Below are positions 1 to 64,000 of a stretch of 64,000 nt of DNA, one piece after another. Origin of the DNA: an uncultured Gemmata sp. Its GTDB lineage: Bacteria; Planctomycetota; Planctomycetia; Gemmatales; Gemmataceae. Each line of letters begins with the position of its first letter. Within the stretch, counting starts at the first letter, position 1. The stretch is from assembly GCA_937924775.1 (NCBI GenBank), contig CALDUT010000010.1, positions 372,001 through 436,000 of the forward strand. The letters are read 5' to 3'. The notes beneath the pieces were generated by a model. That model was not told the DNA's origin. It did no database searches and was given only the letters and a program-made list of their open reading frames with translations. Made by a program: the position numbers and the translations under genes.

Positions 1-753
1 ATCGAGAACGTCGCGAATCGTGTCGCACAGGATGTTCACCGCCCACTTGAAGACGGCGTGGCCGTCCATGTGCATGTAGTGTTTGCCTTCGGCGAGTAAC
101 TCCGGGGTGATCGGTCGGCGGCTACCACAAGCTTCCCGTTGGAGCAGAGGCCCACCCCAGCCTTCCGAACCCATACTGTAGGCGAGAATGCCCTGATCGG
201 GCCGCCCCGGTTCGACGAAGACCGCTCCGGCACCATCGCCAAAGAGGGGGTAGGTTTTAATATCCGCAGGGTTCAGCACGCGGCTATTCGTATCGCCACC
301 GATCACCAACGCCCGATCACTAAGCCCCGCTTTGACATATGCCGCGGCGGTGATCAACGCGTACATGAACCCAGCGCACGCAGCTTCCACTTCTATCGCC
401 GGCCCAACCATACCAATGCGGTCTTGGATCAAACAGGCCGTGGAGGGGAACGACATATCCGGAGTGAAGGTGCCCAGTACGAGCAGATCACAGTCTTTGG
501 CGGTCCGGCCCGTTTTGGCAAAAAGATCGTGGGCGGCCTCGACGCACAGATCCGAAGTTGCCTGATTGGGGGCGGCATGCCGACGCTCCAAAATCCCGGT
601 TCGCTTGACAATCCACTCGGAGTCGAAACCCAAGCGAGCGTGAAGGTGGTGATTATGGACAACCATGTCGGGCACATATTTCCCAGTCCCGACTACGCGA
701 ACACCGAGCAAAGATCGGCACTTGGGCCGGAACGAAGATCGTTCAGTCGTCAT
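1..753 (-). CDS. fabH: 3-oxoacyl-ACP synthase III (KAS III), C-terminus beyond window
   Basis: Condenses an acyl-CoA primer with malonyl-ACP to start type II fatty acid synthesis in the cytoplasm. I translated the minus strand directly: the frame is open from an ATG at 753 to the window edge, giving 251 residues of a family normally about 320-335 long. The thiolase-fold nucleophile sits in EAACAGFMY (Cys126), and the N-terminal VGTGKYVPD, EWIVKRTGI and LFGDGAGAVF blocks are typical of FabH. The catalytic His and Asn region lies past the edge. No strong Shine-Dalgarno precedes the ATG. The neighbouring gene at 944 is on the same strand but 190 bases away and not obviously related. FabH versus a FabH-like ketosynthase of another pathway cannot be separated without the missing end. 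Confidence 0.93.
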   Translation of the reverse strand, partial: MTTERSSFRPKCRSLLGVRVVGTGKYVPDMVVHNHHLHARLGFDSEWIVKRTGILERRHAAPNQATSDLCVEAAHDLFAKTGRTAKDCDLLVLGTFTPDMSFPSTACLIQDRIGMVGPAIEVEAACAGFMYALITAAAYVKAGLSDRALVIGGDTNSRVLNPADIKTYPLFGDGAGAVFVEPGRPDQGILAYSMGSEGWGGPLLQREACGSRRPITPELLAEGKHYMHMDGHAVFKWAVNILCDTIRDVLD

Positions 754-943
754 CGCTTCAACACCCGCGCGGTAGTGTCCGGCCGTGTCGCCCGCGTTGG
801 CCGTGAGCAGAAATTATAGGAACTTGGGATTCTCGCACGGATCATCCCAAAGGAAAATTCCCCCGGACCCAATCCGTTCGAGGGTCCCATTTTTTCACCG
901 CTTTCGACGCTTTGTCGCACGCCGTTGAAGACCGCACGAACGA

Positions 944-2320
944 CTATGACCCGGCGCCCGAAAGCAGAAATCGAATGAGGGCCGTCACACAGGACGCGGT
1001 CACGTCCGTATCCAGATTGCCATCCACGGGGGTGCGATAGAACGCACCGATGACGTAGTAGGTCCGGAAAGTATCTTCAAAGTGCCGGCTGTTAGCTTCC
1101 AGAAACTCCTGCCGGCATAAAAACTCCGCCCCGGCGGCCGCAGCCGCTTGGTATTTCCTAGCCCGGTCCAAATCCCCGGTGAATTGTGTGAACTGATAAC
1201 CGCTGGCGATAGCTTGAACCATCATCGCGTTGGTCGCGGTTTCGGGGATTTCCGACGCGGACGCCCCCCCCCCCGGTTTTCGAAAGGCTCCGGCCCATTG
1301 GGGCGTCCGGGCATCGGTCAGCGGAATTTGCAGGCTACACAGCCCATCCACCAACTCGTACACCACAGCCGCCGCTTCGCGGGACGGGGTTTGATGGGCC
1401 AGTTCCGCGGCCGCAGGTACCAATGTGGCCGCAAGTATTGGCTGTTGTTGAAGTTGGAACAACCGATGGTAATAGGTCACACCGCGGCTGACGGCCTCCT
1501 TCTTCCACTCCGTCGGCCGCACACGCTGACTTTTGGCCAAAGCCTGCAAGGCGTAGCCGGGGTATTCGTACACTCCTAGAGGGTCGATCTGGGTTGGAAT
1601 GTCCTCGGGCCCATCAGTGTAATGAACCGAACCATCACTTTTCAGCCGGGTCCGTAGAAAATGGCACAGTTGCTCCGCCGCTTCGAGATCTTTGTCGTTC
1701 GGATGGGGTAGTTCATAGATCGCGAGGGCCAGAAGTGCGGCAAAAGCCACCCGATTGCACACCAGCGACTGATGAACAGGCACGCGGCTATTGGCATCGG
1801 TCGGGTCGGGTTTGGTGGCCGCAAGCAGAGTCAGAATCGCTTGATTGGCAATGGCTTTCAGTTCCGCTTTGCCAGTGAATTTCGCGGCTTGTGCCATGGC
1901 GAGGGCTGAGCGGGCTTGTTTGAGGTCGTGTTCTCCTGGCAATGGCTGCCGCAAAGCCGGGTTGTAACCCGGCAAGAAGCGACCATGCGGCTGGTGCATT
2001 TTGGCCATCCACGACGAACCCAACAAAACTCCCCGAACGGCAAATTGCGTGGTCGCGGGATAAGCCGCCAACGGCTCGAACTGGCTGAGCGGTGTATCAG
2101 CCCCATGCGCGGGGGGAACCGAAGTTGGTGGCATTCCCGTGCCGGGAATAGCCGTCAGCGGAGCAGGGGGTGTCGGTAAAACCAAGGGGGAGGTGGGCTG
2201 AGTCGATTTCGTGGGTGGCACGGCGGGGCTGGCTGGCGGAACCGACATTGGGGGTTGTTGGGCCACCAGCACCATAGTGAAAAAAGTCACAAGACCGGCT
2301 GTCAGAACCGCCCAGCGCAT
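944..2320 (-). CDS. secreted hypothetical protein, helical-repeat (alpha/alpha barrel-like) domain
   Basis: 458 residues. An N-terminal signal peptide (about residues 1-20, ending at VLVAQQ) is followed by a Pro/Thr-rich linker to about residue 75. The rest is helical with regular Ala-rich helices and aromatic turns (for example GVYEYPGYALQAL), a pattern reminiscent of alpha/alpha-toroid proteins such as squalene-cyclase-like or glycosidase-like folds. I see no catalytic motif I can name. The start ATG at 2320 has a GGAGGG Shine-Dalgarno six bases upstream. It stands alone between fabH and a decayed DUF1559 gene. The fold assignment is inference; export is well supported by the signal peptide. 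Confidence 0.8.
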   Translation of the reverse strand: MRWAVLTAGLVTFFTMVLVAQQPPMSVPPASPAVPPTKSTQPTSPLVLPTPPAPLTAIPGTGMPPTSVPPAHGADTPLSQFEPLAAYPATTQFAVRGVLLGSSWMAKMHQPHGRFLPGYNPALRQPLPGEHDLKQARSALAMAQAAKFTGKAELKAIANQAILTLLAATKPDPTDANSRVPVHQSLVCNRVAFAALLALAIYELPHPNDKDLEAAEQLCHFLRTRLKSDGSVHYTDGPEDIPTQIDPLGVYEYPGYALQALAKSQRVRPTEWKKEAVSRGVTYYHRLFQLQQQPILAATLVPAAAELAHQTPSREAAAVVYELVDGLCSLQIPLTDARTPQWAGAFRKPGGGASASEIPETATNAMMVQAIASGYQFTQFTGDLDRARKYQAAAAAGAEFLCRQEFLEANSRHFEDTFRTYYVIGAFYRTPVDGNLDTDVTASCVTALIRFLLSGAGS

Positions 2321-2578
2321 GCGCTGCCCTCCGTAACTACCTCTTCAGCGGGCGAAATTTACCCCAGAGGGTGTGAAAAATGCAATGGGAAGCAGTCAAG
2401 CGTGTTCAAAAAATGAACAGATTGGTGGGGGGAAAGATTGGAATTCCAACTTGGGAAATGCTTACCATTCATCAACAAAGCCGGAGTTGCTTCCGGTTCT
2501 GTTGATGTTGATGGCAACGATTGGCCGTTAAAACCCTGCCAAGTTGACAACCGAACCATCCGCCTTGCGGATTAGAAG

Positions 2579-3299
2579 CTAGAAGACCGCATTGGGTAGA
2601 CCAATACGGATGTGAACCTCGGAACCATCGGCAAACAAGCAATTCAAACCTTGGGAGTGCGCTGAGCCGAAGAACTGCCAGCCGGCACGCACTTGCGCGT
2701 AGGGGCGTCGCGCAAGGGCCCGCTCATGGAACACCGGGTCACCGACCAGTTGGTCCAACCACCCTAACAACCGTTGTTGGTGAAGTCACAATTCGCCCCA
2801 CAGGCTCCGATATCAGCGGTATCTGAGGTTGGTTTGCATCGGTTGATACCGGGTTGGGTCGACGAATTTATCGGCCGTCATGTTGGTATTTGAGGTACCA
2901 TCGGTGATGCTGAGAAGATTGCCGGGGGGAAACCGTGCGGATTGGCCGGTGTCCCGTGCCCGCCCCCCACGCACGATAACCGCGTTGTAGCAGTACGGAT
3001 GGTTGCGGACATCATCGTTGACGGGGTCATTCCAGAATCCCCAGCACCCCGAGAGACTGGCACCACCAGGCGGAGGAACGCCGTTTCCACCGGCCCCGGT
3101 GGCCGCAAGTTAGCTCCAAATCGGTACTGCGTAATCGTTAAGGGCTAGTGTTTGGCGAGCTACTCCCAAACCTGAGGTGGGCCCCCAGCGGGCGGGACAC
3201 AGAAGTAAAGTTTGATGGGCATTGCCTGAATGGTTAATCCAGTTCGTTGGCCCCACAACCGGAAAGAACCAGTAAACACAAAGATAGGGAGAATCCGAC
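2579..3299 (-). pseudogene. degraded DUF1559 (pseudopilin-like) gene remnant
   Basis: No single frame is open, but three family landmarks appear in order on the minus strand. Near 3215-3150 there is a CPARWGPT block followed by LNDYA, like the CPSRRGP...DYA segment of DUF1559 proteins. Around 2880-2910 NLLSITDGTSNT matches the conserved DGTSNT block, in the same frame but after an in-frame TAA near 3115. That frame ends at a TGA near 2822, and a shifted frame then carries GSAHSQGLNCLFADG, the H-X9-DG signature, ending at a stop at 2579. The N-terminal pilin-like FTLIELLVV segment was not found. At least one nonsense change and one or more frameshifts are therefore needed to explain it. The intact relatives at 27343, 42001 and 57730 are about 320-340 residues. 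Confidence 0.8.
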
Positions 3300-3502
3300 T
3301 AGCCATGGTCTATTATCGACCCTGAGGAAAGTCTTTGGCGACAGGAAGTCCGTGTCGGGGTCCGTCAGACACGAAAACTTTAATCTTCTCAACATTAATC
3401 AGAAATCTGGAATTCGCCCAAAAACGAAAAAAGCCATCCAAAGATATTGGATGGCGAATCAGTTCGAATCTGAGGTGATTGTGAGATATAAACTTGCGGC
3501 GT

Positions 3503-3826
3503 TTAAACTGTTTCGCCGGCTTTCAGAATCCGAGTGACTTTGACGCGAACAAAAGGTTGGGTGTGACCTTTGAGCCGGCGATAATTCTTCCGCCGTCGGA
3601 ATTTCTGAATCACCGTCTTCTTCTTGGGAAATTCGACAACTTCGGCCACAACCCGGGCTCCGGGAACCAGCGGCTGACCGATTTGCACATCGGCACCAGA
3701 AGCGAGCAGTAATACCTTATTCAGCTCCAAGGGCTGACCAATTGCGGTTTCGCGATAGTCCAAGGTGAGAGTAGAACCCTCTTCCACGCGGTATTGCCGG
3801 GAACCGTCTTCGATGATCGCGTACAT
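3503..3826 (-). CDS. rplU: 50S ribosomal protein bL21
   Basis: 107 residues, the normal bL21 length. It begins MYAIIEDGSRQYRV and ends with the basic KFRRRKNYRRLKGH segment that binds 23S rRNA, then the VRVKVTRI strand. The ATG at 3826 is chosen over an upstream in-frame start at 3877 because bL21 starts exactly here and a GGTGGAG Shine-Dalgarno lies just before it. In most bacteria rplU is followed by rpmA (bL27); here the downstream side holds about 200 empty bases and then the DUF1559 remnant, so rpmA must be elsewhere. Confidence 0.96.
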   Translation of the reverse strand: MYAIIEDGSRQYRVEEGSTLTLDYRETAIGQPLELNKVLLLASGADVQIGQPLVPGARVVAEVVEFPKKKTVIQKFRRRKNYRRLKGHTQPFVRVKVTRILKAGETV

Positions 3827-4008
3827 GCTCCACCCAACTCGAAAGTTCACTTCATGGTGTAAATTCGTAATGTACAAATTCCTCAGCGGATTGACAATTG
3901 CCCATCTGGGAATTGTCCTGTCGTTGCCGCGACGGATCTTGGGGCTGGAATTGGTCCACGGCGAAGCCGCATCGCTCCCAAGTCCTTATTTGGCATATCC
4001 TTAAGCCA

Positions 4009-5130
4009 TCAGCCGCGTTCTGCGAGAGGTTTCACAGGGCGGTGGGGCGGGCCGGTATAAATGGCCCGGGGGCGGATGAGCCGGTTGTTGTCGAGCTGCT
4101 CGATGATGTGGGCGGCCCACCCTGTGATCCGCGACATCGCAAAAATCGGGGTGTAGAGCGGAATTTCTAACTTCATCGCGTGGTACAAGCGACCCGCCGG
4201 CCAATCGAGATTCGGATACATGTTCTTTTCCGCCGCCATGACCCGTTCAATGATATCCGCGGTTTCTTCCCATTTCTGCTCCCCGGCGGCTTCGGCTGCG
4301 GCGCGGGCATAGATTTTCAGGATACCGGCTCGAACGTCCCCGGTTTTGTAGACGCGGTGCCCAAACCCCATGATCCGTTCCTTGCGGGCCAATGCCGCTT
4401 TGGTCCACTGCTCCGCGCTTTCCGGTCCTCCAGCGGCCATGAGAATATCCATCACTTTCTCGTTGGCCCCACCGTGGAGCGGCCCTTTCAGTGCTCCAAT
4501 GGCTCCGGTGATGCCGCTGTGCAGATCGGAGAGTGTGGAGACGATCACCCGGGCCGCGAAGGTACTCGCGTTGAATTCATGCTCGGCGTACAGGATAAGA
4601 GAAACATCCAAAGCTTTGACTTCGGTGGGAGAGGCTTCCTGGCCGCGGAGCATGTACAGGAAATTGGCCGCATGGGATAAGTCCTGTCGCGCGGCGATTT
4701 CGGGCAATCCTTTGGACAGGCGATAATGATCGGCAACCGCCACCGGGATTTGGGCGAGGAGCCGCTCGGCTTTCCGCAAGTTCGCGTCGTGCGAGTTATC
4801 GGCCGCGTCCTGGTCGAAGTGCCCCAAAACACTGACAGCGGTCCGGAGAGCATCCAATGGTGTCGTCCATTTGGGAAGCGCCGCGAAAATGTCCTTGAGC
4901 AGGGGCGGTAACCGTCGGGCGGCGGCCACGCGCTGCTGAAAGTCGTGAAACTGGGCCGCCGTCGGTAACTCTCCGTGCAGCAGGAGATAAGCCACTTCGT
5001 CGAATGAACAATGCTCCGCCAATTCGCCGACATGATAGCCGCGATAACTCAGACCGCCTTCAACAGTACAGATCGCGGTTTCTCCCGCAATGACACCCTC
5101 TAACCCCGGTGAATACGCTGGCGTTGTCAT
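4009..5130 (-). CDS. gltA: citrate synthase (type II-like, short form)
   Basis: Condenses acetyl-CoA and oxaloacetate to citrate at the entry of the TCA cycle. At 373 residues it has the length of the short, dimeric-type enzymes rather than the roughly 430-residue E. coli form. Active-site residues are present: His184 in AEHEFNAST, His219 in GPLHGGANE, His258 in GFGHRVYK, and the Asp in YPNLDWPAG. The start at 5130 is preferred to 5157 because a GAGGAG Shine-Dalgarno precedes it. 2-Methylcitrate synthases share all these motifs, so substrate preference is not certain. It lies 43 bases downstream of the MlaE-like gene on the same strand, possibly co-transcribed. Confidence 0.93.
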   Translation of the reverse strand: MTTPAYSPGLEGVIAGETAICTVEGGLSYRGYHVGELAEHCSFDEVAYLLLHGELPTAAQFHDFQQRVAAARRLPPLLKDIFAALPKWTTPLDALRTAVSVLGHFDQDAADNSHDANLRKAERLLAQIPVAVADHYRLSKGLPEIAARQDLSHAANFLYMLRGQEASPTEVKALDVSLILYAEHEFNASTFAARVIVSTLSDLHSGITGAIGALKGPLHGGANEKVMDILMAAGGPESAEQWTKAALARKERIMGFGHRVYKTGDVRAGILKIYARAAAEAAGEQKWEETADIIERVMAAEKNMYPNLDWPAGRLYHAMKLEIPLYTPIFAMSRITGWAAHIIEQLDNNRLIRPRAIYTGPPHRPVKPLAERG

Positions 5131-5173
5131 CACGACTCCTCGACACGCGATACGCAATCGTCCGACCGAACAA

Positions 5174-6004
5174 TCAAGCCACGCGGGTGGGAACTCCCGG
5201 CCATATCATGGCATACAACGTATTGACCAGCATGGCGAAGACGAAGTCGATGATCAAGATTGCGACAAAGGCTATGACAAACGCCTCGGTCGCGGCTCGT
5301 CCTACACCCTCGGCCCCCGGCTTACTGTGAAAACCACGGTGGCAAGCAATCAACGACAAGACCCCGCCAAATACCACCGATTTGACTAAACCGGTCATCA
5401 CATCCCAGGTTTTCACAAATTCCCGCGTATGCCGCCAGTAGTGGTAACTATCAATGTTGTAGACGTGCAGACAAATCAGGGAACTTCCCATTAAACCCAT
5501 GACATCGGCTAAAACTGTCAAAAGCGGCAATAAAATCAGACAAGCCAGCAACCGGGGACCGCCCAGATACTTCACCGGGTCCACTCCCAAACAGGTCAAA
5601 GCGTCGATCTGCTCGGTCACACGCATGGTCGCCAACTGAGCCGCCATCGCCGAACCCACGCGGCCGGATAACATCACCGCCGCCAACACCGGCCCCAATT
5701 CCCGCACCACCGACATGTGAATGACAGCGCCCAGCGAGGTTTCCAGGCCGATGGTGTGAAATTGACCATATGCTTGAACCGCCAATACCATCCCGATGAA
5801 AAGACCGGTGATCGCGATCACACCGACACTGTTCACCCCCACTTCCACCATCACTCGTAGCAGTTCCATCCGGGTGAACGTCCCCTGGACAATTCCCGAG
5901 GCTGTACGAAAAGTGAACAGCCACCAATCCCCAAAGGCGACCACAATATCGGCGGCCGAAGTCCACAAAGTCCCGGGTGATGGGGTAGGTACGACAGACG
6001 ACAT
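5174..6004 (-). CDS. mlaE: MlaE/YrbE-family ABC transporter permease
   Basis: 276 residues from ATG 6004, with five to six hydrophobic segments and the MlaE/DUF140 core: GLFIGMVLAVQAYGQF, VVRELGPVLAAVMLSGRVG and the EQIDALTCLGVDPV coupling motif. Family members are the membrane subunit of phospholipid transport between inner and outer membrane. The partner ATPase (MlaF) and the MCE substrate-binding protein (MlaD) are not adjacent: upstream is a site-2 protease, downstream citrate synthase. The reading frame stays open to 6127, but the extra N-terminal stretch is Arg/Pro-rich and unlike the family, so I use 6004. The ribosome binding site is weak. Confidence 0.92.
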   Translation of the reverse strand: MSSVVPTPSPGTLWTSAADIVVAFGDWWLFTFRTASGIVQGTFTRMELLRVMVEVGVNSVGVIAITGLFIGMVLAVQAYGQFHTIGLETSLGAVIHMSVVRELGPVLAAVMLSGRVGSAMAAQLATMRVTEQIDALTCLGVDPVKYLGGPRLLACLILLPLLTVLADVMGLMGSSLICLHVYNIDSYHYWRHTREFVKTWDVMTGLVKSVVFGGVLSLIACHRGFHSKPGAEGVGRAATEAFVIAFVAILIIDFVFAMLVNTLYAMIWPGVPTRVA

Positions 6005-6154
6005 GCCACGGTTGTAGCACGTTGCCGCGGAAAAGGGCAGGGGAATCTTCCTTGGGCTTCGCGGTCTGGTGGGTCGTTGGATCGCTTCACATTCGCGGGC
6101 TTCAAACGGCCATCCGCCATCACTCAATCACTGAACAAGGCAACAGTGATGCGG

Positions 6155-7048
6155 TCAGGTGGGGATGTCGCGGACGGGGACGCCATTGACCCATTGGACC
6201 CAAACCCGACGCTCTTCATCCCAAACCAGACCCGTGAAGCGACGCGCGGCCAACACCGCGGGGTCGTCGGGGGGTAAGCCCACCAGGGTATCAATCTCTT
6301 CGGGGGGTTCGGGAGGCAAGTGAAACATTTCACGAACTCGGCGTTCGTATTCGGCATGAGCATGCCGCAGACGCATCGCCCCCAGTTCCGCTTGGCCCAA
6401 TAACCATACCACGAGGGAAATAATCATCAGCCCAATGAGGCCGAAATACAACCCGGCCATCAGAAAGCCCAGGGCGACGAAGGTACTGACGGCCACCGCA
6501 ATTTCCGTTGCCCGCAAGCGTGACATCCACACGGCCAACAACGCCCGCAACACCCGCCCGCCATCCATCGGGAAAGCCGGTAACAGGTTGAAAAGACATA
6601 AAATCACATTGGCCGCAAAGACCCGGAAAACAAAATCGCTCAAGACATCCGGGCTTTCGAAATCGGGCATCGTTGGGAGCATCTGGCCCGCCACCATGCC
6701 CACAAACAACCCCCCAGCAATCACCACGTTCACGGCTGGGCCTGCTAACGCGACTACAATTTCATGCAGCGGCTTTTCAGGCATCCGTTCCAACGCCGCG
6801 ACCCCCCCGATGGGGTAGAGTGTAATGTCGCGGGTGCGAATGCCATAATACGCCGCTGCCGAGGCATGGCCGACCTCATGCAGGGCCACGCAGCCGAAAA
6901 TCGTGAACAAGAACAGCAAATCGGTCGCGATTTCGGCCGGTGGCCGCCCCAAACCGGCAAAAATCACGAAAAGCGGCAGTAACCAGAAGGTCCCATGCAG
7001 GTACAGGTCAATGCCGAAGATTTTTCCGATCTTCAAGGAACCAAACAT
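6155..7048 (-). CDS. site-2 protease family (M50) membrane metalloprotease
   Basis: 297 residues. Intramembrane zinc protease: HEVGH at residues 57-61 gives two zinc-ligand His and the catalytic Glu, and the distal NLLPAFPMDGGRVL segment supplies the Asp ligand (LDG/MDGG motif). There are about six hydrophobic segments. It lacks the PDZ domain of RseP and resembles the short SpoIVFB/Rip3-like group, but no CBS pair is present; the soluble C-terminal tail of roughly 80 residues is unlike either. Substrate unknown. Neighbours (mgtE upstream, mlaE-like downstream) are on the same strand with gaps of 87 and 150 bases and suggest no specific partner. Confidence 0.9.
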   Translation of the reverse strand: MFGSLKIGKIFGIDLYLHGTFWLLPLFVIFAGLGRPPAEIATDLLFLFTIFGCVALHEVGHASAAAYYGIRTRDITLYPIGGVAALERMPEKPLHEIVVALAGPAVNVVIAGGLFVGMVAGQMLPTMPDFESPDVLSDFVFRVFAANVILCLFNLLPAFPMDGGRVLRALLAVWMSRLRATEIAVAVSTFVALGFLMAGLYFGLIGLMIISLVVWLLGQAELGAMRLRHAHAEYERRVREMFHLPPEPPEEIDTLVGLPPDDPAVLAARRFTGLVWDEERRVWVQWVNGVPVRDIPT

Positions 7049-7135
7049 AACGAGAATCGTCCGTGAGAATTCCCGAGTACCTCACCCATTATTCGTTTCC
7101 GTCGCCAGAAACGAAGATTCTATTGTGATACAAAA

Positions 7136-8539
7136 TCAGAAAAAAATGCGGACGATGTTGAAAAAAATCACAATTCCCAACACATCGGAAAGGGTCGCAA
7201 TGAGCGGAGCCGACATGAGGGCGGGATCCTTGCCGATGGATTTGATGATGATCGGTAGTAATGCCCCCACCGTTGCTCCGGTAATACAAATGCCCATGAC
7301 GGCGAACGTCACCACCCAATTCATGCTCCAAAACTGACCCATGGGGACGTCTTTTAAGATATTTTCGGGAGTCAGAAAGTAAGTGCGGATGATCGAGAGA
7401 ACACCCAACCCAGCCGCCAGGGCCGCCGCGACGAGAACCTCCCGCCGCATCACGCGGAACCAATCCCCAACCCGGATGTGATCGAGAGCAATCGCTCGAA
7501 TCACCAATGTGGCGGCTTGTGAACCGGCATTCCCCCCCACCGACAAACATAAGGGAATAAACGCTAACAAAAAGGCGACTCGATTCAATTCCTCCTCAAA
7601 CGAGGCCATGGCGTTGATCGTGAACATCTGCAGGATGAAGAGCAAAGCCAACCATTGCACCCGGCTGTACCAAATGTTCACTAGCGGAGCTTCCAGGTAG
7701 TTCCCCTCGATCCGCCCCACACCGGCTTGCCGCTGCAAGTCTTCGGTGGCCTCTTCACGGACCACGTCGAGAACGTCGTCGTGTGTCACTATACCCAGCA
7801 AGCCGAATTGTTCATCCACAACCGGTACGGCCAGAAAGTCATAGCGGGCAAAGATTTGGGCCACGGCTTCCTGGTCTTCATCATAACGGATGGCCACGAT
7901 GTCCGTTTCCATCAGTTCGCGGACCAGAGCATGCCGCGGAGCCAGAATCAAGTCCCGCAACGACAACACCCCCAACAGCCGCCGGGGGGCCAGGGACCCG
8001 TCAGGACGCCGCGTGGGATCATCGAGAACGTAAATGTAGTAGATGGTTTCGCGATCCGGAGCCTGTTGCCGCAGTTGGTCGATGGCTTCGGCCGCGGTGA
8101 GGGTGCCCGGCAGCCACGCGTAGTCCGTCGTCATGATCGCGCCGACGGTGTTTTCTCCGTATTGCACGAGCTTGGCGATGTCTTGTCGGTCGGCTTCATC
8201 CACCAGGCGCATAATCGCTTCGGCCACCCGGGGGGGCAGTCGGCGGAGCAGGTCAGCCCGGTCATCATGCGACATTTTCGAGAGCAATTGTCCCAATTGC
8301 GGGCGAGCCTTCTCCACCATCTGCACTTGCAGGGCCAGCGGCAGATATTCGAAGACGGAGGCTTGGGTGCGGATATTGGCGTTACTGATCACCTCCCAGA
8401 TTTGCTCCGGCGTGAATTCCTGATCCAGCGCTTCAGCCACCGTGGCCGGGTGGAGTTGTTCGCAGAACTCGCGTAAACCGGCGGTATTTCCCTCCGCCAG
8501 CATCAACTTGATTTCCGGTGTGAACAGAGGATGAGGCAT
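7136..8539 (-). CDS. mgtE: magnesium transporter MgtE
   Basis: 467 residues, normal for MgtE. An N-terminal superhelical domain (about 1-130, including ALDQEFTPEQIW and MSHDDRADLLRRLP) is followed by a CBS pair (about 135-260, with VGAIMTTDYAWL and GLLGIVTHDDVLDVV) that senses Mg2+, then five transmembrane helices with the conserved GGNAGSQAATLVIRA pore motif. It imports Mg2+ through the inner membrane, closing when cytosolic Mg2+ binds the CBS/N domains. No M-box leader is possible in the 85 bases between it and panC upstream. The Shine-Dalgarno is weak. Confidence 0.96.
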   Translation of the reverse strand: MPHPLFTPEIKLMLAEGNTAGLREFCEQLHPATVAEALDQEFTPEQIWEVISNANIRTQASVFEYLPLALQVQMVEKARPQLGQLLSKMSHDDRADLLRRLPPRVAEAIMRLVDEADRQDIAKLVQYGENTVGAIMTTDYAWLPGTLTAAEAIDQLRQQAPDRETIYYIYVLDDPTRRPDGSLAPRRLLGVLSLRDLILAPRHALVRELMETDIVAIRYDEDQEAVAQIFARYDFLAVPVVDEQFGLLGIVTHDDVLDVVREEATEDLQRQAGVGRIEGNYLEAPLVNIWYSRVQWLALLFILQMFTINAMASFEEELNRVAFLLAFIPLCLSVGGNAGSQAATLVIRAIALDHIRVGDWFRVMRREVLVAAALAAGLGVLSIIRTYFLTPENILKDVPMGQFWSMNWVVTFAVMGICITGATVGALLPIIIKSIGKDPALMSAPLIATLSDVLGIVIFFNIVRIFF

Positions 8540-8624
8540 GAGGCTTCAATTCAGTGGAGGAATTTTCGGTGGAATTGAAGCGAGCGGGTCTGAAGTGGGC
8601 TTAAGCCTCGGGTGGCGTTGGCCA

Positions 8625-9488
8625 CTACCACGACGCAGGGTCACCAATAAGCCAATTGTCGATCAACCGAGTCGTCCCCAGAAAGACCGCCACCGCGATG
8701 ACGGCCGGGCGATCGATCCGCACCAAAGGTTGGAGAAACTCGGCATCCACAATCCGGGCATAATCCACCCGCGCGCCAGGGATGGCTTTCAACTCCGCTT
8801 CCAAGGCTGATTCAAGCCGTACTACGTCCACCTCGCCGGCAACTACACGTTGGGCAATCTTTTGTAAAGCTTGCTGTATACGCGGGGCCACCGCGCGTTC
8901 AGCCGGATTCAAGTATCGATTCCGCGAACTGAGAGCAAGCCCATCGGCTTCGCGTACCGTCGGCTCGATCGCAATTCGCACCGGCATGTTGAGATCGCGA
9001 ACCATCTGAGTAATGATACGAGCCTGTTGGTAATCTTTCGCTCCAAAATGGGCAATGTCGGGACGAATGATGTTGAACAACTTCATGACGACGGTACAGA
9101 CCCCGCGAAAATGCCCCGGCCGGCTCGCCCCACACAGGTGATCCCCCAATCGAGCCACCTCGACAGAGCTGTAGAAGTGAGGTGGGTACATTTCCTCCAC
9201 GCGGGGGGCGAAAATGACGTCGGCCCCGGCCTCAGCGCAAACCCACTGGTCGGCGTCCAGCGTTCGTGGATATTTCGCATAATCCTCATGGGGGCCAAAC
9301 TGTATGGGATTCACAAAAATCGACACCACCACATAATCACTAGCCGCTCGCGCTGCGCGGATGAGGGAGGCGTGACCTTCGTGGAGAGCCCCCATCGTGG
9401 GTACGAAACCAATGGTTTGGCCTTGCCGCCGGACCGCATCGGTCACGGCCCGAATTTCCTGGATGGTGGTCACGATCGGTGGAACCAT
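8625..9488 (-). CDS. panC: pantoate--beta-alanine ligase
   Basis: Last step of pantothenate synthesis: pantoate + beta-alanine + ATP. 287 residues. The nucleotide-binding PTMGALHEGH (HIGH-like) motif lies near residues 29-38, FVNPIQF near 60-66, the FGAKDYQQ block and the LALSSRNRYL (KMSKS-like) motif follow. Start 9488 is preferred to an in-frame ATG at 9500 because the GGAGG Shine-Dalgarno overlaps the codons between them. panB and panD are not in the window. A CYTH gene lies 109 bases upstream on the same strand. Confidence 0.96.
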   Translation of the reverse strand: MVPPIVTTIQEIRAVTDAVRRQGQTIGFVPTMGALHEGHASLIRAARAASDYVVVSIFVNPIQFGPHEDYAKYPRTLDADQWVCAEAGADVIFAPRVEEMYPPHFYSSVEVARLGDHLCGASRPGHFRGVCTVVMKLFNIIRPDIAHFGAKDYQQARIITQMVRDLNMPVRIAIEPTVREADGLALSSRNRYLNPAERAVAPRIQQALQKIAQRVVAGEVDVVRLESALEAELKAIPGARVDYARIVDAEFLQPLVRIDRPAVIAVAVFLGTTRLIDNWLIGDPASW

Positions 9489-9597
9489 GTCTGCCTCCAC
9501 AGCTCCGACACCAAGAGTCTAGTCTCGGAAACGTTGACAAGCTCCTGGTGGCGACAATCGGTCCAGCCGTCATCCGTCCTCATCAGCAATATCCTCA

Positions 9598-10158
9598 TCA
9601 TTGCGGTTGTTTGCGGTTGGCCAACACCAGCGCCAGGTATGATTGCGTTTCCTTTTCAGTCAGGCCCAAAGCGGCGGCCGTTGCCAGCAGTGTGGCCTTG
9701 GCCGCTTCGTACTCGTCGTCATGCGTGAGAATCTCTAATTCCACGAAATCGCCCACATCTTCCACGCTATCGAAATTGACCTCGATCTCGAAATGGTCGC
9801 GTCGCAAACGGTACACCTGGCGTTTTTTCTGGACCGTGGCTACCGGTTTGTATCCCAACGCCTCCAGGAGTAGCTCCGCATCGTGAGCGGTATTTTCTCC
9901 GTCTGCGAGAGCCAATTCGATTTCATTGCGAGTTTTTGTTTCCGTGTCCTGTTTTGGTCCTTTATAAGTGAGGTAATTCTTGGAACCGATACAGCGCAGC
10001 CGAAAAGCTTCGTCGGTGGCCTTCAGGTCACGGTCGGGCGCTTGGAAGTAGATGTCCACATCGGTGCGATCTTGGACGAGCTGGGCTTTCCACTGCAGCA
10101 ATGTGGCCAGTGTGGCAGCTCGCTCGGTGTTCCGATACTTCACTTCGACCTCCAGCAT
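9598..10158 (-). CDS. CYTH domain protein (class IV adenylate cyclase / triphosphatase-like)
   Basis: 186 residues. The N-terminus carries the diagnostic ExExK (MLEVEVKYR). Alternating charged strands follow (FRLRCIG, LTYKGP, RNEIELAL, KKRQVYRL, FEIEVNFD, FVELEI), as in the tunnel fold that binds triphosphates with divalent metal. Class IV cyclases (CyaB) and inorganic triphosphatases share this signature, so activity is undecided; similarity to the CyaB-type 180-residue form is inferred from length. The start at 10158 fits the ExExK position; the frame extends to 10305 but those residues are not family-like. Confidence 0.88.
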   Translation of the reverse strand: MLEVEVKYRNTERAATLATLLQWKAQLVQDRTDVDIYFQAPDRDLKATDEAFRLRCIGSKNYLTYKGPKQDTETKTRNEIELALADGENTAHDAELLLEALGYKPVATVQKKRQVYRLRRDHFEIEVNFDSVEDVGDFVELEILTHDDEYEAAKATLLATAAALGLTEKETQSYLALVLANRKQPQ

Positions 10159-10317
10159 AGGCTGGGTGTCCTCCGTCGGGCGAAGGGGGCAGTCGATGTC
10201 CAGGAACTGGTCAGCTCGCAATTGAGGCGGTGAGCCGCAAAACGTATCCAAGTGCGAGTTGGTAGTAAAATACTTGCGTGGTACCGAAATGTATAATACT
10301 TCCACGCGAGGATTTTT

Positions 10318-10647
10318 ATGAGTCTAGTGACTGTGGCCCGCATTTCGGACATTCCCATCAATAGCAGCCGGGTGGTAAATGTTCGCGGTAGGGACATCGC
10401 GATCTTTAACGTAGAGGGTCAATTATTTGCAATCGACGATCTCTGCCCACACATGGGAGCTTCCCTCTCCGGGGGATTCATCGAAGATGGCTGCGTCACT
10501 TGTCCGTGGCATTATTGGCGTTTTCGGCTAGCCGATGGGGCGTGGGCCGATAATCCCAAGGTGCGCCTCGGTTGTTACCCCGTGGAGATTCACGGGGATC
10601 GCGTGCTGCTCACCATCCCCGACAATGGGGATGGCCCGGAGTCGTGA
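10318..10647 (+). CDS. Rieske 2Fe-2S ferredoxin (NirD/biphenyl-dioxygenase ferredoxin type)
   Basis: 109 residues. Cluster ligands are Cys43-X-His45 in DLCPHMGASL and Cys62-X2-His65 in TCPWHYWRF, the small soluble Rieske arrangement of nitrite reductase small subunits and dioxygenase ferredoxins. No signal peptide or membrane anchor, so cytoplasmic electron transfer is expected. A GAGGA Shine-Dalgarno precedes the ATG. It is divergent from the CYTH gene (159 bases apart) and convergent with the next gene. No oxidase or nitrite reductase large subunit is nearby, so its partner is unknown. Confidence 0.92.
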   Translation: MSLVTVARISDIPINSSRVVNVRGRDIAIFNVEGQLFAIDDLCPHMGASLSGGFIEDGCVTCPWHYWRFRLADGAWADNPKVRLGCYPVEIHGDRVLLTIPDNGDGPES

Positions 10648-10688
10648 GGGTCTGTCCTTTTTGCGATAACGCCCTGGAAATCCAGAAC

Positions 10689-12866
10689 TTAAGGCACTTT
10701 CGGTTTGCGGCGCTTGATCTCCTCGATCCATTTTTTGCATTCGGCGAGGAAACGACGATACTCCTCGCTTCCCACTTTGGCTCCCACGGCACCGACATTG
10801 ACCGTCAGCGGCAACGGCACCCAAGAGCCCAAACGGGCCACCATCAGATTCCACAAGGCCGCCTCTCGGATCGCTACCTCCGGATCCCCGAGTAATGATG
10901 GCTCTCCATTGGAACCTTCTTGGATCAATCCATCCAGTTTTTCGGAATCCGGATTGATCGGTGAAATGTAAGACCGCAACAACACGAGCAGACGGTCAGC
11001 CTCACGTTCACTTAAACCCTTATCCATCAAAATGTTATGAAGCAATGCCGTATTTCCCACATCCCGAGCGACCCACTGGACCAAAGCCGTCACCACCGCT
11101 TGCCGAGCCAACCACGGGGATTCCGAACGCAACACGTCGACCAACACACGCAAGCCTCGGGAGCCTTCTTCTGTGCTGTTGCACATCGCGGCATGAGCGT
11201 AAATAGCCAAACGGGCCAATAAATCCCGATCGCGCACAGGGATTTCGGGAGGAAGCTGGGGACCCACAAAATTCTTCACCACCGGCCCAACGGCTGCGCG
11301 GGTTTTCACCTCGTCGGCCATGAAGGTGAGTAATCGGGTCACTTCGCGATGGAGTTCGCCAGTCAGGGGGTTGATGGGGTTTATATCCAGAAGGATTTCG
11401 TAGTCCCGGGGGGCGATGGCGATGGGGCCGCTGAGGGTGTTTTTCACCGAGTCCCATGTCACCTGATGGCCGGCATCGATTGTTCCCAATTTGACGAAGC
11501 GATTACCGGTGGCTTCGAATTGGGCCGAGCCGAAAGCGACGGCGAAGCGGCCTTCCCGCCTGGGTTGAGCGCCACCTTGGCGGTTGTAGGTTGTACCCGG
11601 TTGGAACCAGGAGATGAGTTCCACCAACACGCTCGATTTATCATCGGTGAGCGTGATATCCCAAACTTCGCTCGCCAAACGAATACGAACTTTCGCGCCG
11701 GTGGCCCGTTCGCTTTTCAGGTAAACCCGGCCCGCCAAAAGTGTGATGTCCGCATCGTAGCCTTCCGGAGGAATGTGCAGTGTCACCCGGGATTCGAGTA
11801 TGTGGTGTTGGATTTGTTCAGGGACATTGCCCCACAGCGTCAGCAGAACCCGCCGGTCAATGACCAGCTCCGCTTTGTAGCCGGGCAGGGCCATCACCGG
11901 ATCTGTCGGCATGATTGGCTCGGCATCCTCTGCGTTCAGACGCAGGCGTTGCCAACCGGTGGTATCGGGGGGTTGTGTCACGACCAAGGTTCGTGTCGAC
12001 CTGATCTGCGCGATTGGTCGGGAGCGTTCGATACTGGCGGGCAAGATCGGTTGGCCCAAACCCGGCTTGGGTTCCACAGGTGGGCTGTCCTCATCAATGA
12101 CCCGTGGTGGCGGGGCGATGACGACGGCAGCGGGGTCTTTTTCTTGGGGTGGTAGAGCTTCCTGGTCTTTCGGGGGTAAATCGGGTGGAGCGACCGGCGG
12201 CTGGAGCCGCGCGTAGGATAGCCCCGGCGAGCTGATCGGCGGGGCCGGATCGGGTCGGGGTAGAGACATCCACACCCCGGTAGTCAGTATCAGTAGCAAG
12301 ACTCCGGCGGTGGCGAATAACACCACACGTTCGGCCAGCGAAGCCGACGAAGAGTACCGTTTCATTCCTAACAAAAAGGCGGCGTCGGTGGTTTCCGCCT
12401 CGTCCGCTTCAGAATCCGGGGCAGGGCCCACCACCGGGAGCTTTTTGTTGGGCAACCGATTGGGAATCGAGGCTGGGGGTTTTACGATTTCGTACATGCG
12501 CCGATGGGCCCGGGGTGGCACTCGGACAGGCTCGGTCAGAAGCAGTGTGAGAATTTGATGGCACGCGGCGACCTCCGCGAGGTGAACATCGGATTTCAAG
12601 CAGATTTCTTCCAATTCTTTGACCCGTTCTGGGTCGAGAGTGTTATCGAGATAGGCGGCCACGGTGTTGGGGTCTGCGGTTTCGTCCTCCGGGTCCGAGG
12701 CAACCGGAGTCGCCAAGCCGCGTCGGCGCGTGACTTTTTTGATTCGCTCGACTAACAACCGAGCTTCTTCACTTTCCGCCACCTGTTTGCCCAATTCCCG
12801 GGCTTCCGCGGCATCCAAAGTGTCATCGATGTATGCCAACAGGGTCCGTAGGGTCAGGCGTGGCAT
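10689..12866 (-). CDS. membrane protein with duplicated anti-sigma-like N-terminus, FecR-like and HEAT-like regions
   Basis: 725 residues. Two similar N-terminal modules, LLAYIDDTLDAAEARELGKQ near 8-27 and VAAYLDNTLDPERVKELEEI near 69-88, look like a tandem duplication of the helical unit of anti-sigma or zinc-finger-like planctomycete proteins, but without Cys/His zinc ligands. A single transmembrane helix follows at about 180-200, then a Pro-rich periplasmic linker, a beta-rich stretch resembling FecR (about 330-510), and helical HEAT-like units near the C-terminus. Start 12866 is chosen because GGAGA lies seven bases upstream; an ATG six bases earlier would sit on top of it. I infer a signalling or scaffold role; no ECF gene is adjacent. 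Confidence 0.8.
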   Translation of the reverse strand: MPRLTLRTLLAYIDDTLDAAEARELGKQVAESEEARLLVERIKKVTRRRGLATPVASDPEDETADPNTVAAYLDNTLDPERVKELEEICLKSDVHLAEVAACHQILTLLLTEPVRVPPRAHRRMYEIVKPPASIPNRLPNKKLPVVGPAPDSEADEAETTDAAFLLGMKRYSSSASLAERVVLFATAGVLLLILTTGVWMSLPRPDPAPPISSPGLSYARLQPPVAPPDLPPKDQEALPPQEKDPAAVVIAPPPRVIDEDSPPVEPKPGLGQPILPASIERSRPIAQIRSTRTLVVTQPPDTTGWQRLRLNAEDAEPIMPTDPVMALPGYKAELVIDRRVLLTLWGNVPEQIQHHILESRVTLHIPPEGYDADITLLAGRVYLKSERATGAKVRIRLASEVWDITLTDDKSSVLVELISWFQPGTTYNRQGGAQPRREGRFAVAFGSAQFEATGNRFVKLGTIDAGHQVTWDSVKNTLSGPIAIAPRDYEILLDINPINPLTGELHREVTRLLTFMADEVKTRAAVGPVVKNFVGPQLPPEIPVRDRDLLARLAIYAHAAMCNSTEEGSRGLRVLVDVLRSESPWLARQAVVTALVQWVARDVGNTALLHNILMDKGLSEREADRLLVLLRSYISPINPDSEKLDGLIQEGSNGEPSLLGDPEVAIREAALWNLMVARLGSWVPLPLTVNVGAVGAKVGSEEYRRFLAECKKWIEEIKRRKPKVP

Positions 12867-13009
12867 CAACATTCTCCGATAAACTGTGCGGTCACATTCA
12901 ATAGTGGGCGTCCGCGGCTTCATTCGTGCAAAATTTTTCCCAAAAGTGTAAGCTGAAGTGAATTCACCAATTAGGGCTGATGAAAAATTTTTCATTAGGA
13001 GGATTTGAC

Positions 13010-14422
13010 TTGACGCGATTATTGCTCATAATCACTTGTATAGTAGCGGGAGCCTCATCCGCCGTGGCGCAAGCGCCAGGCCTGCGAGCAGGGGCTTATG
13101 CTCAAGACGTCACGCCCAAGAAGTTCCCCATTTCGGTCAATGGCAGTTTCAACGATCGCCAAGCGGTCGCGGCCCATGATCCGCTTCATGCGCGGTGTTT
13201 GGTTCTCGAATCGCAAGGCACGAAAGTGGCCGTGGTTGTCGTCGACAGTTGTATGATCCCGCGTGAGCTTCTCGATGCTGCCAAGGCATTGGCCGAGAAA
13301 AGCACGCAGATACCGGCCCGCAACATCCTGATTTCCGCCACCCACACGCACTCAGCGCCGACCGTGGCCGGAGTGTTTCAAAGCGAACCCGACAAAGACT
13401 ATGTGAAGTTTCTGACCCATGCGATTGCCGAAGGGATTGAAAAAGCCAACACACGGTTAGCCCCAGCGAAACTCGCCTGGGGAGTGGCCGATGAGCCCCA
13501 TCAGGTCTTCAACCGGCGCTGGCGTATGAAGGCCGGAGTGAAGAACCTCGATCCATTTGGACGCGATACCGACCAAGTCAAGATGAACCCCCCGCGGATG
13601 AGCCCGGACCTTTTGGAACCGGCTGGTCCGACCGATCCGGCGGTCACAGTGCTTTCGATCCGTACCGCCGACGATAAACCCCTGGCCCTGTTCGCCAATT
13701 ATTCATTGCACTATGTGGGCGATATGCCCCCTCTATCCGCTGACTACTTCGGTGTGTTCGCCGATGTGATAGCTACCAAACTCCAAGCGAGTAACGAATT
13801 CGTAGCCATGCTTTCCAACGGTACCAGTGGTGATGTCAACAACATCAACTTCAAGGCCGAGACCCCCAAAACCAAGCCGGGAGAACGCAGCCGCGTTGTT
13901 GCTGAAGCTGTGGCCGCGGCAGCTATGAAGGCCATCGACAAAAAAGACCATACACCCCAGGCGACCTTGAACAGTGCCACTCAAGAAATCGAACTGGGAG
14001 TCCGCAAACCAACGGCAGAAGAGATTCAACGGGCCAAAACCATCTTGGCCAAAGCCCAAGGACGCGAATTGCGTGGAGCCGAAGAGGTTTACGCTCGCGA
14101 AACCGTGCTGCTGAAAGATTATCCTGACCGTGTGCGGGTGCCACTTCAGGTATTGCAAGTGGGAGATGCCGCCGTGGTGGCTATACCGTGTGAAACTTTC
14201 GCAGAAATTGGTTTGAGCATCAAGAAGAAAAGTCCATTTGCGACCACCTGTGTTGTGTCACTTGCAAACGGATATTTTGGCTACTTGCCCACTCCCCAGC
14301 AACACCAGCTCGGAGGTTACGAAACGTGGCGAGCACGTTCGAGCTTTTTGGAGGTTGAAGCTTCCACCAAGATCGAACAAACCATCCTCGGCTTGCTTCG
14401 GCAGTTACACGCAGAGAAATGA
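13010..14422 (+). CDS. secreted neutral/alkaline ceramidase-like hydrolase
   Basis: 470 residues from a TTG at 13010. An AGGAGG Shine-Dalgarno at 12999-13004 lies seven bases before it, and the resulting N-terminus (MTRLLLIITCIVAG...) is a clean signal peptide ending VAQA. The in-frame ATG at 12980 would place the Shine-Dalgarno inside the gene and has no site of its own. The mature part has the non-lysosomal ceramidase N-terminal fold, with SATHTHSAP (zinc-ligand His pair) and HYVGDMPPLSADYFG. The C-terminal Ig-like ceramidase domain is missing, as in many planctomycete paralogs annotated only as 'ceramidase N-terminal domain'. True substrate is unknown. Confidence 0.88.
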   Translation: MTRLLLIITCIVAGASSAVAQAPGLRAGAYAQDVTPKKFPISVNGSFNDRQAVAAHDPLHARCLVLESQGTKVAVVVVDSCMIPRELLDAAKALAEKSTQIPARNILISATHTHSAPTVAGVFQSEPDKDYVKFLTHAIAEGIEKANTRLAPAKLAWGVADEPHQVFNRRWRMKAGVKNLDPFGRDTDQVKMNPPRMSPDLLEPAGPTDPAVTVLSIRTADDKPLALFANYSLHYVGDMPPLSADYFGVFADVIATKLQASNEFVAMLSNGTSGDVNNINFKAETPKTKPGERSRVVAEAVAAAAMKAIDKKDHTPQATLNSATQEIELGVRKPTAEEIQRAKTILAKAQGRELRGAEEVYARETVLLKDYPDRVRVPLQVLQVGDAAVVAIPCETFAEIGLSIKKKSPFATTCVVSLANGYFGYLPTPQQHQLGGYETWRARSSFLEVEASTKIEQTILGLLRQLHAEK

Positions 14423-14804
14423 GAGCAACTGCGCGGCCGTGTAGTACACGCCTCCACGCGCCGGATCGTCATTCTCCTGGCGGACATGAAAAACAATAGC
14501 AACCGGTTGGACGGGCAGCGCCAGAGTGGAGCAGATCCCCTGCAACCTCCTCCGAACTTCGTCATCCAACCGGTCGCTTGAACCTCAGCGGTTCCGGCCA
14601 CTGAGCGTGCCTCTTCTGTTCCAGCCCCAACTGCTCGTGTGGTATGGAACGAACGGAACTAGTGCATTTTGCATGCCAATGGAAACCGACTGTTTAGCTC
14701 GCTCAGGAAGCCGACCTGTCCAAAGCACGGTTTTCGTCAATAGGAAAATCCGGGAAAACAGCATGTAGGAATTACAGAAATTGCTCCCCCGATGGGAAAA
14801 AACT
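14423..14804. other. 382-base gap between convergent genes
   Basis: Between the 3' ends of the ceramidase-like gene and glycerate kinase. A minus-strand frame of about 54 codons (14405-14569, TTG start, no Shine-Dalgarno) is open and overlaps the 3' end of the upstream gene, but has no recognised homology. No clear terminator seen. Confidence 0.5.
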
Positions 14805-16112
14805 TCACACAGGAGCAACCAATACCACCCGCACATCCATCACATTCGTGCCGGTAAGCCCGCTGCGGATCAGGCTCCCCAGTGAGTCAAAAAAATGGTA
14901 CGCATCGTGACGGGTGAGGAAGGCTTGAAGATCAAGTTGGCGTTGCTGCGCTAAAAGAAGGGTGTTTTCATCCCCGATGGCGCCAGCGGCGTCGGTAGGT
15001 CCGTCTTCGCCATCGGTGCCCGCGCTGAGAATGGTGATTCCACGAAGTCCTGGTACGCTCAATTTCGCGAGCATCGCAAGTACAAACTCCTGATTGCGGC
15101 CGCCAAGACCAAAGGTGCTTCCCAGTGTCACGGTGGTTTCGCCACCCAATAGAACGCAGGCGGGAGGTGGAAATGGCACATGATCCCGCTGCATACTGCA
15201 GACCAGCCCAGCAACTACAGTTGCCACTTGCCGGGTTTCGCCTTCTACGAAAGAGCCCAGGTCCAACACGCGGTAACCCAACTGTTCGGCTTGGCGTTTG
15301 GCAGCATCGAGAGCGCGGCGGTTGTTACCAATGATGCGGTTTTCCACCCAGGAGGGAAGCAGCTTGGGCGTTTCTGGAATTTCACCCCGAACACCGGCTT
15401 GCAACAGTCGCCGCACGCTGGACGGGATCGCATCCAGCAACTGGTAGCGCGTCAGTATGTCAAGCGCTTCGGTGTAAGTGGTGGGGTCAGGGGCTGTAGG
15501 GCCGGAGGCGATGACGTCAAGCGGATCGCCCACAACATCTGAGATGATGAGCGAGATAAGCCGATGACCGCGAAAGGCTTCGGCCATCCGTCCGCCTTTC
15601 ACGAGCGACAGATGTTTCCGGACACAATTCATCTCGTTGATGGTCGCCCCACTGCGGTGGAGCAGTTGCGTCACGGTGAGTTTATCCGCCAGCGTAATAC
15701 CCGCGGCCGGGGCGGGCAGTAACGCCGAACCGCCACCGGAAAGTAAACACACGGCGACATCCTGTGGCCCGGCCTCGCGAAGCAATTGCAGCATTTGCTC
15801 CACACCCGCCACTCCTTCGGCAGTAGGTTCGTTCATCCCTTGCGGTCGCGCGGCATGCAGACGAATCCGTTGGAGGTTGGCAGTCACTCCGGCGGGTACG
15901 TTGATCAAACCATCCACGCATTCCAGACGATTCGCGAGGGCCGCCTCCAAGCCTGCGGCCATACCCGGGCCAGCCTTCCCGGCACCTACAACGATAATTC
16001 GCGGCGCTTGCTGAATCGTTGGGTCGGCTGCAACGGCCGCACGCACCAGCGGTTCTGGTCGCACCGCTTCGATCGCGGCATTCCATATTTGCCGAGCGTG
16101 GACACGCGACAT
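14805..16112 (-). CDS. glycerate 2-kinase (DUF4147 / MOFRL family)
   Basis: Phosphorylates D-glycerate to 2-phosphoglycerate, linking glyoxylate/serine and sugar-acid breakdown to glycolysis. 435 residues. The N-terminal DUF4147 domain has the AGKAGPGMAAG glycine-rich loop and CLLSGGGSALLPAP; the C-terminal MOFRL domain has LLGGETTVTLG, GGRNQEFVLAML and SAGTDGEDGPTDAAGA. Start 16112 is chosen over 16124 since GAGGTG lies four bases before it. A glyoxylate-type aminotransferase (44322) is elsewhere in the window, not linked. Divergent from the PHP gene (57 bases). Confidence 0.93.
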   Translation of the reverse strand: MSRVHARQIWNAAIEAVRPEPLVRAAVAADPTIQQAPRIIVVGAGKAGPGMAAGLEAALANRLECVDGLINVPAGVTANLQRIRLHAARPQGMNEPTAEGVAGVEQMLQLLREAGPQDVAVCLLSGGGSALLPAPAAGITLADKLTVTQLLHRSGATINEMNCVRKHLSLVKGGRMAEAFRGHRLISLIISDVVGDPLDVIASGPTAPDPTTYTEALDILTRYQLLDAIPSSVRRLLQAGVRGEIPETPKLLPSWVENRIIGNNRRALDAAKRQAEQLGYRVLDLGSFVEGETRQVATVVAGLVCSMQRDHVPFPPPACVLLGGETTVTLGSTFGLGGRNQEFVLAMLAKLSVPGLRGITILSAGTDGEDGPTDAAGAIGDENTLLLAQQRQLDLQAFLTRHDAYHFFDSLGSLIRSGLTGTNVMDVRVVLVAPV

Positions 16113-16169
16113 GCTGCACCTCAAATATCGATTCTACAATACACGGAGAACTCGGATAAAGGAGGCAGA

Positions 16170-16826
16170 ATGAAGTTCGACCTGCACTTGCACACGGCCT
16201 GGCATTCGCCCGATGCCACAACCGACCCCTGGGAATTGGTTCAGGCCGCCATCCAAGCCGGGTTGGATGGCATCGTTATTACCGAGCATGATTACCTGTG
16301 GACAGACGGAGAACTCAATCAACTCCGGGCCGCGGCACCAGAGTTGGTGATCTTGGCCGGTGTCGAAGTGACAGGGAAGGGGGGCGACGTCCTTTGCTAC
16401 GGTGTCGCTAATCCGTTGGCTTTACCGCGTGGTATGGAATGGGGAGCCTTGACACGCGAAGTTCATCAGCAAGGGGGAGTATGCATTGCGGCACATCCCT
16501 ATCGGTGGGGGCAACCGTTTGAAAAAGTTCTTCACGAACAGGCCGCCGAGTTGGACGGCATCGAAGTGATGTCGAAGAACATGGACGATGAACTCCGCCG
16601 CCAGGCCCAAGAACTCCTGCGGAAATACCCGCATTTTGCACAACTGGGAAATAGTGACTCTCACGAACCGGAAACCGTTGGCTACTGCTATACCGAATTC
16701 ACCTGTGAAATTCGCACCATCCACGATCTCGTCGCCGCGATCCGGCAACGCCAAGGTGTGGCCTGCCAGAATCCCGCGAGGATTGGCCGTAAGAGTCACA
16801 GTTCGATCACCAAACTCTTGGGGTGA
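16170..16826 (+). CDS. PHP domain phosphoesterase
   Basis: 218 residues. Metal-binding motifs of the PHP superfamily are in order: DLHLHTAWHSPD (H6, H8), GIVITEHDY, AAHPYRW and GNSDSHEPE. Family members hydrolyse phosphoesters, for example histidinol phosphate, 3',5'-nucleoside bisphosphates or 5'-nucleotides. The start is fixed by GGAGG four bases upstream at 16161-16165. The reading frame stays open upstream to 15786 only because it shadows glycerate kinase. The acetyltransferase starts 57 bases downstream on the same strand and may be co-transcribed. Substrate not predictable. Confidence 0.9.
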   Translation: MKFDLHLHTAWHSPDATTDPWELVQAAIQAGLDGIVITEHDYLWTDGELNQLRAAAPELVILAGVEVTGKGGDVLCYGVANPLALPRGMEWGALTREVHQQGGVCIAAHPYRWGQPFEKVLHEQAAELDGIEVMSKNMDDELRRQAQELLRKYPHFAQLGNSDSHEPETVGYCYTEFTCEIRTIHDLVAAIRQRQGVACQNPARIGRKSHSSITKLLG

Positions 16827-16883
16827 GCCATCTCCCGTGCTGTTATGGATCGCTTAGCTTAGCAACCATGGTGGAGAGTGGTT

Positions 16884-17438
16884 ATGACTGAACGCGAAAA
16901 GATGCTGGCCGGGGAACTGTATGATCCGTTGGATACGGAGCTGGTCGCCGCACGCACGCGAGCTCGGAACTTGTGCTGGGAACTCAATGCCATTCGCGCC
17001 GACGACAAAGAACGGCGGCGAATCCTCCAGGAGCTGTTTGGGTCCGGGGGTGATACGGCGTGGGTGCAGCCCCCGTTTTACTGCGATTATGGCTCGAACA
17101 TTCACCTCGGTCATCGGGTTTTCTTCAACTTTAATTGCGTTGTTCTGGATGTGGCGGAAGTTCGCGTGGGCGACTTCACACTGCTGGCCCCAAATGTCCA
17201 GCTTCTCACCGCGACTCATCCTTGGAATGCAGAGCTACGTCGCCACAAAGAGTACGCCAAGCCGATCACGATCGGGTCCGATGTCTGGATTGGCGGGGGG
17301 GCGATCATCGGCCCCGGGGTAACGATCGGCGATCGCTCGGTGATTGGCGCAGGCAGTGTCGTGATGCGAGATATTCCGGCTTGTGTCTTGGCTTATGGCA
17401 ACCCATGTCGGGTGGTTCGCTCCATCACCGAGGAGTAG
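16884..17438 (+). CDS. sugar O-acetyltransferase (maltose/galactoside acetyltransferase type)
   Basis: 184 residues with the LacA/Maa architecture: an N-terminal helical Mac domain starting TEREKMLAGELYDPLD, then left-handed beta-helix hexapeptide repeats (ITIGSDVWIGGGAIIGPGV, TIGDRSVIGAGSVV) and the catalytic-region HPWNAELRR. Uses acetyl-CoA to acetylate hexoses. The ATG at 16884 has GGAGAG upstream; a GTG two codons earlier is possible. It lacks adjacent sugar genes. Confidence 0.92.
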   Translation: MTEREKMLAGELYDPLDTELVAARTRARNLCWELNAIRADDKERRRILQELFGSGGDTAWVQPPFYCDYGSNIHLGHRVFFNFNCVVLDVAEVRVGDFTLLAPNVQLLTATHPWNAELRRHKEYAKPITIGSDVWIGGGAIIGPGVTIGDRSVIGAGSVVMRDIPACVLAYGNPCRVVRSITEE

Positions 17439-17539
17439 CTACCACCCGCTCAACGAAAACGCTAGGACATTCGGCAGTCGATACGCATCCGCAACTTGTC
17501 GCAACGGAGGAATGCCGCGAATACGATGACCGATCTGCG

Positions 17540-18976
17540 CTAGGCCACAACTTCCTTGATAACGCGCCCGTGGACGTCGGTGAGGCGGAAATCCCGCCCC
17601 GCGTAGCGGTAGGTGAACTTTTCGTGGTCGAAACCGAGTAGGTAGAGCATCGTGGCGTGGAGGTCGTGAACATGAACGGGATTCTCGACGGCTTTGAAGC
17701 CGAATTCATCGGTAGCGCCAATGGCTTGCCCGCCCTTGACGCCGCCACCCGCCAACCACACCGAAAAGCCCCAATGGTTATGGTCGCGGCCATTGACTTT
17801 GCCCTGATTGGCCCCCGCAGTGGGTAGCTCCACCACCGGTGTTCGCCCGAATTCGCCCCCCCACAGAATGAGGGTTTCTTCAAACAGCCCCAGCCGTTTG
17901 AGATCGGAAATCAAAGCCGCGATGGCACGATCGACTTGCCCCGCGAGGCGTTTGTGATTGATTTCGAGGTCGTCGTGGCTGTCCCACGGTTGAACCGGGG
18001 CATGGCTAACTTGAACGAACCGTACTCCGCGTTCGATCAGCCGTCGTGCCAACAGAATGCTGCGAGCTTGGTCGCCGGGACCGTAGGCTTCGAGAATGTG
18101 TTTCGGTTCGCGGCTGATGTCGAAGGCTTCGCTCGCTTCCGTTTGCATCCGGAAAGCTAACTCGAAGGACTGAATCCGGGCTTCGAGTTGCGGATCGTAA
18201 GGCCGCTGGGCCTGATGCAGAGCGTTGAGTTGCGCCAGAAGATCGAGCTGTTCGCGTTGCTGTGTTTTCGACACCGCCTTGTTTTTTACATACTCGACCA
18301 ACTTCTCGACATCGGTGTGTTTGGAATCCACATAGGTGCCTTGATATACACCGGGTAAGAAACCTGCTTGCCAGTTTTGATTCTCTTGCAGTGGATAGCC
18401 TCCTGGGCACATGGCGACAAACCCCGGGAGGTTGAGGTTGTCGGTTCCCAAACCGTAGACCACCCAACTGCCGACACTAGGCCGGATCTGTCGCGGCTCG
18501 CCACAGTTCATCAGAAGAAACGATGGCTCATGATTGGGCACGTCGGCATGCATGGAGCGAATCACGCACAAGTCATCCGCGTGTTTGGCCAAGTGAGGGA
18601 AGATTTCGCTGATTTCCAACCCGCTTTGGCCATGTTTTTTGAACTTGAAGGGCGAGGGGAACGCAGCCCCAGTTTTCCGCTCGGTACGCAGGTTGGGCGT
18701 GGGTAACGATTTGCCGGCGTACTTTGCCAACGCTGGCTTGGGGTCGAACGTATCGACCTGACTGGGACCGCCGTTGGCAAACAGGTGAATCACCCGTTTG
18801 GCCTTCGCGGGAAAGTGAGGTTTCTTCGGGGCCAGTGGGTTCAAACCCTCGCCCGCTTTGGCGTGGGCTGTCAGCAAGCCGGCGTCGCTGAAGACTTGCG
18901 TCAGCCCCAAAAGCCCCATACCGACACCAGCCCGGGTTAGCAGTTCGCGACGGGAAAACACAGGGGGTCGCATCAT
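17540..18976 (-). CDS. DUF1501 domain-containing secreted protein
   Basis: 478 residues. A Tat-type signal (SRRELLTRAGVGMGLLGLTQ) is followed by the sulfatase-fold DUF1501 domain, with HLFANGGPSQVDTFDPKP near the start of the mature protein and LWGGEFGRTP plus GRDHNHWGFSVWLAGGGVKGG near the end. Typical planctomycete partner of DUF1549/DUF1553 cytochromes, and here it lies 78 bases downstream of exactly such a gene, so the two are probably one operon. Proposed roles involve extracytoplasmic degradation of complex polymers; none is proven. The start has two adjacent ATGs; GAGG lies upstream of the first. Confidence 0.94.
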   Translation of the reverse strand: MMRPPVFSRRELLTRAGVGMGLLGLTQVFSDAGLLTAHAKAGEGLNPLAPKKPHFPAKAKRVIHLFANGGPSQVDTFDPKPALAKYAGKSLPTPNLRTERKTGAAFPSPFKFKKHGQSGLEISEIFPHLAKHADDLCVIRSMHADVPNHEPSFLLMNCGEPRQIRPSVGSWVVYGLGTDNLNLPGFVAMCPGGYPLQENQNWQAGFLPGVYQGTYVDSKHTDVEKLVEYVKNKAVSKTQQREQLDLLAQLNALHQAQRPYDPQLEARIQSFELAFRMQTEASEAFDISREPKHILEAYGPGDQARSILLARRLIERGVRFVQVSHAPVQPWDSHDDLEINHKRLAGQVDRAIAALISDLKRLGLFEETLILWGGEFGRTPVVELPTAGANQGKVNGRDHNHWGFSVWLAGGGVKGGQAIGATDEFGFKAVENPVHVHDLHATMLYLLGFDHEKFTYRYAGRDFRLTDVHGRVIKEVVA

Positions 18977-19054
18977 GGTAGCGCCTCAAAATCGTGTGTA
19001 TCTTTAGGGAGAATAATCTTGATATGGTTAGTCGTTGTCAGTGCTTTTGTGGTT

Positions 19055-21745
19055 TTAATCAGCGAAGGCGAATTCGTTACTCAGCAGAAGCACCTGAGCC
19101 AATTGCGGCCAACGTCCGAAGTCGTTGTTGCCATCATCATCGCCAGAAAACTGTTTGGCGAGACTCAATTCGGCGTCTGTGGGGTTGCGACTGAGAGCCA
19201 ACCTGTAGAGAGCCACCACTTTATCATGAGGAGTTTTCGCAGCGGACAGTTCCTTGCGCTGCGCCAGAGCCTTGGCCTGTTCTTGGATAAAGGGACTATT
19301 GAGCAAGAACAGAGCCTGTTGGGGGACGGTGGTTTGGAAACGCTGCGGGCTGTGGGTATCGGGGCTAGCCACATCGAAGATGCGGAAAGTACCCGGCAAG
19401 TTTGTGCGGTCGATGAGGCCATACACCGTCCGCCGGGTAGGGAAGGGCGGTTTGAAGAGGTCCACCGGTTTGCCTCCCACGGTAGTGTCGAGCCTGCCCG
19501 CGACAGCAAGAATCGAATCGCGGAGCGCTTCAAAGTCGAGCCGGCGTCGATTCTGCCGGGCCAGCAGCCGATTGTCGGGATCCATCTGGAAGGCTTTCTC
19601 GGTGGCCACAGAGGATTGCTGGTAAGTTTCCGAAAGCATGATACGCTTGTGGAGCTTCTTGAGGCTCCAACCGTCCTGGATGAATTGTACGGCGAGCCAA
19701 TCGAGCAATTCGGGATGCGTGGGTGGCTCGCAGCGAACACCGAAATCGCTGGGAGTTCTCACAATCCCATGTCCAAAATGCCCCAACCAAACACGATTGA
19801 CCATCACCCGCGCCGTCAGGGGGTTGTCGGGGCTAGCGATCGTTTGGGCGAGTTCGAGTCGCCCGCTCCCCTGGGTGAACGGCTTACGGTTCGGGGCGAT
19901 GATTTCCGGAGCTTGACGCGGAACTTGTGGCCCGCGGTTGCCAGGATTACCGCGATTGAAGACCACTGGTTGAATGGGTTGGGCGTTATCATACAACACA
20001 TGCGCCCGCGGCGGGGTATGAGGATTCTTCGCTTTGAACTCGTCCAATCGCTTGCGGACCGCGTTGATGATGTTTCGGTTTGCGCGATCGAAAACCTTTT
20101 CGGCCTCGGCCACGGGAATATCCAAGGGTCCTCCCGGCTTCCAAACGGCAACAAATGGTTTCTGTTGCTCACTGGGAGGCTCATCGGCTTGAGCCAAGGA
20201 GGTGAGAACCTTGGCGAAGACTTCAACGGCCGAGGGAAAATTCGCGGGCCGCTCCCGTTCGAAGGCTTCGCGAATCGATCGGTTGGTGGACTCCGGAATT
20301 GCGCTGGGAAGCTTCGCGGCCAATTCTTTCTCCGGAATGTCGTGGAGAGTCAGCAGAACCGCGTAGTGGGGGGATTTCTGCTTCCATTGGTCTTCAAGAA
20401 AGTTCTTCCACCGGTCGAAGACGAACCGATTGAGCTCCCGTTGCCGGAGGGTAGTCTGGATGTCGTTTTCCGATTTGCCCCGGAGCTGCACAACAGCTTG
20501 CATGTATTTCGCAACGACTGCGGGCTGGCGTAACTTTTCGAGATTGGCCGCGTGCTGTTTGGCGATGACAGCTTGAAGTTCCGCCTCGCGACGCCGCAAT
20601 TCCTCTTGATAGGCCAGCACTTCCGGCGTGGGTTTGATATTCTCGATGATGGGTAACTCCCCCGGTTCATGACAGCTAGCGAACACACCGTAAAGGGAGT
20701 AATAATCTTTGATGGGGATGGGATCGTACTTGTGGTCGTGACAGCGGGCACAAGCCACAGTCAGACCCATCAGCCCGCGAGTGACAACATCGATGCGATC
20801 GTCGATGATGTCGTGTTGATTATTGAGGAAACGGCGACCGAGTGTGAGGAAACCCAACGCCGCCAGGGGGCGTTTGTCGTCGCCCATGGGCAAAAGATCG
20901 GCTGCGATCTGTTCGATGATGAAGCGATCGTAGGGCTTATCTTCGTTCAAACTGCGGATGACATAATCGCGATAAGTGTAGGCCGAGAGGAAGTTGCGGT
21001 CTTCCTGGAAAACGTAACCTTTGGTGTCGGCATAACGGGCAACGTCGAGCCAGTAACGGCCCCACCGTTCACCGTAATGGGGCGAGGCCAGCAGCCGATC
21101 AATCAGCTTCTCCCAGGCATGAGGGGAATCATCGTGAACAAAGGCTTCCACCTCGTCATAAGTGGGAGGTAAACCGATGAGATCAATGTAGGCCCGGCGA
21201 ATCAACGTCCGCTTGTCGGCCCGAGCCGCCAGCGACAAGCCGTTGTCCTTCAATTTGGCGACAACAAACGCATCGATCGGGTTGTCTTGGTCGGTCGCGG
21301 GTACGTCTGGTTTGCGTAGAGGTTGAAAGGCCCAGTGTTTCCGCGGATCGCCGCTGATTGTGGTGGCATTGTCGGCGGGGACGACGGCCCCATTTTGGAC
21401 CCATTCGGTGAGTGCTGCTACCGCTTCTGGCGGAAATGGTTTTTTGGGCGGCATAGCATAATCGCCTTCCCGCCGGACGGATTGGATGAGTCGGCTTTTG
21501 GCGGGGTCGCCGGGAACGATCACCGGACCATCATCGGCCCCGGCTTTGATCCCCGCGGCCGTATCGAGGCGAAGCCCCGCGTTTTGCTTTTGCGGACCAT
21601 GACAGGAATAGCAGTGTTCAGCCAACAGGGGCCGGATTTTCTTCTCGAAGAATTCGACTTGTTCCGCGACGGCCGTTGGATCGGCCGCGGCCACCGGCGA
21701 CATTGCAGCGAAACTGAGATAACAGGTTATGGCAAACCACCGCAT
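19055..21745 (-). CDS. PSD1/DUF1549/DUF1553 cytochrome c domain protein
   Basis: 896 residues. After a signal peptide (to about residue 20) comes a cytochrome-c-like domain with CYSCHGPQ as haem site and YAMPPKKPF supplying the distal Met, then DUF1549 (about 150-370, including HYGERWGRYWLDVARYADTKG), a middle coiled region and the C-terminal DUF1553 (NPLTARVMVNRVWLGHFG through QQALFLLNSPF). These are abundant in planctomycetes and are thought to act in periplasmic redox or polymer breakdown. GAGG seven bases before the ATG. First gene of the DUF1501 operon. Confidence 0.95.
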   Translation of the reverse strand: MRWFAITCYLSFAAMSPVAAADPTAVAEQVEFFEKKIRPLLAEHCYSCHGPQKQNAGLRLDTAAGIKAGADDGPVIVPGDPAKSRLIQSVRREGDYAMPPKKPFPPEAVAALTEWVQNGAVVPADNATTISGDPRKHWAFQPLRKPDVPATDQDNPIDAFVVAKLKDNGLSLAARADKRTLIRRAYIDLIGLPPTYDEVEAFVHDDSPHAWEKLIDRLLASPHYGERWGRYWLDVARYADTKGYVFQEDRNFLSAYTYRDYVIRSLNEDKPYDRFIIEQIAADLLPMGDDKRPLAALGFLTLGRRFLNNQHDIIDDRIDVVTRGLMGLTVACARCHDHKYDPIPIKDYYSLYGVFASCHEPGELPIIENIKPTPEVLAYQEELRRREAELQAVIAKQHAANLEKLRQPAVVAKYMQAVVQLRGKSENDIQTTLRQRELNRFVFDRWKNFLEDQWKQKSPHYAVLLTLHDIPEKELAAKLPSAIPESTNRSIREAFERERPANFPSAVEVFAKVLTSLAQADEPPSEQQKPFVAVWKPGGPLDIPVAEAEKVFDRANRNIINAVRKRLDEFKAKNPHTPPRAHVLYDNAQPIQPVVFNRGNPGNRGPQVPRQAPEIIAPNRKPFTQGSGRLELAQTIASPDNPLTARVMVNRVWLGHFGHGIVRTPSDFGVRCEPPTHPELLDWLAVQFIQDGWSLKKLHKRIMLSETYQQSSVATEKAFQMDPDNRLLARQNRRRLDFEALRDSILAVAGRLDTTVGGKPVDLFKPPFPTRRTVYGLIDRTNLPGTFRIFDVASPDTHSPQRFQTTVPQQALFLLNSPFIQEQAKALAQRKELSAAKTPHDKVVALYRLALSRNPTDAELSLAKQFSGDDDGNNDFGRWPQLAQVLLLSNEFAFAD

Positions 21746-21935
21746 GGATGAGCCTCGGATTTCGGCAGGCGGGAGTTTCAGTAGGTAGGTAATATTACTT
21801 TATCAGATAAACACGGCGAAATCGAATGAGAAATCGAACACGAGTGTTCTCGAGTTTCGGGGCAATCGGAATCCCAAACCTTCTACAGCTACGAAATGTC
21901 CTCACTCAGAGTGGTGATCTGTTTCCCGTTTCATC

Positions 21936-21963
21936 TTGACGTGCCGGCAGGATCGCGTACAAA
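21936..21963 (+). promoter_or_regulatory. sigma70-type promoter for tRNA-Val
   Basis: TTGACG (21936-21941), a 16-base spacer, then TACAAA (21958-21963), placed about ten bases before the mature tRNA 5' end. Position and near-consensus -35 support it; the transcription start is inferred. Confidence 0.6.
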
Positions 21964-21972
21964 AAAGAAGAG

Positions 21973-22046
21973 GCGCGTTTAGCTCAGCTGGCTAGAGTAC
22001 CACATTGACATTGTGGGGGTCGCTGGTTCAAGTCCAGCAACGCGCA
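21973..22046 (+). tRNA. tRNA-Val (anticodon GAC)
   Basis: Full cloverleaf can be drawn. The 7-bp acceptor pairs GCGCGTT with AACGCGC, the anticodon stem is CCACA/TGTGG around the loop TTGACAT (anticodon GAC, valine), and the T arm is GCTGG-TTCAAGT-CCAGC. U8 and A9 and the D-loop GG are present. The discriminator is A46 and CCA is not encoded. It is a single tRNA flanked by its own promoter and terminator. Confidence 0.97.
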
Positions 22047-22054
22047 CTGGGAAG

Positions 22055-22088
22055 CCGCTGCAAAACTTCGTGTTTGCAGCGGTTTTTT
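22055..22088 (+). terminator. intrinsic terminator after tRNA-Val
   Basis: Stem CCGCTGCAAA / TTTGCAGCGG (10 bp, loop of 8) followed by six T, eight bases after the tRNA. Confidence 0.9.
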
Positions 22089-22189
22089 GTTTTCCTTACC
22101 ATCTGAAATTCGTTACAACCGCCGCGAGTGGAAACGAGTAACCTCAGTTCTCTGCCGATCTATGATCGGGTATACGGGAGGATCACGGA

Positions 22190-23155
22190 ATGAAACGTAT
22201 GAAATTCGGTTTGTTGCTATTGGGCCTGACACTGGTTCTTCCCGCATCATCGGGGCAAACATCCTCGATGACGACTCCAGCCCACGCAGCGCTCATCCAT
22301 TGTGTGTCCGTCTCAGCCAATGGCAAACGTCTGGCAACGGCCAGTTTCGATAACACGGCCAAGATTTGGGACATCAACGCCAATGGTTCTCTCAACGAAG
22401 CGTTGACTTTAAAGGGTCATGCCTCCGGTGTGTGTGCGGTGGCTTTCAGCCCAAAGGATGACAACCTCGTCGCAACTGCGGGTCAGGATAAGACGGTTCG
22501 TTTATGGGACATCACCAGTGGCCAAATGAAGTTCGAATTGAAAGGGCATACCGACACCGTAGAGACAGTCGCGTTCAGCCCCGATGGGGCGCGGCTGGCG
22601 AGTTCTGGGGCCGATAAAACCGTCAGACTCTGGAACGTTGCTGAGGGTAAGGAACTGAAAAATCTCGGAACGCATGACGGGACAGTCTATTCCGTGGCGT
22701 TTAGTCCCGATGGTCAATATCTCGCGTCGGCTGGTTCGGGCAAAGATAATCTGCTCAAGATTTGGGACATGAAAGAGCTCAAGGAGGTGAAACAGCTCAA
22801 GGGGCATGAACAGCCGATCACGTCCGTGATTTTTGTGAATAACGACATTGTTGTGAGTAGCTCGATGGACCGGAGCATTCGCTTCTGGAATGTGAAAGAC
22901 GGTAAAGAGGTAAAGAAGCTGGGCCCCACCAGTGACGACCCGTATTTTGTTGCTTGGTCGCCAGCATCCAAACGAGTAGCGGTTTGCGGCTATTCAGGGA
23001 CGATAACCGTCTGGACACTAGAGGCCGACAAGCCAGTGTGGACAATAGGGTTGAGAAACCCCAGCTACAGCATCGCGTTTGGTCCGGAAGGAAAAACAGT
23101 ATATACGGGACACAATAACGGGTCTATTATTCTAACAAATATTGAGCCAAAGTGA
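22190..23155 (+). CDS. secreted WD40-repeat protein
   Basis: 321 residues. A signal peptide (about 1-22) precedes seven WD40 blades with the usual GH...VAFSPDG...LASAG.DKTVRLWD pattern, closing one beta-propeller; the last blades (VAVCGYSGTITVW, VYTGHNNGSIILT) are more divergent. The whole protein is a single propeller, so a protein-binding scaffold in the periplasm or at the surface is the likely role. GGGAGG lies before the ATG. Free-standing gene; partner unknown. Confidence 0.9.
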   Translation: MKRMKFGLLLLGLTLVLPASSGQTSSMTTPAHAALIHCVSVSANGKRLATASFDNTAKIWDINANGSLNEALTLKGHASGVCAVAFSPKDDNLVATAGQDKTVRLWDITSGQMKFELKGHTDTVETVAFSPDGARLASSGADKTVRLWNVAEGKELKNLGTHDGTVYSVAFSPDGQYLASAGSGKDNLLKIWDMKELKEVKQLKGHEQPITSVIFVNNDIVVSSSMDRSIRFWNVKDGKEVKKLGPTSDDPYFVAWSPASKRVAVCGYSGTITVWTLEADKPVWTIGLRNPSYSIAFGPEGKTVYTGHNNGSIILTNIEPK

Positions 23156-23306
23156 GGATGTATCGAGAATTTCACTGGGTTCCCTACGCCCTTTTGGCGG
23201 CGATGATAGTGCCATTATGGGAAAAATCGGCCCGGAGACGCCCAGAAGTATTTCAGGTATCTCAGGTTTACCGGGGGTAGATGGAGTAAATATAGGGCTT
23301 TTGATT

Positions 23307-23403
23307 AGTACATAATATACATTATCGGACCTTTTCAAACATCTGTGAAACTGCTTACGATAGCTCTATACACAAATAGGGCTGATAATATTTCTTATGT
23401 ACT
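23307..23403. repeat. AT-rich gap with long-spaced inverted repeat
   Basis: The 296 bases between the WD40 gene and the sigma54 activator (both 3' ends) hold no convincing gene. A perfect 9-bp inverted repeat AGTACATAA (23307-23315) / TTATGTACT (23395-23403) flanks about 80 bases, and a TAGGGCT direct repeat lies on either side. No terminal repeats or transposase, so no mobile element is claimed. Confidence 0.35.
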
Positions 23404-23451
23404 CATTAAGCTCCCCTAGGATCAACTCGCCTCCCTACCCGATGGCCGGCA

Positions 23452-25407
23452 TCATTTCGTGATACCGTATCGCTCGACTTTACGATCCAATGTGGACCGT
23501 TCGATACCTAGGATGGCTGCCGCTTTCGATTTGTTCCATTCCGTAAATTTGAGCGTGGCTTCAATATGGCGCCGTTCTACCGCCTCTAGCGTCTCCGGCT
23601 CGTATTCGCCCCTCCCCGCAGACCCTGCGACACGGTTTTCCGCGTCCCCCTCTCTCGCCTCCAGCTCAAAAAGAACGAGATCGGCTGCATCAATCATGGG
23701 TCCGTGACACAGTGCGACGGCCCGCTCGATTAGGTTTCTCAGCTCCCGGACATTCCCCGGCCAGTGGTAATTGCTGATTTTTTGTAACGCCGCGGCCGTA
23801 AATCCCTTGATCTTGCGGCCGGTTTCCCGCACGAACCGTTTCAGAAAATGTTCCGCCAAAAGCGGCACATCCTCCAACCGCTCCCGCAGTGGTGGAACGT
23901 CCAACTGCACGACCTGCAAACGGTAGAACAAATCCTTCCGGAACGTTCCCGCTCGAACCGCTTCTTCCAGAGGTCGGTTCGTCGCGGCGACCACGCGAAC
24001 ATCTACACGAATGGGGACGTTTCCACCCACACGCTCAAACGGATGACCCTCTAACACTCGCAATAGTTTGGCCTGGGTTCCCAGGGCCATTTCCCCGATT
24101 TCATCTAGAAAGATTGTTCCTTTGTCAGCGGCTTCAAACTTCCCGATGAGTCGTTCTGTTGCGCCTGTGAAGGCCCCTTTTTCGTGTCCAAACAGCTCGC
24201 TTTCAAGAAGCGTTTCTGTTAAAGCGGCACAGTTCAAACAGATAAACGGGCCATCACGACGTGGGCTGTGCATGTGGATGGCCCGCGCGATGAGTTCTTT
24301 GCCACTTCCGCTTTCACCGCGAATCAACACCGTGGCCCGCGTTTCGGCCGCCCGTAACAGTTGGCTCTCGACTCTCCTCAGAGCCTCACTGCGCCCGACA
24401 ATTTCACTTTCAATTCGGAGTTGGTCTTTCAGACTCCGATTCTCCGCCCACAGTACACTCTGACGGGTCAGACGCTGCCAGACTGTACCCAGTTGCCGAG
24501 CGACCGCGAGAGTGAACTCCAAATCCTCGCTATTTAACGGTGTGTGACCCGTCGTCCGGTACACATGCAGTAGCCCAAGAAGCTGATCCCCGGCTAGTAT
24601 GGGTGCGCAGATGAGGCTGGCCACACGCAATTCCGCAATGCTGTCGCGATTCTTGAGTGTCGCATTCGCCGCGACATTTTCCGCCAAGACTGCCTGCTTA
24701 GTCGACAAAACTTCATTGCTGACATAGTGCGAAACTTTATGATATGTTGCCGGACCAGTTGTGCGGCTACGATTCACCAACAGTTCGAATTCTCGTGGTT
24801 CTTTGAATTTCAGTATCGCTACGACTTCAGCCGGTGTGGCCCGAAAGACCGCATCGACCGCGAGCGTACACAGTTCCGTGGTGTCCGAGGCTGAGGCCAT
24901 GTCTAAGGCCAGGCGATAAAGAACGCCGATCGCCTGCTGCGCCGGGATGCGATTATTCGTCTCCCGATTTTCGCCAAGAGTGGCTTCGATCGTTTGTGCG
25001 GTCTGCTGATAACGCGTTTGACTGAGGCGTTGGCGAATCTCCAGACCATCGCTCTTCGAAGCGGTGGGGGCTGTCCCTTTTGGCAAATCGGGTAGTTGGC
25101 TCATTTCCTCCACAAAAACGAGCCGTGTTCGCCCCAAGCGCAGCTCATCGAGTGGACGCAGCACACGCTCTGATCGAATGGGTTCTCCATTGAGTAAGGT
25201 TCCATTCAAACTGCCCAGGTCGCGAATGTACCACTCGCTGTCGAGGTGGAAGATTTCGGCATGTTCCCGGCTGCACAAATCATCGCGCAACACGATACGA
25301 TTAGTCGGCGCGCGGCCCACCGAATAGCGAGCACCGGCTTCTAGGGGGTAAACATCGCCAAACCCTTCATCGCGTCGTGCGACGAGGAATGCACTTGGGG
25401 GTGTCAT
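23452..25407 (-). CDS. FHA-GAF-AAA+ sigma54-dependent transcription activator
   Basis: 651 residues. FHA phosphothreonine-binding domain (about 28-95; [19 protein letters not shown]), GAF sensor domain (about 165-310), AAA+ sigma54-interaction domain with Walker A GESGSGKE (364-371) and GAFTGA loop (411-416) that contacts sigma54, Walker [12 protein letters not shown], and a Fis-type helix-turn-helix at about 610-650 ([20 protein letters not shown]). The enzyme should remodel RNA polymerase-sigma54 at enhancer-dependent promoters, with input through FHA/GAF instead of a receiver domain. Target genes cannot be named. The neighbouring sugar transferase gene is upstream on the same strand, 86 bases away. 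Confidence 0.95.
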
Positions 25408-25493
25408 AGATACCTACATTCCAGACTCAGCTACCCATTTACCACCATAGAAGGTGGCGGCACCCCGTTGCAAGCAGTATCGCCGACAACCCC

Positions 25494-26894
25494 TTAATAG
25501 GCGTGCTTCTGTTTGGAAAACAGCATCCGCCATATGGTCAGAAAGAGAATCCGCAGGTCAAACAACGGGTTCCAATGGCTGATGTAATACAAGTCGAACT
25601 GAATCCGTTTGCGCAGGGAGGAATTCCCGCGCCAGCCGTTGACTTGGGCCCAGCCGGTGATCCCGGCTTTCACGGCATGGCGGGCATTGTAATTGGGAAT
25701 TGATTTCGCGAACTTATGAACGAACACCGGGCGTTCCGGACGGGGCCCAACAAGGCTCATATCGCCCCACAACACGTTGAACAGTTGCGGTAGCTCATCG
25801 AGATTCGTAGCCCGTAAAAATACGCCCAACCGGGTCCGCCGGCTGTCGTTTTTTGCTGTCATTTGCGGCCCCTGGGCTTCCGCGTCCACCCTCATTGTGC
25901 GAAATTTCAGCATCATGAAGGGTTGACCGTTGAGGCCACAACGCTCCTGCCGGTAAAGGATGGGACCGGGGCTTGTCGCTTTCACCAAAACGGCAATGAC
26001 CGCCATCAACGGAGCCAACAGAACGATCGCTATGATCGAAAGAGTAATATCCATGAGGCGTTTGATGACGATATTCAGCCCGTAATGTGGATTTTCTCGT
26101 AAGCCGATAACAGTCAACCCATGAATTTGGGTGGTCGTGAACGTCAAGCCGGCCATCGCGGGCAGATCAGCGATTAACCGCACATCCACCCACGTTTGGG
26201 ATAACGCAGTGAAGACGCGGCGAGCATCTGCGTAGCGATTCAGGGGCAACGCGACAAATACATGTTCGATGTGGTGTCGCACAACCAATTGAGGCAACTC
26301 CGTGATACAGCCCACGACGGGAAGATTGGTCCCGGCAGTACGGTGAGGCTCATCCTCCACATACCCCACCGGTTGAATCCCGGACCAATTCAAGGCGCGC
26401 AGGATTCGCTCTGTTCGTCGGGCCAATCGACCCGTCCCGACAATCACGGCGTGGCTTTGGTTCATTCCGCGGGAACGCACGGCGCGGACCGCGGTCCAAC
26501 TGAGTCGTCGGACAACCACAATGCCTCCCAGCGCACCAATAGCGAACAGAACCATCGCCCCCCGAGACTCATAGTGAGCATGGCGAGCGAAACTTGTCGC
26601 CACGACAAAGAGTGTCATGAGGGCGACCCCCTTCCCAACGGCTAATACCTCTTCGCGAAAACGCCGCAAACGGTGGACTTCGTACATCCCCGCTAAACGA
26701 AATGCGATCATGCCCAAGAGCAAGACCAGCGGCCACGAACGGAGGTACAATTCCCATTCGGGCACGCCGCGCGGGGCAGAAAACCAACCTGAGTGAAAGC
26801 GGATGCTATAGCTGGCTAGCCAAGCCACCGACGTGCAAACGAGGTCCCCGCACAGAAACCATGCGACCAGTGTTTGACTGACACGCCGGATCAT
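25494..26894 (-). CDS. undecaprenyl-phosphate sugar phosphotransferase (exopolysaccharide priming)
   Basis: 466 residues. Four to five N-terminal transmembrane helices and a CoA-binding-like Rossmann region (about 120-230) precede the C-terminal bacterial sugar transferase domain, with KFRTMRVDAE, the NLDELPQLFNVLWGDMSLVG catalytic region and GPRPERP. These WcaJ/WbaP-like enzymes load the first sugar-phosphate on undecaprenyl phosphate. GGGAG precedes the ATG at nine bases. No other polysaccharide genes lie nearby, so it is a stand-alone priming enzyme. Confidence 0.93.
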   Translation of the reverse strand: MIRRVSQTLVAWFLCGDLVCTSVAWLASYSIRFHSGWFSAPRGVPEWELYLRSWPLVLLLGMIAFRLAGMYEVHRLRRFREEVLAVGKGVALMTLFVVATSFARHAHYESRGAMVLFAIGALGGIVVVRRLSWTAVRAVRSRGMNQSHAVIVGTGRLARRTERILRALNWSGIQPVGYVEDEPHRTAGTNLPVVGCITELPQLVVRHHIEHVFVALPLNRYADARRVFTALSQTWVDVRLIADLPAMAGLTFTTTQIHGLTVIGLRENPHYGLNIVIKRLMDITLSIIAIVLLAPLMAVIAVLVKATSPGPILYRQERCGLNGQPFMMLKFRTMRVDAEAQGPQMTAKNDSRRTRLGVFLRATNLDELPQLFNVLWGDMSLVGPRPERPVFVHKFAKSIPNYNARHAVKAGITGWAQVNGWRGNSSLRKRIQFDLYYISHWNPLFDLRILFLTIWRMLFSKQKHAY

Positions 26895-27068
26895 TGGACG
26901 CGACTCCCACCGAATCCTTCGTGATTGGGTAGCCGCGGGACATTAACAATTCACAAGAATGGCGTCAAGCGGGGCAATTTACGGCAGAAAAACACCTTGC
27001 TCCAAAATCATCCCCGCTTGAAACGATGAGTAGCAGAGAAAAAACGACTATTCTGCAAGAAGGCAGAA

Positions 27069-27251
27069 TTATTTTTCGGGCAATTGAGGTATTCTCGACT
27101 TTTTGGGGGCGGTTTTGTCGGCTCCCGAGTTCTCCGGAGACGGCGGAGTCACGTTGGCGTTGGGACCGGGTTTTGATGAGTCAGAACAGCCGATCAAGAA
27201 ACCCGAGATCGCGATCAACACCAGTAACAACTTACAATATCGCGTCAACAT
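27069..27251 (-). CDS. small lipoprotein associated with a DUF1559 gene
   Basis: 60 residues from the ATG at 27251. Signal helix LLLVLIAISGF then lipobox FLIGC (Cys22), and a Pro/Ser/Lys-rich tail. Lies 91 bases downstream of the DUF1559 gene on the same strand; a second DUF1559 gene (42001) also has a lipoprotein directly downstream, so the pairing recurs. A longer start at 27296 would bury the signal peptide. No Shine-Dalgarno that convinces me, and no homology beyond the lipoprotein signal. Confidence 0.7.
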   Translation of the reverse strand: MLTRYCKLLLVLIAISGFLIGCSDSSKPGPNANVTPPSPENSGADKTAPKKSRIPQLPEK

Positions 27252-27342
27252 AGTTTTATCAGGAATGAGTTCAAAGTGGATCGATGCATGTTGCACCCCG
27301 CCCTGCTGTTCAGAAGCGGTGCGAGGTGCAATGAGTTATTCA

Positions 27343-28308
27343 TCAGTTGAGAGTGACGACTTCGCCACCGGCTCGCGTGGACAAGGCCGGAATCACACCG
27401 TTGGCTGAATAAGTAATCAGACGCACAGAACCGTCGCACATCAAGAACATTGAGCCATTCGGATGGAAGCTCCAATAATGGGCTGCATCACAACCGACGT
27501 TGGGGTTACCAGGTTGCAAGCCGATTTTCCGCGTCATGTCGGTCGTATCGCATCCATAATTGGAGGAGAAATAATTGGCCAATGCCAAATCGTTCGAGGT
27601 CATGACACAGTCCGCATTCCCGCGGCCGTCATATCCGTAGGCGGCGAACCACCATCCGTACTCCAGGTTCGAGTTCGGTGGACGCTCACCCACCATGAAC
27701 GTGTTGGATGTGCCATCGAGAATTTCGACTAATTTCACTTGAGAGCCCGAGACCGGACCGGATAACCAACCAAACAGCACGCCATCTAGTGAAGTCGAAG
27801 TACGTCCGGAGTTACCCAGATAGCAGGTCAAGGCTTGATCAACAACATAAGGCGGTTGAGCCGGATATCGTTGAACGCCGCGTGAATCGGCCGGGCAGAT
27901 GTAGATTTTCAGTATTTGAGAGCACGCGGGATTGGACCACGCATACCACGAGTACCAGGGATTGAGGCTGGCGGCGTACGCCTTCGCTTGGTTATACAAG
28001 TTGCCTTGTTCAATGTAGGCGGTGATATAGGCCATCCATGACCAAGAGCCCTCATAGGGAGCTGTTGAAGTACCCGGATTGGCATACGGGCGGTGTCCCT
28101 GCGGGAGCGATCCATGCGTGTCATGGTAGTTGTGAAGTGCCAAACCCATCTGTTTGAGGTTATTCGAGCATTGCGTCCGAGCCGCGGCTTCCCGCACTTT
28201 TTGAACAGCCGGTAAAAGTAAACCAATCAGAATTGCAATGATGGCAATAACGACTAATAGTTCTATCAAGGTAAAACCGGATCTTAAACGCAGAAAGTAG
28301 TTGTTCAT
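27343..28308 (-). CDS. DUF1559 (type II pseudopilin-like) protein
   Basis: 321 residues. Class III prepilin leader [20 protein letters not shown] with cleavage expected before the Phe or Thr-Leu-Ile-Glu motif, followed by the DUF1559 body: [35 protein letters not shown] and the H-X9-DG signature in [16 protein letters not shown]. Probably assembled in or secreted via a pseudopilus-like machine; function unknown. GGAGG precedes the ATG at 28308, so the upstream start at 28335 is less likely. Followed by a small lipoprotein gene. Confidence 0.95.
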
Positions 28309-28659
28309 TGAAAACCTCCCAACAACCCAGGACATGAGTGAGATAGACTTTGCCGTTTCGCAGCGTCAAAAATGAATGCTTAGCTGATGCAAGTCAGCTA
28401 ATATCAGGCCAGTAGACAAACCTTAGAGTTGGCCTTCTCAACCTATCAATCTTCGAGGTGTGGGAGAGTTGCCGAAGTTTTCGAAGGTTTACTCATCGAG
28501 TCATCTAACTGACCCAGTTCTATCCCAGAGTTTATCTGTTTGTGAAGGATGAATCAAGAAAAAAGAAAAGAAATTTTGGCATATCGCGTGAACCCCGACG
28601 TGATCTGCATAGCACAAAGTAACTCCGAATGTGTGTGTATCCGCTTGGGCGCTTCGTGC
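28309..28659. promoter_or_regulatory. 351-base upstream region of the DUF1559 gene with an 8-bp inverted repeat
   Basis: Lies between recJ's 3' end and the start of the DUF1559 gene. TTAGCTGA (28380-28387) and TCAGCTAA (28394-28401) form a perfect inverted repeat with a 6-base centre, about 75 bases upstream of the ATG, a position fit for an operator. No gene seen. Confidence 0.4.
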
Positions 28660-30468
28660 CTACTGCTTGGTTCTGTCGTTGGCTATGGTGTTCGCATCGT
28701 TGGTAGCTTGAAAATCCTTCACGACCAGCTTCACTCTGCGATAACCGTTCCACTCCTCGATGCGCGGGGTGAAGGCCACCGCATAATGCCCAGCGGGATT
28801 GTTCAGTTCCTCAAAGCGTTCCAGCATGTTCCACGCAACACAGGCTTGCTGGGTTTGTCCTTGCCGGACACAAAAGCTCACATGTCGCCTGGGCTCATCT
28901 TTACCAATCGATCGCAGGAATTCGATCCTTACTCCTGTCGCCAACAATATTGGCTCAGCATTGCCAGCTCCATAAGGTTCGAGTTTGTTTAACTCTTTCA
29001 CCAAATTGATGGTTATAGCAGCCAAGGGAATTTCGGCGTCGATCGCAAGAGTGTGACCGAGAGAGATGGTTCTCAGCTGCTTGGATACAAAAGCGTTGAA
29101 GCAATCGCGAAAAGCCTCAATGCGTTCGGGGCGGATTTTGAAGCCTGCAGCAGCTCCGTGGCCCCCATGGCTTTCCAGAAAAGCTTCGCAGGCCGTGAGT
29201 GCGTGATGCAGTTCAATACCGGGCATACTGCGCCCCGATCCCTGGGCGACCGAGCCGTCCTCGGTGATCGCGATCACCAGCGCGGGTTTGCCGTAGTGAT
29301 CCATCAAGCGACTGGCGACGATTCCTATCACACCGGGGTGCCAGTTTTTCGAAGCTACAACAATGGCTGGGTCGTTGGCATAGTTCTGGTCAATGAGAGC
29401 TTTGGCTTCCTCCGTATAAGTCCGTTCTCGGGCTTTTCGCTCTTGGTTTTGGCGGCCCAGATGGTGGGCGATGGATTGGGCTCTTTTTTCGCAAGTGGTT
29501 GTCAACAACTCCACGGCTAGTCGGGCGCATCCCAAACGACCGGCCGCGTTCAGATGCGGAGCAATGTGGTAAGAAACATCATTCACAGTCAGTGTTCTCT
29601 TTTCCGATGGTGACTCCCTATCACAGACGGCCATAAGCGCCGCCAGACCCTCACTGGGATGCTTGGAGATTCGCTCCAGACCATGCCGCACGAAGATGCG
29701 GTTTTCATCCATCAGTGGGACGACATCGGCAATAATCCCCAACGCGGCCAATCCCATCGAATCCAACAGCAACTCGCGAAGTTCGGCAGTCACACGGGAA
29801 GAACCGCAGGCGCGTTGGGCGATGGCCCAAGCCAGTTTGAATGCCACCGCCGCCCCGGACAAGTGGCCGAACGGATACGGCGACTCCGCCGGCAAGCGGG
29901 GATGCACCACAGCAGCGGCTTGTGGCAACAGTGGTCGATCAAGGTCCATACGCATTTCATGGTGATCTGTGATGATCAGCTCGATTCCCCGTTGTCGGGC
30001 CAATTCCGCTTCCGCGAGACTGGTAATCCCACAGTCAACGCTGATCACCATGGACACGCCGTCATCCGCCAATCTCTCGAGTTGTTCGCGATTGAGGCCG
30101 TAGCCATCGATGCAGCGCAAGGGAATGTGATATTGCACTTGGGCTCCCAATTTCGTCAAAAGCCGCAACAGAATCGCCGTCCCGGTGATGCCATCGACGT
30201 CGTAGTCGCCATAGATACACAGGGAGCGTTTTTCCGCGATGGCACGAACAATCCGCTCAGCCGCTTCACGGACACCTGGGAGCTGATGCGGCTCGTATAG
30301 ATCCGATAATTTCGGGTCAAGAAATCGCGAGGCCTTCGCGGCATCGCGGATGCCGCGATTGATGAGGAGTTGGGCTACCACAGGCGAAATTCTCGCCGTT
30401 GTGGCGAGCCGTTGGACCGCGACATGGTCGTGGGGGTGCAGGTGCCACCGTGTATAGCGCCGGGTCAT
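28660..30468 (-). CDS. recJ: single-stranded-DNA-specific exonuclease RecJ
   Basis: 5'-3' exonuclease of recombination and repair. 602 residues. The DHH motifs are intact: IYGDYDVDGITGTAILL (Mn-binding Asp), SVDCGITSLAEAE and ITDHHEMR, and the DHHA1 domain carries GGHGAAAGF. The C-terminal OB-like RecJ segment includes YGAGNAEP and the conserved basic end. The start has GGGG-rich purines upstream. It stands alone, divergent from the Cys/Pro-rich gene (360 bases). Confidence 0.96.
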   Translation of the reverse strand: MTRRYTRWHLHPHDHVAVQRLATTARISPVVAQLLINRGIRDAAKASRFLDPKLSDLYEPHQLPGVREAAERIVRAIAEKRSLCIYGDYDVDGITGTAILLRLLTKLGAQVQYHIPLRCIDGYGLNREQLERLADDGVSMVISVDCGITSLAEAELARQRGIELIITDHHEMRMDLDRPLLPQAAAVVHPRLPAESPYPFGHLSGAAVAFKLAWAIAQRACGSSRVTAELRELLLDSMGLAALGIIADVVPLMDENRIFVRHGLERISKHPSEGLAALMAVCDRESPSEKRTLTVNDVSYHIAPHLNAAGRLGCARLAVELLTTTCEKRAQSIAHHLGRQNQERKARERTYTEEAKALIDQNYANDPAIVVASKNWHPGVIGIVASRLMDHYGKPALVIAITEDGSVAQGSGRSMPGIELHHALTACEAFLESHGGHGAAAGFKIRPERIEAFRDCFNAFVSKQLRTISLGHTLAIDAEIPLAAITINLVKELNKLEPYGAGNAEPILLATGVRIEFLRSIGKDEPRRHVSFCVRQGQTQQACVAWNMLERFEELNNPAGHYAVAFTPRIEEWNGYRRVKLVVKDFQATNDANTIANDRTKQ

Positions 30469-30828
30469 ATCCCCCCTTCCCTTCGAGAAACAAGTGTCAT
30501 CTGATCAGCCCCGGTGCGACCGCGGATGAGAATCGCTGGTCGGTGGACGAAGAACTCCGATCAGCCGGAGATTCTTCGTTAGAGCAGTTGCCGCCAAGCC
30601 TGACAATACCAACCCAATGGACATTCAAGCTGTCGAAGAACCATCACGTTTGGCGGCGACCAGCACAGAAAATGGCGACGGTAGGATCCGAACAAGCGGT
30701 GTAACCGAACGCGGATTGTTGGGGCTTTTTGCCATTTTCATTCACGTCGTTCACGAATTCTCCTAGTACAAGTCGATGCGAAAAGTGGTGTTGGTTTCAA
30801 AATATGTGTCGAAACGGAGGTAGTTACT
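30469..30828. other. 360-base divergent intergenic region with a strong hairpin
   Basis: Between recJ and the Cys/Pro-rich gene. CGAAGAACTCCG (30548-30559) and CGGAGATTCTTCG (30566-30578) pair along 12 bp with a single bulged A and a 6-base loop; no U-tract follows, so this is more likely an operator or leader structure than a terminator. No gene seen. Confidence 0.4.
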
Positions 30829-31338
30829 GTGAATGCCGCGATTCTGATCATGTCATCGGCCGCGTTGGCCGGGGCCGACCCCGCTCCACCGCCGCCCCCC
30901 TCCGCTGCTCCGATCGTGGTCAGCAGCGGCGCGGGGTGCAACAATTGTGCGCCGGTCAGCTGCTGCGACAGCGGGCGAGTGGGAATTCTCGATCGCGTAA
31001 GGGCCCGCATCGGTGGATTGGGACGAAAATCTAAGGATTGTAGTTGCCCTCCGCCTGTCTACTGTCCGCCTCCGCCCGCATGCCAGCCGTGCCCCACAAG
31101 CTATCAAGACCGCCCCAATCTCCTTGACAAGATGCGGGAATGGTGGGGTAAGCGGCGTGCTTGCGCTCCGGCGTGCTGCGATCCGTGCGCTGGGGTCGCC
31201 GTTCCACCGACAACACCCGCCCCGGGTGGAGGTACAACTCCACCTAAGGAAATGCCCAAGCCCAAGGATGAAAGTAAAAAAGAAGGTTCGGAGGTTGCTA
31301 TCCCTACTCCGCCGATCGTTTCGACCAGCCCTTACTGA
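30829..31338 (+). CDS. small Cys- and Pro-rich exported(?) protein
   Basis: 169 residues from GTG 30829, with GGAGG eight bases upstream. A short hydrophobic N-terminus (AAILIMSSAALAGA) may be a signal peptide but has no positive charge. The body is Pro/Cys-rich with paired cysteines: CNNCAPVSCCDSG, CSCPPPVYC, CQPCPTSY, CAPACCDPCAG, then a Pro/Lys/Ser tail. The segment LLDKMREWWGKRRA is basic-amphipathic. I recognise no named family; the Cys pairs could bind metal or make disulfides outside the cell. Followed by an intrinsic terminator. Confidence 0.75.
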   Translation: MNAAILIMSSAALAGADPAPPPPPSAAPIVVSSGAGCNNCAPVSCCDSGRVGILDRVRARIGGLGRKSKDCSCPPPVYCPPPPACQPCPTSYQDRPNLLDKMREWWGKRRACAPACCDPCAGVAVPPTTPAPGGGTTPPKEMPKPKDESKKEGSEVAIPTPPIVSTSPY

Positions 31339-31407
31339 ACATCCCTCAATTAGATTCTGCGCAATTCACTGCGCCGGAGCAACCAACTTTACTGAATTTT
31401 TTTTCAC

Positions 31408-31447
31408 CAACCGCTGGTCGATCGTAACGGCCAACGGTTGTTTTTTT
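31408..31447 (+). terminator. intrinsic terminator after the Cys/Pro-rich gene
   Basis: CAACCGCTGG / CCAACGGTTG (9 of 10 pairs) followed by seven T at 31441-31447, about 70 bases past the stop codon. Confidence 0.85.
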
Positions 31448-31532
31448 CACTTTCCATACCAACGCCTCACTTCCACTGGTCTCGAAACCGATTAGATTGA
31501 CACTGGTGACGGGAGCCAACGGAGTCGCAGGG

Positions 31533-32108
31533 ATGAATGAGGCATCTCCGGGGCCGGGATCGGAACTCGCGTACAAAATCGCTCGGCTGGTCGAAGAGAA
31601 AGGTTGGAATCAGGAGGATTTTGCGCGCATCGCTCGCCTCAATCGTCACACGGTTCACCAAATCCTTCATGGTGGCCCCAAACGGCAACTCCGCAACATC
31701 ACGATCAGCAAGTGTGCTAAAGGTTTGGATTTGACCGTCAGTGAGTTGCGTCATCTTCCTTTGGAGCGGTTAATTCCGCGGATGCACGGCAAGCCCCCCG
31801 TGGATGACGAAGCCCTCAAAATCCTCTACGCACGGGCGACTTTGCCGGAGCTGATCGCCTGGCTCGACCGCAACCGACAACGGGCCAGCGAGTTACGCAC
31901 TGATGAAATTCAAGAACTTCTCGACATGCAAGCCCCCGGGGGCCCGCTTGAGCGGTTGGGGGTGGAACACTGTGTGGAGTTATTGGAGCGCCGGCGCGAG
32001 GTGATCAACCGGGTCAAAGAGATCGCCCGCACAGAATATTTCCAATTGCTCGAACAATTCGTGCAACTCGTCTTTGAGAAGGTCAAGCCCCCGCCCCGGT
32101 GGGTTTGA
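31533..32108 (+). CDS. XRE-family helix-turn-helix regulator
   Basis: 191 residues. HTH of Cro/C1 type at about residues 12-70 (ELAYKIARLVEEKGW, NQEDFARIARLNRHTVHQIL), then a long helical C-terminal region rich in charged residues, possibly for dimerisation or signal binding. The ATG at 31533 is preferred to 31497 because GGAG and CAGGG lie before it. No metal, ligand or receiver motif recognised. It is convergent with gltB across a shared bidirectional terminator; target operator unknown. Confidence 0.85.
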   Translation: MNEASPGPGSELAYKIARLVEEKGWNQEDFARIARLNRHTVHQILHGGPKRQLRNITISKCAKGLDLTVSELRHLPLERLIPRMHGKPPVDDEALKILYARATLPELIAWLDRNRQRASELRTDEIQELLDMQAPGGPLERLGVEHCVELLERRREVINRVKEIARTEYFQLLEQFVQLVFEKVKPPPRWV

Positions 32109-32160
32109 CGTGCTCGTGGGAATCTTCCTCTTTCTCACTTTCACTTTATTCTGAGGGAGC

Positions 32161-32207
32161 CTTTTCGATCGCAAAGCCTATGGCCTTAAGCTTTTGCGAT
32201 CGAAAAG
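32161..32207. terminator. bidirectional terminator between XRE gene and gltB
   Basis: Perfect 15-bp inverted repeat: CTTTTCGATCGCAAA (32161-32175) and TTTGCGATCGAAAAG (32193-32207). Lies between two convergent genes, with the arms' own A/T runs serving as U-tracts in either direction. Confidence 0.8.
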
Positions 32208-32236
32208 GGTTCGACTGATTCTCAATCTGGCGGGTA

Positions 32237-35200
32237 TCAGCCGGCGTTGGTTCCTGCGGTTTTGAGATCTTCCATCGCACGGGCCACGGCCAGTGGCAGA
32301 ATTTTGCGAAGCCGACGACCGCGGCGGACGTCGGCCCAGTTCTTCAGGATATACTCGGCCTGGCGACTGCCGGTGCGCGCAAAATATTGGTGCAACAGCG
32401 GATGCATCCACTCATAATCGACGTGGGAGCAGTCGATGACCGTGACACTTTTGCTGTGCAGCTTGGCGGGTACTTCGGTTTTGGGATCGTAGATGAATAG
32501 TTCCCCGCCGGTCATTCCCGAGCCAATTTCATTCTCCACAGGCCCAAGAATCACCACTTTGCCCCGCGTCATGTACTCGCAAGCGTATTTGCCAGCGGCT
32601 TCGGCCACGATTGTTGCACCAGAGTTACGGATGCCCAGGCGGTGCCCGGCTCGGCCACCGATGAAGATCGTTCCACCGGTGGCACCGTAGCCGACGTTGT
32701 TACCCGCGACACTTTGGATTTCCCCACCGTAGTTGCTAGCGGTGTAGTCGAGAGTGACAACCACGGTGCCGCCGGAAATGCCTTTAGCGACGCCATCTTG
32801 GGCGAAGCCACGCAGTTCGAGGTCCAAGCCGTTGACGCACCAAGCACCAAAGCTTTGCCCGGCTTCACCTTCGAGCCGAACCTTCACTTTGCGGTGGTGC
32901 GGCATCCCTTCGCGGCCATAAAGTTTGGCGATCAGACCGGCCACCGTAGCCCCGACCGCGCGATCGGAATTCTTGACACGGAAGACCAAATCGGCATTCT
33001 GGGCGGTATCGATCGCATCGTACGCAGCGGCCAGAATCCGTTCATTGAGCGATTGACCGTGGGCAGAGCGGTCGCAAATTCCGCGACTGTCCGCCACCTG
33101 AGGGTAATTGTTCGCCAAACGTGACAAAGCCATATCGGGTTGGATGAATTTCGACAAATCGAGTAGCGCCGCTCGGGGGTTCACCTGGGGCAAATCGGTA
33201 CGTCGCAGGAGGAGGTCGGAACGGCCGGTGATCTCCGAAAGTTGACGGAAACCCAAACGTGATAAGATGTTGCGAACTTCATGGGCCACGGCCAGAAGAT
33301 AGGCTTTGGTGTGTTCGGGATGGCCTTTGAAAATTTCAGGGCTACCCGTGATCCCGGTGGGGCAATTGGGGATGTGGCAGCTTTTGCACACGATACAGCC
33401 CACCGATACCATTAGCCCTTGGCCGAAGCTGAATTCGTCGGCTCCGAACAGCGCATACTTGACGACGTCGTACCCGTTTTTGATGCCGCCGGCGACGCGA
33501 AGCTTTACTGAAGTTCTTAACCCGTTGAGAACAAGGGCCTGATGAGCTTCCGCCAAGCCCATTTCGCTTGGCAAGCCGGCGTGTTCTTTACTGGAAACCA
33601 TGGCTGCGCCGGTACCACCGTCGATGCCGTCGATTTCGATGATGTCAGCTCCGGCTTTGGCCACGCCCACCGCTATGGTGCCAATATTCTCCACCGCGAC
33701 CAGTTTGACCGACACCGGCACGCCAGGTTTGACGGCTTTCAGGTCGTAGATGAGTTGAGCGAGGTCTTCGATGCTGTAGATGTCGTGATGAGGCGGTGGG
33801 CTGATGAGGTCGGTGCCGGGTTTGGCAAAGCGAATTTCGGCGATTTCCGCCGTGACCTTCTTGCCCATCAGCTGGCCACCTTCGCCCGGCTTGGCCCCTT
33901 GAGCCATCTTGATGGACAGTTCATCGGCGTTCACCAAATATTCGGCATCGACGCCGAAGCGTCCGCTGGCGACCTGACGAATCCGGCTGCGGAAACGGCT
34001 TTTGGCGATGTCGCCCCCGAGGGTATAGATTTCAGGATGGGCCATCCGTTGAGCGCGGACTTTCTCCCAAAATGGCCCATAGGCCCGTTCAGGGATGTCG
34101 TTGCGCCACCGGGCTTCCCCCCCTTCCCCGGAGTTGGACAGGGTTCCCAATTCGTTGAGCGCCGCGGCGATCGTCATGTGCGACGCTCCGGTGAGGGCCC
34201 CATGGCTCATGGCCGCACCGCGGAAATGCTGTTGGATGATTGCTTCAGCGCTTTGAACGCGGGCTATATCCAGGGGTTCTGAGGCGTACCGGAGATTGAA
34301 CAGATCGCGGAGAACGGTCGGCACGCGATTGTTTACCATGTCACTGAACTTTATGAACTTTTCACCCACCCGCAGCATCGCGGTGTTGTCGGGGTGTTGA
34401 GGCGGTGCGGTGTACGCCATTTCCCCTCCGCCCTGTTCGGGTTCCGGATGGGCCTCTTTGACGGCATCTCGCAACGCCATGCGCACCTTGGCGTTAAAGG
34501 CGTGGTAGTCGCGGTTGCGGCCTAGAACCGTCATCTTCTCTGCTTGTTGAACGCGCCATTGAGCATCTTCCACCAACTCTCTGAAGCCGATGCCACCAAT
34601 TCGGCTCGGGAAATCGCCTAAAAACTCCATCAATTCTGAGCCAAATCCAACCGCTTCAAACAGTTGCGCCCCGCGATAGCCCTCGATGGTGGTAATGCCC
34701 ATCTTGGAGATGACCTTCTTGATGGTGTCTTCCAGAGCGGCAAAGAGGTTTTCGAGAGCTTCCCGTGGCTCAAGCCGGTATTCTTGTTTCGTCTCGGGGT
34801 CCTTGAAGGTCAGACCGTCCTTCACCAGGCGGAGCATCAAGTACGGATGGACCGCGTCGGCCCCGAAAGCCACCAAACAGCAAACATCGTGTCCTTCTTG
34901 AATGTCCCCCGCTTGGACGATGAGGCTGCACTGATCGCGGAGGCCTTGGCGGCATAGGTATTGGTGAACCGCCCCCAACGCCAGGAGCGATGGGATTGGG
35001 AAAATCCCACGCTTGCAGGCTTCTTTATCGGAGATACACAGAACGTGGTAGCCATCGTGAACGGCCTTTTCTGCAGCACTTTGCAGAGCAATCAGGCTGG
35101 CTTTGAGGGCCTCAGCCCCACCTTGGATGGGGAATGTGGCATCGAGCAGTTTGAACCCCAAAAGTTCGTTCTGCCGGATTTCTTCCACAATTGCATCCGA

Positions 35201-36964
35201 AATAACTGGGGATGGCAATTCCATCTGCCGCACCGGCAGTTCGCGATCGGGCGTGGGAGTGCGGGTGGCAGTGGTGAGCGGTCCGCGGCCCAGATAGGTG
35301 GCCAGTGACATCGCCCCGCCTTCGCGGTAAGGGTCGATCGGGGGGTTTGTTACTTCCGCAAATGTTTGCTGCAAATATTTGAACAGTGTGGGGTGGTATA
35401 CGGAAAAGACCGTCAGAACGCGGTCGTGCCCCATGCTGGAGAGTGGCTCTTTTTTGAGCTTGGCCATTTCGCGAACAAACACGGCCCGGTCGAAATCCCA
35501 GCCGGCTGCTTGCAGGAGATGATCCAGGGACCAGTTCCGCTCGGCCAGCATCGCCCCGACGGTGTCGTCGGTCTGCCGGGTGTAGTCGAAGCCTTCCGGA
35601 ATGACGATCTGTCGGCGGTTCAACTCCCGGATATCCCCCAGTTCGGCTTGCACCTCGGCGACGACCCGGGCCACAATCTGGTAACTGTCCAATCGTTCGC
35701 CGCTGATCGTATCAAGGGCGATCATTTGCCCCGGTTGCAACTGCCCGCTGGCTACAATCGTGGTGGGATCGAGGCCAAAAACACCCGATTCGCTGCCGAT
35801 ATATAACCAGCCGCGCCGGTCGGAACACCAACGAACGGGGCGAAGCCCCATTCGGTCAACCAAACCGACCAAGAATCGCCCATCGGTGCCGATAATACCC
35901 GCCGGGCCATCCCAGGCACACAAGCTCCCGAAACTGCGGCGGTAATATGTGAAGAGGTCGAAGGCGTCTTGGCCCCAGAAGTCGGCTTCGGTGTCCCACA
36001 CCGGTGGGATACTCAGCCGCAACGCCCGCAGCAGGCTCCAGCCCTGTTGCAGCATCAGGTATTCGATCCATTCGTCGAGGCTGGCGGAGTCGCTCATTTT
36101 GGGCGTCAACAGGTCACCACCGGGCAGTGGGGGCTGCAATCCGCGGCAGAAGGCATGGACCGCGTTGCGGTTGGTGCGAATGGTGTTGATTTCCCCATTG
36201 TGGCAACTGATGCGGAAGGGTTGGGCCAAGGTCCAATTGGGGAAAGTATTAGTGCTGTAGCGGCGATGGAAGGTCACGATACCCGTTTCAAATGCCGGAT
36301 TCTGCAAGTCGCTGTAGAATTCGGTCAATTGGCCGCTGGTCATCAGTCCCTTGTAGCTGACCAAACGGGCAGAAAGGGATGGAATATAGACCTGCAGACC
36401 CGCTTGCTGCAGCCGATGGCGCAGTTCCAAACGGCGGAGGTAGAGCCAGCGCTCGGCCTCAGCCACGTCACCCGAGATTGCCAAAAGGGCCTGCTCAATC
36501 ACCGCAGGGCAACTGATGCGTGCCTGGGCAGGTAGGGCCTCGGTGTTCGTGGGCACGGGGCGAAAGCCCAGGAAACGCGCAGGCCCGGCGGAAAGCACTT
36601 CGCGAATAAGGCTACGGGCATGATGGACTCGCGTTGCCTCTGTTTCAAAGAGGAAAATCACCCCTACGGCAACCGGGTCTTCCGGACGCAACTCGCGGGC
36701 CCCCTCGAGGCGGAGGCGCTTGGCTTCGTCCTTGAAGAACGCCTGCGGCAGAGTCGCCAATAAGCCGGCCCCATCTCCCGCTTCGCCGCAAACCCCACCG
36801 CGGTGTTCCATAGCCCGCAACGCCACAATGGCTTTTTTCATCACATCGGGATGGGGTTGGCCATCGCGAGCGGCAATACCGCCGATCCCGCAGGCATCGT
36901 GCCCAACCTCGTCGGTGTAAAGAAGATTGCCCAGGTGCAGCCGGTGTAAGCCGTGGTGGGTCAT
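32237..36964 (-). CDS. gltB: glutamate synthase large subunit
   Basis: Makes glutamate from glutamine and 2-oxoglutarate. 1575 residues from the ATG at 36964; family length about 1480-1550. The N-terminal glutaminase domain has its catalytic Cys25 in HDACGIGGI (the propeptide to residue 24 is removed in the family). The central domain, the FMN-binding synthase domain (GGDIAKSRFRS..., VSVKLVAVENIG), the 3Fe-4S ligands in CIVCKSCHIPNCPTGI and the C-terminal GXGXG beta-helix (GGTVVV, GYGATGG, GGRAGHRLG) are all seen. The small subunit gltD is not adjacent, unlike many bacteria. Confidence 0.97.
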   Translation of the reverse strand: MTHHGLHRLHLGNLLYTDEVGHDACGIGGIAARDGQPHPDVMKKAIVALRAMEHRGGVCGEAGDGAGLLATLPQAFFKDEAKRLRLEGARELRPEDPVAVGVIFLFETEATRVHHARSLIREVLSAGPARFLGFRPVPTNTEALPAQARISCPAVIEQALLAISGDVAEAERWLYLRRLELRHRLQQAGLQVYIPSLSARLVSYKGLMTSGQLTEFYSDLQNPAFETGIVTFHRRYSTNTFPNWTLAQPFRISCHNGEINTIRTNRNAVHAFCRGLQPPLPGGDLLTPKMSDSASLDEWIEYLMLQQGWSLLRALRLSIPPVWDTEADFWGQDAFDLFTYYRRSFGSLCAWDGPAGIIGTDGRFLVGLVDRMGLRPVRWCSDRRGWLYIGSESGVFGLDPTTIVASGQLQPGQMIALDTISGERLDSYQIVARVVAEVQAELGDIRELNRRQIVIPEGFDYTRQTDDTVGAMLAERNWSLDHLLQAAGWDFDRAVFVREMAKLKKEPLSSMGHDRVLTVFSVYHPTLFKYLQQTFAEVTNPPIDPYREGGAMSLATYLGRGPLTTATRTPTPDRELPVRQMELPSPVISDAIVEEIRQNELLGFKLLDATFPIQGGAEALKASLIALQSAAEKAVHDGYHVLCISDKEACKRGIFPIPSLLALGAVHQYLCRQGLRDQCSLIVQAGDIQEGHDVCCLVAFGADAVHPYLMLRLVKDGLTFKDPETKQEYRLEPREALENLFAALEDTIKKVISKMGITTIEGYRGAQLFEAVGFGSELMEFLGDFPSRIGGIGFRELVEDAQWRVQQAEKMTVLGRNRDYHAFNAKVRMALRDAVKEAHPEPEQGGGEMAYTAPPQHPDNTAMLRVGEKFIKFSDMVNNRVPTVLRDLFNLRYASEPLDIARVQSAEAIIQQHFRGAAMSHGALTGASHMTIAAALNELGTLSNSGEGGEARWRNDIPERAYGPFWEKVRAQRMAHPEIYTLGGDIAKSRFRSRIRQVASGRFGVDAEYLVNADELSIKMAQGAKPGEGGQLMGKKVTAEIAEIRFAKPGTDLISPPPHHDIYSIEDLAQLIYDLKAVKPGVPVSVKLVAVENIGTIAVGVAKAGADIIEIDGIDGGTGAAMVSSKEHAGLPSEMGLAEAHQALVLNGLRTSVKLRVAGGIKNGYDVVKYALFGADEFSFGQGLMVSVGCIVCKSCHIPNCPTGITGSPEIFKGHPEHTKAYLLAVAHEVRNILSRLGFRQLSEITGRSDLLLRRTDLPQVNPRAALLDLSKFIQPDMALSRLANNYPQVADSRGICDRSAHGQSLNERILAAAYDAIDTAQNADLVFRVKNSDRAVGATVAGLIAKLYGREGMPHHRKVKVRLEGEAGQSFGAWCVNGLDLELRGFAQDGVAKGISGGTVVVTLDYTASNYGGEIQSVAGNNVGYGATGGTIFIGGRAGHRLGIRNSGATIVAEAAGKYACEYMTRGKVVILGPVENEIGSGMTGGELFIYDPKTEVPAKLHSKSVTVIDCSHVDYEWMHPLLHQYFARTGSRQAEYILKNWADVRRGRRLRKILPLAVARAMEDLKTAGTNAG

Positions 36965-37245
36965 GGGTGTTAACAAATCGACGGACGATTTCTCTCGAAC
37001 TCGAAAATTCTAACAGGTACTCCAACCGAATGCCAGACGATCACTTATCTTGCTTGCGAGTAAGGACTACGGCAAGCCCCGGAGGGAAGACCACCCCCCA
37101 AGAATTCCGTAACTAACCGCTTGCAAGGGGCGATGGCGGTGAGTAGAACACGGGTGAATTCTCCGATGCGGCGAAGTTTTCGCTATAAACAGACCGCATC
37201 TCCCGTTTGTTCCCTTCACACTTTCCTCAGAAAGGGGAGGTTCGT

Positions 37246-37356
37246 ATGCCAGAGTGGATGATGTCTTGGGGATATTTAGCGGGCTGCGCGGTGGCGTTGG
37301 TCGTTTTGATTGGGTTGTACCTGTTCTTGCGCAATAACCGCAAGGATGAAGATTAA
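37246..37356 (+). CDS. 36-residue single-pass membrane microprotein
   Basis: Begins ATG CCA GAG TGG and ends GAT GAA GAT TAA. A GGGGAGG Shine-Dalgarno lies six bases upstream. The sequence is a 21-residue hydrophobic helix (GYLAGCAVALVVLIGLYLFL) flanked by an acidic/aromatic N-terminus and a charged RNNRKDED tail, consistent with one transmembrane helix and positive-inside topology with the C-terminus in the cytoplasm. Too short for usual gene callers. Upstream of it is the divergent gltB gene (281 bases away). Function unknown. Confidence 0.7.
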   Translation: MPEWMMSWGYLAGCAVALVVLIGLYLFLRNNRKDED

Positions 37357-37435
37357 GCAGCACCTCACCTTCAGTTTAACTGAATTGACCGCTGCCGTAT
37401 TGTAGAACCCCGCCACCTTCACAAGCAGACAATCC

Positions 37436-37467
37436 CCGCGGGTCACCGCTCTTCGGTCGGCCCGCGG
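37436..37467. repeat. GC-rich hairpin downstream of the microprotein
   Basis: CCGCGGG / CCCGCGG with an inner ACCG / CGGT pair and a CTCTT loop. About 80 bases after the microprotein stop and upstream of the htrA 3' end; no T-run, so not a standard terminator. Confidence 0.4.
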
Positions 37468-37621
37468 TACAGTAATATTGTGCCCTAACGCCTGCCTGCT
37501 ACCCTGATTGCTACAAAGACTGCGATTCTCACGAGCACATCCACCGGTCAGCCGTTGAGATTGCGGGATGGCGTCTGAGCCTGAATAATCAACTCAGACA
37601 AGTAAACATCACATTATCACG

Positions 37622-38752
37622 TCACGGGCGGACGGCTCGGGGCTTGGACCCCGGGTATTCACCAATCACGACCTCGACGATTTGCGGCTTGCGATCCCGC
37701 CAAACCGTGAGTTTGACTCGCTGCCCGGGGGGCAGAGCGCACACCAGGTTAATCAAGTGATTCTCATCACGGATCCGGACATCCTCTATCCTGAGAATTA
37801 CATCCCCGACCCGCAACCCCGCATTGGCCGCCGGCGTATTGGGGTGAACAATCTCCACCAGCGCGCCGCTAATGCGGTCTAACCCCAAACGCAACGCCTC
37901 CGTGGGTTCAAGGGCACTCGCCAACTGCACGCCCAGGTAACCCCGTGTCACAAAGCCTTTGTCGATCAGTTGGGTCGCGATGCGTTTGACCATATTAGCC
38001 GGGATGCTGAACGATACGCCGCTACTACTGCCGCTTTTGGACGCGATCGCAGTATTGATGCCGATCACGTTGCCGTCCAAATCCACCAATGGCCCGCCAC
38101 TGGAACCGGGATTGATGGCGGCATCGGTTTGCAAGAATTCCTTGATCCGAATGGTCGAACCCAAAGAGATTTGCCCGCGATGGGTGGCCGAGATGATCCC
38201 GTGAGTGACAGTCTGATTCAAGCCGAACGGACTGCCGAAGGCCAACACCCATTGTCCGCGTTGGACACGGTCGCTATCGCCCAACGGGGCCGTGGGCAAG
38301 GTGTCGTCGTGGATATTCAGAAGGGCGATGTCCGATTCGGGATCACTCCAGATGCGCACCGGTTGAACAATTCGGCCATCCGAGAGCGTCACAAAAACCT
38401 TACTTGGCACCGTATCCCCCACCACATGATAGTTGGTGATGGCCACAATACCGCGAGCATTGGGGAGTTTGACCAGCACCCCAGAACCGGATTCTTCCTC
38501 CTCTTTTGGGGTTCCATTGACCGGCTTGATGGCATCCACCGCGACTACCGCCGGGCTGACTTTTTGGGTTATGATCTGAAACTGTTCAGAGAGCGCGGTC
38601 GCCGCGAGAGGCGTGCGGTCTTGAGGTAATGGTGGCAACGGCGGACCGTTCTGAGCTACCGCCAGTGAGGAACCAATTATGCACTGGGCTAAAAAGCCCC
38701 CCGCCAACGCCGCCGGAACCATCGCTATTGCGAAAAGCCATGTTCGCCCCAT
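37622..38752 (-). CDS. HtrA/Deg-like serine protease with one PDZ domain
   Basis: 376 residues. Signal peptide or anchor helix (about 1-32), trypsin-like domain with His109 (AITNYHVVGD), Asp141 (ESDIALLNI) and Ser218 in NPGSSGGPL, then one PDZ domain (about 270-360) ending in a basic tail. Periplasmic protein quality control is the family role. It has a single PDZ, like DegS/HhoA rather than DegP. Start 38752 has GAGG upstream. Lone gene with gaps on both sides. Confidence 0.93.
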   Translation of the reverse strand: MGRTWLFAIAMVPAALAGGFLAQCIIGSSLAVAQNGPPLPPLPQDRTPLAATALSEQFQIITQKVSPAVVAVDAIKPVNGTPKEEEESGSGVLVKLPNARGIVAITNYHVVGDTVPSKVFVTLSDGRIVQPVRIWSDPESDIALLNIHDDTLPTAPLGDSDRVQRGQWVLAFGSPFGLNQTVTHGIISATHRGQISLGSTIRIKEFLQTDAAINPGSSGGPLVDLDGNVIGINTAIASKSGSSSGVSFSIPANMVKRIATQLIDKGFVTRGYLGVQLASALEPTEALRLGLDRISGALVEIVHPNTPAANAGLRVGDVILRIEDVRIRDENHLINLVCALPPGQRVKLTVWRDRKPQIVEVVIGEYPGSKPRAVRP

Positions 38753-38911
38753 AGCTCACAACCTTGAGGAAAAATTTTCCAACCGGCATCGTAGAATCAT
38801 CGCCAAGTCGTAGATCTGCTACAGTTTACTCTTTCCTCAAGGGCTTTTGGGATAAGTCGATGGAAAAGGTTGTCACGGGGGGAGGCGCACGACCGTTAGA
38901 ATAGGAAAAAA

Positions 38912-38937
38912 GCCCGTAACCTCACGGGGTTACGGGC
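38912..38937 (-). terminator. intrinsic terminator downstream of the DksA/TraR gene
   Basis: GCCCGTAACC / GGTTACGGGC (10-bp stem, 6-base loop). On the minus strand it is followed by T6 (complement of A 38906-38911). It lies about 140 bases after the DksA/TraR stop at 39079 and in the 326-base gap upstream of htrA. Confidence 0.75.
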
Positions 38938-39078
38938 CTTTGTGGCGTTCTGATGTGAGAGTGCATTCCCCGAACGTTTCTGTCACCCGCGAGGATACTT
39001 TCCGATTCGGGAAAGCTTTTCGCCTAAGGATGTTAAAAGTCCCTTGTTTTGACAGAATAACGGCATCGTTTGCTTCAA

Positions 39079-39534
39079 TTAGCTGGAGCGTTCCAGGTCG
39101 GCGAGGTCGATTTCGCGATCTTCCTCGCTAGCATCCCGGATTCGGCCCCAGTCGCTGTGGCCGTAGCCGCTGCTCCAACCGCCTTCGGCTTCCATCTCCC
39201 GTTGGCACTTGATACACAGGGTGCTGAATGGGAGGGCATTCAGCCGAGCCACAGGGATTTTCACGGAGCAAATTTCGCACTGGCCATAGGTACCGGCTTT
39301 CAAGCGGCGTAAGGCCCGTTCAATTTGGGCCAGTTCCTTAGCTTCCAATTCCGCCAAGGTGGAGGCGATTTCTTCGCCACTGGCATCGAAGGCCGCGTCA
39401 GCCGCGTCGCCGGAGGCCGCGGATTGGCTTGTTTGGGCCAATTCTTCAAGTTCCAAACCGAGGCGTTTGCGCAATTCATTGCGACGGGCAATCAAATTCT
39501 TATGCAATCGTAAAAGGGCATCTTTGCGTGCCAT
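39079..39534 (-). CDS. DksA/TraR-family zinc-finger protein
   Basis: 151 residues from ATG 39534 (GGGGAGG upstream; an earlier in-frame start at 39567 lacks one). The N-terminal helical hairpin holds the coiled coil that enters RNA polymerase's secondary channel, and the C4 zinc finger is Cys86, Cys89, Cys107, Cys110 (CEIC...CIKC). The Asp-Ala-rich tip AASGDAADAAFDASGEE resembles DksA's catalytic tip. A general role in (p)ppGpp-linked transcription control is inferred from the family. The C-terminal tail after the finger is unusually long and acidic. Confidence 0.92.
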   Translation of the reverse strand: MARKDALLRLHKNLIARRNELRKRLGLELEELAQTSQSAASGDAADAAFDASGEEIASTLAELEAKELAQIERALRRLKAGTYGQCEICSVKIPVARLNALPFSTLCIKCQREMEAEGGWSSGYGHSDWGRIRDASEEDREIDLADLERSS

Positions 39535-39622
39535 GGTGTATCCTCCCCGGTTGTCGTCAGCAACCACTTGTTCCTCGGCCTTGTGTGGGGCTCGAAGTTA
39601 TAACCGTGGGAGCCGTCGTGGG

Positions 39623-40156
39623 TTAAGTTGCAAAATCTCCTGATGGAGGGGGGACTATAGGTTCATCACTCAGCAGGTGTCCCAGTTCCCGTTGAGGTAC
39701 TATAGGCCGTATTTCCACCAATCTTTCATCAAATCCGCGTCCGAAAGGCCGAATTATTGGTTTTTTGTAAGCATTCTTTGTGCCGAAATAACCGGTTTCG
39801 TCGCGGTACTGAAATATATGATCGTCGACAACTTGAAACAGTTTCAGGATTTCCGACGATTGGACCGAAGTTTCATCACCGATGCTTAAAAATTCCGCAA
39901 AAATCTGGGGTTGGGGGAATTTCACCCAATCAATCCATAATGCCAAGATTTTCGGGAAATCCAAAGCTGCTGACAATAAGTGTCCACTCTGCACAAATTC
40001 TGAGCAGGCTGCCAGAATTCCGTTCAGACCCAAAATCCCAGCTAGATTGGGGTTGGCCACATCCTGGACGGCCCGCGGTATCCTTTCTTTTTGAACTGAG
40101 CGGGCCACTATTCGTTGGTAGGAACAACGCAAGTCGTGACTATTTGGGGAGTTCAA
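39623..40156 (-). CDS. uncertain ORF, possible hypothetical protein
   Basis: 177 residues if the TTG at 40156 is used; no Shine-Dalgarno. The translation has plausible composition, with acidic/hydrophobic stretches such as EILKLFQVVDDHIFQYRDE and DERLVEIRPIV, and it fills a 658-base gap with no other gene. No family recognised. Codon choice is less GC-rich than neighbours and the ORF could be chance. The C-terminus PPPSGDFAT is unremarkable. Equally it could be a decayed gene. Confidence 0.35.
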   Translation of the reverse strand: MNSPNSHDLRCSYQRIVARSVQKERIPRAVQDVANPNLAGILGLNGILAACSEFVQSGHLLSAALDFPKILALWIDWVKFPQPQIFAEFLSIGDETSVQSSEILKLFQVVDDHIFQYRDETGYFGTKNAYKKPIIRPFGRGFDERLVEIRPIVPQRELGHLLSDEPIVPPPSGDFAT

Positions 40157-40192
40157 TCGGGTGGGAGCGCGAGGAAAACGGCTCCCGGAGGA

Positions 40193-41296
40193 TTACGATT
40201 GCAGATTTTCGAGCATGTCGCGAAGCGGCACAAGTCGTTGTCCGCGAATATCTTCAAGCTTGAGGGCTTTCAAAAACCGGCGGCGGAGTTCGCTTTGCAG
40301 GTCTTCGATGGCACTCGGGGCAGTGCTTTGTAGAGGAATGGTTCCGCCGGCGCGGCGATCGTGACCACCGGCGCGGCCCATCTTGCCGACCACATGCCGC
40401 AGGATCTCCCCGGCCCGGGCGTTCTCGATCGCAGCGCGCACCGAAAGTACCAAAGTATCCTCATACACCCCACCACAGACCGCGTAATCGATCTGTTCAA
40501 AGCGGATCATGAAATCCACAACCTCTGCGGCCTGTTCGGGTTGCGGCAAAGGGTTCACCCAACTCATGAGGAGTCGGTCGTAAATGAAGGTACTCTGCAT
40601 CGCATGTAGCATGCACTCGAAGTAGGAATGCGGCAGGCGGGCGTTGCGGATTTGTGCAATAAGGTCTTTGTTGGCAAGGGGATAGAGTTCAAGTAGTGCC
40701 GCGTCGTCGGCTGCGCTGGCCTCACGCGGATAGCCGGTCACTTCGGTTTCAATGCCGTAAAGCAAGGCCGTGGCGACGTTTTCCGGGATTTCGGCCTTTT
40801 GTTCTAACAGGTATTTGGTCACCACCGTGCAGGTGGCCCCATGAGCGCAGCGGATGTCTGTGAAAATGACCGAATCCAGATCCCCTGGTGTGTCGTGGTG
40901 GTCGATGACAGCGTACAAGGCAACCGAGTCGGGGAAAGTGTGCCGCCCGGTGCGGGGTTGGCTGTCCACCATCACGACAGCGTCGTTATCGCGCCAATCC
41001 ACCTGTTCCACTGGAACAAGGTCAATGTCCAGAACTTCCACCATGGCCCGATTTTCGGCCCGGCTGATCAAACCATCGCGGGTGATCAGCGTCGGTTTGT
41101 CCAAGCGGGTCTCGACTAGGTGCGATAAACCCAACATGCTACCCAAGCTGTCGGGGTCGGGCTGAACGTGAGAAACAAAGATGACCCGATCGTAAGAGTG
41201 GAGCCCCAGGAGGAACCGATCAGATCGGCGAAGACCGCTAGAGGAAGACGATTTCGATCCGGAACAGCTATCCGTCTCGGCGCTACGGCGCGCCAT
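40193..41296 (-). CDS. DHH-family phosphoesterase (NrnA-like)
   Basis: 367 residues. DHH domain motifs: SHVQPDPDSLGSMLGL, VMVDSQP, VIDHHDTPG; DHHA1 domain near the C-terminus with GGHDRRAGGTI. NrnA-type enzymes degrade short RNA oligonucleotides and pAp or cyclic dinucleotides. A Ser-rich stretch precedes the domain. The start at 41296 has AAGGAA upstream, and the ORF extends to 41338 without family similarity. Whether it acts as nanoRNase or on c-di-AMP cannot be judged. Confidence 0.9.
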   Translation of the reverse strand: MARRSAETDSCSGSKSSSSSGLRRSDRFLLGLHSYDRVIFVSHVQPDPDSLGSMLGLSHLVETRLDKPTLITRDGLISRAENRAMVEVLDIDLVPVEQVDWRDNDAVVMVDSQPRTGRHTFPDSVALYAVIDHHDTPGDLDSVIFTDIRCAHGATCTVVTKYLLEQKAEIPENVATALLYGIETEVTGYPREASAADDAALLELYPLANKDLIAQIRNARLPHSYFECMLHAMQSTFIYDRLLMSWVNPLPQPEQAAEVVDFMIRFEQIDYAVCGGVYEDTLVLSVRAAIENARAGEILRHVVGKMGRAGGHDRRAGGTIPLQSTAPSAIEDLQSELRRRFLKALKLEDIRGQRLVPLRDMLENLQS

Positions 41297-41583
41297 GTGT
41301 GAGTTCCTTAACAAACCCGGCTCGTCGCATCCGGGCAACGAGTCCGTCAGGTCGATGAGCTTCCTCCTTGAAGGAAGTCAGTAGATTTTTACCCGCTCCA
41401 GCGGCCGTTGCCAAGAACGGAAGTTGTACAGTTGCTGCTATCGAGACTCAAGTTAAGATGTATCAAACACTTAACTCAGCAATTACCTGACAAGAACGGG
41501 GATGAAAAGGTTCAAATGCGGGAAAATTCCCGCCGAACTGTACAGAATCTGAACAGGTCCACGGGAAATCCAGTCGGTGGTGC

Positions 41584-41985
41584 TCAGCGGGATGTGGTCT
41601 TGCCAGCAGTTACTTCGTAATCGAACGTTTGGTTTTGTGCCGGCAGTTCCACTTGGAAATGATGTTCGGGAAACAACGCGGCCCCAAACGGGGCATCGGG
41701 GCCCACTTGGCCGTCGAAGCCGTTGATCCGAACGTTGTACTGACCCCCCCGAATCCCCCGGCCTTGCTGCGAGGCGGAGGTGTTGTAACGGCCGTTTTCA
41801 ATATTGGCGAAACCCTGGGGGCCGCCGTCTACCGGATCGAAGAAGATCAGCCCTTTCGCCACCGGTTTTCCTTGGTAGGTGATGGTGCCGGAGATGTCGT
41901 AGAGTTTCTCCTCGCCGCTGCACCCCGACCAAGCGGTGAACCCCAATGCCAGTGCAAGAAACTGTAGTAACCGTTGAAAAATCAT
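41584..41985 (-). CDS. lipoprotein with carboxypeptidase-regulatory-like (Ig-like) domain
   Basis: 133 residues. Signal peptide ending in a lipobox SGCSG (Cys22), followed by an Ig-like beta domain: DISGTITYQGKPVAKGLIFF, YNVRINGFDGQ, HFQVELPAQNQTF. This is the 'carboxypeptidase regulatory-like' lipoprotein fold common beside DUF1559 genes in planctomycetes. It starts 15 bases after the DUF1559 stop and is certainly in its operon. Outer-membrane or surface attachment inferred. Confidence 0.85.
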   Translation of the reverse strand: MIFQRLLQFLALALGFTAWSGCSGEEKLYDISGTITYQGKPVAKGLIFFDPVDGGPQGFANIENGRYNTSASQQGRGIRGGQYNVRINGFDGQVGPDAPFGAALFPEHHFQVELPAQNQTFDYEVTAGKTTSR

Positions 41986-42000
41986 AGCAGCCTGAAGGGG

Positions 42001-42963
42001 TTAAAAGTTATTGGCTAAGACTTCGCCACCGTCGCGGCTGCCCAAGGCCCGGTAGGTGGTGATGTCGAGAGTTTGACGCAGAAAGCGGACCGAACCATCC
42101 CCAAAGCCGGCATTCATTCCCCCGGGGTGCATGCTGCCGAAGGGTATGTCGTTGAATGGCACTATCAAATTGGCGCTGAAAATCGAGTTGATGGCGTTGG
42201 TCAGGTTGCGGCTGCTGACAACAAAGTTCGGTTGCCCGGGGACGACCCCCGCGTATTCTTGCCCACCGCGAACCCAACTGCGGTAGCGGGTGCCAAACGT
42301 ATTCGAAATCCACGACATTTCCCCAATCATCATCGTGTTCGATGTGCCATCCGAAACACCAACAAAGGTCACCGGAATATCCCGTTGGAACATACCGCTG
42401 GTGGCAACCGGAACCCCTTCGTGTTGAGCCGTGCCGGTCGGATAGGGCAATCCCGTGGCCGGGTTGGTTCCCCGTGGACCATTCACCCCATAGTAATGCG
42501 GCACCACAGCCGGTTGACCGGACGCGTTCCCCGGAATGCGATCCACATCGCCGTTGGTATGGTGCGGGGTTCCGAAGAGTTGGTGGGTCACCGGCGACGA
42601 CGGGCAATGGTAAGTGGAAACGACGACCAAGCCATGAGGATTGTTCCGCCCCACGATATTGTGGCTGACGCTCGGATTGGTCATATCGAATTGATTGAAT
42701 AATGAGCTTTGCTCGATGAAGGGCAGGATCAGGACATGCCAACTGAGGCCCGTGCGACCATCGTAAGCGGGCGGGACGCGGCCGAGCTGATCGTGGTAAT
42801 TGTGAACCGCAAGGCAAATTTGCTTAATGTTATTACTGCACCGCATCCGCGCGGCGGCTTCCCGCACCTTTTGCACCGCCGGCAGGAGTAATCCGATCAA
42901 AATCGCAATAATCGCGATAACCACAAGCAATTCGATCAAAGTGAATCCCAATCGACGATTCAT
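42001..42963 (-). CDS. DUF1559 (type II pseudopilin-like) protein
   Basis: 320 residues. Prepilin leader [20 protein letters not shown], the [16 protein letters not shown] block, VSDGTSNTMMIGE, and H-X9-DG signature SMHPGGMNAGFGDGSVR with ITTYRALGSRDGGEV at the C-terminus. CCGGAGG precedes the ATG at seven bases. First gene of a two-gene operon with the Ig-like lipoprotein at 41584. Confidence 0.95.
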   Translation of the reverse strand: MNRRLGFTLIELLVVIAIIAILIGLLLPAVQKVREAAARMRCSNNIKQICLAVHNYHDQLGRVPPAYDGRTGLSWHVLILPFIEQSSLFNQFDMTNPSVSHNIVGRNNPHGLVVVSTYHCPSSPVTHQLFGTPHHTNGDVDRIPGNASGQPAVVPHYYGVNGPRGTNPATGLPYPTGTAQHEGVPVATSGMFQRDIPVTFVGVSDGTSNTMMIGEMSWISNTFGTRYRSWVRGGQEYAGVVPGQPNFVVSSRNLTNAINSIFSANLIVPFNDIPFGSMHPGGMNAGFGDGSVRFLRQTLDITTYRALGSRDGGEVLANNF

Positions 42964-43362
42964 GGGAACCTCCGGGGAGAGTAATTTCTCACAATTGTTT
43001 TAGTGCACTCCGAAGGAGAAATATGCATTACCTTGCATAATACCTTAAAGCGGCTCCCACGCCATTTGGATGGCTGCGAATCGCAAGTTCAGCAAGATCT
43101 CGAAATGGGCAACCTCAGGCCTTGGGGTAATTCCACTGGGTCCGAGGTAGATGAGGTGACGAATATTCGGACGGGTGGCCCTATTGATAATCACCCCAGG
43201 GGCCGACATCTGCCTCGCCGGGAATAACGCCAATTTTCTGATTGGTTCATGTGGCGCCCCTCTAACTATCCGCGGTTTTTTCTGCGGCTTCGTCCGTTCC
43301 CCTTGGCTTTTGTCTCTGGTAACCTAACGGCAGTCGTACCGCAGATGGGTGAGAGGAACTTT
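42964..43362. other. 399-base divergent intergenic region
   Basis: Between the DUF1559 operon and the rhomboid gene. No gene with a Shine-Dalgarno and family similarity; two overlapping open frames of 62-74 codons look like chance. Probably holds both divergent promoters. Confidence 0.5.
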
Positions 43363-44271
43363 ATGGGCATCCAGGATCGGGACTACTACCGGGATGGACC
43401 GAGTCTTCTGGATCGCGTCGGCCAACAAGGAGCGGCTGTTTGGCTGATTGGAATCACCGCTGTTGTGTTCCTACTGCAAGCGATCACAGGGCAACCAGGC
43501 CCCACGAGCAGTCCTTTGACGATCTGGGGAAGTTATGACACAGCGTCGATTCAACAGGGGGAACTCTGGCGGCTGGTGACCCCGATCTTTCTGCACTCGG
43601 GATTGTGGCATTTATTCTTCAACATGTTGTGCCTATTTTGGGCTGGGCGGCGCTTGGAGGAGATTTACGGCTCCCGTGAGCTGGCCGCGTTCTACCTGCT
43701 GGCGGGTTTGGTCGCAAATCTCGTAAATCTGGTGGTGGAAGTGCTGAGCGGAGTGGACTCGCGGGCGTTGGGGGCCAGCGGAGCCGTGATGGGTATTCTG
43801 GTCGTCTTTGCTTGCCACTTCCCGCATCAGAAGGTGCTATTGTTTTTTATCCTGCCAATGCCGGTATGGCTCTTGGTAGTCCTTTTTGCGGTATTGGACC
43901 TGTTAGGAGCATTGGGGGCACGCCCTGACGACAACATTGGTTTTATGGTCCATTTGGCGGGTGCCGGGTTTGGCCTTCTGTACTACCATACAGGATTGCG
44001 TCTGACGCGACTCTTCAGCCAACCACGGACCTATCCGGCCGTGCCGCGGTTGCGTGTCACCGTGCCGCCGGACGACTCGACGGCGGAAACGGCACAATTC
44101 CGTGAAGCCTCCTTGCCCCGCGGAGCCACCGCCGTCGCGGACGAATATCTGGAAGCGAAATTGGACGCGGTGTTGGAGAAAGTCGCCAAGTTTGGGCAAG
44201 CGAGCCTGACCAGCGAAGAACGTGAAATTCTCTTCCGCGCCAGCGAACTGTACAAAAAACGTCGACGATAG
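43363..44271 (+). CDS. rhomboid-family intramembrane serine protease
   Basis: 302 residues from the ATG at 43363. Six hydrophobic segments with the rhomboid signatures: GELWRLVTPIFLHSGLWHLFFN (WR motif, HxxxN oxyanion), LGASGAVMG (Ser139) and the catalytic His197 in MVHLAGAGFG. The soluble C-terminal region (about 220-302) has a helical tail resembling planctomycete homologs. The frame is open upstream to 43249 but those residues are not family-like. Cleaves membrane proteins; substrate unknown. The aminotransferase gene follows after 50 bases, possibly co-transcribed. Confidence 0.93.
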   Translation: MGIQDRDYYRDGPSLLDRVGQQGAAVWLIGITAVVFLLQAITGQPGPTSSPLTIWGSYDTASIQQGELWRLVTPIFLHSGLWHLFFNMLCLFWAGRRLEEIYGSRELAAFYLLAGLVANLVNLVVEVLSGVDSRALGASGAVMGILVVFACHFPHQKVLLFFILPMPVWLLVVLFAVLDLLGALGARPDDNIGFMVHLAGAGFGLLYYHTGLRLTRLFSQPRTYPAVPRLRVTVPPDDSTAETAQFREASLPRGATAVADEYLEAKLDAVLEKVAKFGQASLTSEEREILFRASELYKKRRR

Positions 44272-44321
44272 TCATCAACAAACTGATAATTCCTCCAGTC
44301 CCCTATATTTCGAGTGGATTC

Positions 44322-45506
44322 ATGACGACTCTGCCCAGTCAGCTTGCCCCCGCACCACGTCTGCTCTTGGGTCCTGGCCCGAGTGATGCGCACCCGCGGG
44401 TACTCGCGGCTATGACCACCCCGCTTTTGGGCCATCTCGACCCGCAATTTCTGGAATTGATGGCCGAAACGCAAACCATGCTACGGGAAGTGTTTCAGAC
44501 AAAAAACCCTCTGACAATCCCCATTTCCGCGACCGGCACCGCCGGCATGGAAACCTGCTTGGTCAATCTCATCGAACCGGGAGATTCCGCCGTAGTCTGC
44601 ACCATGGGGTATTTCGGCAACCGCATGGTGGATATTGCCGGCCGCTGCGGTGCCAAACTCACGGTTCTTGAAGCCCCGTGGGGAGAAACCTTCGATCTTC
44701 AGCGGATTCGCGAGACCTTGCGCGCCGTTCGCCCCAAGGTTCTGGGAATTGTCCACGCCGAAACGTCCACGGGAGCCCAGCAAGACATTTCCCAGCTCGG
44801 TCGGCTGTGTCATGAATTCGACACCTTGTTGGTGACGGATTGCGTCACGTCCTTGGGCTGCACACCCGTAAAATTAGACGAATGGGAAGTGGACGCGGCC
44901 TTCAGTTGTTCGCAAAAGGGGCTCAGCTGCCCACCGGGGTTGGCACCGGTCAGTTTCAGCCCACGGGCAGTCGAGGCCCTGAAAGCCCGGAAAACCAAGG
45001 TCCAGAGCTGGTATCTCGACCTGACGAGCATCATGAATTATTGGGGGGGCGAGCGGAGTTACCATCACACCGCCCCAATTACAATGGTATATGCGATCCG
45101 CGAAGGTTTGCGGATTGTGTTGGAAGAAGGTTTGGAAGCGCGCTGGGCTCGGCACGTCCACAATCACCGGGCATTGAAAGCGGGTTTGGAAGCAATGGGG
45201 ATGAAATACACCGCGGCCCCCCAGTGCCAATTGCCACAGCTCAATGCCGTCCGCATTCCGGATGGCGTGGATGATGTCGCCTGCCGCAGGAAATTGCTGA
45301 ATGAATTCGGTATCGAAATTGGCGGCGGATTGGGTGATTTCAAAGGGAAAGTGTGGCGGATTGGGATTATGGGCCATAACAGCCGGCCCAGTTGTGTGCT
45401 GCAAGTGTTGGCAGCGCTGGAGAGTGTGCTGATGTCCGCGGGAGTGAAACTGACCCCCGGGGCCGGCGTGGCGGCGGCCGAGCAGGCCTACGCCCACGCG
45501 GGTTGA
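44322..45506 (+). CDS. PLP-dependent aminotransferase (alanine/serine-glyoxylate type)
   Basis: 394 residues, class V aminotransferase fold. The substrate-binding LLGPGPSDAHPRVLAAMT N-terminus, VHAETSTGA, VTDCVTSLG and the PLP Lys199 in SCSQKGLSCPPG match the serine-glyoxylate/alanine-glyoxylate family, which makes glycine from glyoxylate. GVTKLTP-type tail with low-complexity alanine at the C-terminus. Possible substrates also include serine-pyruvate. Located 50 bases after the rhomboid gene. Confidence 0.92.
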   Translation: MTTLPSQLAPAPRLLLGPGPSDAHPRVLAAMTTPLLGHLDPQFLELMAETQTMLREVFQTKNPLTIPISATGTAGMETCLVNLIEPGDSAVVCTMGYFGNRMVDIAGRCGAKLTVLEAPWGETFDLQRIRETLRAVRPKVLGIVHAETSTGAQQDISQLGRLCHEFDTLLVTDCVTSLGCTPVKLDEWEVDAAFSCSQKGLSCPPGLAPVSFSPRAVEALKARKTKVQSWYLDLTSIMNYWGGERSYHHTAPITMVYAIREGLRIVLEEGLEARWARHVHNHRALKAGLEAMGMKYTAAPQCQLPQLNAVRIPDGVDDVACRRKLLNEFGIEIGGGLGDFKGKVWRIGIMGHNSRPSCVLQVLAALESVLMSAGVKLTPGAGVAAAEQAYAHAG

Positions 45507-45604
45507 ATCTCGTAGCTTAGTGCTGTTTGCTGTCTTAACTATGGGCAGTCGAGCGGCCTCCGCCCCTGCGGCTGGAATACTTGGAATCAGCTAAGATACG
45601 GCAT

Positions 45605-45635
45605 CGACCTGCGAATCACTTATTATCGCAGGTCG
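45605..45635. terminator. perfect 10-bp inverted repeat after the aminotransferase
   Basis: CGACCTGCGA (45605-45614) / TCGCAGGTCG (45626-45635) with an 11-base loop, 100 bases past the stop. Only a short T-run follows, so terminator or operator are both open; the next gene starts 74 bases later. Confidence 0.5.
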
Positions 45636-45708
45636 TTGTACAGGTGGGCCAAGCCATGGTAACCACCCTTTCTTTTCCTAATCATCAACTTAACTTGAGA
45701 GGCCACCG

Positions 45709-46566
45709 ATGTTTAAGCGAATTTCCAACGGTATTGCCCTCGCGGGCAGCTCGTGGCGGGTTCTATGGCGGGACAAGCATCTCCTGGTCTTTCCCATCAT
45801 CAGCGGATTATTGTTTGTCGTCGTGACGGCCAGCTTTGCGATTCCGTTGGCGACGATAGTCGATTGGTCGCAAGTTCGACAGACGATGAAAGCGAACAAC
45901 GGCCAAGTCCCGGTTTGGATTTACGGTGTCGTGTTCGCGTTCTATATCTGCACCTATTGTGTTGGGATCTTTTGCAATGCGGCTTTGGTCAGTTGTGCCC
46001 TCCTGCGGTTTCACGGCGAAAACCCCACCGTCGCCGACGGCTTCCGAGCCGCGGCGGCCCGATTCCCGCAGATCGTGGCGTGGGCATTGGTCTCCGCGAC
46101 GGTGGGGGTAATTCTCAAGGCCATCGAAAATGCCCACGAAAAAATTGGCTCGATCATCGCTATGATTTTGGGAGCGGCGTGGTCAGTGATGACATTTTTT
46201 GTGGTCCCGGTGTTGGTGGTAGAGCAAGTGGGGCCGGTGGAAGCCGTCCGTCGTTCTGCCGCTCTTTTGAGGAAGACTTGGGGGGAAGCGTTGGTTGGGC
46301 GAATCGGCTTGGAATTCGTGATGTTTCTGTTGGCTATTCCGATTCTTATGCTGTTTGGCGCAGGAGTCTACTTGTTGGCCGCCGGAATGACCGTCCCCGG
46401 AGCCGTACTCCTGATCGCGGCCATGGTTGCCTTCCTCGTGCACTTGGCTATTAGCGCTGCGCTGCAGACCATTCTGCTAGCGGCCCTGTATCAATATGCC
46501 GCTGACAATCGAGTACCCGAAGGCTTCGAGCGTCAAGCCATGGAGGGTGCCTTCGGACACGCCTGA
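45709..46566 (+). CDS. DUF6159 family membrane protein
   Basis: 285 residues with six hydrophobic segments. The N-terminal SSWRVLWRDKHLLVFPIISG is the family's hallmark, with VEQVGPVEAVRRSAALLRKTWG (a GxxEAxRRS.xLxRKTWG block) in the middle. Function unknown; the family is found across planctomycetes and myxobacteria. Its 3' end lies five bases from the BBP7 gene's stop, so the two genes converge almost without gap. Confidence 0.9.
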   Translation: MFKRISNGIALAGSSWRVLWRDKHLLVFPIISGLLFVVVTASFAIPLATIVDWSQVRQTMKANNGQVPVWIYGVVFAFYICTYCVGIFCNAALVSCALLRFHGENPTVADGFRAAAARFPQIVAWALVSATVGVILKAIENAHEKIGSIIAMILGAAWSVMTFFVVPVLVVEQVGPVEAVRRSAALLRKTWGEALVGRIGLEFVMFLLAIPILMLFGAGVYLLAAGMTVPGAVLLIAAMVAFLVHLAISAALQTILLAALYQYAADNRVPEGFERQAMEGAFGHA

Positions 46567-46571
46567 GAGAA

Positions 46572-47936
46572 TCAGTAACGGGTTTCTAAACCCACCACTA
46601 AGCCTTGGACCCAAAAGTCGGAACGCTGAAATAACCGGGCCGGACGATCGCCGCCGAAAACCGGAGCTGTCCCGCTCACCAAAGGTAGTTGGAGCGGGTG
46701 GAGTGTGCGGTCGATCTGATCGCCGGGGCGAACCGCATCGCTGAGGTAGATGAAATTGTAGCCCACATACACACGACCGGCAGTTCCCCATCGAAAACCG
46801 AACTTCACACTGCCCTCTGGCAGCACTGCAAAGACGCCCCGGAGTTCGCGGCCGAAGTTCGAGGGTTGCACCAACAGGCCACTTCCCCCATAAGTTTGCA
46901 GTGCCGCCCCACCAGGAGTGGGCAGCATCAGATGCGTCATGCCTTCCGTTTTCACTACCTGATAGTTCTGACCAAAAGCCACTTTGGCAACCACTTCGCA
47001 AAAAACCAATCCGCCGCGCAGATCCGCACTCAAACCAATCTGCCCACCGTGAAATCGGTTGTGGGCATCGAATTGATCCGCGGTTTCGGTAATCCCCCCT
47101 AAGCCGGTATAACGATGTTGTATCTGCTCGATCCGCAGCCCTTCGTTGACCATGAAATAGCGATAGCCCAGGAGGGTATTCAACTTCAGACCCGGCCGAT
47201 CCCAAAGATTGGCCACGGTGTTCACTTCCCAACCTTGGACACGAACACTGGTAGAAAGCCCTAGGGTTGCGAAGAGTGAGCCGGTTTGGCCAAGGGTCAG
47301 TAAATCGCTGGCCCCGGTGGTGGCGTCGGTGTAGTTCAACCCGAAGAAGGCAACCCCATTCCCCCCCCAGTTACTGACGGTTTGATTGAAGCTGCGAGTG
47401 CCCAGAAAAAAATAAGCCACTTCCAAACCGAAAGTTTGGTCCGCGTTCAGTGGGGTGCCAAGCAGAAACCGGCCCCCAGCATTGGGTTGAGAATCTATCG
47501 CCCGTCCACCCGCGAGCAATTGCAGATTGTTGCCAGCCCATGGTGGTGACGAACCTCCACGTCGCCCGAGGACCAACGGGGGAATCGGCGGTCGCGCCGG
47601 CCACCAATAAAGCAATTCCAGTGAGTGCCAATGGGGTCTGAGTGACCCGCAGGCCGGAGGCGGTTCGACCGTCAGTTCCCAAACGATGTCTTGACTTCGG
47701 ACCGGGACCGGGGATTCCGCAATCGCGAGAGGTTCAGGCCCAGTCGGCTGAAGTGGCTGCGACACCGGAATGCCACCGGGCAACTCTCGCGGCATCGCGT
47801 CATCGGCGGCAGGGGGTTGTTCAGCAGGCTCGTCGGACGGCGGTAGCGCGATCGGCACCGGTGCTGGAGTCACCGGTTGGGCCATCGCTGGGATGGTCGC
47901 GATGAACGCAAGGCTCACCGCCCATGCGCAGCGCAT
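46572..47936 (-). CDS. BBP7-family outer membrane beta-barrel protein
   Basis: 454 residues. A signal peptide (to about residue 20, ending AMAQ) and a Pro-rich linker precede beta-strand-rich repeats with alternating aromatic/small residues (NTVANLWDRPGLKLNTLLGYRYF, FGQNYQVV) and a C-terminal strand ending VVGLETRY, whose last residue is aromatic as in outer-membrane barrels. BBP7 is a planctomycete family described in Rhodopirellula. Start 47936 has GGAG upstream; the ORF to 47987 is unlikely. Function unknown, possibly a porin. Confidence 0.88.
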   Translation of the reverse strand: MRCAWAVSLAFIATIPAMAQPVTPAPVPIALPPSDEPAEQPPAADDAMPRELPGGIPVSQPLQPTGPEPLAIAESPVPVRSQDIVWELTVEPPPACGSLRPHWHSLELLYWWPARPPIPPLVLGRRGGSSPPWAGNNLQLLAGGRAIDSQPNAGGRFLLGTPLNADQTFGLEVAYFFLGTRSFNQTVSNWGGNGVAFFGLNYTDATTGASDLLTLGQTGSLFATLGLSTSVRVQGWEVNTVANLWDRPGLKLNTLLGYRYFMVNEGLRIEQIQHRYTGLGGITETADQFDAHNRFHGGQIGLSADLRGGLVFCEVVAKVAFGQNYQVVKTEGMTHLMLPTPGGAALQTYGGSGLLVQPSNFGRELRGVFAVLPEGSVKFGFRWGTAGRVYVGYNFIYLSDAVRPGDQIDRTLHPLQLPLVSGTAPVFGGDRPARLFQRSDFWVQGLVVGLETRY

Positions 47937-48261
47937 AGCTCCTCTCCTCTCCCCCTCGATCCTCACCACGGATGCCGCATATGCCACGGTTCACTGCCAA
48001 TGTCCAGAGCGATTCCGATGAGAATCACCGTGTTATTAGGGGGGCTGCGTCGCCATTTCCGGCCAATGGCGTGGACGGCTTTCCCCATTTGGTCAATCGC
48101 GGCCAGTTGTGCGGTTCCTAGGGTTTTTCGCCTCGCTAACATATCGGTTGAACAGTAAATTCAGCGAATCCTGTCGGTTGGTGAGGGGTTGTTACCGATA
48201 CGAACTCTAGAACTGCTATTGGCACCGGGCGATCAATACCGCAGGTGAAGCGAGTGACACC
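47937..48261. other. 325-base divergent intergenic region
   Basis: Between the BBP7 gene and the ATP-grasp gene. No supported gene; the region likely holds both promoters. A plus-strand frame at 48018 with a plausible start has no Shine-Dalgarno and was not called. Confidence 0.5.
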
Positions 48262-49329
48262 ATGAGGCCGCTAGCGCTGTTGTTGCTGTACAACGAACCG
48301 GTATTGCCGATCGACCATCCCAACGCCAACTCGGAATACGACATTTTGGAAACGGCCGACGACGCCTATCAGGTTTTGCGGGAAGCGGGGTTTGCTGTTC
48401 AAAAATTGGGCATTCATTACGATCCGCAACCCTTGCTCGACGTCATCCGGCAGCAAAAGCCGGATGTCGTTTTCAATCTCTTTGAGGGTCTAGCCACACA
48501 AACTGGGACTGAAGTGGGTGCCGCCGCGCTGTTGGAATGGCTCAACATTCCGTTCACGGGTTGCCCATCGGCCTGTTTAACGTTGGGTCGCGACAAAGTG
48601 CGCACCAAATATTTGTTGGCGGCTGCTGGTATTCCCACACCAGACTATATGGTGATCGATGCGTTACCGGTTCCCTCGTGGAACGGCGGCTGGCCAGCCA
48701 TTGTCAAGCCGGTGTTTCAAGATGCTAGCGTCGGCATCGATCAAGAAAGTGTGGTCACGTCCCAGAAACAATTAGTGGAGCGAGTGGCCTATGTGTTAGA
48801 ACGCTATGGTCCCCCGGTTTTGGTGGAGCAATTCATTTTTGGCCGGGAATTCCATGTCAATATCATCGAAGAAAGGACTTCTGCCAACCGGCGCACGCTC
48901 CGTGTTCTGCCGGTGACCGAAGTCGCGTTTTCGGATGACGACAAAACACTTTGGCCCGTCTATACCTTCAAGGCCAAATGGCAAGAACACAGCGAGGAAT
49001 TCGCGAAGGCAGAGATTCGCACCGCCATCACCTTACCGCCCGAGTTGCAATCCGAATTAGAGCCGATTGCCCACAAAGCCTACCACACTCTGCAATGCCG
49101 CGATTATGCCCGGCTCGACGTCAGATTAGATGCCCACGGGCAATTCTATGTTTTGGAGGTCAATCCAAACCCCTACCTCAACAGCATCACATTGGTGGAC
49201 GGCTTGAAAGCGATCGGGCGATCCTACGAGTGGTGGGTGGTGGAAATGGCCCTGGCCGCTTTGGATCGCGGCGGTATCCACGTCCCCGACGGTGTGCTTC
49301 GCATTCCTCCCCCCGTGGCTCGAGTTTGA
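48262..49329 (+). CDS. ATP-grasp ligase (D-Ala-D-Ala ligase-like fold)
   Basis: 355 residues. An N-terminal Rossmann-like domain (VFNLFEGLATQTGTE, reminiscent of Ddl's VFN-x-xHG) and an ATP-grasp core with WPAIVKPVFQDASVGI, VLVEQFIFGREF and the metal-binding VLEVNPNPYLN. It aligns overall to D-alanine-D-alanine ligase, but the conserved Ddl HGxxGEDG stretch is replaced by EGLATQTGTE, so the amino-acid substrate is uncertain. Single gene with no murein gene next to it. Confidence 0.85.
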   Translation: MRPLALLLLYNEPVLPIDHPNANSEYDILETADDAYQVLREAGFAVQKLGIHYDPQPLLDVIRQQKPDVVFNLFEGLATQTGTEVGAAALLEWLNIPFTGCPSACLTLGRDKVRTKYLLAAAGIPTPDYMVIDALPVPSWNGGWPAIVKPVFQDASVGIDQESVVTSQKQLVERVAYVLERYGPPVLVEQFIFGREFHVNIIEERTSANRRTLRVLPVTEVAFSDDDKTLWPVYTFKAKWQEHSEEFAKAEIRTAITLPPELQSELEPIAHKAYHTLQCRDYARLDVRLDAHGQFYVLEVNPNPYLNSITLVDGLKAIGRSYEWWVVEMALAALDRGGIHVPDGVLRIPPPVARV

Positions 49330-49415
49330 GGAAAACCGCGGACCACACCGTTGCATTGGGGCCAGCTCCGCGGAAGATAATCGGGAATCCGACTTGCGTG
49401 AGGAGGTTCCCTGCT

Positions 49416-50387
49416 ATGTCCGGTCCCTATCCTGATCGCCGAGAACTTTTGGCCGCTACGGCGGCGGCCGGAGCCGTTTGGGGTTCCGCTTGGGCCCGCC
49501 AACCGGTGGTTGCCCGGAAGAAGTATCCGTTTCGCAAATCGATCAATCTGTGGGCCTTCCCCTACCCCGAAAAGATGAACCTCGAGGAGTGCTTGAAACT
49601 CGCGAAAAACGCGGGTTTCGATGGGATTGAACTCAACTACGATCTGGAGAACGATCTTTCTCCCAAAAACGGACCCCAAGAATTTGCCGCCATTCGCCGC
49701 ATGGCCGAGAAGATCGGAATTGCCATCAGCGGGGTTTGCTCATTTCTCTTCTGGCCCTACCCCTTGACCAGTAACGACCCGGCCAAGCGGAGCCGCGGCT
49801 TGGAATTGGCCGAGAAGATCGCCGCCTGCGCTGCGGATTTAGGCACGGACAACGTCCTAGTCGTACCTGGAGCCGTTCACATCCCATGGCGGAACGACCA
49901 CGAGCCGGTGCCCAACGACGTTTGCGATCAACGCGCCAAAGAGGCCGTTCGCAAACTCATTCCGTTGGCCGAAAAGCTCAAAGTCTACCTCAACATCGAG
50001 AACATCTTCTTCAACGGCTACCTCATGACGCCCTTTGAGATGATCGATTTTGTCGATTCTTTCAAAAGTGACCGGGTCCGTGTTCACTTCGATACCGGGA
50101 ACATCATGCAGTATCAATTCCCGGAACATTGGATTGCGATGTTAGGCGGTAGGATCAAAAATGTTCATCTCAAAGAATTCTCCAAAAAAGGCACCGATGT
50201 TTCTCTCGAAGCCTTCCGCCCCTTGCTTGACGGCACCACGAATTGGCCGGCCGTCATGGACGCCCTCGACCGCACCGGCTACCGAGGTTACCTTACCTTT
50301 GAATACTTCCATCCTTACCAACACTACCCCGAGGCTTTGATTTACCAAACTGCTGACTCCCTCGACCGCATGTTGGGAATCAAATAG
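49416..50387 (+). CDS. sugar phosphate isomerase/epimerase (TIM barrel, exported)
   Basis: 323 residues. An N-terminal Tat-like leader (PDRRELLAATAAAGAVWGSAWA) precedes an AP-endonuclease-2-type TIM barrel with metal ligands in GIELNYDLE, NIENIF, HFDTGN, KNVHLKEF and YLTFEYFHP. Many planctomycete homologs are Tat-exported. AGGAGG seven bases upstream fixes the start; the longer frame from 48951 lies inside the previous gene. The preceding ATP-grasp gene ends 86 bases upstream. The actual sugar is unknown. Confidence 0.9.
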   Translation: MSGPYPDRRELLAATAAAGAVWGSAWARQPVVARKKYPFRKSINLWAFPYPEKMNLEECLKLAKNAGFDGIELNYDLENDLSPKNGPQEFAAIRRMAEKIGIAISGVCSFLFWPYPLTSNDPAKRSRGLELAEKIAACAADLGTDNVLVVPGAVHIPWRNDHEPVPNDVCDQRAKEAVRKLIPLAEKLKVYLNIENIFFNGYLMTPFEMIDFVDSFKSDRVRVHFDTGNIMQYQFPEHWIAMLGGRIKNVHLKEFSKKGTDVSLEAFRPLLDGTTNWPAVMDALDRTGYRGYLTFEYFHPYQHYPEALIYQTADSLDRMLGIK

Positions 50388-50404
50388 CCTCAGCCAAGCA
50401 ATCA

Positions 50405-50432
50405 GGGCCAAGATGCGTCCACATCTTGGCCC
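50405..50432. terminator. hairpin terminator between convergent genes
   Basis: GGGCCAAGATG (50405-50415) / CATCTTGGCCC (50422-50432), 11-bp stem with a 6-base loop, then CGGCCTTTCG. Between the epimerase stop and the 3' end of the minus-strand gene at 50463. Confidence 0.7.
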
Positions 50433-50462
50433 CGGCCTTTCGTCGATCGAGTCGAGTATGAC

Positions 50463-51356
50463 TCAAGCGGTGGTCACGGTGGCTTTCTCGCGGAGCAGGT
50501 TTTGCACTTCCTCCAAACGCCAACCGATCCACAGTACGTTGGGCAAGCGGATGGTTTCCCGCTCGGCCCCCGCGGTCCGGACAATCAAATCGCCCGAGAA
50601 GAAGCCCAAAAGCCAGTGCCGGAAAAGATCGTCCCGTTGCTTCTCGAAGGTCATGCCCATGGTGTCGAAGGTGCGGATCGACGCTCCCACATGCTCGCAA
50701 ACGCGAATCTGCCCCGGCGTGACGACCAGGTACGTTCGCTGATCGAAAATGAAGACCGAGACTGACCACAAAATGAACACGACCGTTGCGATAAACAGGT
50801 AACCGGCCATGTTGATGTAAATGTGCAAGTGGCCAATCGCGGTGAGAAGCTGATCCCAGCCATTGGGAATGAGCGAAATAATCAATGCAATCACTACCAT
50901 CATCAACAGCACCAAAAACGACCATAATCCCCGCAACGGGACGTTGGTAATCACCACCGTCAGCAACAAGACGACACAGAATACCGGGCCCATCCACGCT
51001 TTTTGCGATACCCGGGTGGGGAAAGTGGCTCGGGCCGAGCCGGGGGTTTTCGTTGCTTCCACCGCATCGAGCAAGGATTTGGTTTCCGAACCTTTGCGAA
51101 TCCCCAACTCGTAGAACGTGCTTTTTTCGTCTTCACGCAGTTTGGAAACCGTTGTCCCACTGGGAAGATGAGCCAACCGGTGATCCTCGAAATACGTTAT
51201 CACCGCCAAAATGAAGCCAATGACCCAGATCGGCCACCAATAGAATAACATCGAGTGGCTGATGAGAGTGATTTCGCGTTTCGGGGGAGTCGTGGTTGGG
51301 GATGCGATCCCCGAGGTACTAGCGGATGGCGAAGTGGACATCGTTACTACGCTCAT
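50463..51356 (-). CDS. membrane protein with a PH-like domain
   Basis: 297 residues. A Ser/Thr-rich N-terminus, then a first transmembrane helix at about 37-52, a soluble loop (FEDHRLAHLPSGTTVSKLRED), two or three helices at about 120-205, and a C-terminal region (RTYLVVTPGQIRVCEHVGAS, GDLIVRTAGAERETIRLPNV) that resembles bacterial PH domains used in lipid or protein binding. I infer the PH-like fold from the strand pattern only. Convergent with the epimerase. Start could also be 51341 (second Met). Confidence 0.7.
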   Translation of the reverse strand: MSVVTMSTSPSASTSGIASPTTTPPKREITLISHSMLFYWWPIWVIGFILAVITYFEDHRLAHLPSGTTVSKLREDEKSTFYELGIRKGSETKSLLDAVEATKTPGSARATFPTRVSQKAWMGPVFCVVLLLTVVITNVPLRGLWSFLVLLMMVVIALIISLIPNGWDQLLTAIGHLHIYINMAGYLFIATVVFILWSVSVFIFDQRTYLVVTPGQIRVCEHVGASIRTFDTMGMTFEKQRDDLFRHWLLGFFSGDLIVRTAGAERETIRLPNVLWIGWRLEEVQNLLREKATVTTA

Positions 51357-51532
51357 TTTAGGTTAGATGCGAATACACCGGCCTACGCGAGCCGCTCGCT
51401 GTGGGGTGATTCGACGGAACAACGCCAGCATTTCACACGAATCGCGATCAAGCTAAACACACCGCGAAACACTTTCAAGTTCCAATTTGAGACCGCGGTC
51501 ACTTCAGGAGAAAAACAAAAAGCTCTCGGTTC

Positions 51533-51561
51533 TTGCACGCACGCCAACCGATGTTTACATT
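51533..51561 (+). promoter_or_regulatory. sigma70-type promoter before the small Cys-rich secreted protein
   Basis: TTGCAC (51533-51538), a 17-base spacer, then TACATT (51556-51561), 75 bases before the start codon at 51636. Inferred from consensus and spacing only. Confidence 0.5.
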
Positions 51562-51635
51562 AGTAGAGGCGGCTAGGGGGAGTTAGCGGAGGCTGGCATT
51601 CCCCACATTTCCATCCTTAGATGAGGGTGATAGTT

Positions 51636-51977
51636 ATGATACGCTTCGCACTGTTGGTTGCTTTCGGCTTCGCCGTCATCGGCCTGAGCCAAAATACGAT
51701 GGTCACTGCCCAAGAAAAAAAAGACGTAGCCAAGAAGTTTGAAGGCACGCTCACCTGCACCAAATGCGCTTTGGGTGAAACCAAGGCTTGTGGCCACGCC
51801 CTGATCGTCAAAGAGGGTGACAAGGAAATCAAATACTACCTGCAAGACAAAGGCGGGAAGGAACCCTACCACAAAGAGTGCTGCACCGCTGATGTCAAGG
51901 CTGTGGTCACCGGCAAACCGGGTGAAAAAGACGGTAAGAAGATCATCTCGGAACCCAAGGTGGAAGTGAAGAAGTAA
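51636..51977 (+). CDS. small secreted Cys-rich protein (DUF6370-like)
   Basis: 113 residues from the ATG at 51636, with GAGGGTGA five bases upstream; an earlier ATG at 51621 would lie within that Shine-Dalgarno. Signal peptide of about 22 residues ending MVTAQ. The mature part starts FEGTLTCTKCALGETKACGH and contains a second cysteine cluster YHKECCTAD, then Lys/Gly-rich strands. The spacing (CxxC...C, then CC) looks like a metal or haem-poor redox fold; DUF6370 is my recollection, not proven here. Between its own promoter and terminator. Confidence 0.75.
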   Translation: MIRFALLVAFGFAVIGLSQNTMVTAQEKKDVAKKFEGTLTCTKCALGETKACGHALIVKEGDKEIKYYLQDKGGKEPYHKECCTADVKAVVTGKPGEKDGKKIISEPKVEVKK

Positions 51978-52002
51978 CCTTCGGACCTCTGGCTTCTTTC
52001 CG

Positions 52003-52039
52003 GGAACGCCACCCCTTTCGAGGTGGCGTTCCTGTTTTC
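52003..52039 (+). terminator. intrinsic terminator
   Basis: GGAACGCCACC (52003-52013) / GGTGGCGTTCC (52022-52032), 11-bp stem with 8-base loop and a T-rich run (TGTTTTCTT), 26 bases after the stop codon. Confidence 0.9.
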
Positions 52040-52126
52040 TTGTCTGGTGAGTGACCCGTCAGCAGGTATCTGCGGTTGGCGAAATACCGACTCGGGCAGT
52101 ATCCTATCCCCGGCAGGAGGAGACGC

Positions 52127-53056
52127 ATGAAGATCATTCTCGCCAACCCCCGTGGTTTCTGCGCTGGGGTCAATATGGCTATTGAAGCTTTGGAAACGGC
52201 CCTGCGGTATTATGGCAGCCCGTTGTACGTCTATCACGAGATTGTTCACAACCGCCCGATTGTCGAACGGTTTGAGAAACGCGGGGTTGTGTTTGTCAAC
52301 GACATTTCCGAGGTTCCGCCGGGGCAAACTGTGCTGTATAGTGCGCATGGTGTTTCTCCGCTTGTTCGCGAGCAATCGCGCGCCCGCCATCTCAACGCGA
52401 TCGACGCCACCTGCCCACTGGTCACCAAAGTTCACAAAGAAGCCATCAAATTCGCAAGCGAAGGTTACACTATCATCCTCATTGGCCATGAGGGGCACGA
52501 TGAGGTGATTGGCACCATGGGAGAAGCCCCGAACAACATCATCCTTGTCGAAGATGTGGATGACGTTGAAGCACTGACGTTCCCACCCGACACGAAACTG
52601 GCATTCTTGACGCAAACCACTCTCAGTGTCGATGAGGCCAAAACCGTCATCGACGCTTTGAAACGCAAATTCCCGCACATCGTCGGTCCCAATAAAGACG
52701 ATATTTGCTACGCGACCCAGAACCGCCAAGACGCGGTGAAGAAGCTCGTGGTCGAAGCCAATGTGGTTCTCGTTTTGGGTAGCCAAAATAGCTCGAACAG
52801 CCAACGGCTCGCCGAAATCGCTCGCAGTAGTGGCCGCCCTGCGTATCTGATCGATCGCGTCAGCGAGCTGAAGGACGACTGGTTCCAGCCCACCGACACG
52901 GTCTTAGTCACCGCGGGGGCCAGCGCGCCAGAAGAGAACGTGCAGGATTGCATCGCGTATCTCCAAGAGCGTTTCGGGGCTACGGTTGAAACCCGCACTG
53001 TCCGCGAGGAGGATGTCAGCTTCCCCCTGCCCCGAGAATTACGGGTGTTGAGCTAA
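52127..53056 (+). CDS. ispH: 4-hydroxy-3-methylbut-2-enyl diphosphate reductase
   Basis: Last step of the MEP isoprenoid pathway, making IPP and DMAPP with a [4Fe-4S] cluster. 309 residues. Cluster Cys are Cys12 (RGFCAGV), Cys96 (ATCPLV) and Cys194 ([11 protein letters not shown]); active-site His41, His74, His124 and Glu126 ([10 protein letters not shown]) are in place. AGGAGG lies six bases before the ATG at 52127, ruling out 52076. Cytoplasmic. The Gfo/Idh/MocA gene begins 44 bases later on the same strand. Confidence 0.97.
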
Positions 53057-53100
53057 CTATTTGCATTGCAAGTCCTTTCCTTGACGCAGAGGTGTTGGCG

Positions 53101-54207
53101 ATGCTTCCCCAAACGCTCAACATCCATCCGACTTTGCCCCGCCGCCGCGATTGGCGCATTGGCTGTGTGGGTGCAGGTTTTATCATGCGGGATTGCCACC
53201 TCGTGGCCTACCGCGCCGCCGGTTTCAACCCGGTGGCCATCGCTTCGCGGAACCCTCTGACCGCTCGCGACGTTGCGTTACGGCATAACATTCCTACCAC
53301 TTACGACACCATCACCGCGTTACTTGCGGATCCGGCAATTGAAGTTCTCGACATCGCCGTGCCGCCGACCGCGCAACCTGAGATTATCCGTCGCGCTGTC
53401 GAGCTGGGTCAAGGTCGCCTCCGCGGCATTCTTGCCCAAAAGCCACTGGCACTCTCCCTCAACGAGGCCCGAAGTTTGGTGAAGCTTTGTAGTGATGCAG
53501 GAATCACACTGGCCGTGAACCAGAACATGCGCTTCGATCAATCTGTGCGTGCGGCCAAAGACCTTTTGACACGCGGGTGGATCGGAGAGCCGGTTCTCGC
53601 CACCATCGACATGCGCGCTGTTCCCCATTGGATGCCATGGGCCCAAGAACTGCCGTCGCTAACAACTTTTGTGATGTCCATTCATCACCTCGATTGCTTC
53701 CGGTATTGGTTGGGTAATCCGGAGCGCGTTTTGGCCTCCACCCGGCCCGATCCTCGCACCAAGTTTCCTCACCGCGACGGGATCAATCTCTACATCCTCG
53801 AATACGCCAGCGGAGCACGTGCAGCCGCCTGGGACGATGTTTGGACCGGCCCCTGCAAAGAAGGTGTGGCCGGAGACATCGCTATTCGCTGGCGCATCGA
53901 AGGCACTGATGGCCTCATGCAAGGCACCATCGGTTGGCCGAAATATCCCGCCCGCGAACCGAGTACGTTGGAATTCAGCACGCGGCAACAACCCAATTGC
54001 TGGATTCGCCCCCGTTGGGACGAAGTCTGGTTCCCGGATGCTTTTATTGGCACGATGGCCCAGTTGTTGGTGGCGATCGAAAATGATCGCGAGCCGGAAA
54101 CCAGCGGTCGCGATAATTTGGCCACAATCGCTTTGTGCGAAGCCGTTTTCACGGCAGCGACGGAACACCGCGTCGTGGCTATGGCTGACGTCATGAGTGC
54201 CGTATGA
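53101..54207 (+). CDS. Gfo/Idh/MocA-family NAD(P)-dependent oxidoreductase
   Basis: 368 residues from the ATG at 53101, GAGGTG six bases upstream. The N-terminal Rossmann domain has [14 protein letters not shown]; the family EKP motif is AQKPLALS here (Gln in place of Glu). The C-terminal alpha/beta domain contains [18 protein letters not shown]. Acts on a sugar or inositol; substrate unknown. Its stop overlaps the next start by four bases (ATGA), showing translational coupling. Head of an apparent three-gene unit with 54204 and 55052. Confidence 0.9.
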
Positions 54208-55031
54208 TTCCGGACCGCCGCATTCAACAAGCCATAGTTTTGGCCGATGCGCGCAGCGTGCGTGTCGTTGCCGCCAGTGAGGAATTCGATGAACCGGAAG
54301 CCGAACGAATCGCCGTTCTCTTCGGCAGCCGCCCTCTTGGTGTGGCATGCCCGTTGGCACACTTCGCTTGCCCGTTTGGCACCCACCACGTCGCGATTGT
54401 TCGCGTGGAAGATCGCCCCAACGAACTTCTCGGCTTCCGTTTTCTGATTGTGACGCGTGAACTATACGAATACTTAGGTGATCCATTTGCCATCTCCGAC
54501 CGCTACCCGGTTCTTTGGACTGCCAGCGGCCGGCTTCCTGAATTGGAATGGCCGATGGAACGTCTCCCCGAACGCACGCTCGAACAACTCGACGCAATCC
54601 TCAAGCACGGCGATGGAGCCCTGCTCCTCGGCTCAACTCAAGCCTTGGTGGATGGCAACCGCGTGTTGCTTCAACGCCATAAACCCGATGAACGGTTCTT
54701 GCGCGACTTGTGGCAACTATTACCCGATCGTACCCGTTGCAACTTGTGGCCGGCGAGTTTTGCATTTTCCGATGAACTCGGCTTTCATGCCGCAGTGGGG
54801 CCTACGTTACCCACCCGACGTTACGGCATGCAAGTGTTAGTAGAGGATGCCATTCGCGATTACCCCCAAAGTAGCTACGAACTCAATTTGCAAATCGCCA
54901 TCGAATCCGGCGATCGTGTGGCCTTGAAAAAGTTGCTAGCTCGCCGTACCGCCGACGAAACGCTTCGCCTAGGGCTTTATATGTTGGCCTTCGCGCTGGC
55001 GGTTGCCGTAGTGTCACGATGGTTGCTGTAA
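54204..55031 (+). CDS. unknown protein with C-terminal transmembrane tail, coupled to an oxidoreductase
   Basis: 275 residues. The start codon overlaps the previous stop by 4 bases (ATGA). The body reads as a soluble globular protein: [63 protein letters not shown], then an acidic helical region, closing with a hydrophobic C-terminal helix ([18 protein letters not shown]) with almost nothing after it, as in tail-anchored proteins. I recognise no family. The coupling to an oxidoreductase and to a Nudix-like gene suggests one functional unit. Confidence 0.75.
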
Positions 55032-55051
55032 GTGCAACACCTTGGCCGAGA

Positions 55052-55678
55052 ATGAGTGACAAGCCAATGTCAGCTGATGAATGCGTTTTGGTTATTCCCA
55101 CAAAACGGTTCCACGAGGTTGGTTATTTTTCTGGCTTCCGGCCCTTTGACGAAGCCCACGCCGCCCACCTCCTCGACCCGGCGGGCTTTGAATTTCGCCC
55201 GCGCGCCGAGGTTGAAACCGATCCCGCGTTCAAACAACTGATCCCGTATATTGTGCTTCAACATGCCCATGAACTCTTCCACTACCGCCGGGGTTCCTCT
55301 GGAACCGAGAAACGTCTGCAATCGCTCCGTTCGATTGGCCTAGGCGGCCATATCAGTGCGACTGATGCTGTCGGTGTCACCGATGCCTATCGCGCCGGAA
55401 TGCTACGCGAATTGGCAGAAGAAGTAGACATCCGCTGCGAGTATTCCGAATGCTGCCTTGGCTTCATCAACGACGACCGCACGCTGGTTGGTCGCGTGCA
55501 TTTGGGCGTGGTTCACCTGTGCCGCTTGGCCACACCGATGGTGTTTCCGCGTGAAGAGGTGATTTCTTCTGCCGGATTCGCAAGCCTGTCGTCGCTGCGG
55601 AACAGTTATTCCGAATTTGAAACCTGGTCGCAGTTTACGCTCGACTATTTGTCGGGGTCCGATTCTAGAACCTCATAG
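55052..55678 (+). CDS. Nudix-like domain protein
   Basis: 208 residues from ATG 55052; an in-frame start at 55019 would overlap the previous gene by 13 bases and 55067 is also possible. The segment GGHISATDAVGVTDAYRAGMLRELAEEVDI matches the Nudix box only in its second half (REL-AEE-V); the upstream Gly and Glu are displaced or replaced, and several residues are inserted. Surrounding strands (VLIPTKRFHEVGYF..., YIVLQHAHELFHYRR) fit a Nudix-type alpha/beta/alpha fold. Substrate unknown. Third gene of the unit starting at 53101; convergent with ftsQ. Confidence 0.75.
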   Translation: MSDKPMSADECVLVIPTKRFHEVGYFSGFRPFDEAHAAHLLDPAGFEFRPRAEVETDPAFKQLIPYIVLQHAHELFHYRRGSSGTEKRLQSLRSIGLGGHISATDAVGVTDAYRAGMLRELAEEVDIRCEYSECCLGFINDDRTLVGRVHLGVVHLCRLATPMVFPREEVISSAGFASLSSLRNSYSEFETWSQFTLDYLSGSDSRTS

Positions 55679-55718
55679 CGACAGAAAATTCTTCACCGCC
55701 GATAAGAAGTTCCTTGTC

Positions 55719-56384
55719 TCAGCCGCCTACTAAGAGCTTTTTGCCATCCCACAGTATCAATTCCCAACCTTGCGGCTTACGTTCGATCGTTTGGGGTTTG
55801 TATTCGATGGCCAGTTGCGCTGCTCGGGGCACGGTGGGGTCTGGCCAAACAGTACCCGCTGTGCCAGGAGCCGCAACGGCCGAGAGCAATTGGGGTAAAC
55901 GCTCTGGTACGGCTGCCAGCGGTAGTAAAATACCTTGACGATCCACGAGCCGCAGGCCATCGTCGGTGCTAACGGCCAGCACCGGCGTGCGAAACCGCAA
56001 GTGAACGTCCAGCTGCCGTGGCGGGTTGATAGTCACACTTTCTACACTTTCGACCCAAGGATGCGCCAAGAAGATGGTGCGAAGCCTAGCTTCCAACTCT
56101 GGATCGAGGAGCGAAACGGTCGCAGCGGTCTCGGTCAGGTAGCGAACTTCGGCAAGGAATGTTTCGCGACTCATCCCTGGCGGAGCTTCACACACAATAT
56201 CGCTGAAGGGTATGTGGTAGCGTTCCCGTTCGGCGAGTTGCAACCGAGCCTGTTGATTCAACTGGCCCACACCGTAAATGACAAGGCTAATCGCGCAGAG
56301 GGTCGTCGCGAAGGTCAACAATAATCGCCAAGGTCGCCAGCCGAAGGCCGCCGACGGTTCTGATCCGCGATTCTGTTTCACCAA
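55719..56384 (-). CDS. ftsQ: cell division protein FtsQ/DivIB-like
   Basis: 221 residues. A short cytoplasmic N-terminus, one transmembrane helix (about 19-38, LLLTFATTLCAISLVIYGVG), a POTRA-like segment (about 60-115, ending PWVESVESVTINPPRQLDV) and a beta-rich domain with VDRQGILLPL. It starts with TTG 56384 inside the end of murB, with AGGAG eight bases upstream, so the genes are translationally coupled. Planctomycetes lack FtsZ yet several keep this gene. Homology to FtsQ is from topology and the V-x-R-x-P...D-x-x-G pattern. Confidence 0.8.
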   Translation of the reverse strand: MVKQNRGSEPSAAFGWRPWRLLLTFATTLCAISLVIYGVGQLNQQARLQLAERERYHIPFSDIVCEAPPGMSRETFLAEVRYLTETAATVSLLDPELEARLRTIFLAHPWVESVESVTINPPRQLDVHLRFRTPVLAVSTDDGLRLVDRQGILLPLAAVPERLPQLLSAVAAPGTAGTVWPDPTVPRAAQLAIEYKPQTIERKPQGWELILWDGKKLLVGG

Positions 56385-57256
56385 ACATGTAGCTCCTGTT
56401 CCAAGAGAACACCGGTCCGCTGTTTGACTTTGTCGCGTACCAGTGCGATCAGCTGGAGAATGTCGCGGGCCGTACTGCCAGGGTGGGCGATGGCGTAATT
56501 GGAATTACGTTCGCTCAGTTCTGCGGCACCAACTTTAGTTTTGGTCATAGCAGCGCGGTCGATGAGCGACGCGGCCGTCTGCCCTGGCGGGTTGCGAAAT
56601 AGCCGCACTCCGGCTTGGAAGCTCAGCGGCTCGGTCGCTTTGCGAATAATCCACGCCTTGCGCATCCGTTTGACAATCGCCCCTGGAGAATCATTTTCCA
56701 ATTCAAACTCCACCGCGAGAATGACCGGTTCGTCAATGTCGCTGGCGTGTTCATGAAACGTCAGCTCATCGCGATTGCGGACTTGCACAGTCCCCGCTTC
56801 AGTCAGCACTGTGACATTCCGAATCGTTTGGCTGATTTCCGCGGTACGATCGCCAACATTGCAACGCACGCTACCGCCCACAGTTCCGCGAATACCAATG
56901 AGTGTTTCCAACCCGCCGAGCCCAGCCCGCACCGCAAAAGCAATCAAGTCAAACAACTGCCCTCCCCCGCCGGCAATAATGCGGCGGCCTTCACGTTTGA
57001 GGAAAGTAAAGGGTTCAGCAGTTAGGCGAATGACCACACCGGGAATAGGATCATCGCGGACCAATAAATTGAAGCCACCGCCCAACATCCGAACTTGCAG
57101 TTTCTCCTGCCGACACGCCGCCAGCACGGCATTGAGTTCTTCAAGCGTCCGCGGTTGAACCAAATACTGCGCTGGGCCACCTACCTTCAAATGGGTATAC
57201 GGGGCCAAGGGCTGGTCACATTGCGTGATTTCGGGAAACTGCTCGGCCAAGGACAT
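56378..57256 (-). CDS. murB: UDP-N-acetylmuramate dehydrogenase, divergent active site
   Basis: 292 residues. FAD-binding features are clear (LGGGFNLLV; GIRGTVGGSVRCNVG), and the last residues hold the expected Glu (LLEQELH). Yet two family motifs are altered. The catalytic Ser in the usual G-S-V-F(F)-x-NP block is replaced: residues 214-224 read FQAGVRLFRNP, with Val217-Arg218 at the Ser position. The Tyr/Arg FxYRxS block reads FHEHAS. Start 57256 has GGAGGTG upstream. It forms an operon with ftsQ. Function as a MurB is inferred from fold and neighbour, but catalysis by the standard mechanism is doubtful. Confidence 0.85.
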   Translation of the reverse strand: MSLAEQFPEITQCDQPLAPYTHLKVGGPAQYLVQPRTLEELNAVLAACRQEKLQVRMLGGGFNLLVRDDPIPGVVIRLTAEPFTFLKREGRRIIAGGGGQLFDLIAFAVRAGLGGLETLIGIRGTVGGSVRCNVGDRTAEISQTIRNVTVLTEAGTVQVRNRDELTFHEHASDIDEPVILAVEFELENDSPGAIVKRMRKAWIIRKATEPLSFQAGVRLFRNPPGQTAASLIDRAAMTKTKVGAAELSERNSNYAIAHPGSTARDILQLIALVRDKVKQRTGVLLEQELHVW

Positions 57257-57729
57257 CACGCACCTCCTTCGACTACAGTGTATCGCTTCGAACCATTCCT
57301 GAGTATCACCCTCCTGTCTCAAGAAAAACTGCCCGAAATTCTTTGCAGAATTCGTGATGAACAGCCCTGAGAGGGCTGGTAGTACAAATTACCATCTGTA
57401 CTAATGAATATGAGCAATGATCCGGAAAATGCAAATCGGTTTTGGCATTTTGGGGGAATTTTTTTCCAGAAAACCAGCCACTCCAGCCGGGCGAATCCCG
57501 AACCTTCGTGACAGAAATATCGTTTGTGGTCCGTCCTCGTCATGGCTAACCTGTGACCGGCTGTGGTCAAGCTGTGAGCAGTTTTACGCCCAAGGTTTCT
57601 GGAAACAGTCGACTTTTCACACGCAATAGCGCGGCACGTCATTTGCCTTCTGCGTCCACACTTGTTGATTCAAGGGCAATGAGTCAACAGATCATCTGAG
57701 CATGGGAATTGCCTTCGGGAGAACGCCAT
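57257..57729. promoter_or_regulatory. 473-base divergent intergenic region with two adjacent inverted repeats
   Basis: Between murB and a DUF1559 gene. CAGCCCT-GAG-AGGGCTG (57362-57378) is directly followed by TAGTACA (57380-57386) / TGTACTA (57397-57403) with a 10-base gap, an operator-like pair. Open frames in this gap have no Shine-Dalgarno or family match and were not called. Confidence 0.4.
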
Positions 57730-58743
57730 ATGGTTGACAAGCGGATTTCACCATTGAAACAAGCATATCACGCCTTCACGCTTATCGAATTGTTAGTGGT
57801 CATTGCCATTATCGCGATTCTGATCGGTTTGCTGCTTCCAGCCGTGCAGAAAGTGCGCGAAGCCGCTGCCCGAATGACTTGTCAGAACAACTTGAAGCAA
57901 ATTGGGCTGGCACTTCACAACTATCATGGAGCCGTCGGACATTTCCCCCCGGGCTTCACCAGTGTCAGCCACCCGGGGAACGTGAATTGGCGAACCCTGA
58001 GCACGACCGTGCCCGGTTATTACGAACCGGGGTGGAGCTTTTTTGTGTATATCTTGCCCTATCTCGAACAAGACAACCTGTATCGTCAGTTGGACCTGAA
58101 CTTGCCAATTCTGCATGGCAACAATGCCATTGCTCGTAGCGATGCGGCTCTGGTGCGAACCTATGTCTGCCCCAGTGATACCAGCCCTAAGCTAATTGAC
58201 GTTTGGGATTTTGGAGAATCGAGTACCGCCGTGACCCTCTCCGGTTCCGGAATTCTCCTCACCCGGGCCCCGGTTTCCTCCTACACCGGCGTACTGGGCA
58301 CCAACGACCACGAGGAGAATGGCGCTTTCAACGGCATGGTGTTCCGCAACAGTCGCATCCGGTTTGAGGATGTTGCCGATGGAACCTCGAATACCTTGTA
58401 CATTGGTGAACGAATGAGTCGCATGGCTGAAGCGACGTGGCTTGGCACTATCACTGGCAGTGAGGTGGTTCACACCGAGGGTTGGTGGCAACGCATGGGT
58501 TATCCGCACCGGTCTTTTAATTACCGGCCGGCGAATTTACATGTCACCTGCCACATTCGCAGCAGTAAACCGAATGTCTTGTCGAATAGCCCTAGCGGGT
58601 TCATGTCTCCCCATACCAACGGCTGCAATTTCTTGAATGTCGATGGTTCGGTGCGATTGATCACCGATGGCGTCGATCTGAACACTTTCCGGGCGCTAGC
58701 CACCCGCGCCGGTGGCGAAGTCATCAACGGCAACGCTTTCTGA
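57730..58743 (+). CDS. DUF1559 (type II pseudopilin-like) protein
   Basis: 337 residues from the ATG at 57730 (GGGAGA upstream; TTG 57709 is the first codon in frame but less likely). Leader [52 protein letters not shown] and the H-X9-DG block [17 protein letters not shown], ending [17 protein letters not shown]. No lipoprotein gene follows here; a GC-rich imperfect hairpin lies at about 58765-58797 and may terminate it. Confidence 0.94.
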
Positions 58744-59033
58744 AATCTTTTGATAGGCTCTCCCCCCGCCGGTGGGCTATCAGCCACGCCGGCCTTTCTA
58801 GTTTACATTCAAGTGTGGCGGTTCAGCCGCGAGACGCTCGGGTTGGCATTCTGGCCAGCATTTGCGTTGGGGCGTATTGCCGCGTGCGGTCAACCGATCT
58901 GCCGCCGGGCACGGAGTTACACCGATTTGCACTGCTGACATAGTTGTGAGAACATCCGAGCAGTTGACGCAACCCCCTGAAACGACAGAGCCCGGCGCGG
59001 ATTCGCACCGGGCTGCATCGGGTTGGCACGGAG

Positions 59034-59106
59034 TGGGCAGTCGCGGGGTTGAACCGCGGACCTAGCGATTTTCAGTCGCTCGCTCTACCAACTGAGCTAA
59101 CTGCCC
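59034..59106 (-). tRNA. tRNA-Phe (anticodon GAA)
   Basis: Minus-strand cloverleaf: acceptor GGGCAGT/ACTGCCC, D arm GCTC-AGTTGGTA-GAGC, anticodon stem AGCGA/TCGCT around CTGAAAA (anticodon GAA, phenylalanine), T arm CCGCGG-TTCAA-CCGCGG-like. The discriminator is A and CCA is not encoded. Preceded by a strong promoter. A GC-rich hairpin at 58989-59014, 20 bases past its 3' end, may terminate it. Confidence 0.97.
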
Positions 59107-59449
59107 AAGGCCAGAGCATACTGATTTATAAAGGTCTCATGCAGGAGCGTCAACTACGGGAAAGAGGACTTTTCCACCGTCGAGGTTCGCGGCCTGAAAA
59201 CGCTCGACCTGCAGCGAGTCAGACGATATGAGAATCTTTCGGTTGATGGCAGTTCTCCCCTCAAGTCTGCAGGGTTGGCGTTTCGGAAATCCTCAACCTG
59301 CATCGGCACTTTCGTCCCCAAGAACACGAATCTATTACAAAGAAATTTCATCAAAAATATGAAAATTCCACTGGTGATTGCACAACATATTGTGGTAGGA
59401 TCTGATATTTCTCAATCACAGTCAGCATCCGCCCCAGGATCGAATCTGT
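59107..59449. other. 343-base region upstream of the ECF sigma gene
   Basis: Apart from the tRNA-Phe promoter, no gene seen. Presumably contains the ECF gene's promoter; an AT-rich stretch at about 59340-59420 is unassigned. Confidence 0.5.
59125..59153 (-). promoter_or_regulatory. sigma70-type promoter for tRNA-Phe
   Basis: On the minus strand: TTGACG (59153-59148), a 17-base spacer, TATAAA (59130-59125), about 19 bases before the tRNA 5' end. Near-consensus sequence with ideal spacing. Confidence 0.75.
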
Positions 59450-60067
59450 ATGACCGATCCACCCTTGAATACTGCGGGCCTTCAGGAGTACATACAGCGT
59501 TGGCAAGCAGGCGATCGCAGCGGCGCGGATGAACTGCTCCGCGTGACCGGCCGCCGCTTGGAAAAACTCTCCCGCCGCATGTACCAAACCTTCCCCAACA
59601 TTCACGACCAAGCCGATAGCGGGGATGTTTTTCAGAATAGCATCATCCGGTTCCTGACCAGTTTGAAGAAACTCCAACCGACTTCGACCCGCGACTTCTT
59701 CAATCTCGCGGCGGTTCACATTCGCCGGGAATTGCTGGATATGGCGCGTCGTTGTCGCAAGAAAACGATACTGCCCCTCGGCCACCCGGACGACAGCGAT
59801 AGCCCTTCACCTTGCCAATTTGCGTCTTTGGAAATCGAACCCACGGAGGATTTCGAACTGTGGGTGCGTTTTCACGAAGCGGTGGATCGACTGCCGCTGG
59901 CTGAGCGGGAGATAGTCGGTCTGGTTTTCTACCACGGTTGGACACATGCCCGTATCGCCGAGCTTTTTGCTGTAAACGAACGCACCATCCGTCGGCGATG
60001 GGCGAGTGCTTGCGAGCGATTGCGCAAGATTGTGGGGAAGGAACTACCCGACAGTCCCGGTCACTGA
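59450..60067 (+). CDS. ECF RNA polymerase sigma factor
   Basis: 205 residues. Region 2 (about 25-100, including ELLRVTGRRLEKLSRRMY and DVFQNSIIRFLTSL) and region 4 (about 140-200, RLPLAEREIVGLVFYHGWTHARIAELF with the HTH VNERTIRRRWASACERLRK). A C-terminal extension or anti-sigma is not seen next to it. AGGAT lies nine bases before the ATG. Its last 24 bases overlap the 3' end of selB on the opposite strand. Confidence 0.9.
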   Translation: MTDPPLNTAGLQEYIQRWQAGDRSGADELLRVTGRRLEKLSRRMYQTFPNIHDQADSGDVFQNSIIRFLTSLKKLQPTSTRDFFNLAAVHIRRELLDMARRCRKKTILPLGHPDDSDSPSPCQFASLEIEPTEDFELWVRFHEAVDRLPLAEREIVGLVFYHGWTHARIAELFAVNERTIRRRWASACERLRKIVGKELPDSPGH

Positions 60068-61984
60068 TGCTAGAACCCGCAGGTCCCCGTCGCGGCGGGT
60101 CAGTCCGATCCGATCGAGGTATTCACACAACGGCACCGCGTATTTGCGTGTGGTACCCAGCAGGTCGCGGATTTCAGCCACGGTTAAACCAGGGCTGTGT
60201 TCGAGCCGCTGGCGAATCAACTGCCGCATCTGTTCTTCGGCTTCCGCGGCCAGATAGATGTTATTGGTAATCTTCACTAGCAGACCCTCGGCACAAGCCA
60301 CTTCAAAGATGTCGTTGAGGGCGGAGGCATTACCACCGGCCTGATTGACGAATTCTTTGGGTTCCGGGGGCGTGAAATGGGCGGCACGGTGAACTTCTAC
60401 GATCTTGTCCTTCAATTTTCTTTGATTGACACTGAGTTTGGGTTTGAAATCCGCACGGGCTATCCGACGTGCATTTCCCACCAACTGCCGCATCGCTATC
60501 AAACGATCCACAACCGCTTGGAGTAACTCAGGGTCGCCGACGAAATCGAGAAGGGCCAACACCTGTTGGCGATCGTGCGAAGTTAACAGGGGCTGTTCCG
60601 CGTGCAATCGGGCCAACGTTTCCATCAGGTGCTGTTCTAATTCGGTCACGCGATCGGCGTGAACCAGGACCGATCGATGGGAACTCAGCGTGAACTTCAC
60701 CAATTTCCCAGCGGCGAGAAGCTCTTGCGGCATGTTCAGAATCTGGTCAGGCCGTAGGCCCGCTTCTCGGACCCAATCGGTGGGTGCGAACCCGTGGTAA
60801 CCGGCGAACCACGCTACGGCCAACGCCCGTTGGACCTCGGACGCGGACGCTAACCGCTCGATTTGCTCGATTGTTTCAATATGTCGACGACGGATTTTCC
60901 GTGCCGTCGGTTGAAGAACACGGCCACCGCCCAACGTATGTTCCGCGGAACTATCCCGCAGAATGAAGGGTTGCCCCCAAACCACGGTCACTGGCTCCTC
61001 CGCAAACAATTGCCCCAACCCGCGTTCGCCAGGGTTGAGTGTATCGCAATCCAGAAGCGACACGGTAGCCATCACCTCCGCGGTTCCGACATGCAACCGC
61101 ACTGGTAAACGATGCTTGAGCGGGTGACGGGCTTGAGCCGAAGCATGCAGTTGTACAGTCGTCACCTTTGTGGGCCGCAAATACCCCGGCGTGGCCAATT
61201 CCTGGCCGCGACGAACCCGCTCCAAGGGCACCCCAGCCAGGTTGATCGCGGCTCGCTGACCCCGATGAACCTCGGCAACCGGTTGGCCGTGGTTGTTCAA
61301 ATTCCGTACACGGACCATTTCCATCTCGCCATTCCCCACATGCCACGCCAGCTCGTCCCCCACGCGAACGCAACCACTGACAATAGAACCTGTTACAACG
61401 GTGCCATGCCCCTGCACCACGAACGCTCGGTCGATGGGCAGGCGAAACCATTCTGCATTTGGCTGCGGTTCGACTTGCCGACAGAGTTGGGCCAAAGCCG
61501 CCTTCAATTCCTCCAACCCCAAGCCGGTATGGGCCGACGTCGGGATGATCGGGGCTTGTTCCAGAAACGTTCCCTGGACCAATTCCTGGATTTCCAACGC
61601 GACTACGTTCCGGGAGGTCTCGTCCACCAGATCGGCTTTCGTCAACGCGATCACACCGTGGCGAATGTTCAAGAGTTGCAGAATTTCGAGGTGTTCGCGG
61701 GTTTGGGGCATGATCCCATCGTCGGCGGCGACCACCAGTAAGGCACAATCAATCCCCGTTGCACCCGCGAGCATGTTTTTGATGAACCGCTCATGCCCGG
61801 GAACATCGACGATGCCCAGCCGGACACCATCGAGCTCCAGGTGCGCAAAACCGATGTCGATGGTGATACCCCGAGCTTTTTCTTCGGGCAAACGGTCGCA
61901 ATCAATACCCGTCAGGGCTTTCACCAAAGACGTCTTGCCGTGGTCGATGTGCCCGGCAGTGCCAAGAATCAGGTCGCGTGGCAT
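60044..61984 (-). CDS. selB: selenocysteine-specific translation elongation factor
   Basis: 646 residues. GTPase domain: G1 GHIDHGKTSLV (11-21), effector RGITIDIGFAHL, G3 DVPGHERF, G4 TKADL, then EF-Tu-like domains II and III, and a C-terminal region with several winged-helix units (about 370-640) that bind the mRNA SECIS hairpin. EF-Tu paralogs lack that tail, so the SelB call is good. AAGGA precedes ATG 61984. It implies selenocysteine decoding. selA, selD and tRNA-Sec are not in the window, and no selenoprotein was seen. Overlaps the ECF sigma 3' end by 24 bases. Confidence 0.92.
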   Translation of the reverse strand: MPRDLILGTAGHIDHGKTSLVKALTGIDCDRLPEEKARGITIDIGFAHLELDGVRLGIVDVPGHERFIKNMLAGATGIDCALLVVAADDGIMPQTREHLEILQLLNIRHGVIALTKADLVDETSRNVVALEIQELVQGTFLEQAPIIPTSAHTGLGLEELKAALAQLCRQVEPQPNAEWFRLPIDRAFVVQGHGTVVTGSIVSGCVRVGDELAWHVGNGEMEMVRVRNLNNHGQPVAEVHRGQRAAINLAGVPLERVRRGQELATPGYLRPTKVTTVQLHASAQARHPLKHRLPVRLHVGTAEVMATVSLLDCDTLNPGERGLGQLFAEEPVTVVWGQPFILRDSSAEHTLGGGRVLQPTARKIRRRHIETIEQIERLASASEVQRALAVAWFAGYHGFAPTDWVREAGLRPDQILNMPQELLAAGKLVKFTLSSHRSVLVHADRVTELEQHLMETLARLHAEQPLLTSHDRQQVLALLDFVGDPELLQAVVDRLIAMRQLVGNARRIARADFKPKLSVNQRKLKDKIVEVHRAAHFTPPEPKEFVNQAGGNASALNDIFEVACAEGLLVKITNNIYLAAEAEEQMRQLIRQRLEHSPGLTVAEIRDLLGTTRKYAVPLCEYLDRIGLTRRDGDLRVLASVTGTVG

Positions 61985-62112
61985 GGTGAGCTGTCCTTTT
62001 CGCAATCGTTGCCAGAATTGTATTCTGTCTGTGGGCGTGAAGTTGCTGTAGCCACAAACAACTGGTTTGCGGTAGGCTATCACGAAAGCCACGAACTGGA
62101 TGAGACGAACCG

Positions 62113-62703
62113 ATGATTGGAACCCAGCTCAACCCGCGGCAGTTCCTGGCCCGTGTGGCAGAAGAATTGGCCCGCGTCGATCCCCAGGAAATTCAAAAGC
62201 TCGCCGATTTGATTTACGAACGCTACCTCAATGGACGGTTCGTCTTTCTCATCGGCAACGGTGGCAGCGGCTCGAACGCGTCCCATTTTTGTGAAGATAT
62301 GGGCAAAGGCACCTTGGCCCGCTCATTCTTCGACGACGACACAAAAAAACGCCTCAAAGTCCTCAGCCTGACCGACAATACACCCTACATCCTCGCGTGG
62401 GGTAACGACGAAGGATTCGACCGCGTTTTTGTCGAGCAATTGAAGAATCTGGCCTCTCCGGGTGATCTCTTGGTGGCTATCAGTGGCAGCGGCAATAGCC
62501 CCAACATCCTACGGGCCGTGGAATGGGCTAACGCTAACGGTTTAACCACCTTCGGCTGCACCGGCTTTAGCGGAGGGAAGCTCAAAACACTCGCCCATCA
62601 CGGTTTCCACGTCCCGCTGGACGACATGGGGATTGTCGAATCCATCCACCTGACGGCTTTCCATTGGGTGGTGGATGATCTTTATCGACGTATATCCCTG
62701 TGA
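62113..62703 (+). CDS. gmhA: SIS-domain sugar phosphate isomerase (GmhA-like)
   Basis: 196 residues, standard GmhA length. SIS fold with [40 protein letters not shown] and the active-site [16 protein letters not shown]. GmhA turns sedoheptulose-7-phosphate into D-glycero-heptose-7-phosphate for lipopolysaccharide heptose. Divergent from selB (128 bases) and convergent with lptE. Other heptose genes are not visible, so a DiaA-like alternative remains possible. Confidence 0.85.
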
Positions 62704-62730
62704 AATCGAGACTTCCGTGGCACTAGTCCA

Positions 62731-63420
62731 TCACCAGCTTTTTTCCATCATCGAAACGATCTGCACGGCGATCTGATTGTGAACGCGAGTTGCGGCCGAG
62801 GCGTTCGTTTCGCCCAATTCGGGGAGCATGCGCCCGGTGGCGACGATCCGCACAGGCACCGGGGCTTCGATCTCGGGCAACACTGGCGGCAGTTCAACTG
62901 TCGGATCAAACGGCACTGGTGGTCCGTCGATTGCAGGGTTGGGAACCGTGCGGCCCGGGATGGGACGTTTCCGCGGATTAGAAAGGATGGTTCCGTCGCG
63001 AAGATCCCGCCACACAACATCCACCGCCACAACCAATTCAGCCTCCCGGGTCAGGTTCAACTGGTTGCGGTTGAGTAAGTTGTGCTGAATCGAGACAATA
63101 TTGCCCAGAAGTTCGGTATCCGCGGTGTTGTAATCCGAGCTGACGCGAAAACTGGTGGTTTTTCCGATCTCCCGAATGACCGCTTGCGTCACATCCACCT
63201 CAAAACCCCGATAGGGGGTTGTCTGAAAAGCGCGATTGTTGAACAGCGGGACATAAACCGTTTTGATGTTCGGGTCGTAAAGCGCATCGGCCCCTACATG
63301 ATAGCCCAGAATACTGAAACCGCCCCGGCAACCGCAGAGAGCCGCCAGGGGAGCCCAAACTGCCCAGCGGAGAACCGATCGACGATGGAGCGGTTGTTGA
63401 ATCATAAAACGTAAGTTCAT
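62731..63420 (-). CDS. lptE: LptE-family lipopolysaccharide-assembly lipoprotein
   Basis: 229 residues. A signal sequence ending LCGC (lipobox, Cys31), then the LptE pattern: GYHVGADALYDPNIKTVYVPLFNNRAFQTTPYRGFEVDVTQAVIREI, TADTELLGNIVSI and the C-terminal AATRVHNQIAVQIV helix. Plugs the LptD barrel in the outer membrane. 45 bases downstream of the BamD-like gene on the same strand, so probably one operon for outer-membrane biogenesis. Start 63420 or the Met five residues later. Confidence 0.9.
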   Translation of the reverse strand: MNLRFMIQQPLHRRSVLRWAVWAPLAALCGCRGGFSILGYHVGADALYDPNIKTVYVPLFNNRAFQTTPYRGFEVDVTQAVIREIGKTTSFRVSSDYNTADTELLGNIVSIQHNLLNRNQLNLTREAELVVAVDVVWRDLRDGTILSNPRKRPIPGRTVPNPAIDGPPVPFDPTVELPPVLPEIEAPVPVRIVATGRMLPELGETNASAATRVHNQIAVQIVSMMEKSW

Positions 63421-63465
63421 ACAACGCTAGGATTGAGGGAGCTTGCCCGATTGTTGGGGTAGCCA

Positions 63466-64000
63466 TCAGGGCCGGAGATCGTAGGCACCCCCTATGGGCG
63501 GTGCTGAGCCACCCGCGGGGACGACATTCGGATCGGCGCGCGGGCGGTCTTTTTCTTCCACCGGTCGGCTGCGGCCGAGAACTTCATGGATTTTGTCTTT
63601 AGCGATAGCGAAAGGATCGATCCCCGGGTCGGGGCGGCCTTCTTCCATCCGTTTGAGCAAGTAGGCTTGCCGTTCCTGGGCCATGTCCGCGTAGGGCGTT
63701 CCAGCGTACCGTCGTTTCACCAGTTCGTAGTAGAAGACTGCAGACCCCCCGTGCCCCGTGCGCCGATAGTATTCGGCCATTTCGAAATCCTTTTCTGCTT
63801 GTTGGGCACGGATGGCGAATTTAGCCCGTGTGAGTTTCGCGGCCATTTCCTCATTTTTGGTTAACTCGGGAACACTGGCTTCCGCCATGTGAACCAACTG
63901 CAAGGCTTCGGCACATTTCCGACCATCGTACACGGCTCCTCCGGTGGCGTTGTTTTTGGCTTGAATGGCCAACGCTATCGCCTGCGGCCGCAGTGGGCTG
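63466..64000 (-). CDS. BamD-like outer membrane assembly lipoprotein, N-terminus beyond window
   Basis: The frame is open to the window edge (about 177 residues visible). Helical TPR-like repeats, with AEKDFEMAEYYRRTGHGGSAVFYYELVKRRYAGTPYADMAQER like the BamD (YfiO) pattern of 'Y..G....A..Y...ll..yP.s.y.'. Acidic-Pro rich C-terminal tail. It starts upstream of the window. The next gene is lptE 45 bases downstream, matching an outer-membrane biogenesis role. It may alternatively be a generic TPR lipoprotein. Confidence 0.75.
   Translation of the reverse strand, partial: SPLRPQAIALAIQAKNNATGGAVYDGRKCAEALQLVHMAEASVPELTKNEEMAAKLTRAKFAIRAQQAEKDFEMAEYYRRTGHGGSAVFYYELVKRRYAGTPYADMAQERQAYLLKRMEEGRPDPGIDPFAIAKDKIHEVLGRSRPVEEKDRPRADPNVVPAGGSAPPIGGAYDLRP

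Follow-up and report, generated by a model that had tools for sequence, protein, structure and literature searches.

Type II MurB proteins are the closest described relatives of the protein considered here. In this class, represented by the enzymes of S. aureus (1hsk), Listeria (3tx1) and Thermus caldophilus (2gqu), the catalytic residue is a serine (type IIa) or a cysteine (type IIb; PMC3689657), so that a cysteine donor as such is not new. For E. coli MurB the title of entry 1uxy identifies Ser229 as the donor. The S229A protein of this entry likewise has no donor and, according to the title, still binds enolpyruvyl-UDP-GlcNAc; unlike our protein it is a laboratory mutant and carries alanine instead of arginine at this site.

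In the planctomycetes the history of the peptidoglycan genes is unusual. PMC12283558 reports that Pirellulales, Isosphaerales and Gemmatales have lost murA, murC, murD, murF, murG, murJ and ftsW, and that of the dcw genes just murB, mraW and ftsK are conserved across the whole PVC group. According to PMC10632474, murB is very conserved in Planctomycetia and yet not essential. PVC lineages without MurC but with a MurB near the TIGR00179 cut-off had already been marked (PMC4803751). The accessible text of PMC12283558 and PMC10632474 gives no explanation for this conservation of murB despite the loss of much of the pathway, and in our partial survey of the literature on planctomycete MurB and FtsQ we found nothing on lost catalytic residues or on a murB-ftsQ pair. 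Thus, the conservation of murB in these orders is already published, but the loss of the residues and the murB-ftsQ pair in murC-less planctomycetes appear to be new, as we did not find them in print. On the other side of the debate, Jeske et al. 2015 (PMC4432640) reported MurNAc and DAP for both G. obscuriglobus and R. baltica and, for the former species, sacculi that are sensitive to lysozyme. A later review repeats the detection of peptidoglycan components (PMC5147048).

Here we analyze a MurB-like gene and its neighbour in a stretch of 64,000 nucleotides from an uncultured Gemmata sp. (the window). We suggest, with a probability of roughly 0.55, that the protein is a vertically inherited MurB which no longer acts as UDP-GlcNAc-enolpyruvate reductase and was repurposed outside peptidoglycan synthesis, probably together with FtsQ. 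If such orphan MurBs are disabled and nevertheless under purifying selection beside ftsQ, the paradox of their conservation becomes testable, with a second role of MurB that would outlive peptidoglycan. The question is relevant to the debate on whether Gemmata has peptidoglycan. It is also a warning not to take MurB family-model matches in these genomes as a sign of peptidoglycan synthesis.

The MurB-like protein and its active site

The features of the locus are collected in the table. Pfam finds the domains FAD_binding_4 and MurB_C in the MurB-like protein. Its TIGR00179 score of 158.1 bits is above the cut-off (144.5), its PRK13905 score of 238.2 below (259). The closest named relative, with 93% identity, comes from a 'Gemmata sp.' MAG. 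With the AlphaFold2 model (46 aligned sequences, pLDDT 94.1, pTM 0.87) Foldseek ranks MurBs at the top (3tx1, TM 0.93), and the Z scores from VIA-align are 36.8 for 3tx1, across 286 residues, and 36.0 for 1hsk. The scaffold, as modelled, is a complete type II MurB fold. With the type II enzymes the protein shares the fold (Z 33-37), the length, most FAD motifs, the C-terminal glutamate and a TIGR00179 score above the cut-off, with PRK13905 below its own. It differs from them in having Arg218 for the catalytic serine or cysteine, Glu-His for Tyr-Arg and no recognisable pathway around it.

Features of the murB-ftsQ locus and of its surroundings in the window
Feature	Positions	Strand	Basis
MurB-like protein gene, 292 aa, ATG start at 57256	56378..57256	-	Pfam, TIGR00179, AlphaFold model
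Shine-Dalgarno sequence AAGGAGGTG of the murB-like gene	57261..57269	-	read from sequence
Arg218 codon, at the catalytic Ser/Cys position	56603..56605	-	ungapped alignment; R/K in 82/87 Gemmataceae
Glu169-His170 codons, at Tyr-Arg of FxYRxS	56747..56752	-	alignment
Glu288 codon, at the conserved C-terminal Glu (kept)	56393..56395	-	alignment
Phe62 codon, at Ser of the FAD motif GxGSN	57071..57073	-	alignment
FtsQ-like membrane protein gene, GTG start, 4-nt GTGA overlap with the murB stop	55719..56381	-	junction; AlphaFold, Foldseek, VIA
POTRA-type domain of the FtsQ-like protein, about residues 55-134	55983..56222	-	BamA POTRA range; within the longer FtsQ range
Open reading frame	55019-55678	+	
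Open reading frame	54204-55031	+	
DUF1559 prepilin-like protein gene	57709-58743	+	
SelB (selenocysteine elongation factor) gene	60044-62092	-	

The first-pass annotation had stated that the catalytic serine and the FxYRxS motif are replaced, and the alignments bear this out. Both stretches it quoted are present, FQAGVRLFRNPPG at residues 213-225 and FHEHASD at residues 167-173. HMMER pairs FQAGVRLFRNPPG without gaps with the MurB chains 3tx1, 4pyt, 9dtk and 1hsk, that is, with the PSCGSVFKRPPG block of Listeria MurB and the equivalent block of S. aureus MurB. The catalytic serine therefore falls on Arg218. In FHEHASD, Glu169-His170 stand opposite Tyr-Arg of FxYRxS. The corresponding sites of S. 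aureus MurB are presumably Y187, R188, S238 and, for the C-terminal glutamate, E308.

We counted these positions in 87 Gemmataceae sequences, leaving out the extra Ser-type copies L118 and L119. The donor site is Arg in 76, Lys in six and Pro in five sequences, hence Arg218 is not a sequencing accident. By this count the loss of the donor in Gemmatales is evidently not random, with a positive charge held at the site in 82/87. The Arg site of FxYRxS is His in 54 and Arg in only seven sequences; at the C-terminal Glu site we find E 71, A 6, D 4, Q 3, K 2 and one gap. A catalytic serine in a shifted position is not supported. None of the 87 sequences has Ser or Cys at 217-219 and the alignment is ungapped, though 22 of them carry Ser at 215 or 216, where the window protein reads Ala215-Gly216.

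It had also been claimed that the FAD and UDP-sugar binding parts are intact. For most motif residues this is correct (G59, G61, N63, G115, E117, G127, G128 and N133 are kept), but the Ser of GxGSN is Phe62, GIPG reads GIRG and NAGA reads NVGD. Position 62 is variable in Gemmataceae, and the Pro site of GIPG is Arg in 40/87 and Pro in 34/87. Other positions which are invariant in the MurBs of murC-bearing genomes are changed as well, namely H251 to N/D, F254 to Y and G239 to K/R. The most diverged MurB-like proteins of the family (31-34% identity) belong to genus g25 (L115, L116, L117) and have also lost the NAG-type FAD motif.

All these changes occur in a gene under selection. The dN/dS values (NG86) range from 0.013 to 0.194 over 11 pairs; dS approaches or exceeds 1 in several of them, and YN00 failed in four. 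The window gene compared with its 93% relative gives 0.036, as does one pair from f6. At least 93% conservation in Gemmataceae is seen at 42 positions, and none of the MurB matches listed, down to about 30% identity, has an internal stop. On these sequence comparisons murB appears clearly to be under purifying selection. Pseudogene status was ruled out by dN/dS and the open 292-aa frame. A scan of 55600-57700 gave no promoter-like site and one terminator-like site, both results within chance.

Peptidoglycan genes and the donor residue

Profile searches of the source genome (4.79 Mb, completeness 97%) found a single murB match, so there is no second, normal copy, and no MurA, no MurC, no MraY match and no PBP transpeptidase. 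The genome's own 'MurA' match proved to be AroA (TIGR01356, 413 bits, cut-off 287) and its 'MurC' match FolC (361 bits, cut-off 163). At 97% completeness, loss of these genes to gaps is unlikely but possible. Since the recognisable enzymes before and after MurB are missing, the MurB substrate is probably not made. Pathway loss with murB retained agrees with what PMC12283558 and PMC10632474 report.

The relatives give the same picture. Above the cut-offs, murC is found in one of 95 Gemmataceae genomes (G032), murA (TIGR01072) and mraY in none. Matches below the cut-off are common (57, 82 and 45 genomes for murC, murA and mraY, respectively); the identification as AroA or FolC applies to the source genome's own matches. 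A MurB-like match is absent from seven of the 95, several of them incomplete genomes. Within 297 genomes of the class, murB is found in 289 and absent from eight, and murC is above the cut-off in 74. In 18 hand-chosen genomes we find exactly one match to the EPSP-synthase family in 15/15 without murC and at least two in 3/3 with murC (two genomes with two, the third with three, of which two are adjacent in one 529-aa frame). A PBP transpeptidase is present in 0/15 and 3/3, respectively.

The genome G032 carries a Ser-type murB (L118) beside a murA on contig G032:C14 (loci L118, L125 and L236), in addition to its own Arg-type murB (L086). This murA scores 371.6 bits, under the TIGR01072 cut-off of 392.7, and 397.8 over the PRK09369 cut-off of 297. 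The murC lies on a separate contig (L121, G032:C121). The extra murB may be due to transfer or to contamination. A second Gemmataceae genome with an extra Ser-type murB is G035 (L119, a long branch in the tree).

For a comparison across Planctomycetia we used 88 Gemmataceae loci besides the window and 90 loci from the class, and later 40 more from murC-bearing genomes; L220 was dropped as a duplicate of L133. Families carry the codes f1 to f21, where f1 is Gemmataceae and f3, f4 and f6 are probably Isosphaeraceae-, Planctomycetaceae- and Pirellulaceae-like, respectively. Genomes with a class-search E-value below 1e-45 were called murC-bearing. The first 15 murC-bearing rows include five from genomes below the cut-off (four f3 with diverged murC, and G142), and the rule counts as murC-less some f3 genomes whose murC-like gene has diverged even further, such as G122, in which the gene adjoining murB clusters with MurC.

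In the first set the donor is Ser or Cys in 15/15 murC-bearing but only 22/161 murC-less rows, the second copies L086 and L198 being set apart. The 40 further MurBs, from 39 murC-bearing genomes, all keep Ser/Cys, Arg and Glu. Pooled, and with L086, L198 and a second G109 copy left out, Ser/Cys is found in 54/54 versus 22/161, and all three residues are kept in 50/54 versus 3/161. The murC-bearing MurBs have the Arg in 54/54 and the Glu in 50/54, with f3 accounting for the exceptions. Fisher values are tiny, but the rows are not independent. The 22 murC-less exceptions fall into f3 (16), f11 (three), f6 (one) and f12 (one), with the extra copy of G035 as the last. The nearest active-type relatives of the window protein are the MurBs of murC-bearing Planctomycetia, which are of the Cys type (SAGCIFKNPRG) and have Trp292, Arg197 and Trp202 in common with it; unlike the window protein they keep Ser/Cys and Arg, and the Glu too except in f3. 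The replacements of the donor differ between the murC-less families, and in murC-less f6 alone the position is occupied by Tyr, Met, Ile, Pro, Leu, Phe, Trp, Val and further residues. The annotation's proposal of a divergent planctomycete form is right, and the divergence is family-wide.

In f3 the C-terminal Glu is lost in 25/25 rows, murC-bearing or not, and mostly replaced by Gln. At the f3 loci L204, L205, L208 and L209 a diverged murC (173-217 bits, below the cut-off) adjoins murB. With a diverged murC kept and the Glu lost, these four may represent a half-way state.

A tree built on 126 rows out of 182, with f1 thinned and several long branches flagged, largely follows the family codes, as 20 group labels need 22 changes with a minimum of 19. 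The donor state changes 12 times. There are four supported independent pairs, of which 3.1 on average agree with the association of donor and murC and none is opposed, too few for significance. Donor-less second copies occur in two murC-bearing genomes, L086 with Arg in G032 and L198 with Tyr in G097. The latter genome (family f5) has a Cys-type murB (L133/L220) besides L198, which is also without the Arg of the YR motif. It looks as if an orphan-type MurB could stand beside a working one.

Arginine or lysine is found at position 170 or 218 in 149/161 murC-less rows (L086 and L198 included, L119 and L196 excluded). In 58 rows it is at 170 only, in 77 at 218 only, in 14 at both and in 12 at neither. 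The corresponding numbers for Gemmatales (f1 and f2) are 0, 74, 13 and 5. By row counts this swap from 170 to 218 has a Fisher value of 2.6e-18, which reflects mostly one split at Gemmatales. Outside Gemmatales, three of the four rows with R/K at 218 have lost it at 170 (Fisher 0.008), and the five tree-aware pairs are not significant. The pattern looks like an arginine moved across the pocket, by which an anion anchor at the flavin would be kept; statistically it is mainly one event.

The FtsQ-like neighbour

The murB-like gene had been described as coupled to ftsQ, and indeed the murB stop and the GTG start of the downstream gene overlap as GTGA, although the ORF tool places this start at a TTG at 56384. 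In the window protein Pfam finds neither FtsQ_DivIB_C nor POTRA_1 above the cut-off. Among 12 relatives PF03799 is found in two (best E 0.0021) and PF08478 in one (E 0.18), and a profile search of the PDB with the alignment of the protein returned no FtsQ. The AlphaFold model (pLDDT 92.4) has eight Foldseek matches in the PDB with E<=0.001, all of them FtsQ (TM 0.36-0.45). VIA gives Z 7.6-8.2 to FtsQ (8hhf_Q: Z 8.2, rmsd 7.7 over 177 residues), with BamA POTRA next at Z 6.8. The model thus points to FtsQ with modest scores. Like FtsQ/DivIB, the protein has an N-terminal membrane helix, a POTRA domain and a following beta domain; unlike FtsQ/DivIB, it stays below the Pfam cut-offs, and its alignment with E. 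coli FtsQ stops at about residue 213 of the latter. The C-terminal part therefore seems to be short. It is this part of FtsQ which binds FtsB.

An FtsQ-like gene lies within 900 nt downstream of murB at 137 of 161 murC-less loci (a set which includes L086 but not the window and differs slightly from that of the residue counts). Of the others, 18 have no room (<600 nt) and six are true misses. Since the seeds of the profile were themselves ORFs downstream of murB at these loci, they match it by construction. At 16 murC-bearing loci (L198 included) the gene was found six times and not found six times, and four had no room. In 20 wider stretches, 18 of them around murB, the largest shared clusters are MurB (13), FtsQ (12) and MurC (5), all others having at most four members; greedy ORF calling missed murB in five of the 18, and the cluster sizes alone are used. 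At two murC-bearing loci (L233, L240) a ddl-like gene, identified by reading the sequence, adjoins murB and the FtsQ-like gene lies beyond it.

In P. limnophila neither murB nor ftsQ is essential, and an ftsQ deletion mutant has wild-type growth and appearance (PMC10632474). This species still has the peptidoglycan pathway. Gene order is the only link between MurB and FtsQ, and it may persist by inertia from an older arrangement. Downstream of the pair and convergent with it are two overlapping open reading frames with no Pfam match at E<=0.001.

A proposed role for MurB outside its pathway

We suggest that loss of the peptidoglycan pathway left murB-ftsQ as the remainder of an ancestral dcw block murC-murB-ddl-ftsQ, and that MurB was kept through a second role with FtsQ. 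In a division machinery without FtsZ, MurB would most likely bind a flavin and an anion and act as a partner or a sensor. The Gemmatales pocket mostly keeps one positive charge, apparently shifted from 170 to 218, which suggests that an anionic ligand is probably still bound. The partner of MurB would most likely be the FtsQ-like protein. A fuller version, which we regard as unlikely in its entirety, would make the Gemmatales MurB a new flavin enzyme or redox/ligand sensor with Arg at the Ser/Cys site and an anionic ligand from outside peptidoglycan; with the FtsQ-like protein it would form the surviving dcw core in a division without FtsZ and without peptidoglycan synthesis. The peptidoglycan reported for G. 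obscuriglobus (PMC4432640) speaks against repurposing and is not reconciled with the missing genes. Should that report be correct, there must be some way of making MurNAc, and MurB may be active.

It is conceivable, though doubtful, that the Gemmatales protein is an active flavoenzyme which has acquired a new substrate. In this case Arg218 would bind a carboxylate and protonate the substrate, reduced FAD would give the hydride, and Glu288 might help. A precedent by analogy only is provided by the fumarate and urocanate reductases Fcc3 and UrdA, in which an Arg is the active-site acid in the flavin-dependent reduction of a C=C bond (PMC10882135); they are unrelated to MurB by any test used here. 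Such an enzyme would fit the holding of R/K at 218 and of Glu at 288 (71/87) in Gemmataceae when other murC-less families are varied, as well as the substitutions at H251, F254 and G239. Conservation by itself is no proof of catalysis, however. Moreover, position 288 is Ala in six Gemmataceae and Asp, Gln or Lys in nine, position 218 is Pro in five, and no substrate or pathway gene was found linked to murB.

Improbable in our view is a failing relic, kept because the loss of the pathway is recent or because the operon is needed for ftsQ. In its favour, the active-site residues vary freely in f6 and a few genomes lack the gene. The retention in 289/297 genomes of the class counts against decay, as do the low dN/dS values, the 42 conserved positions and the absence of internal stops among the matches listed.

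Least probable is that the protein is still a UDP-GlcNAc-enolpyruvate reductase, with Arg218 as donor and fed by an unrecognised MurA in a Gemmata which makes real peptidoglycan: the components and sacculi reported for G. obscuriglobus (PMC4432640), the TIGR00179 score and the retained fold and most FAD motifs would favour it, but a second match to the EPSP-synthase family is missing from the genome, as are MurC, a MraY above the cut-off and a transpeptidase PBP, the seven genes named above are reported as lost in Gemmatales (PMC12283558), and murC-less f6 relatives have at the site mostly residues unable to donate a proton. For the normal reaction the different proton donor proposed in the first-pass annotation is therefore unsupported.

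Further genes of the window lie upstream of the murB-ftsQ pair. ARAGORN finds two tRNAs in the window, for Val and Phe, and no tRNA-Sec, and the window encodes a SelB. Closer to murB is the gene for the prepilin-like protein with an N-terminal methylation motif, which belongs to DUF1559, a family common in planctomycetes.
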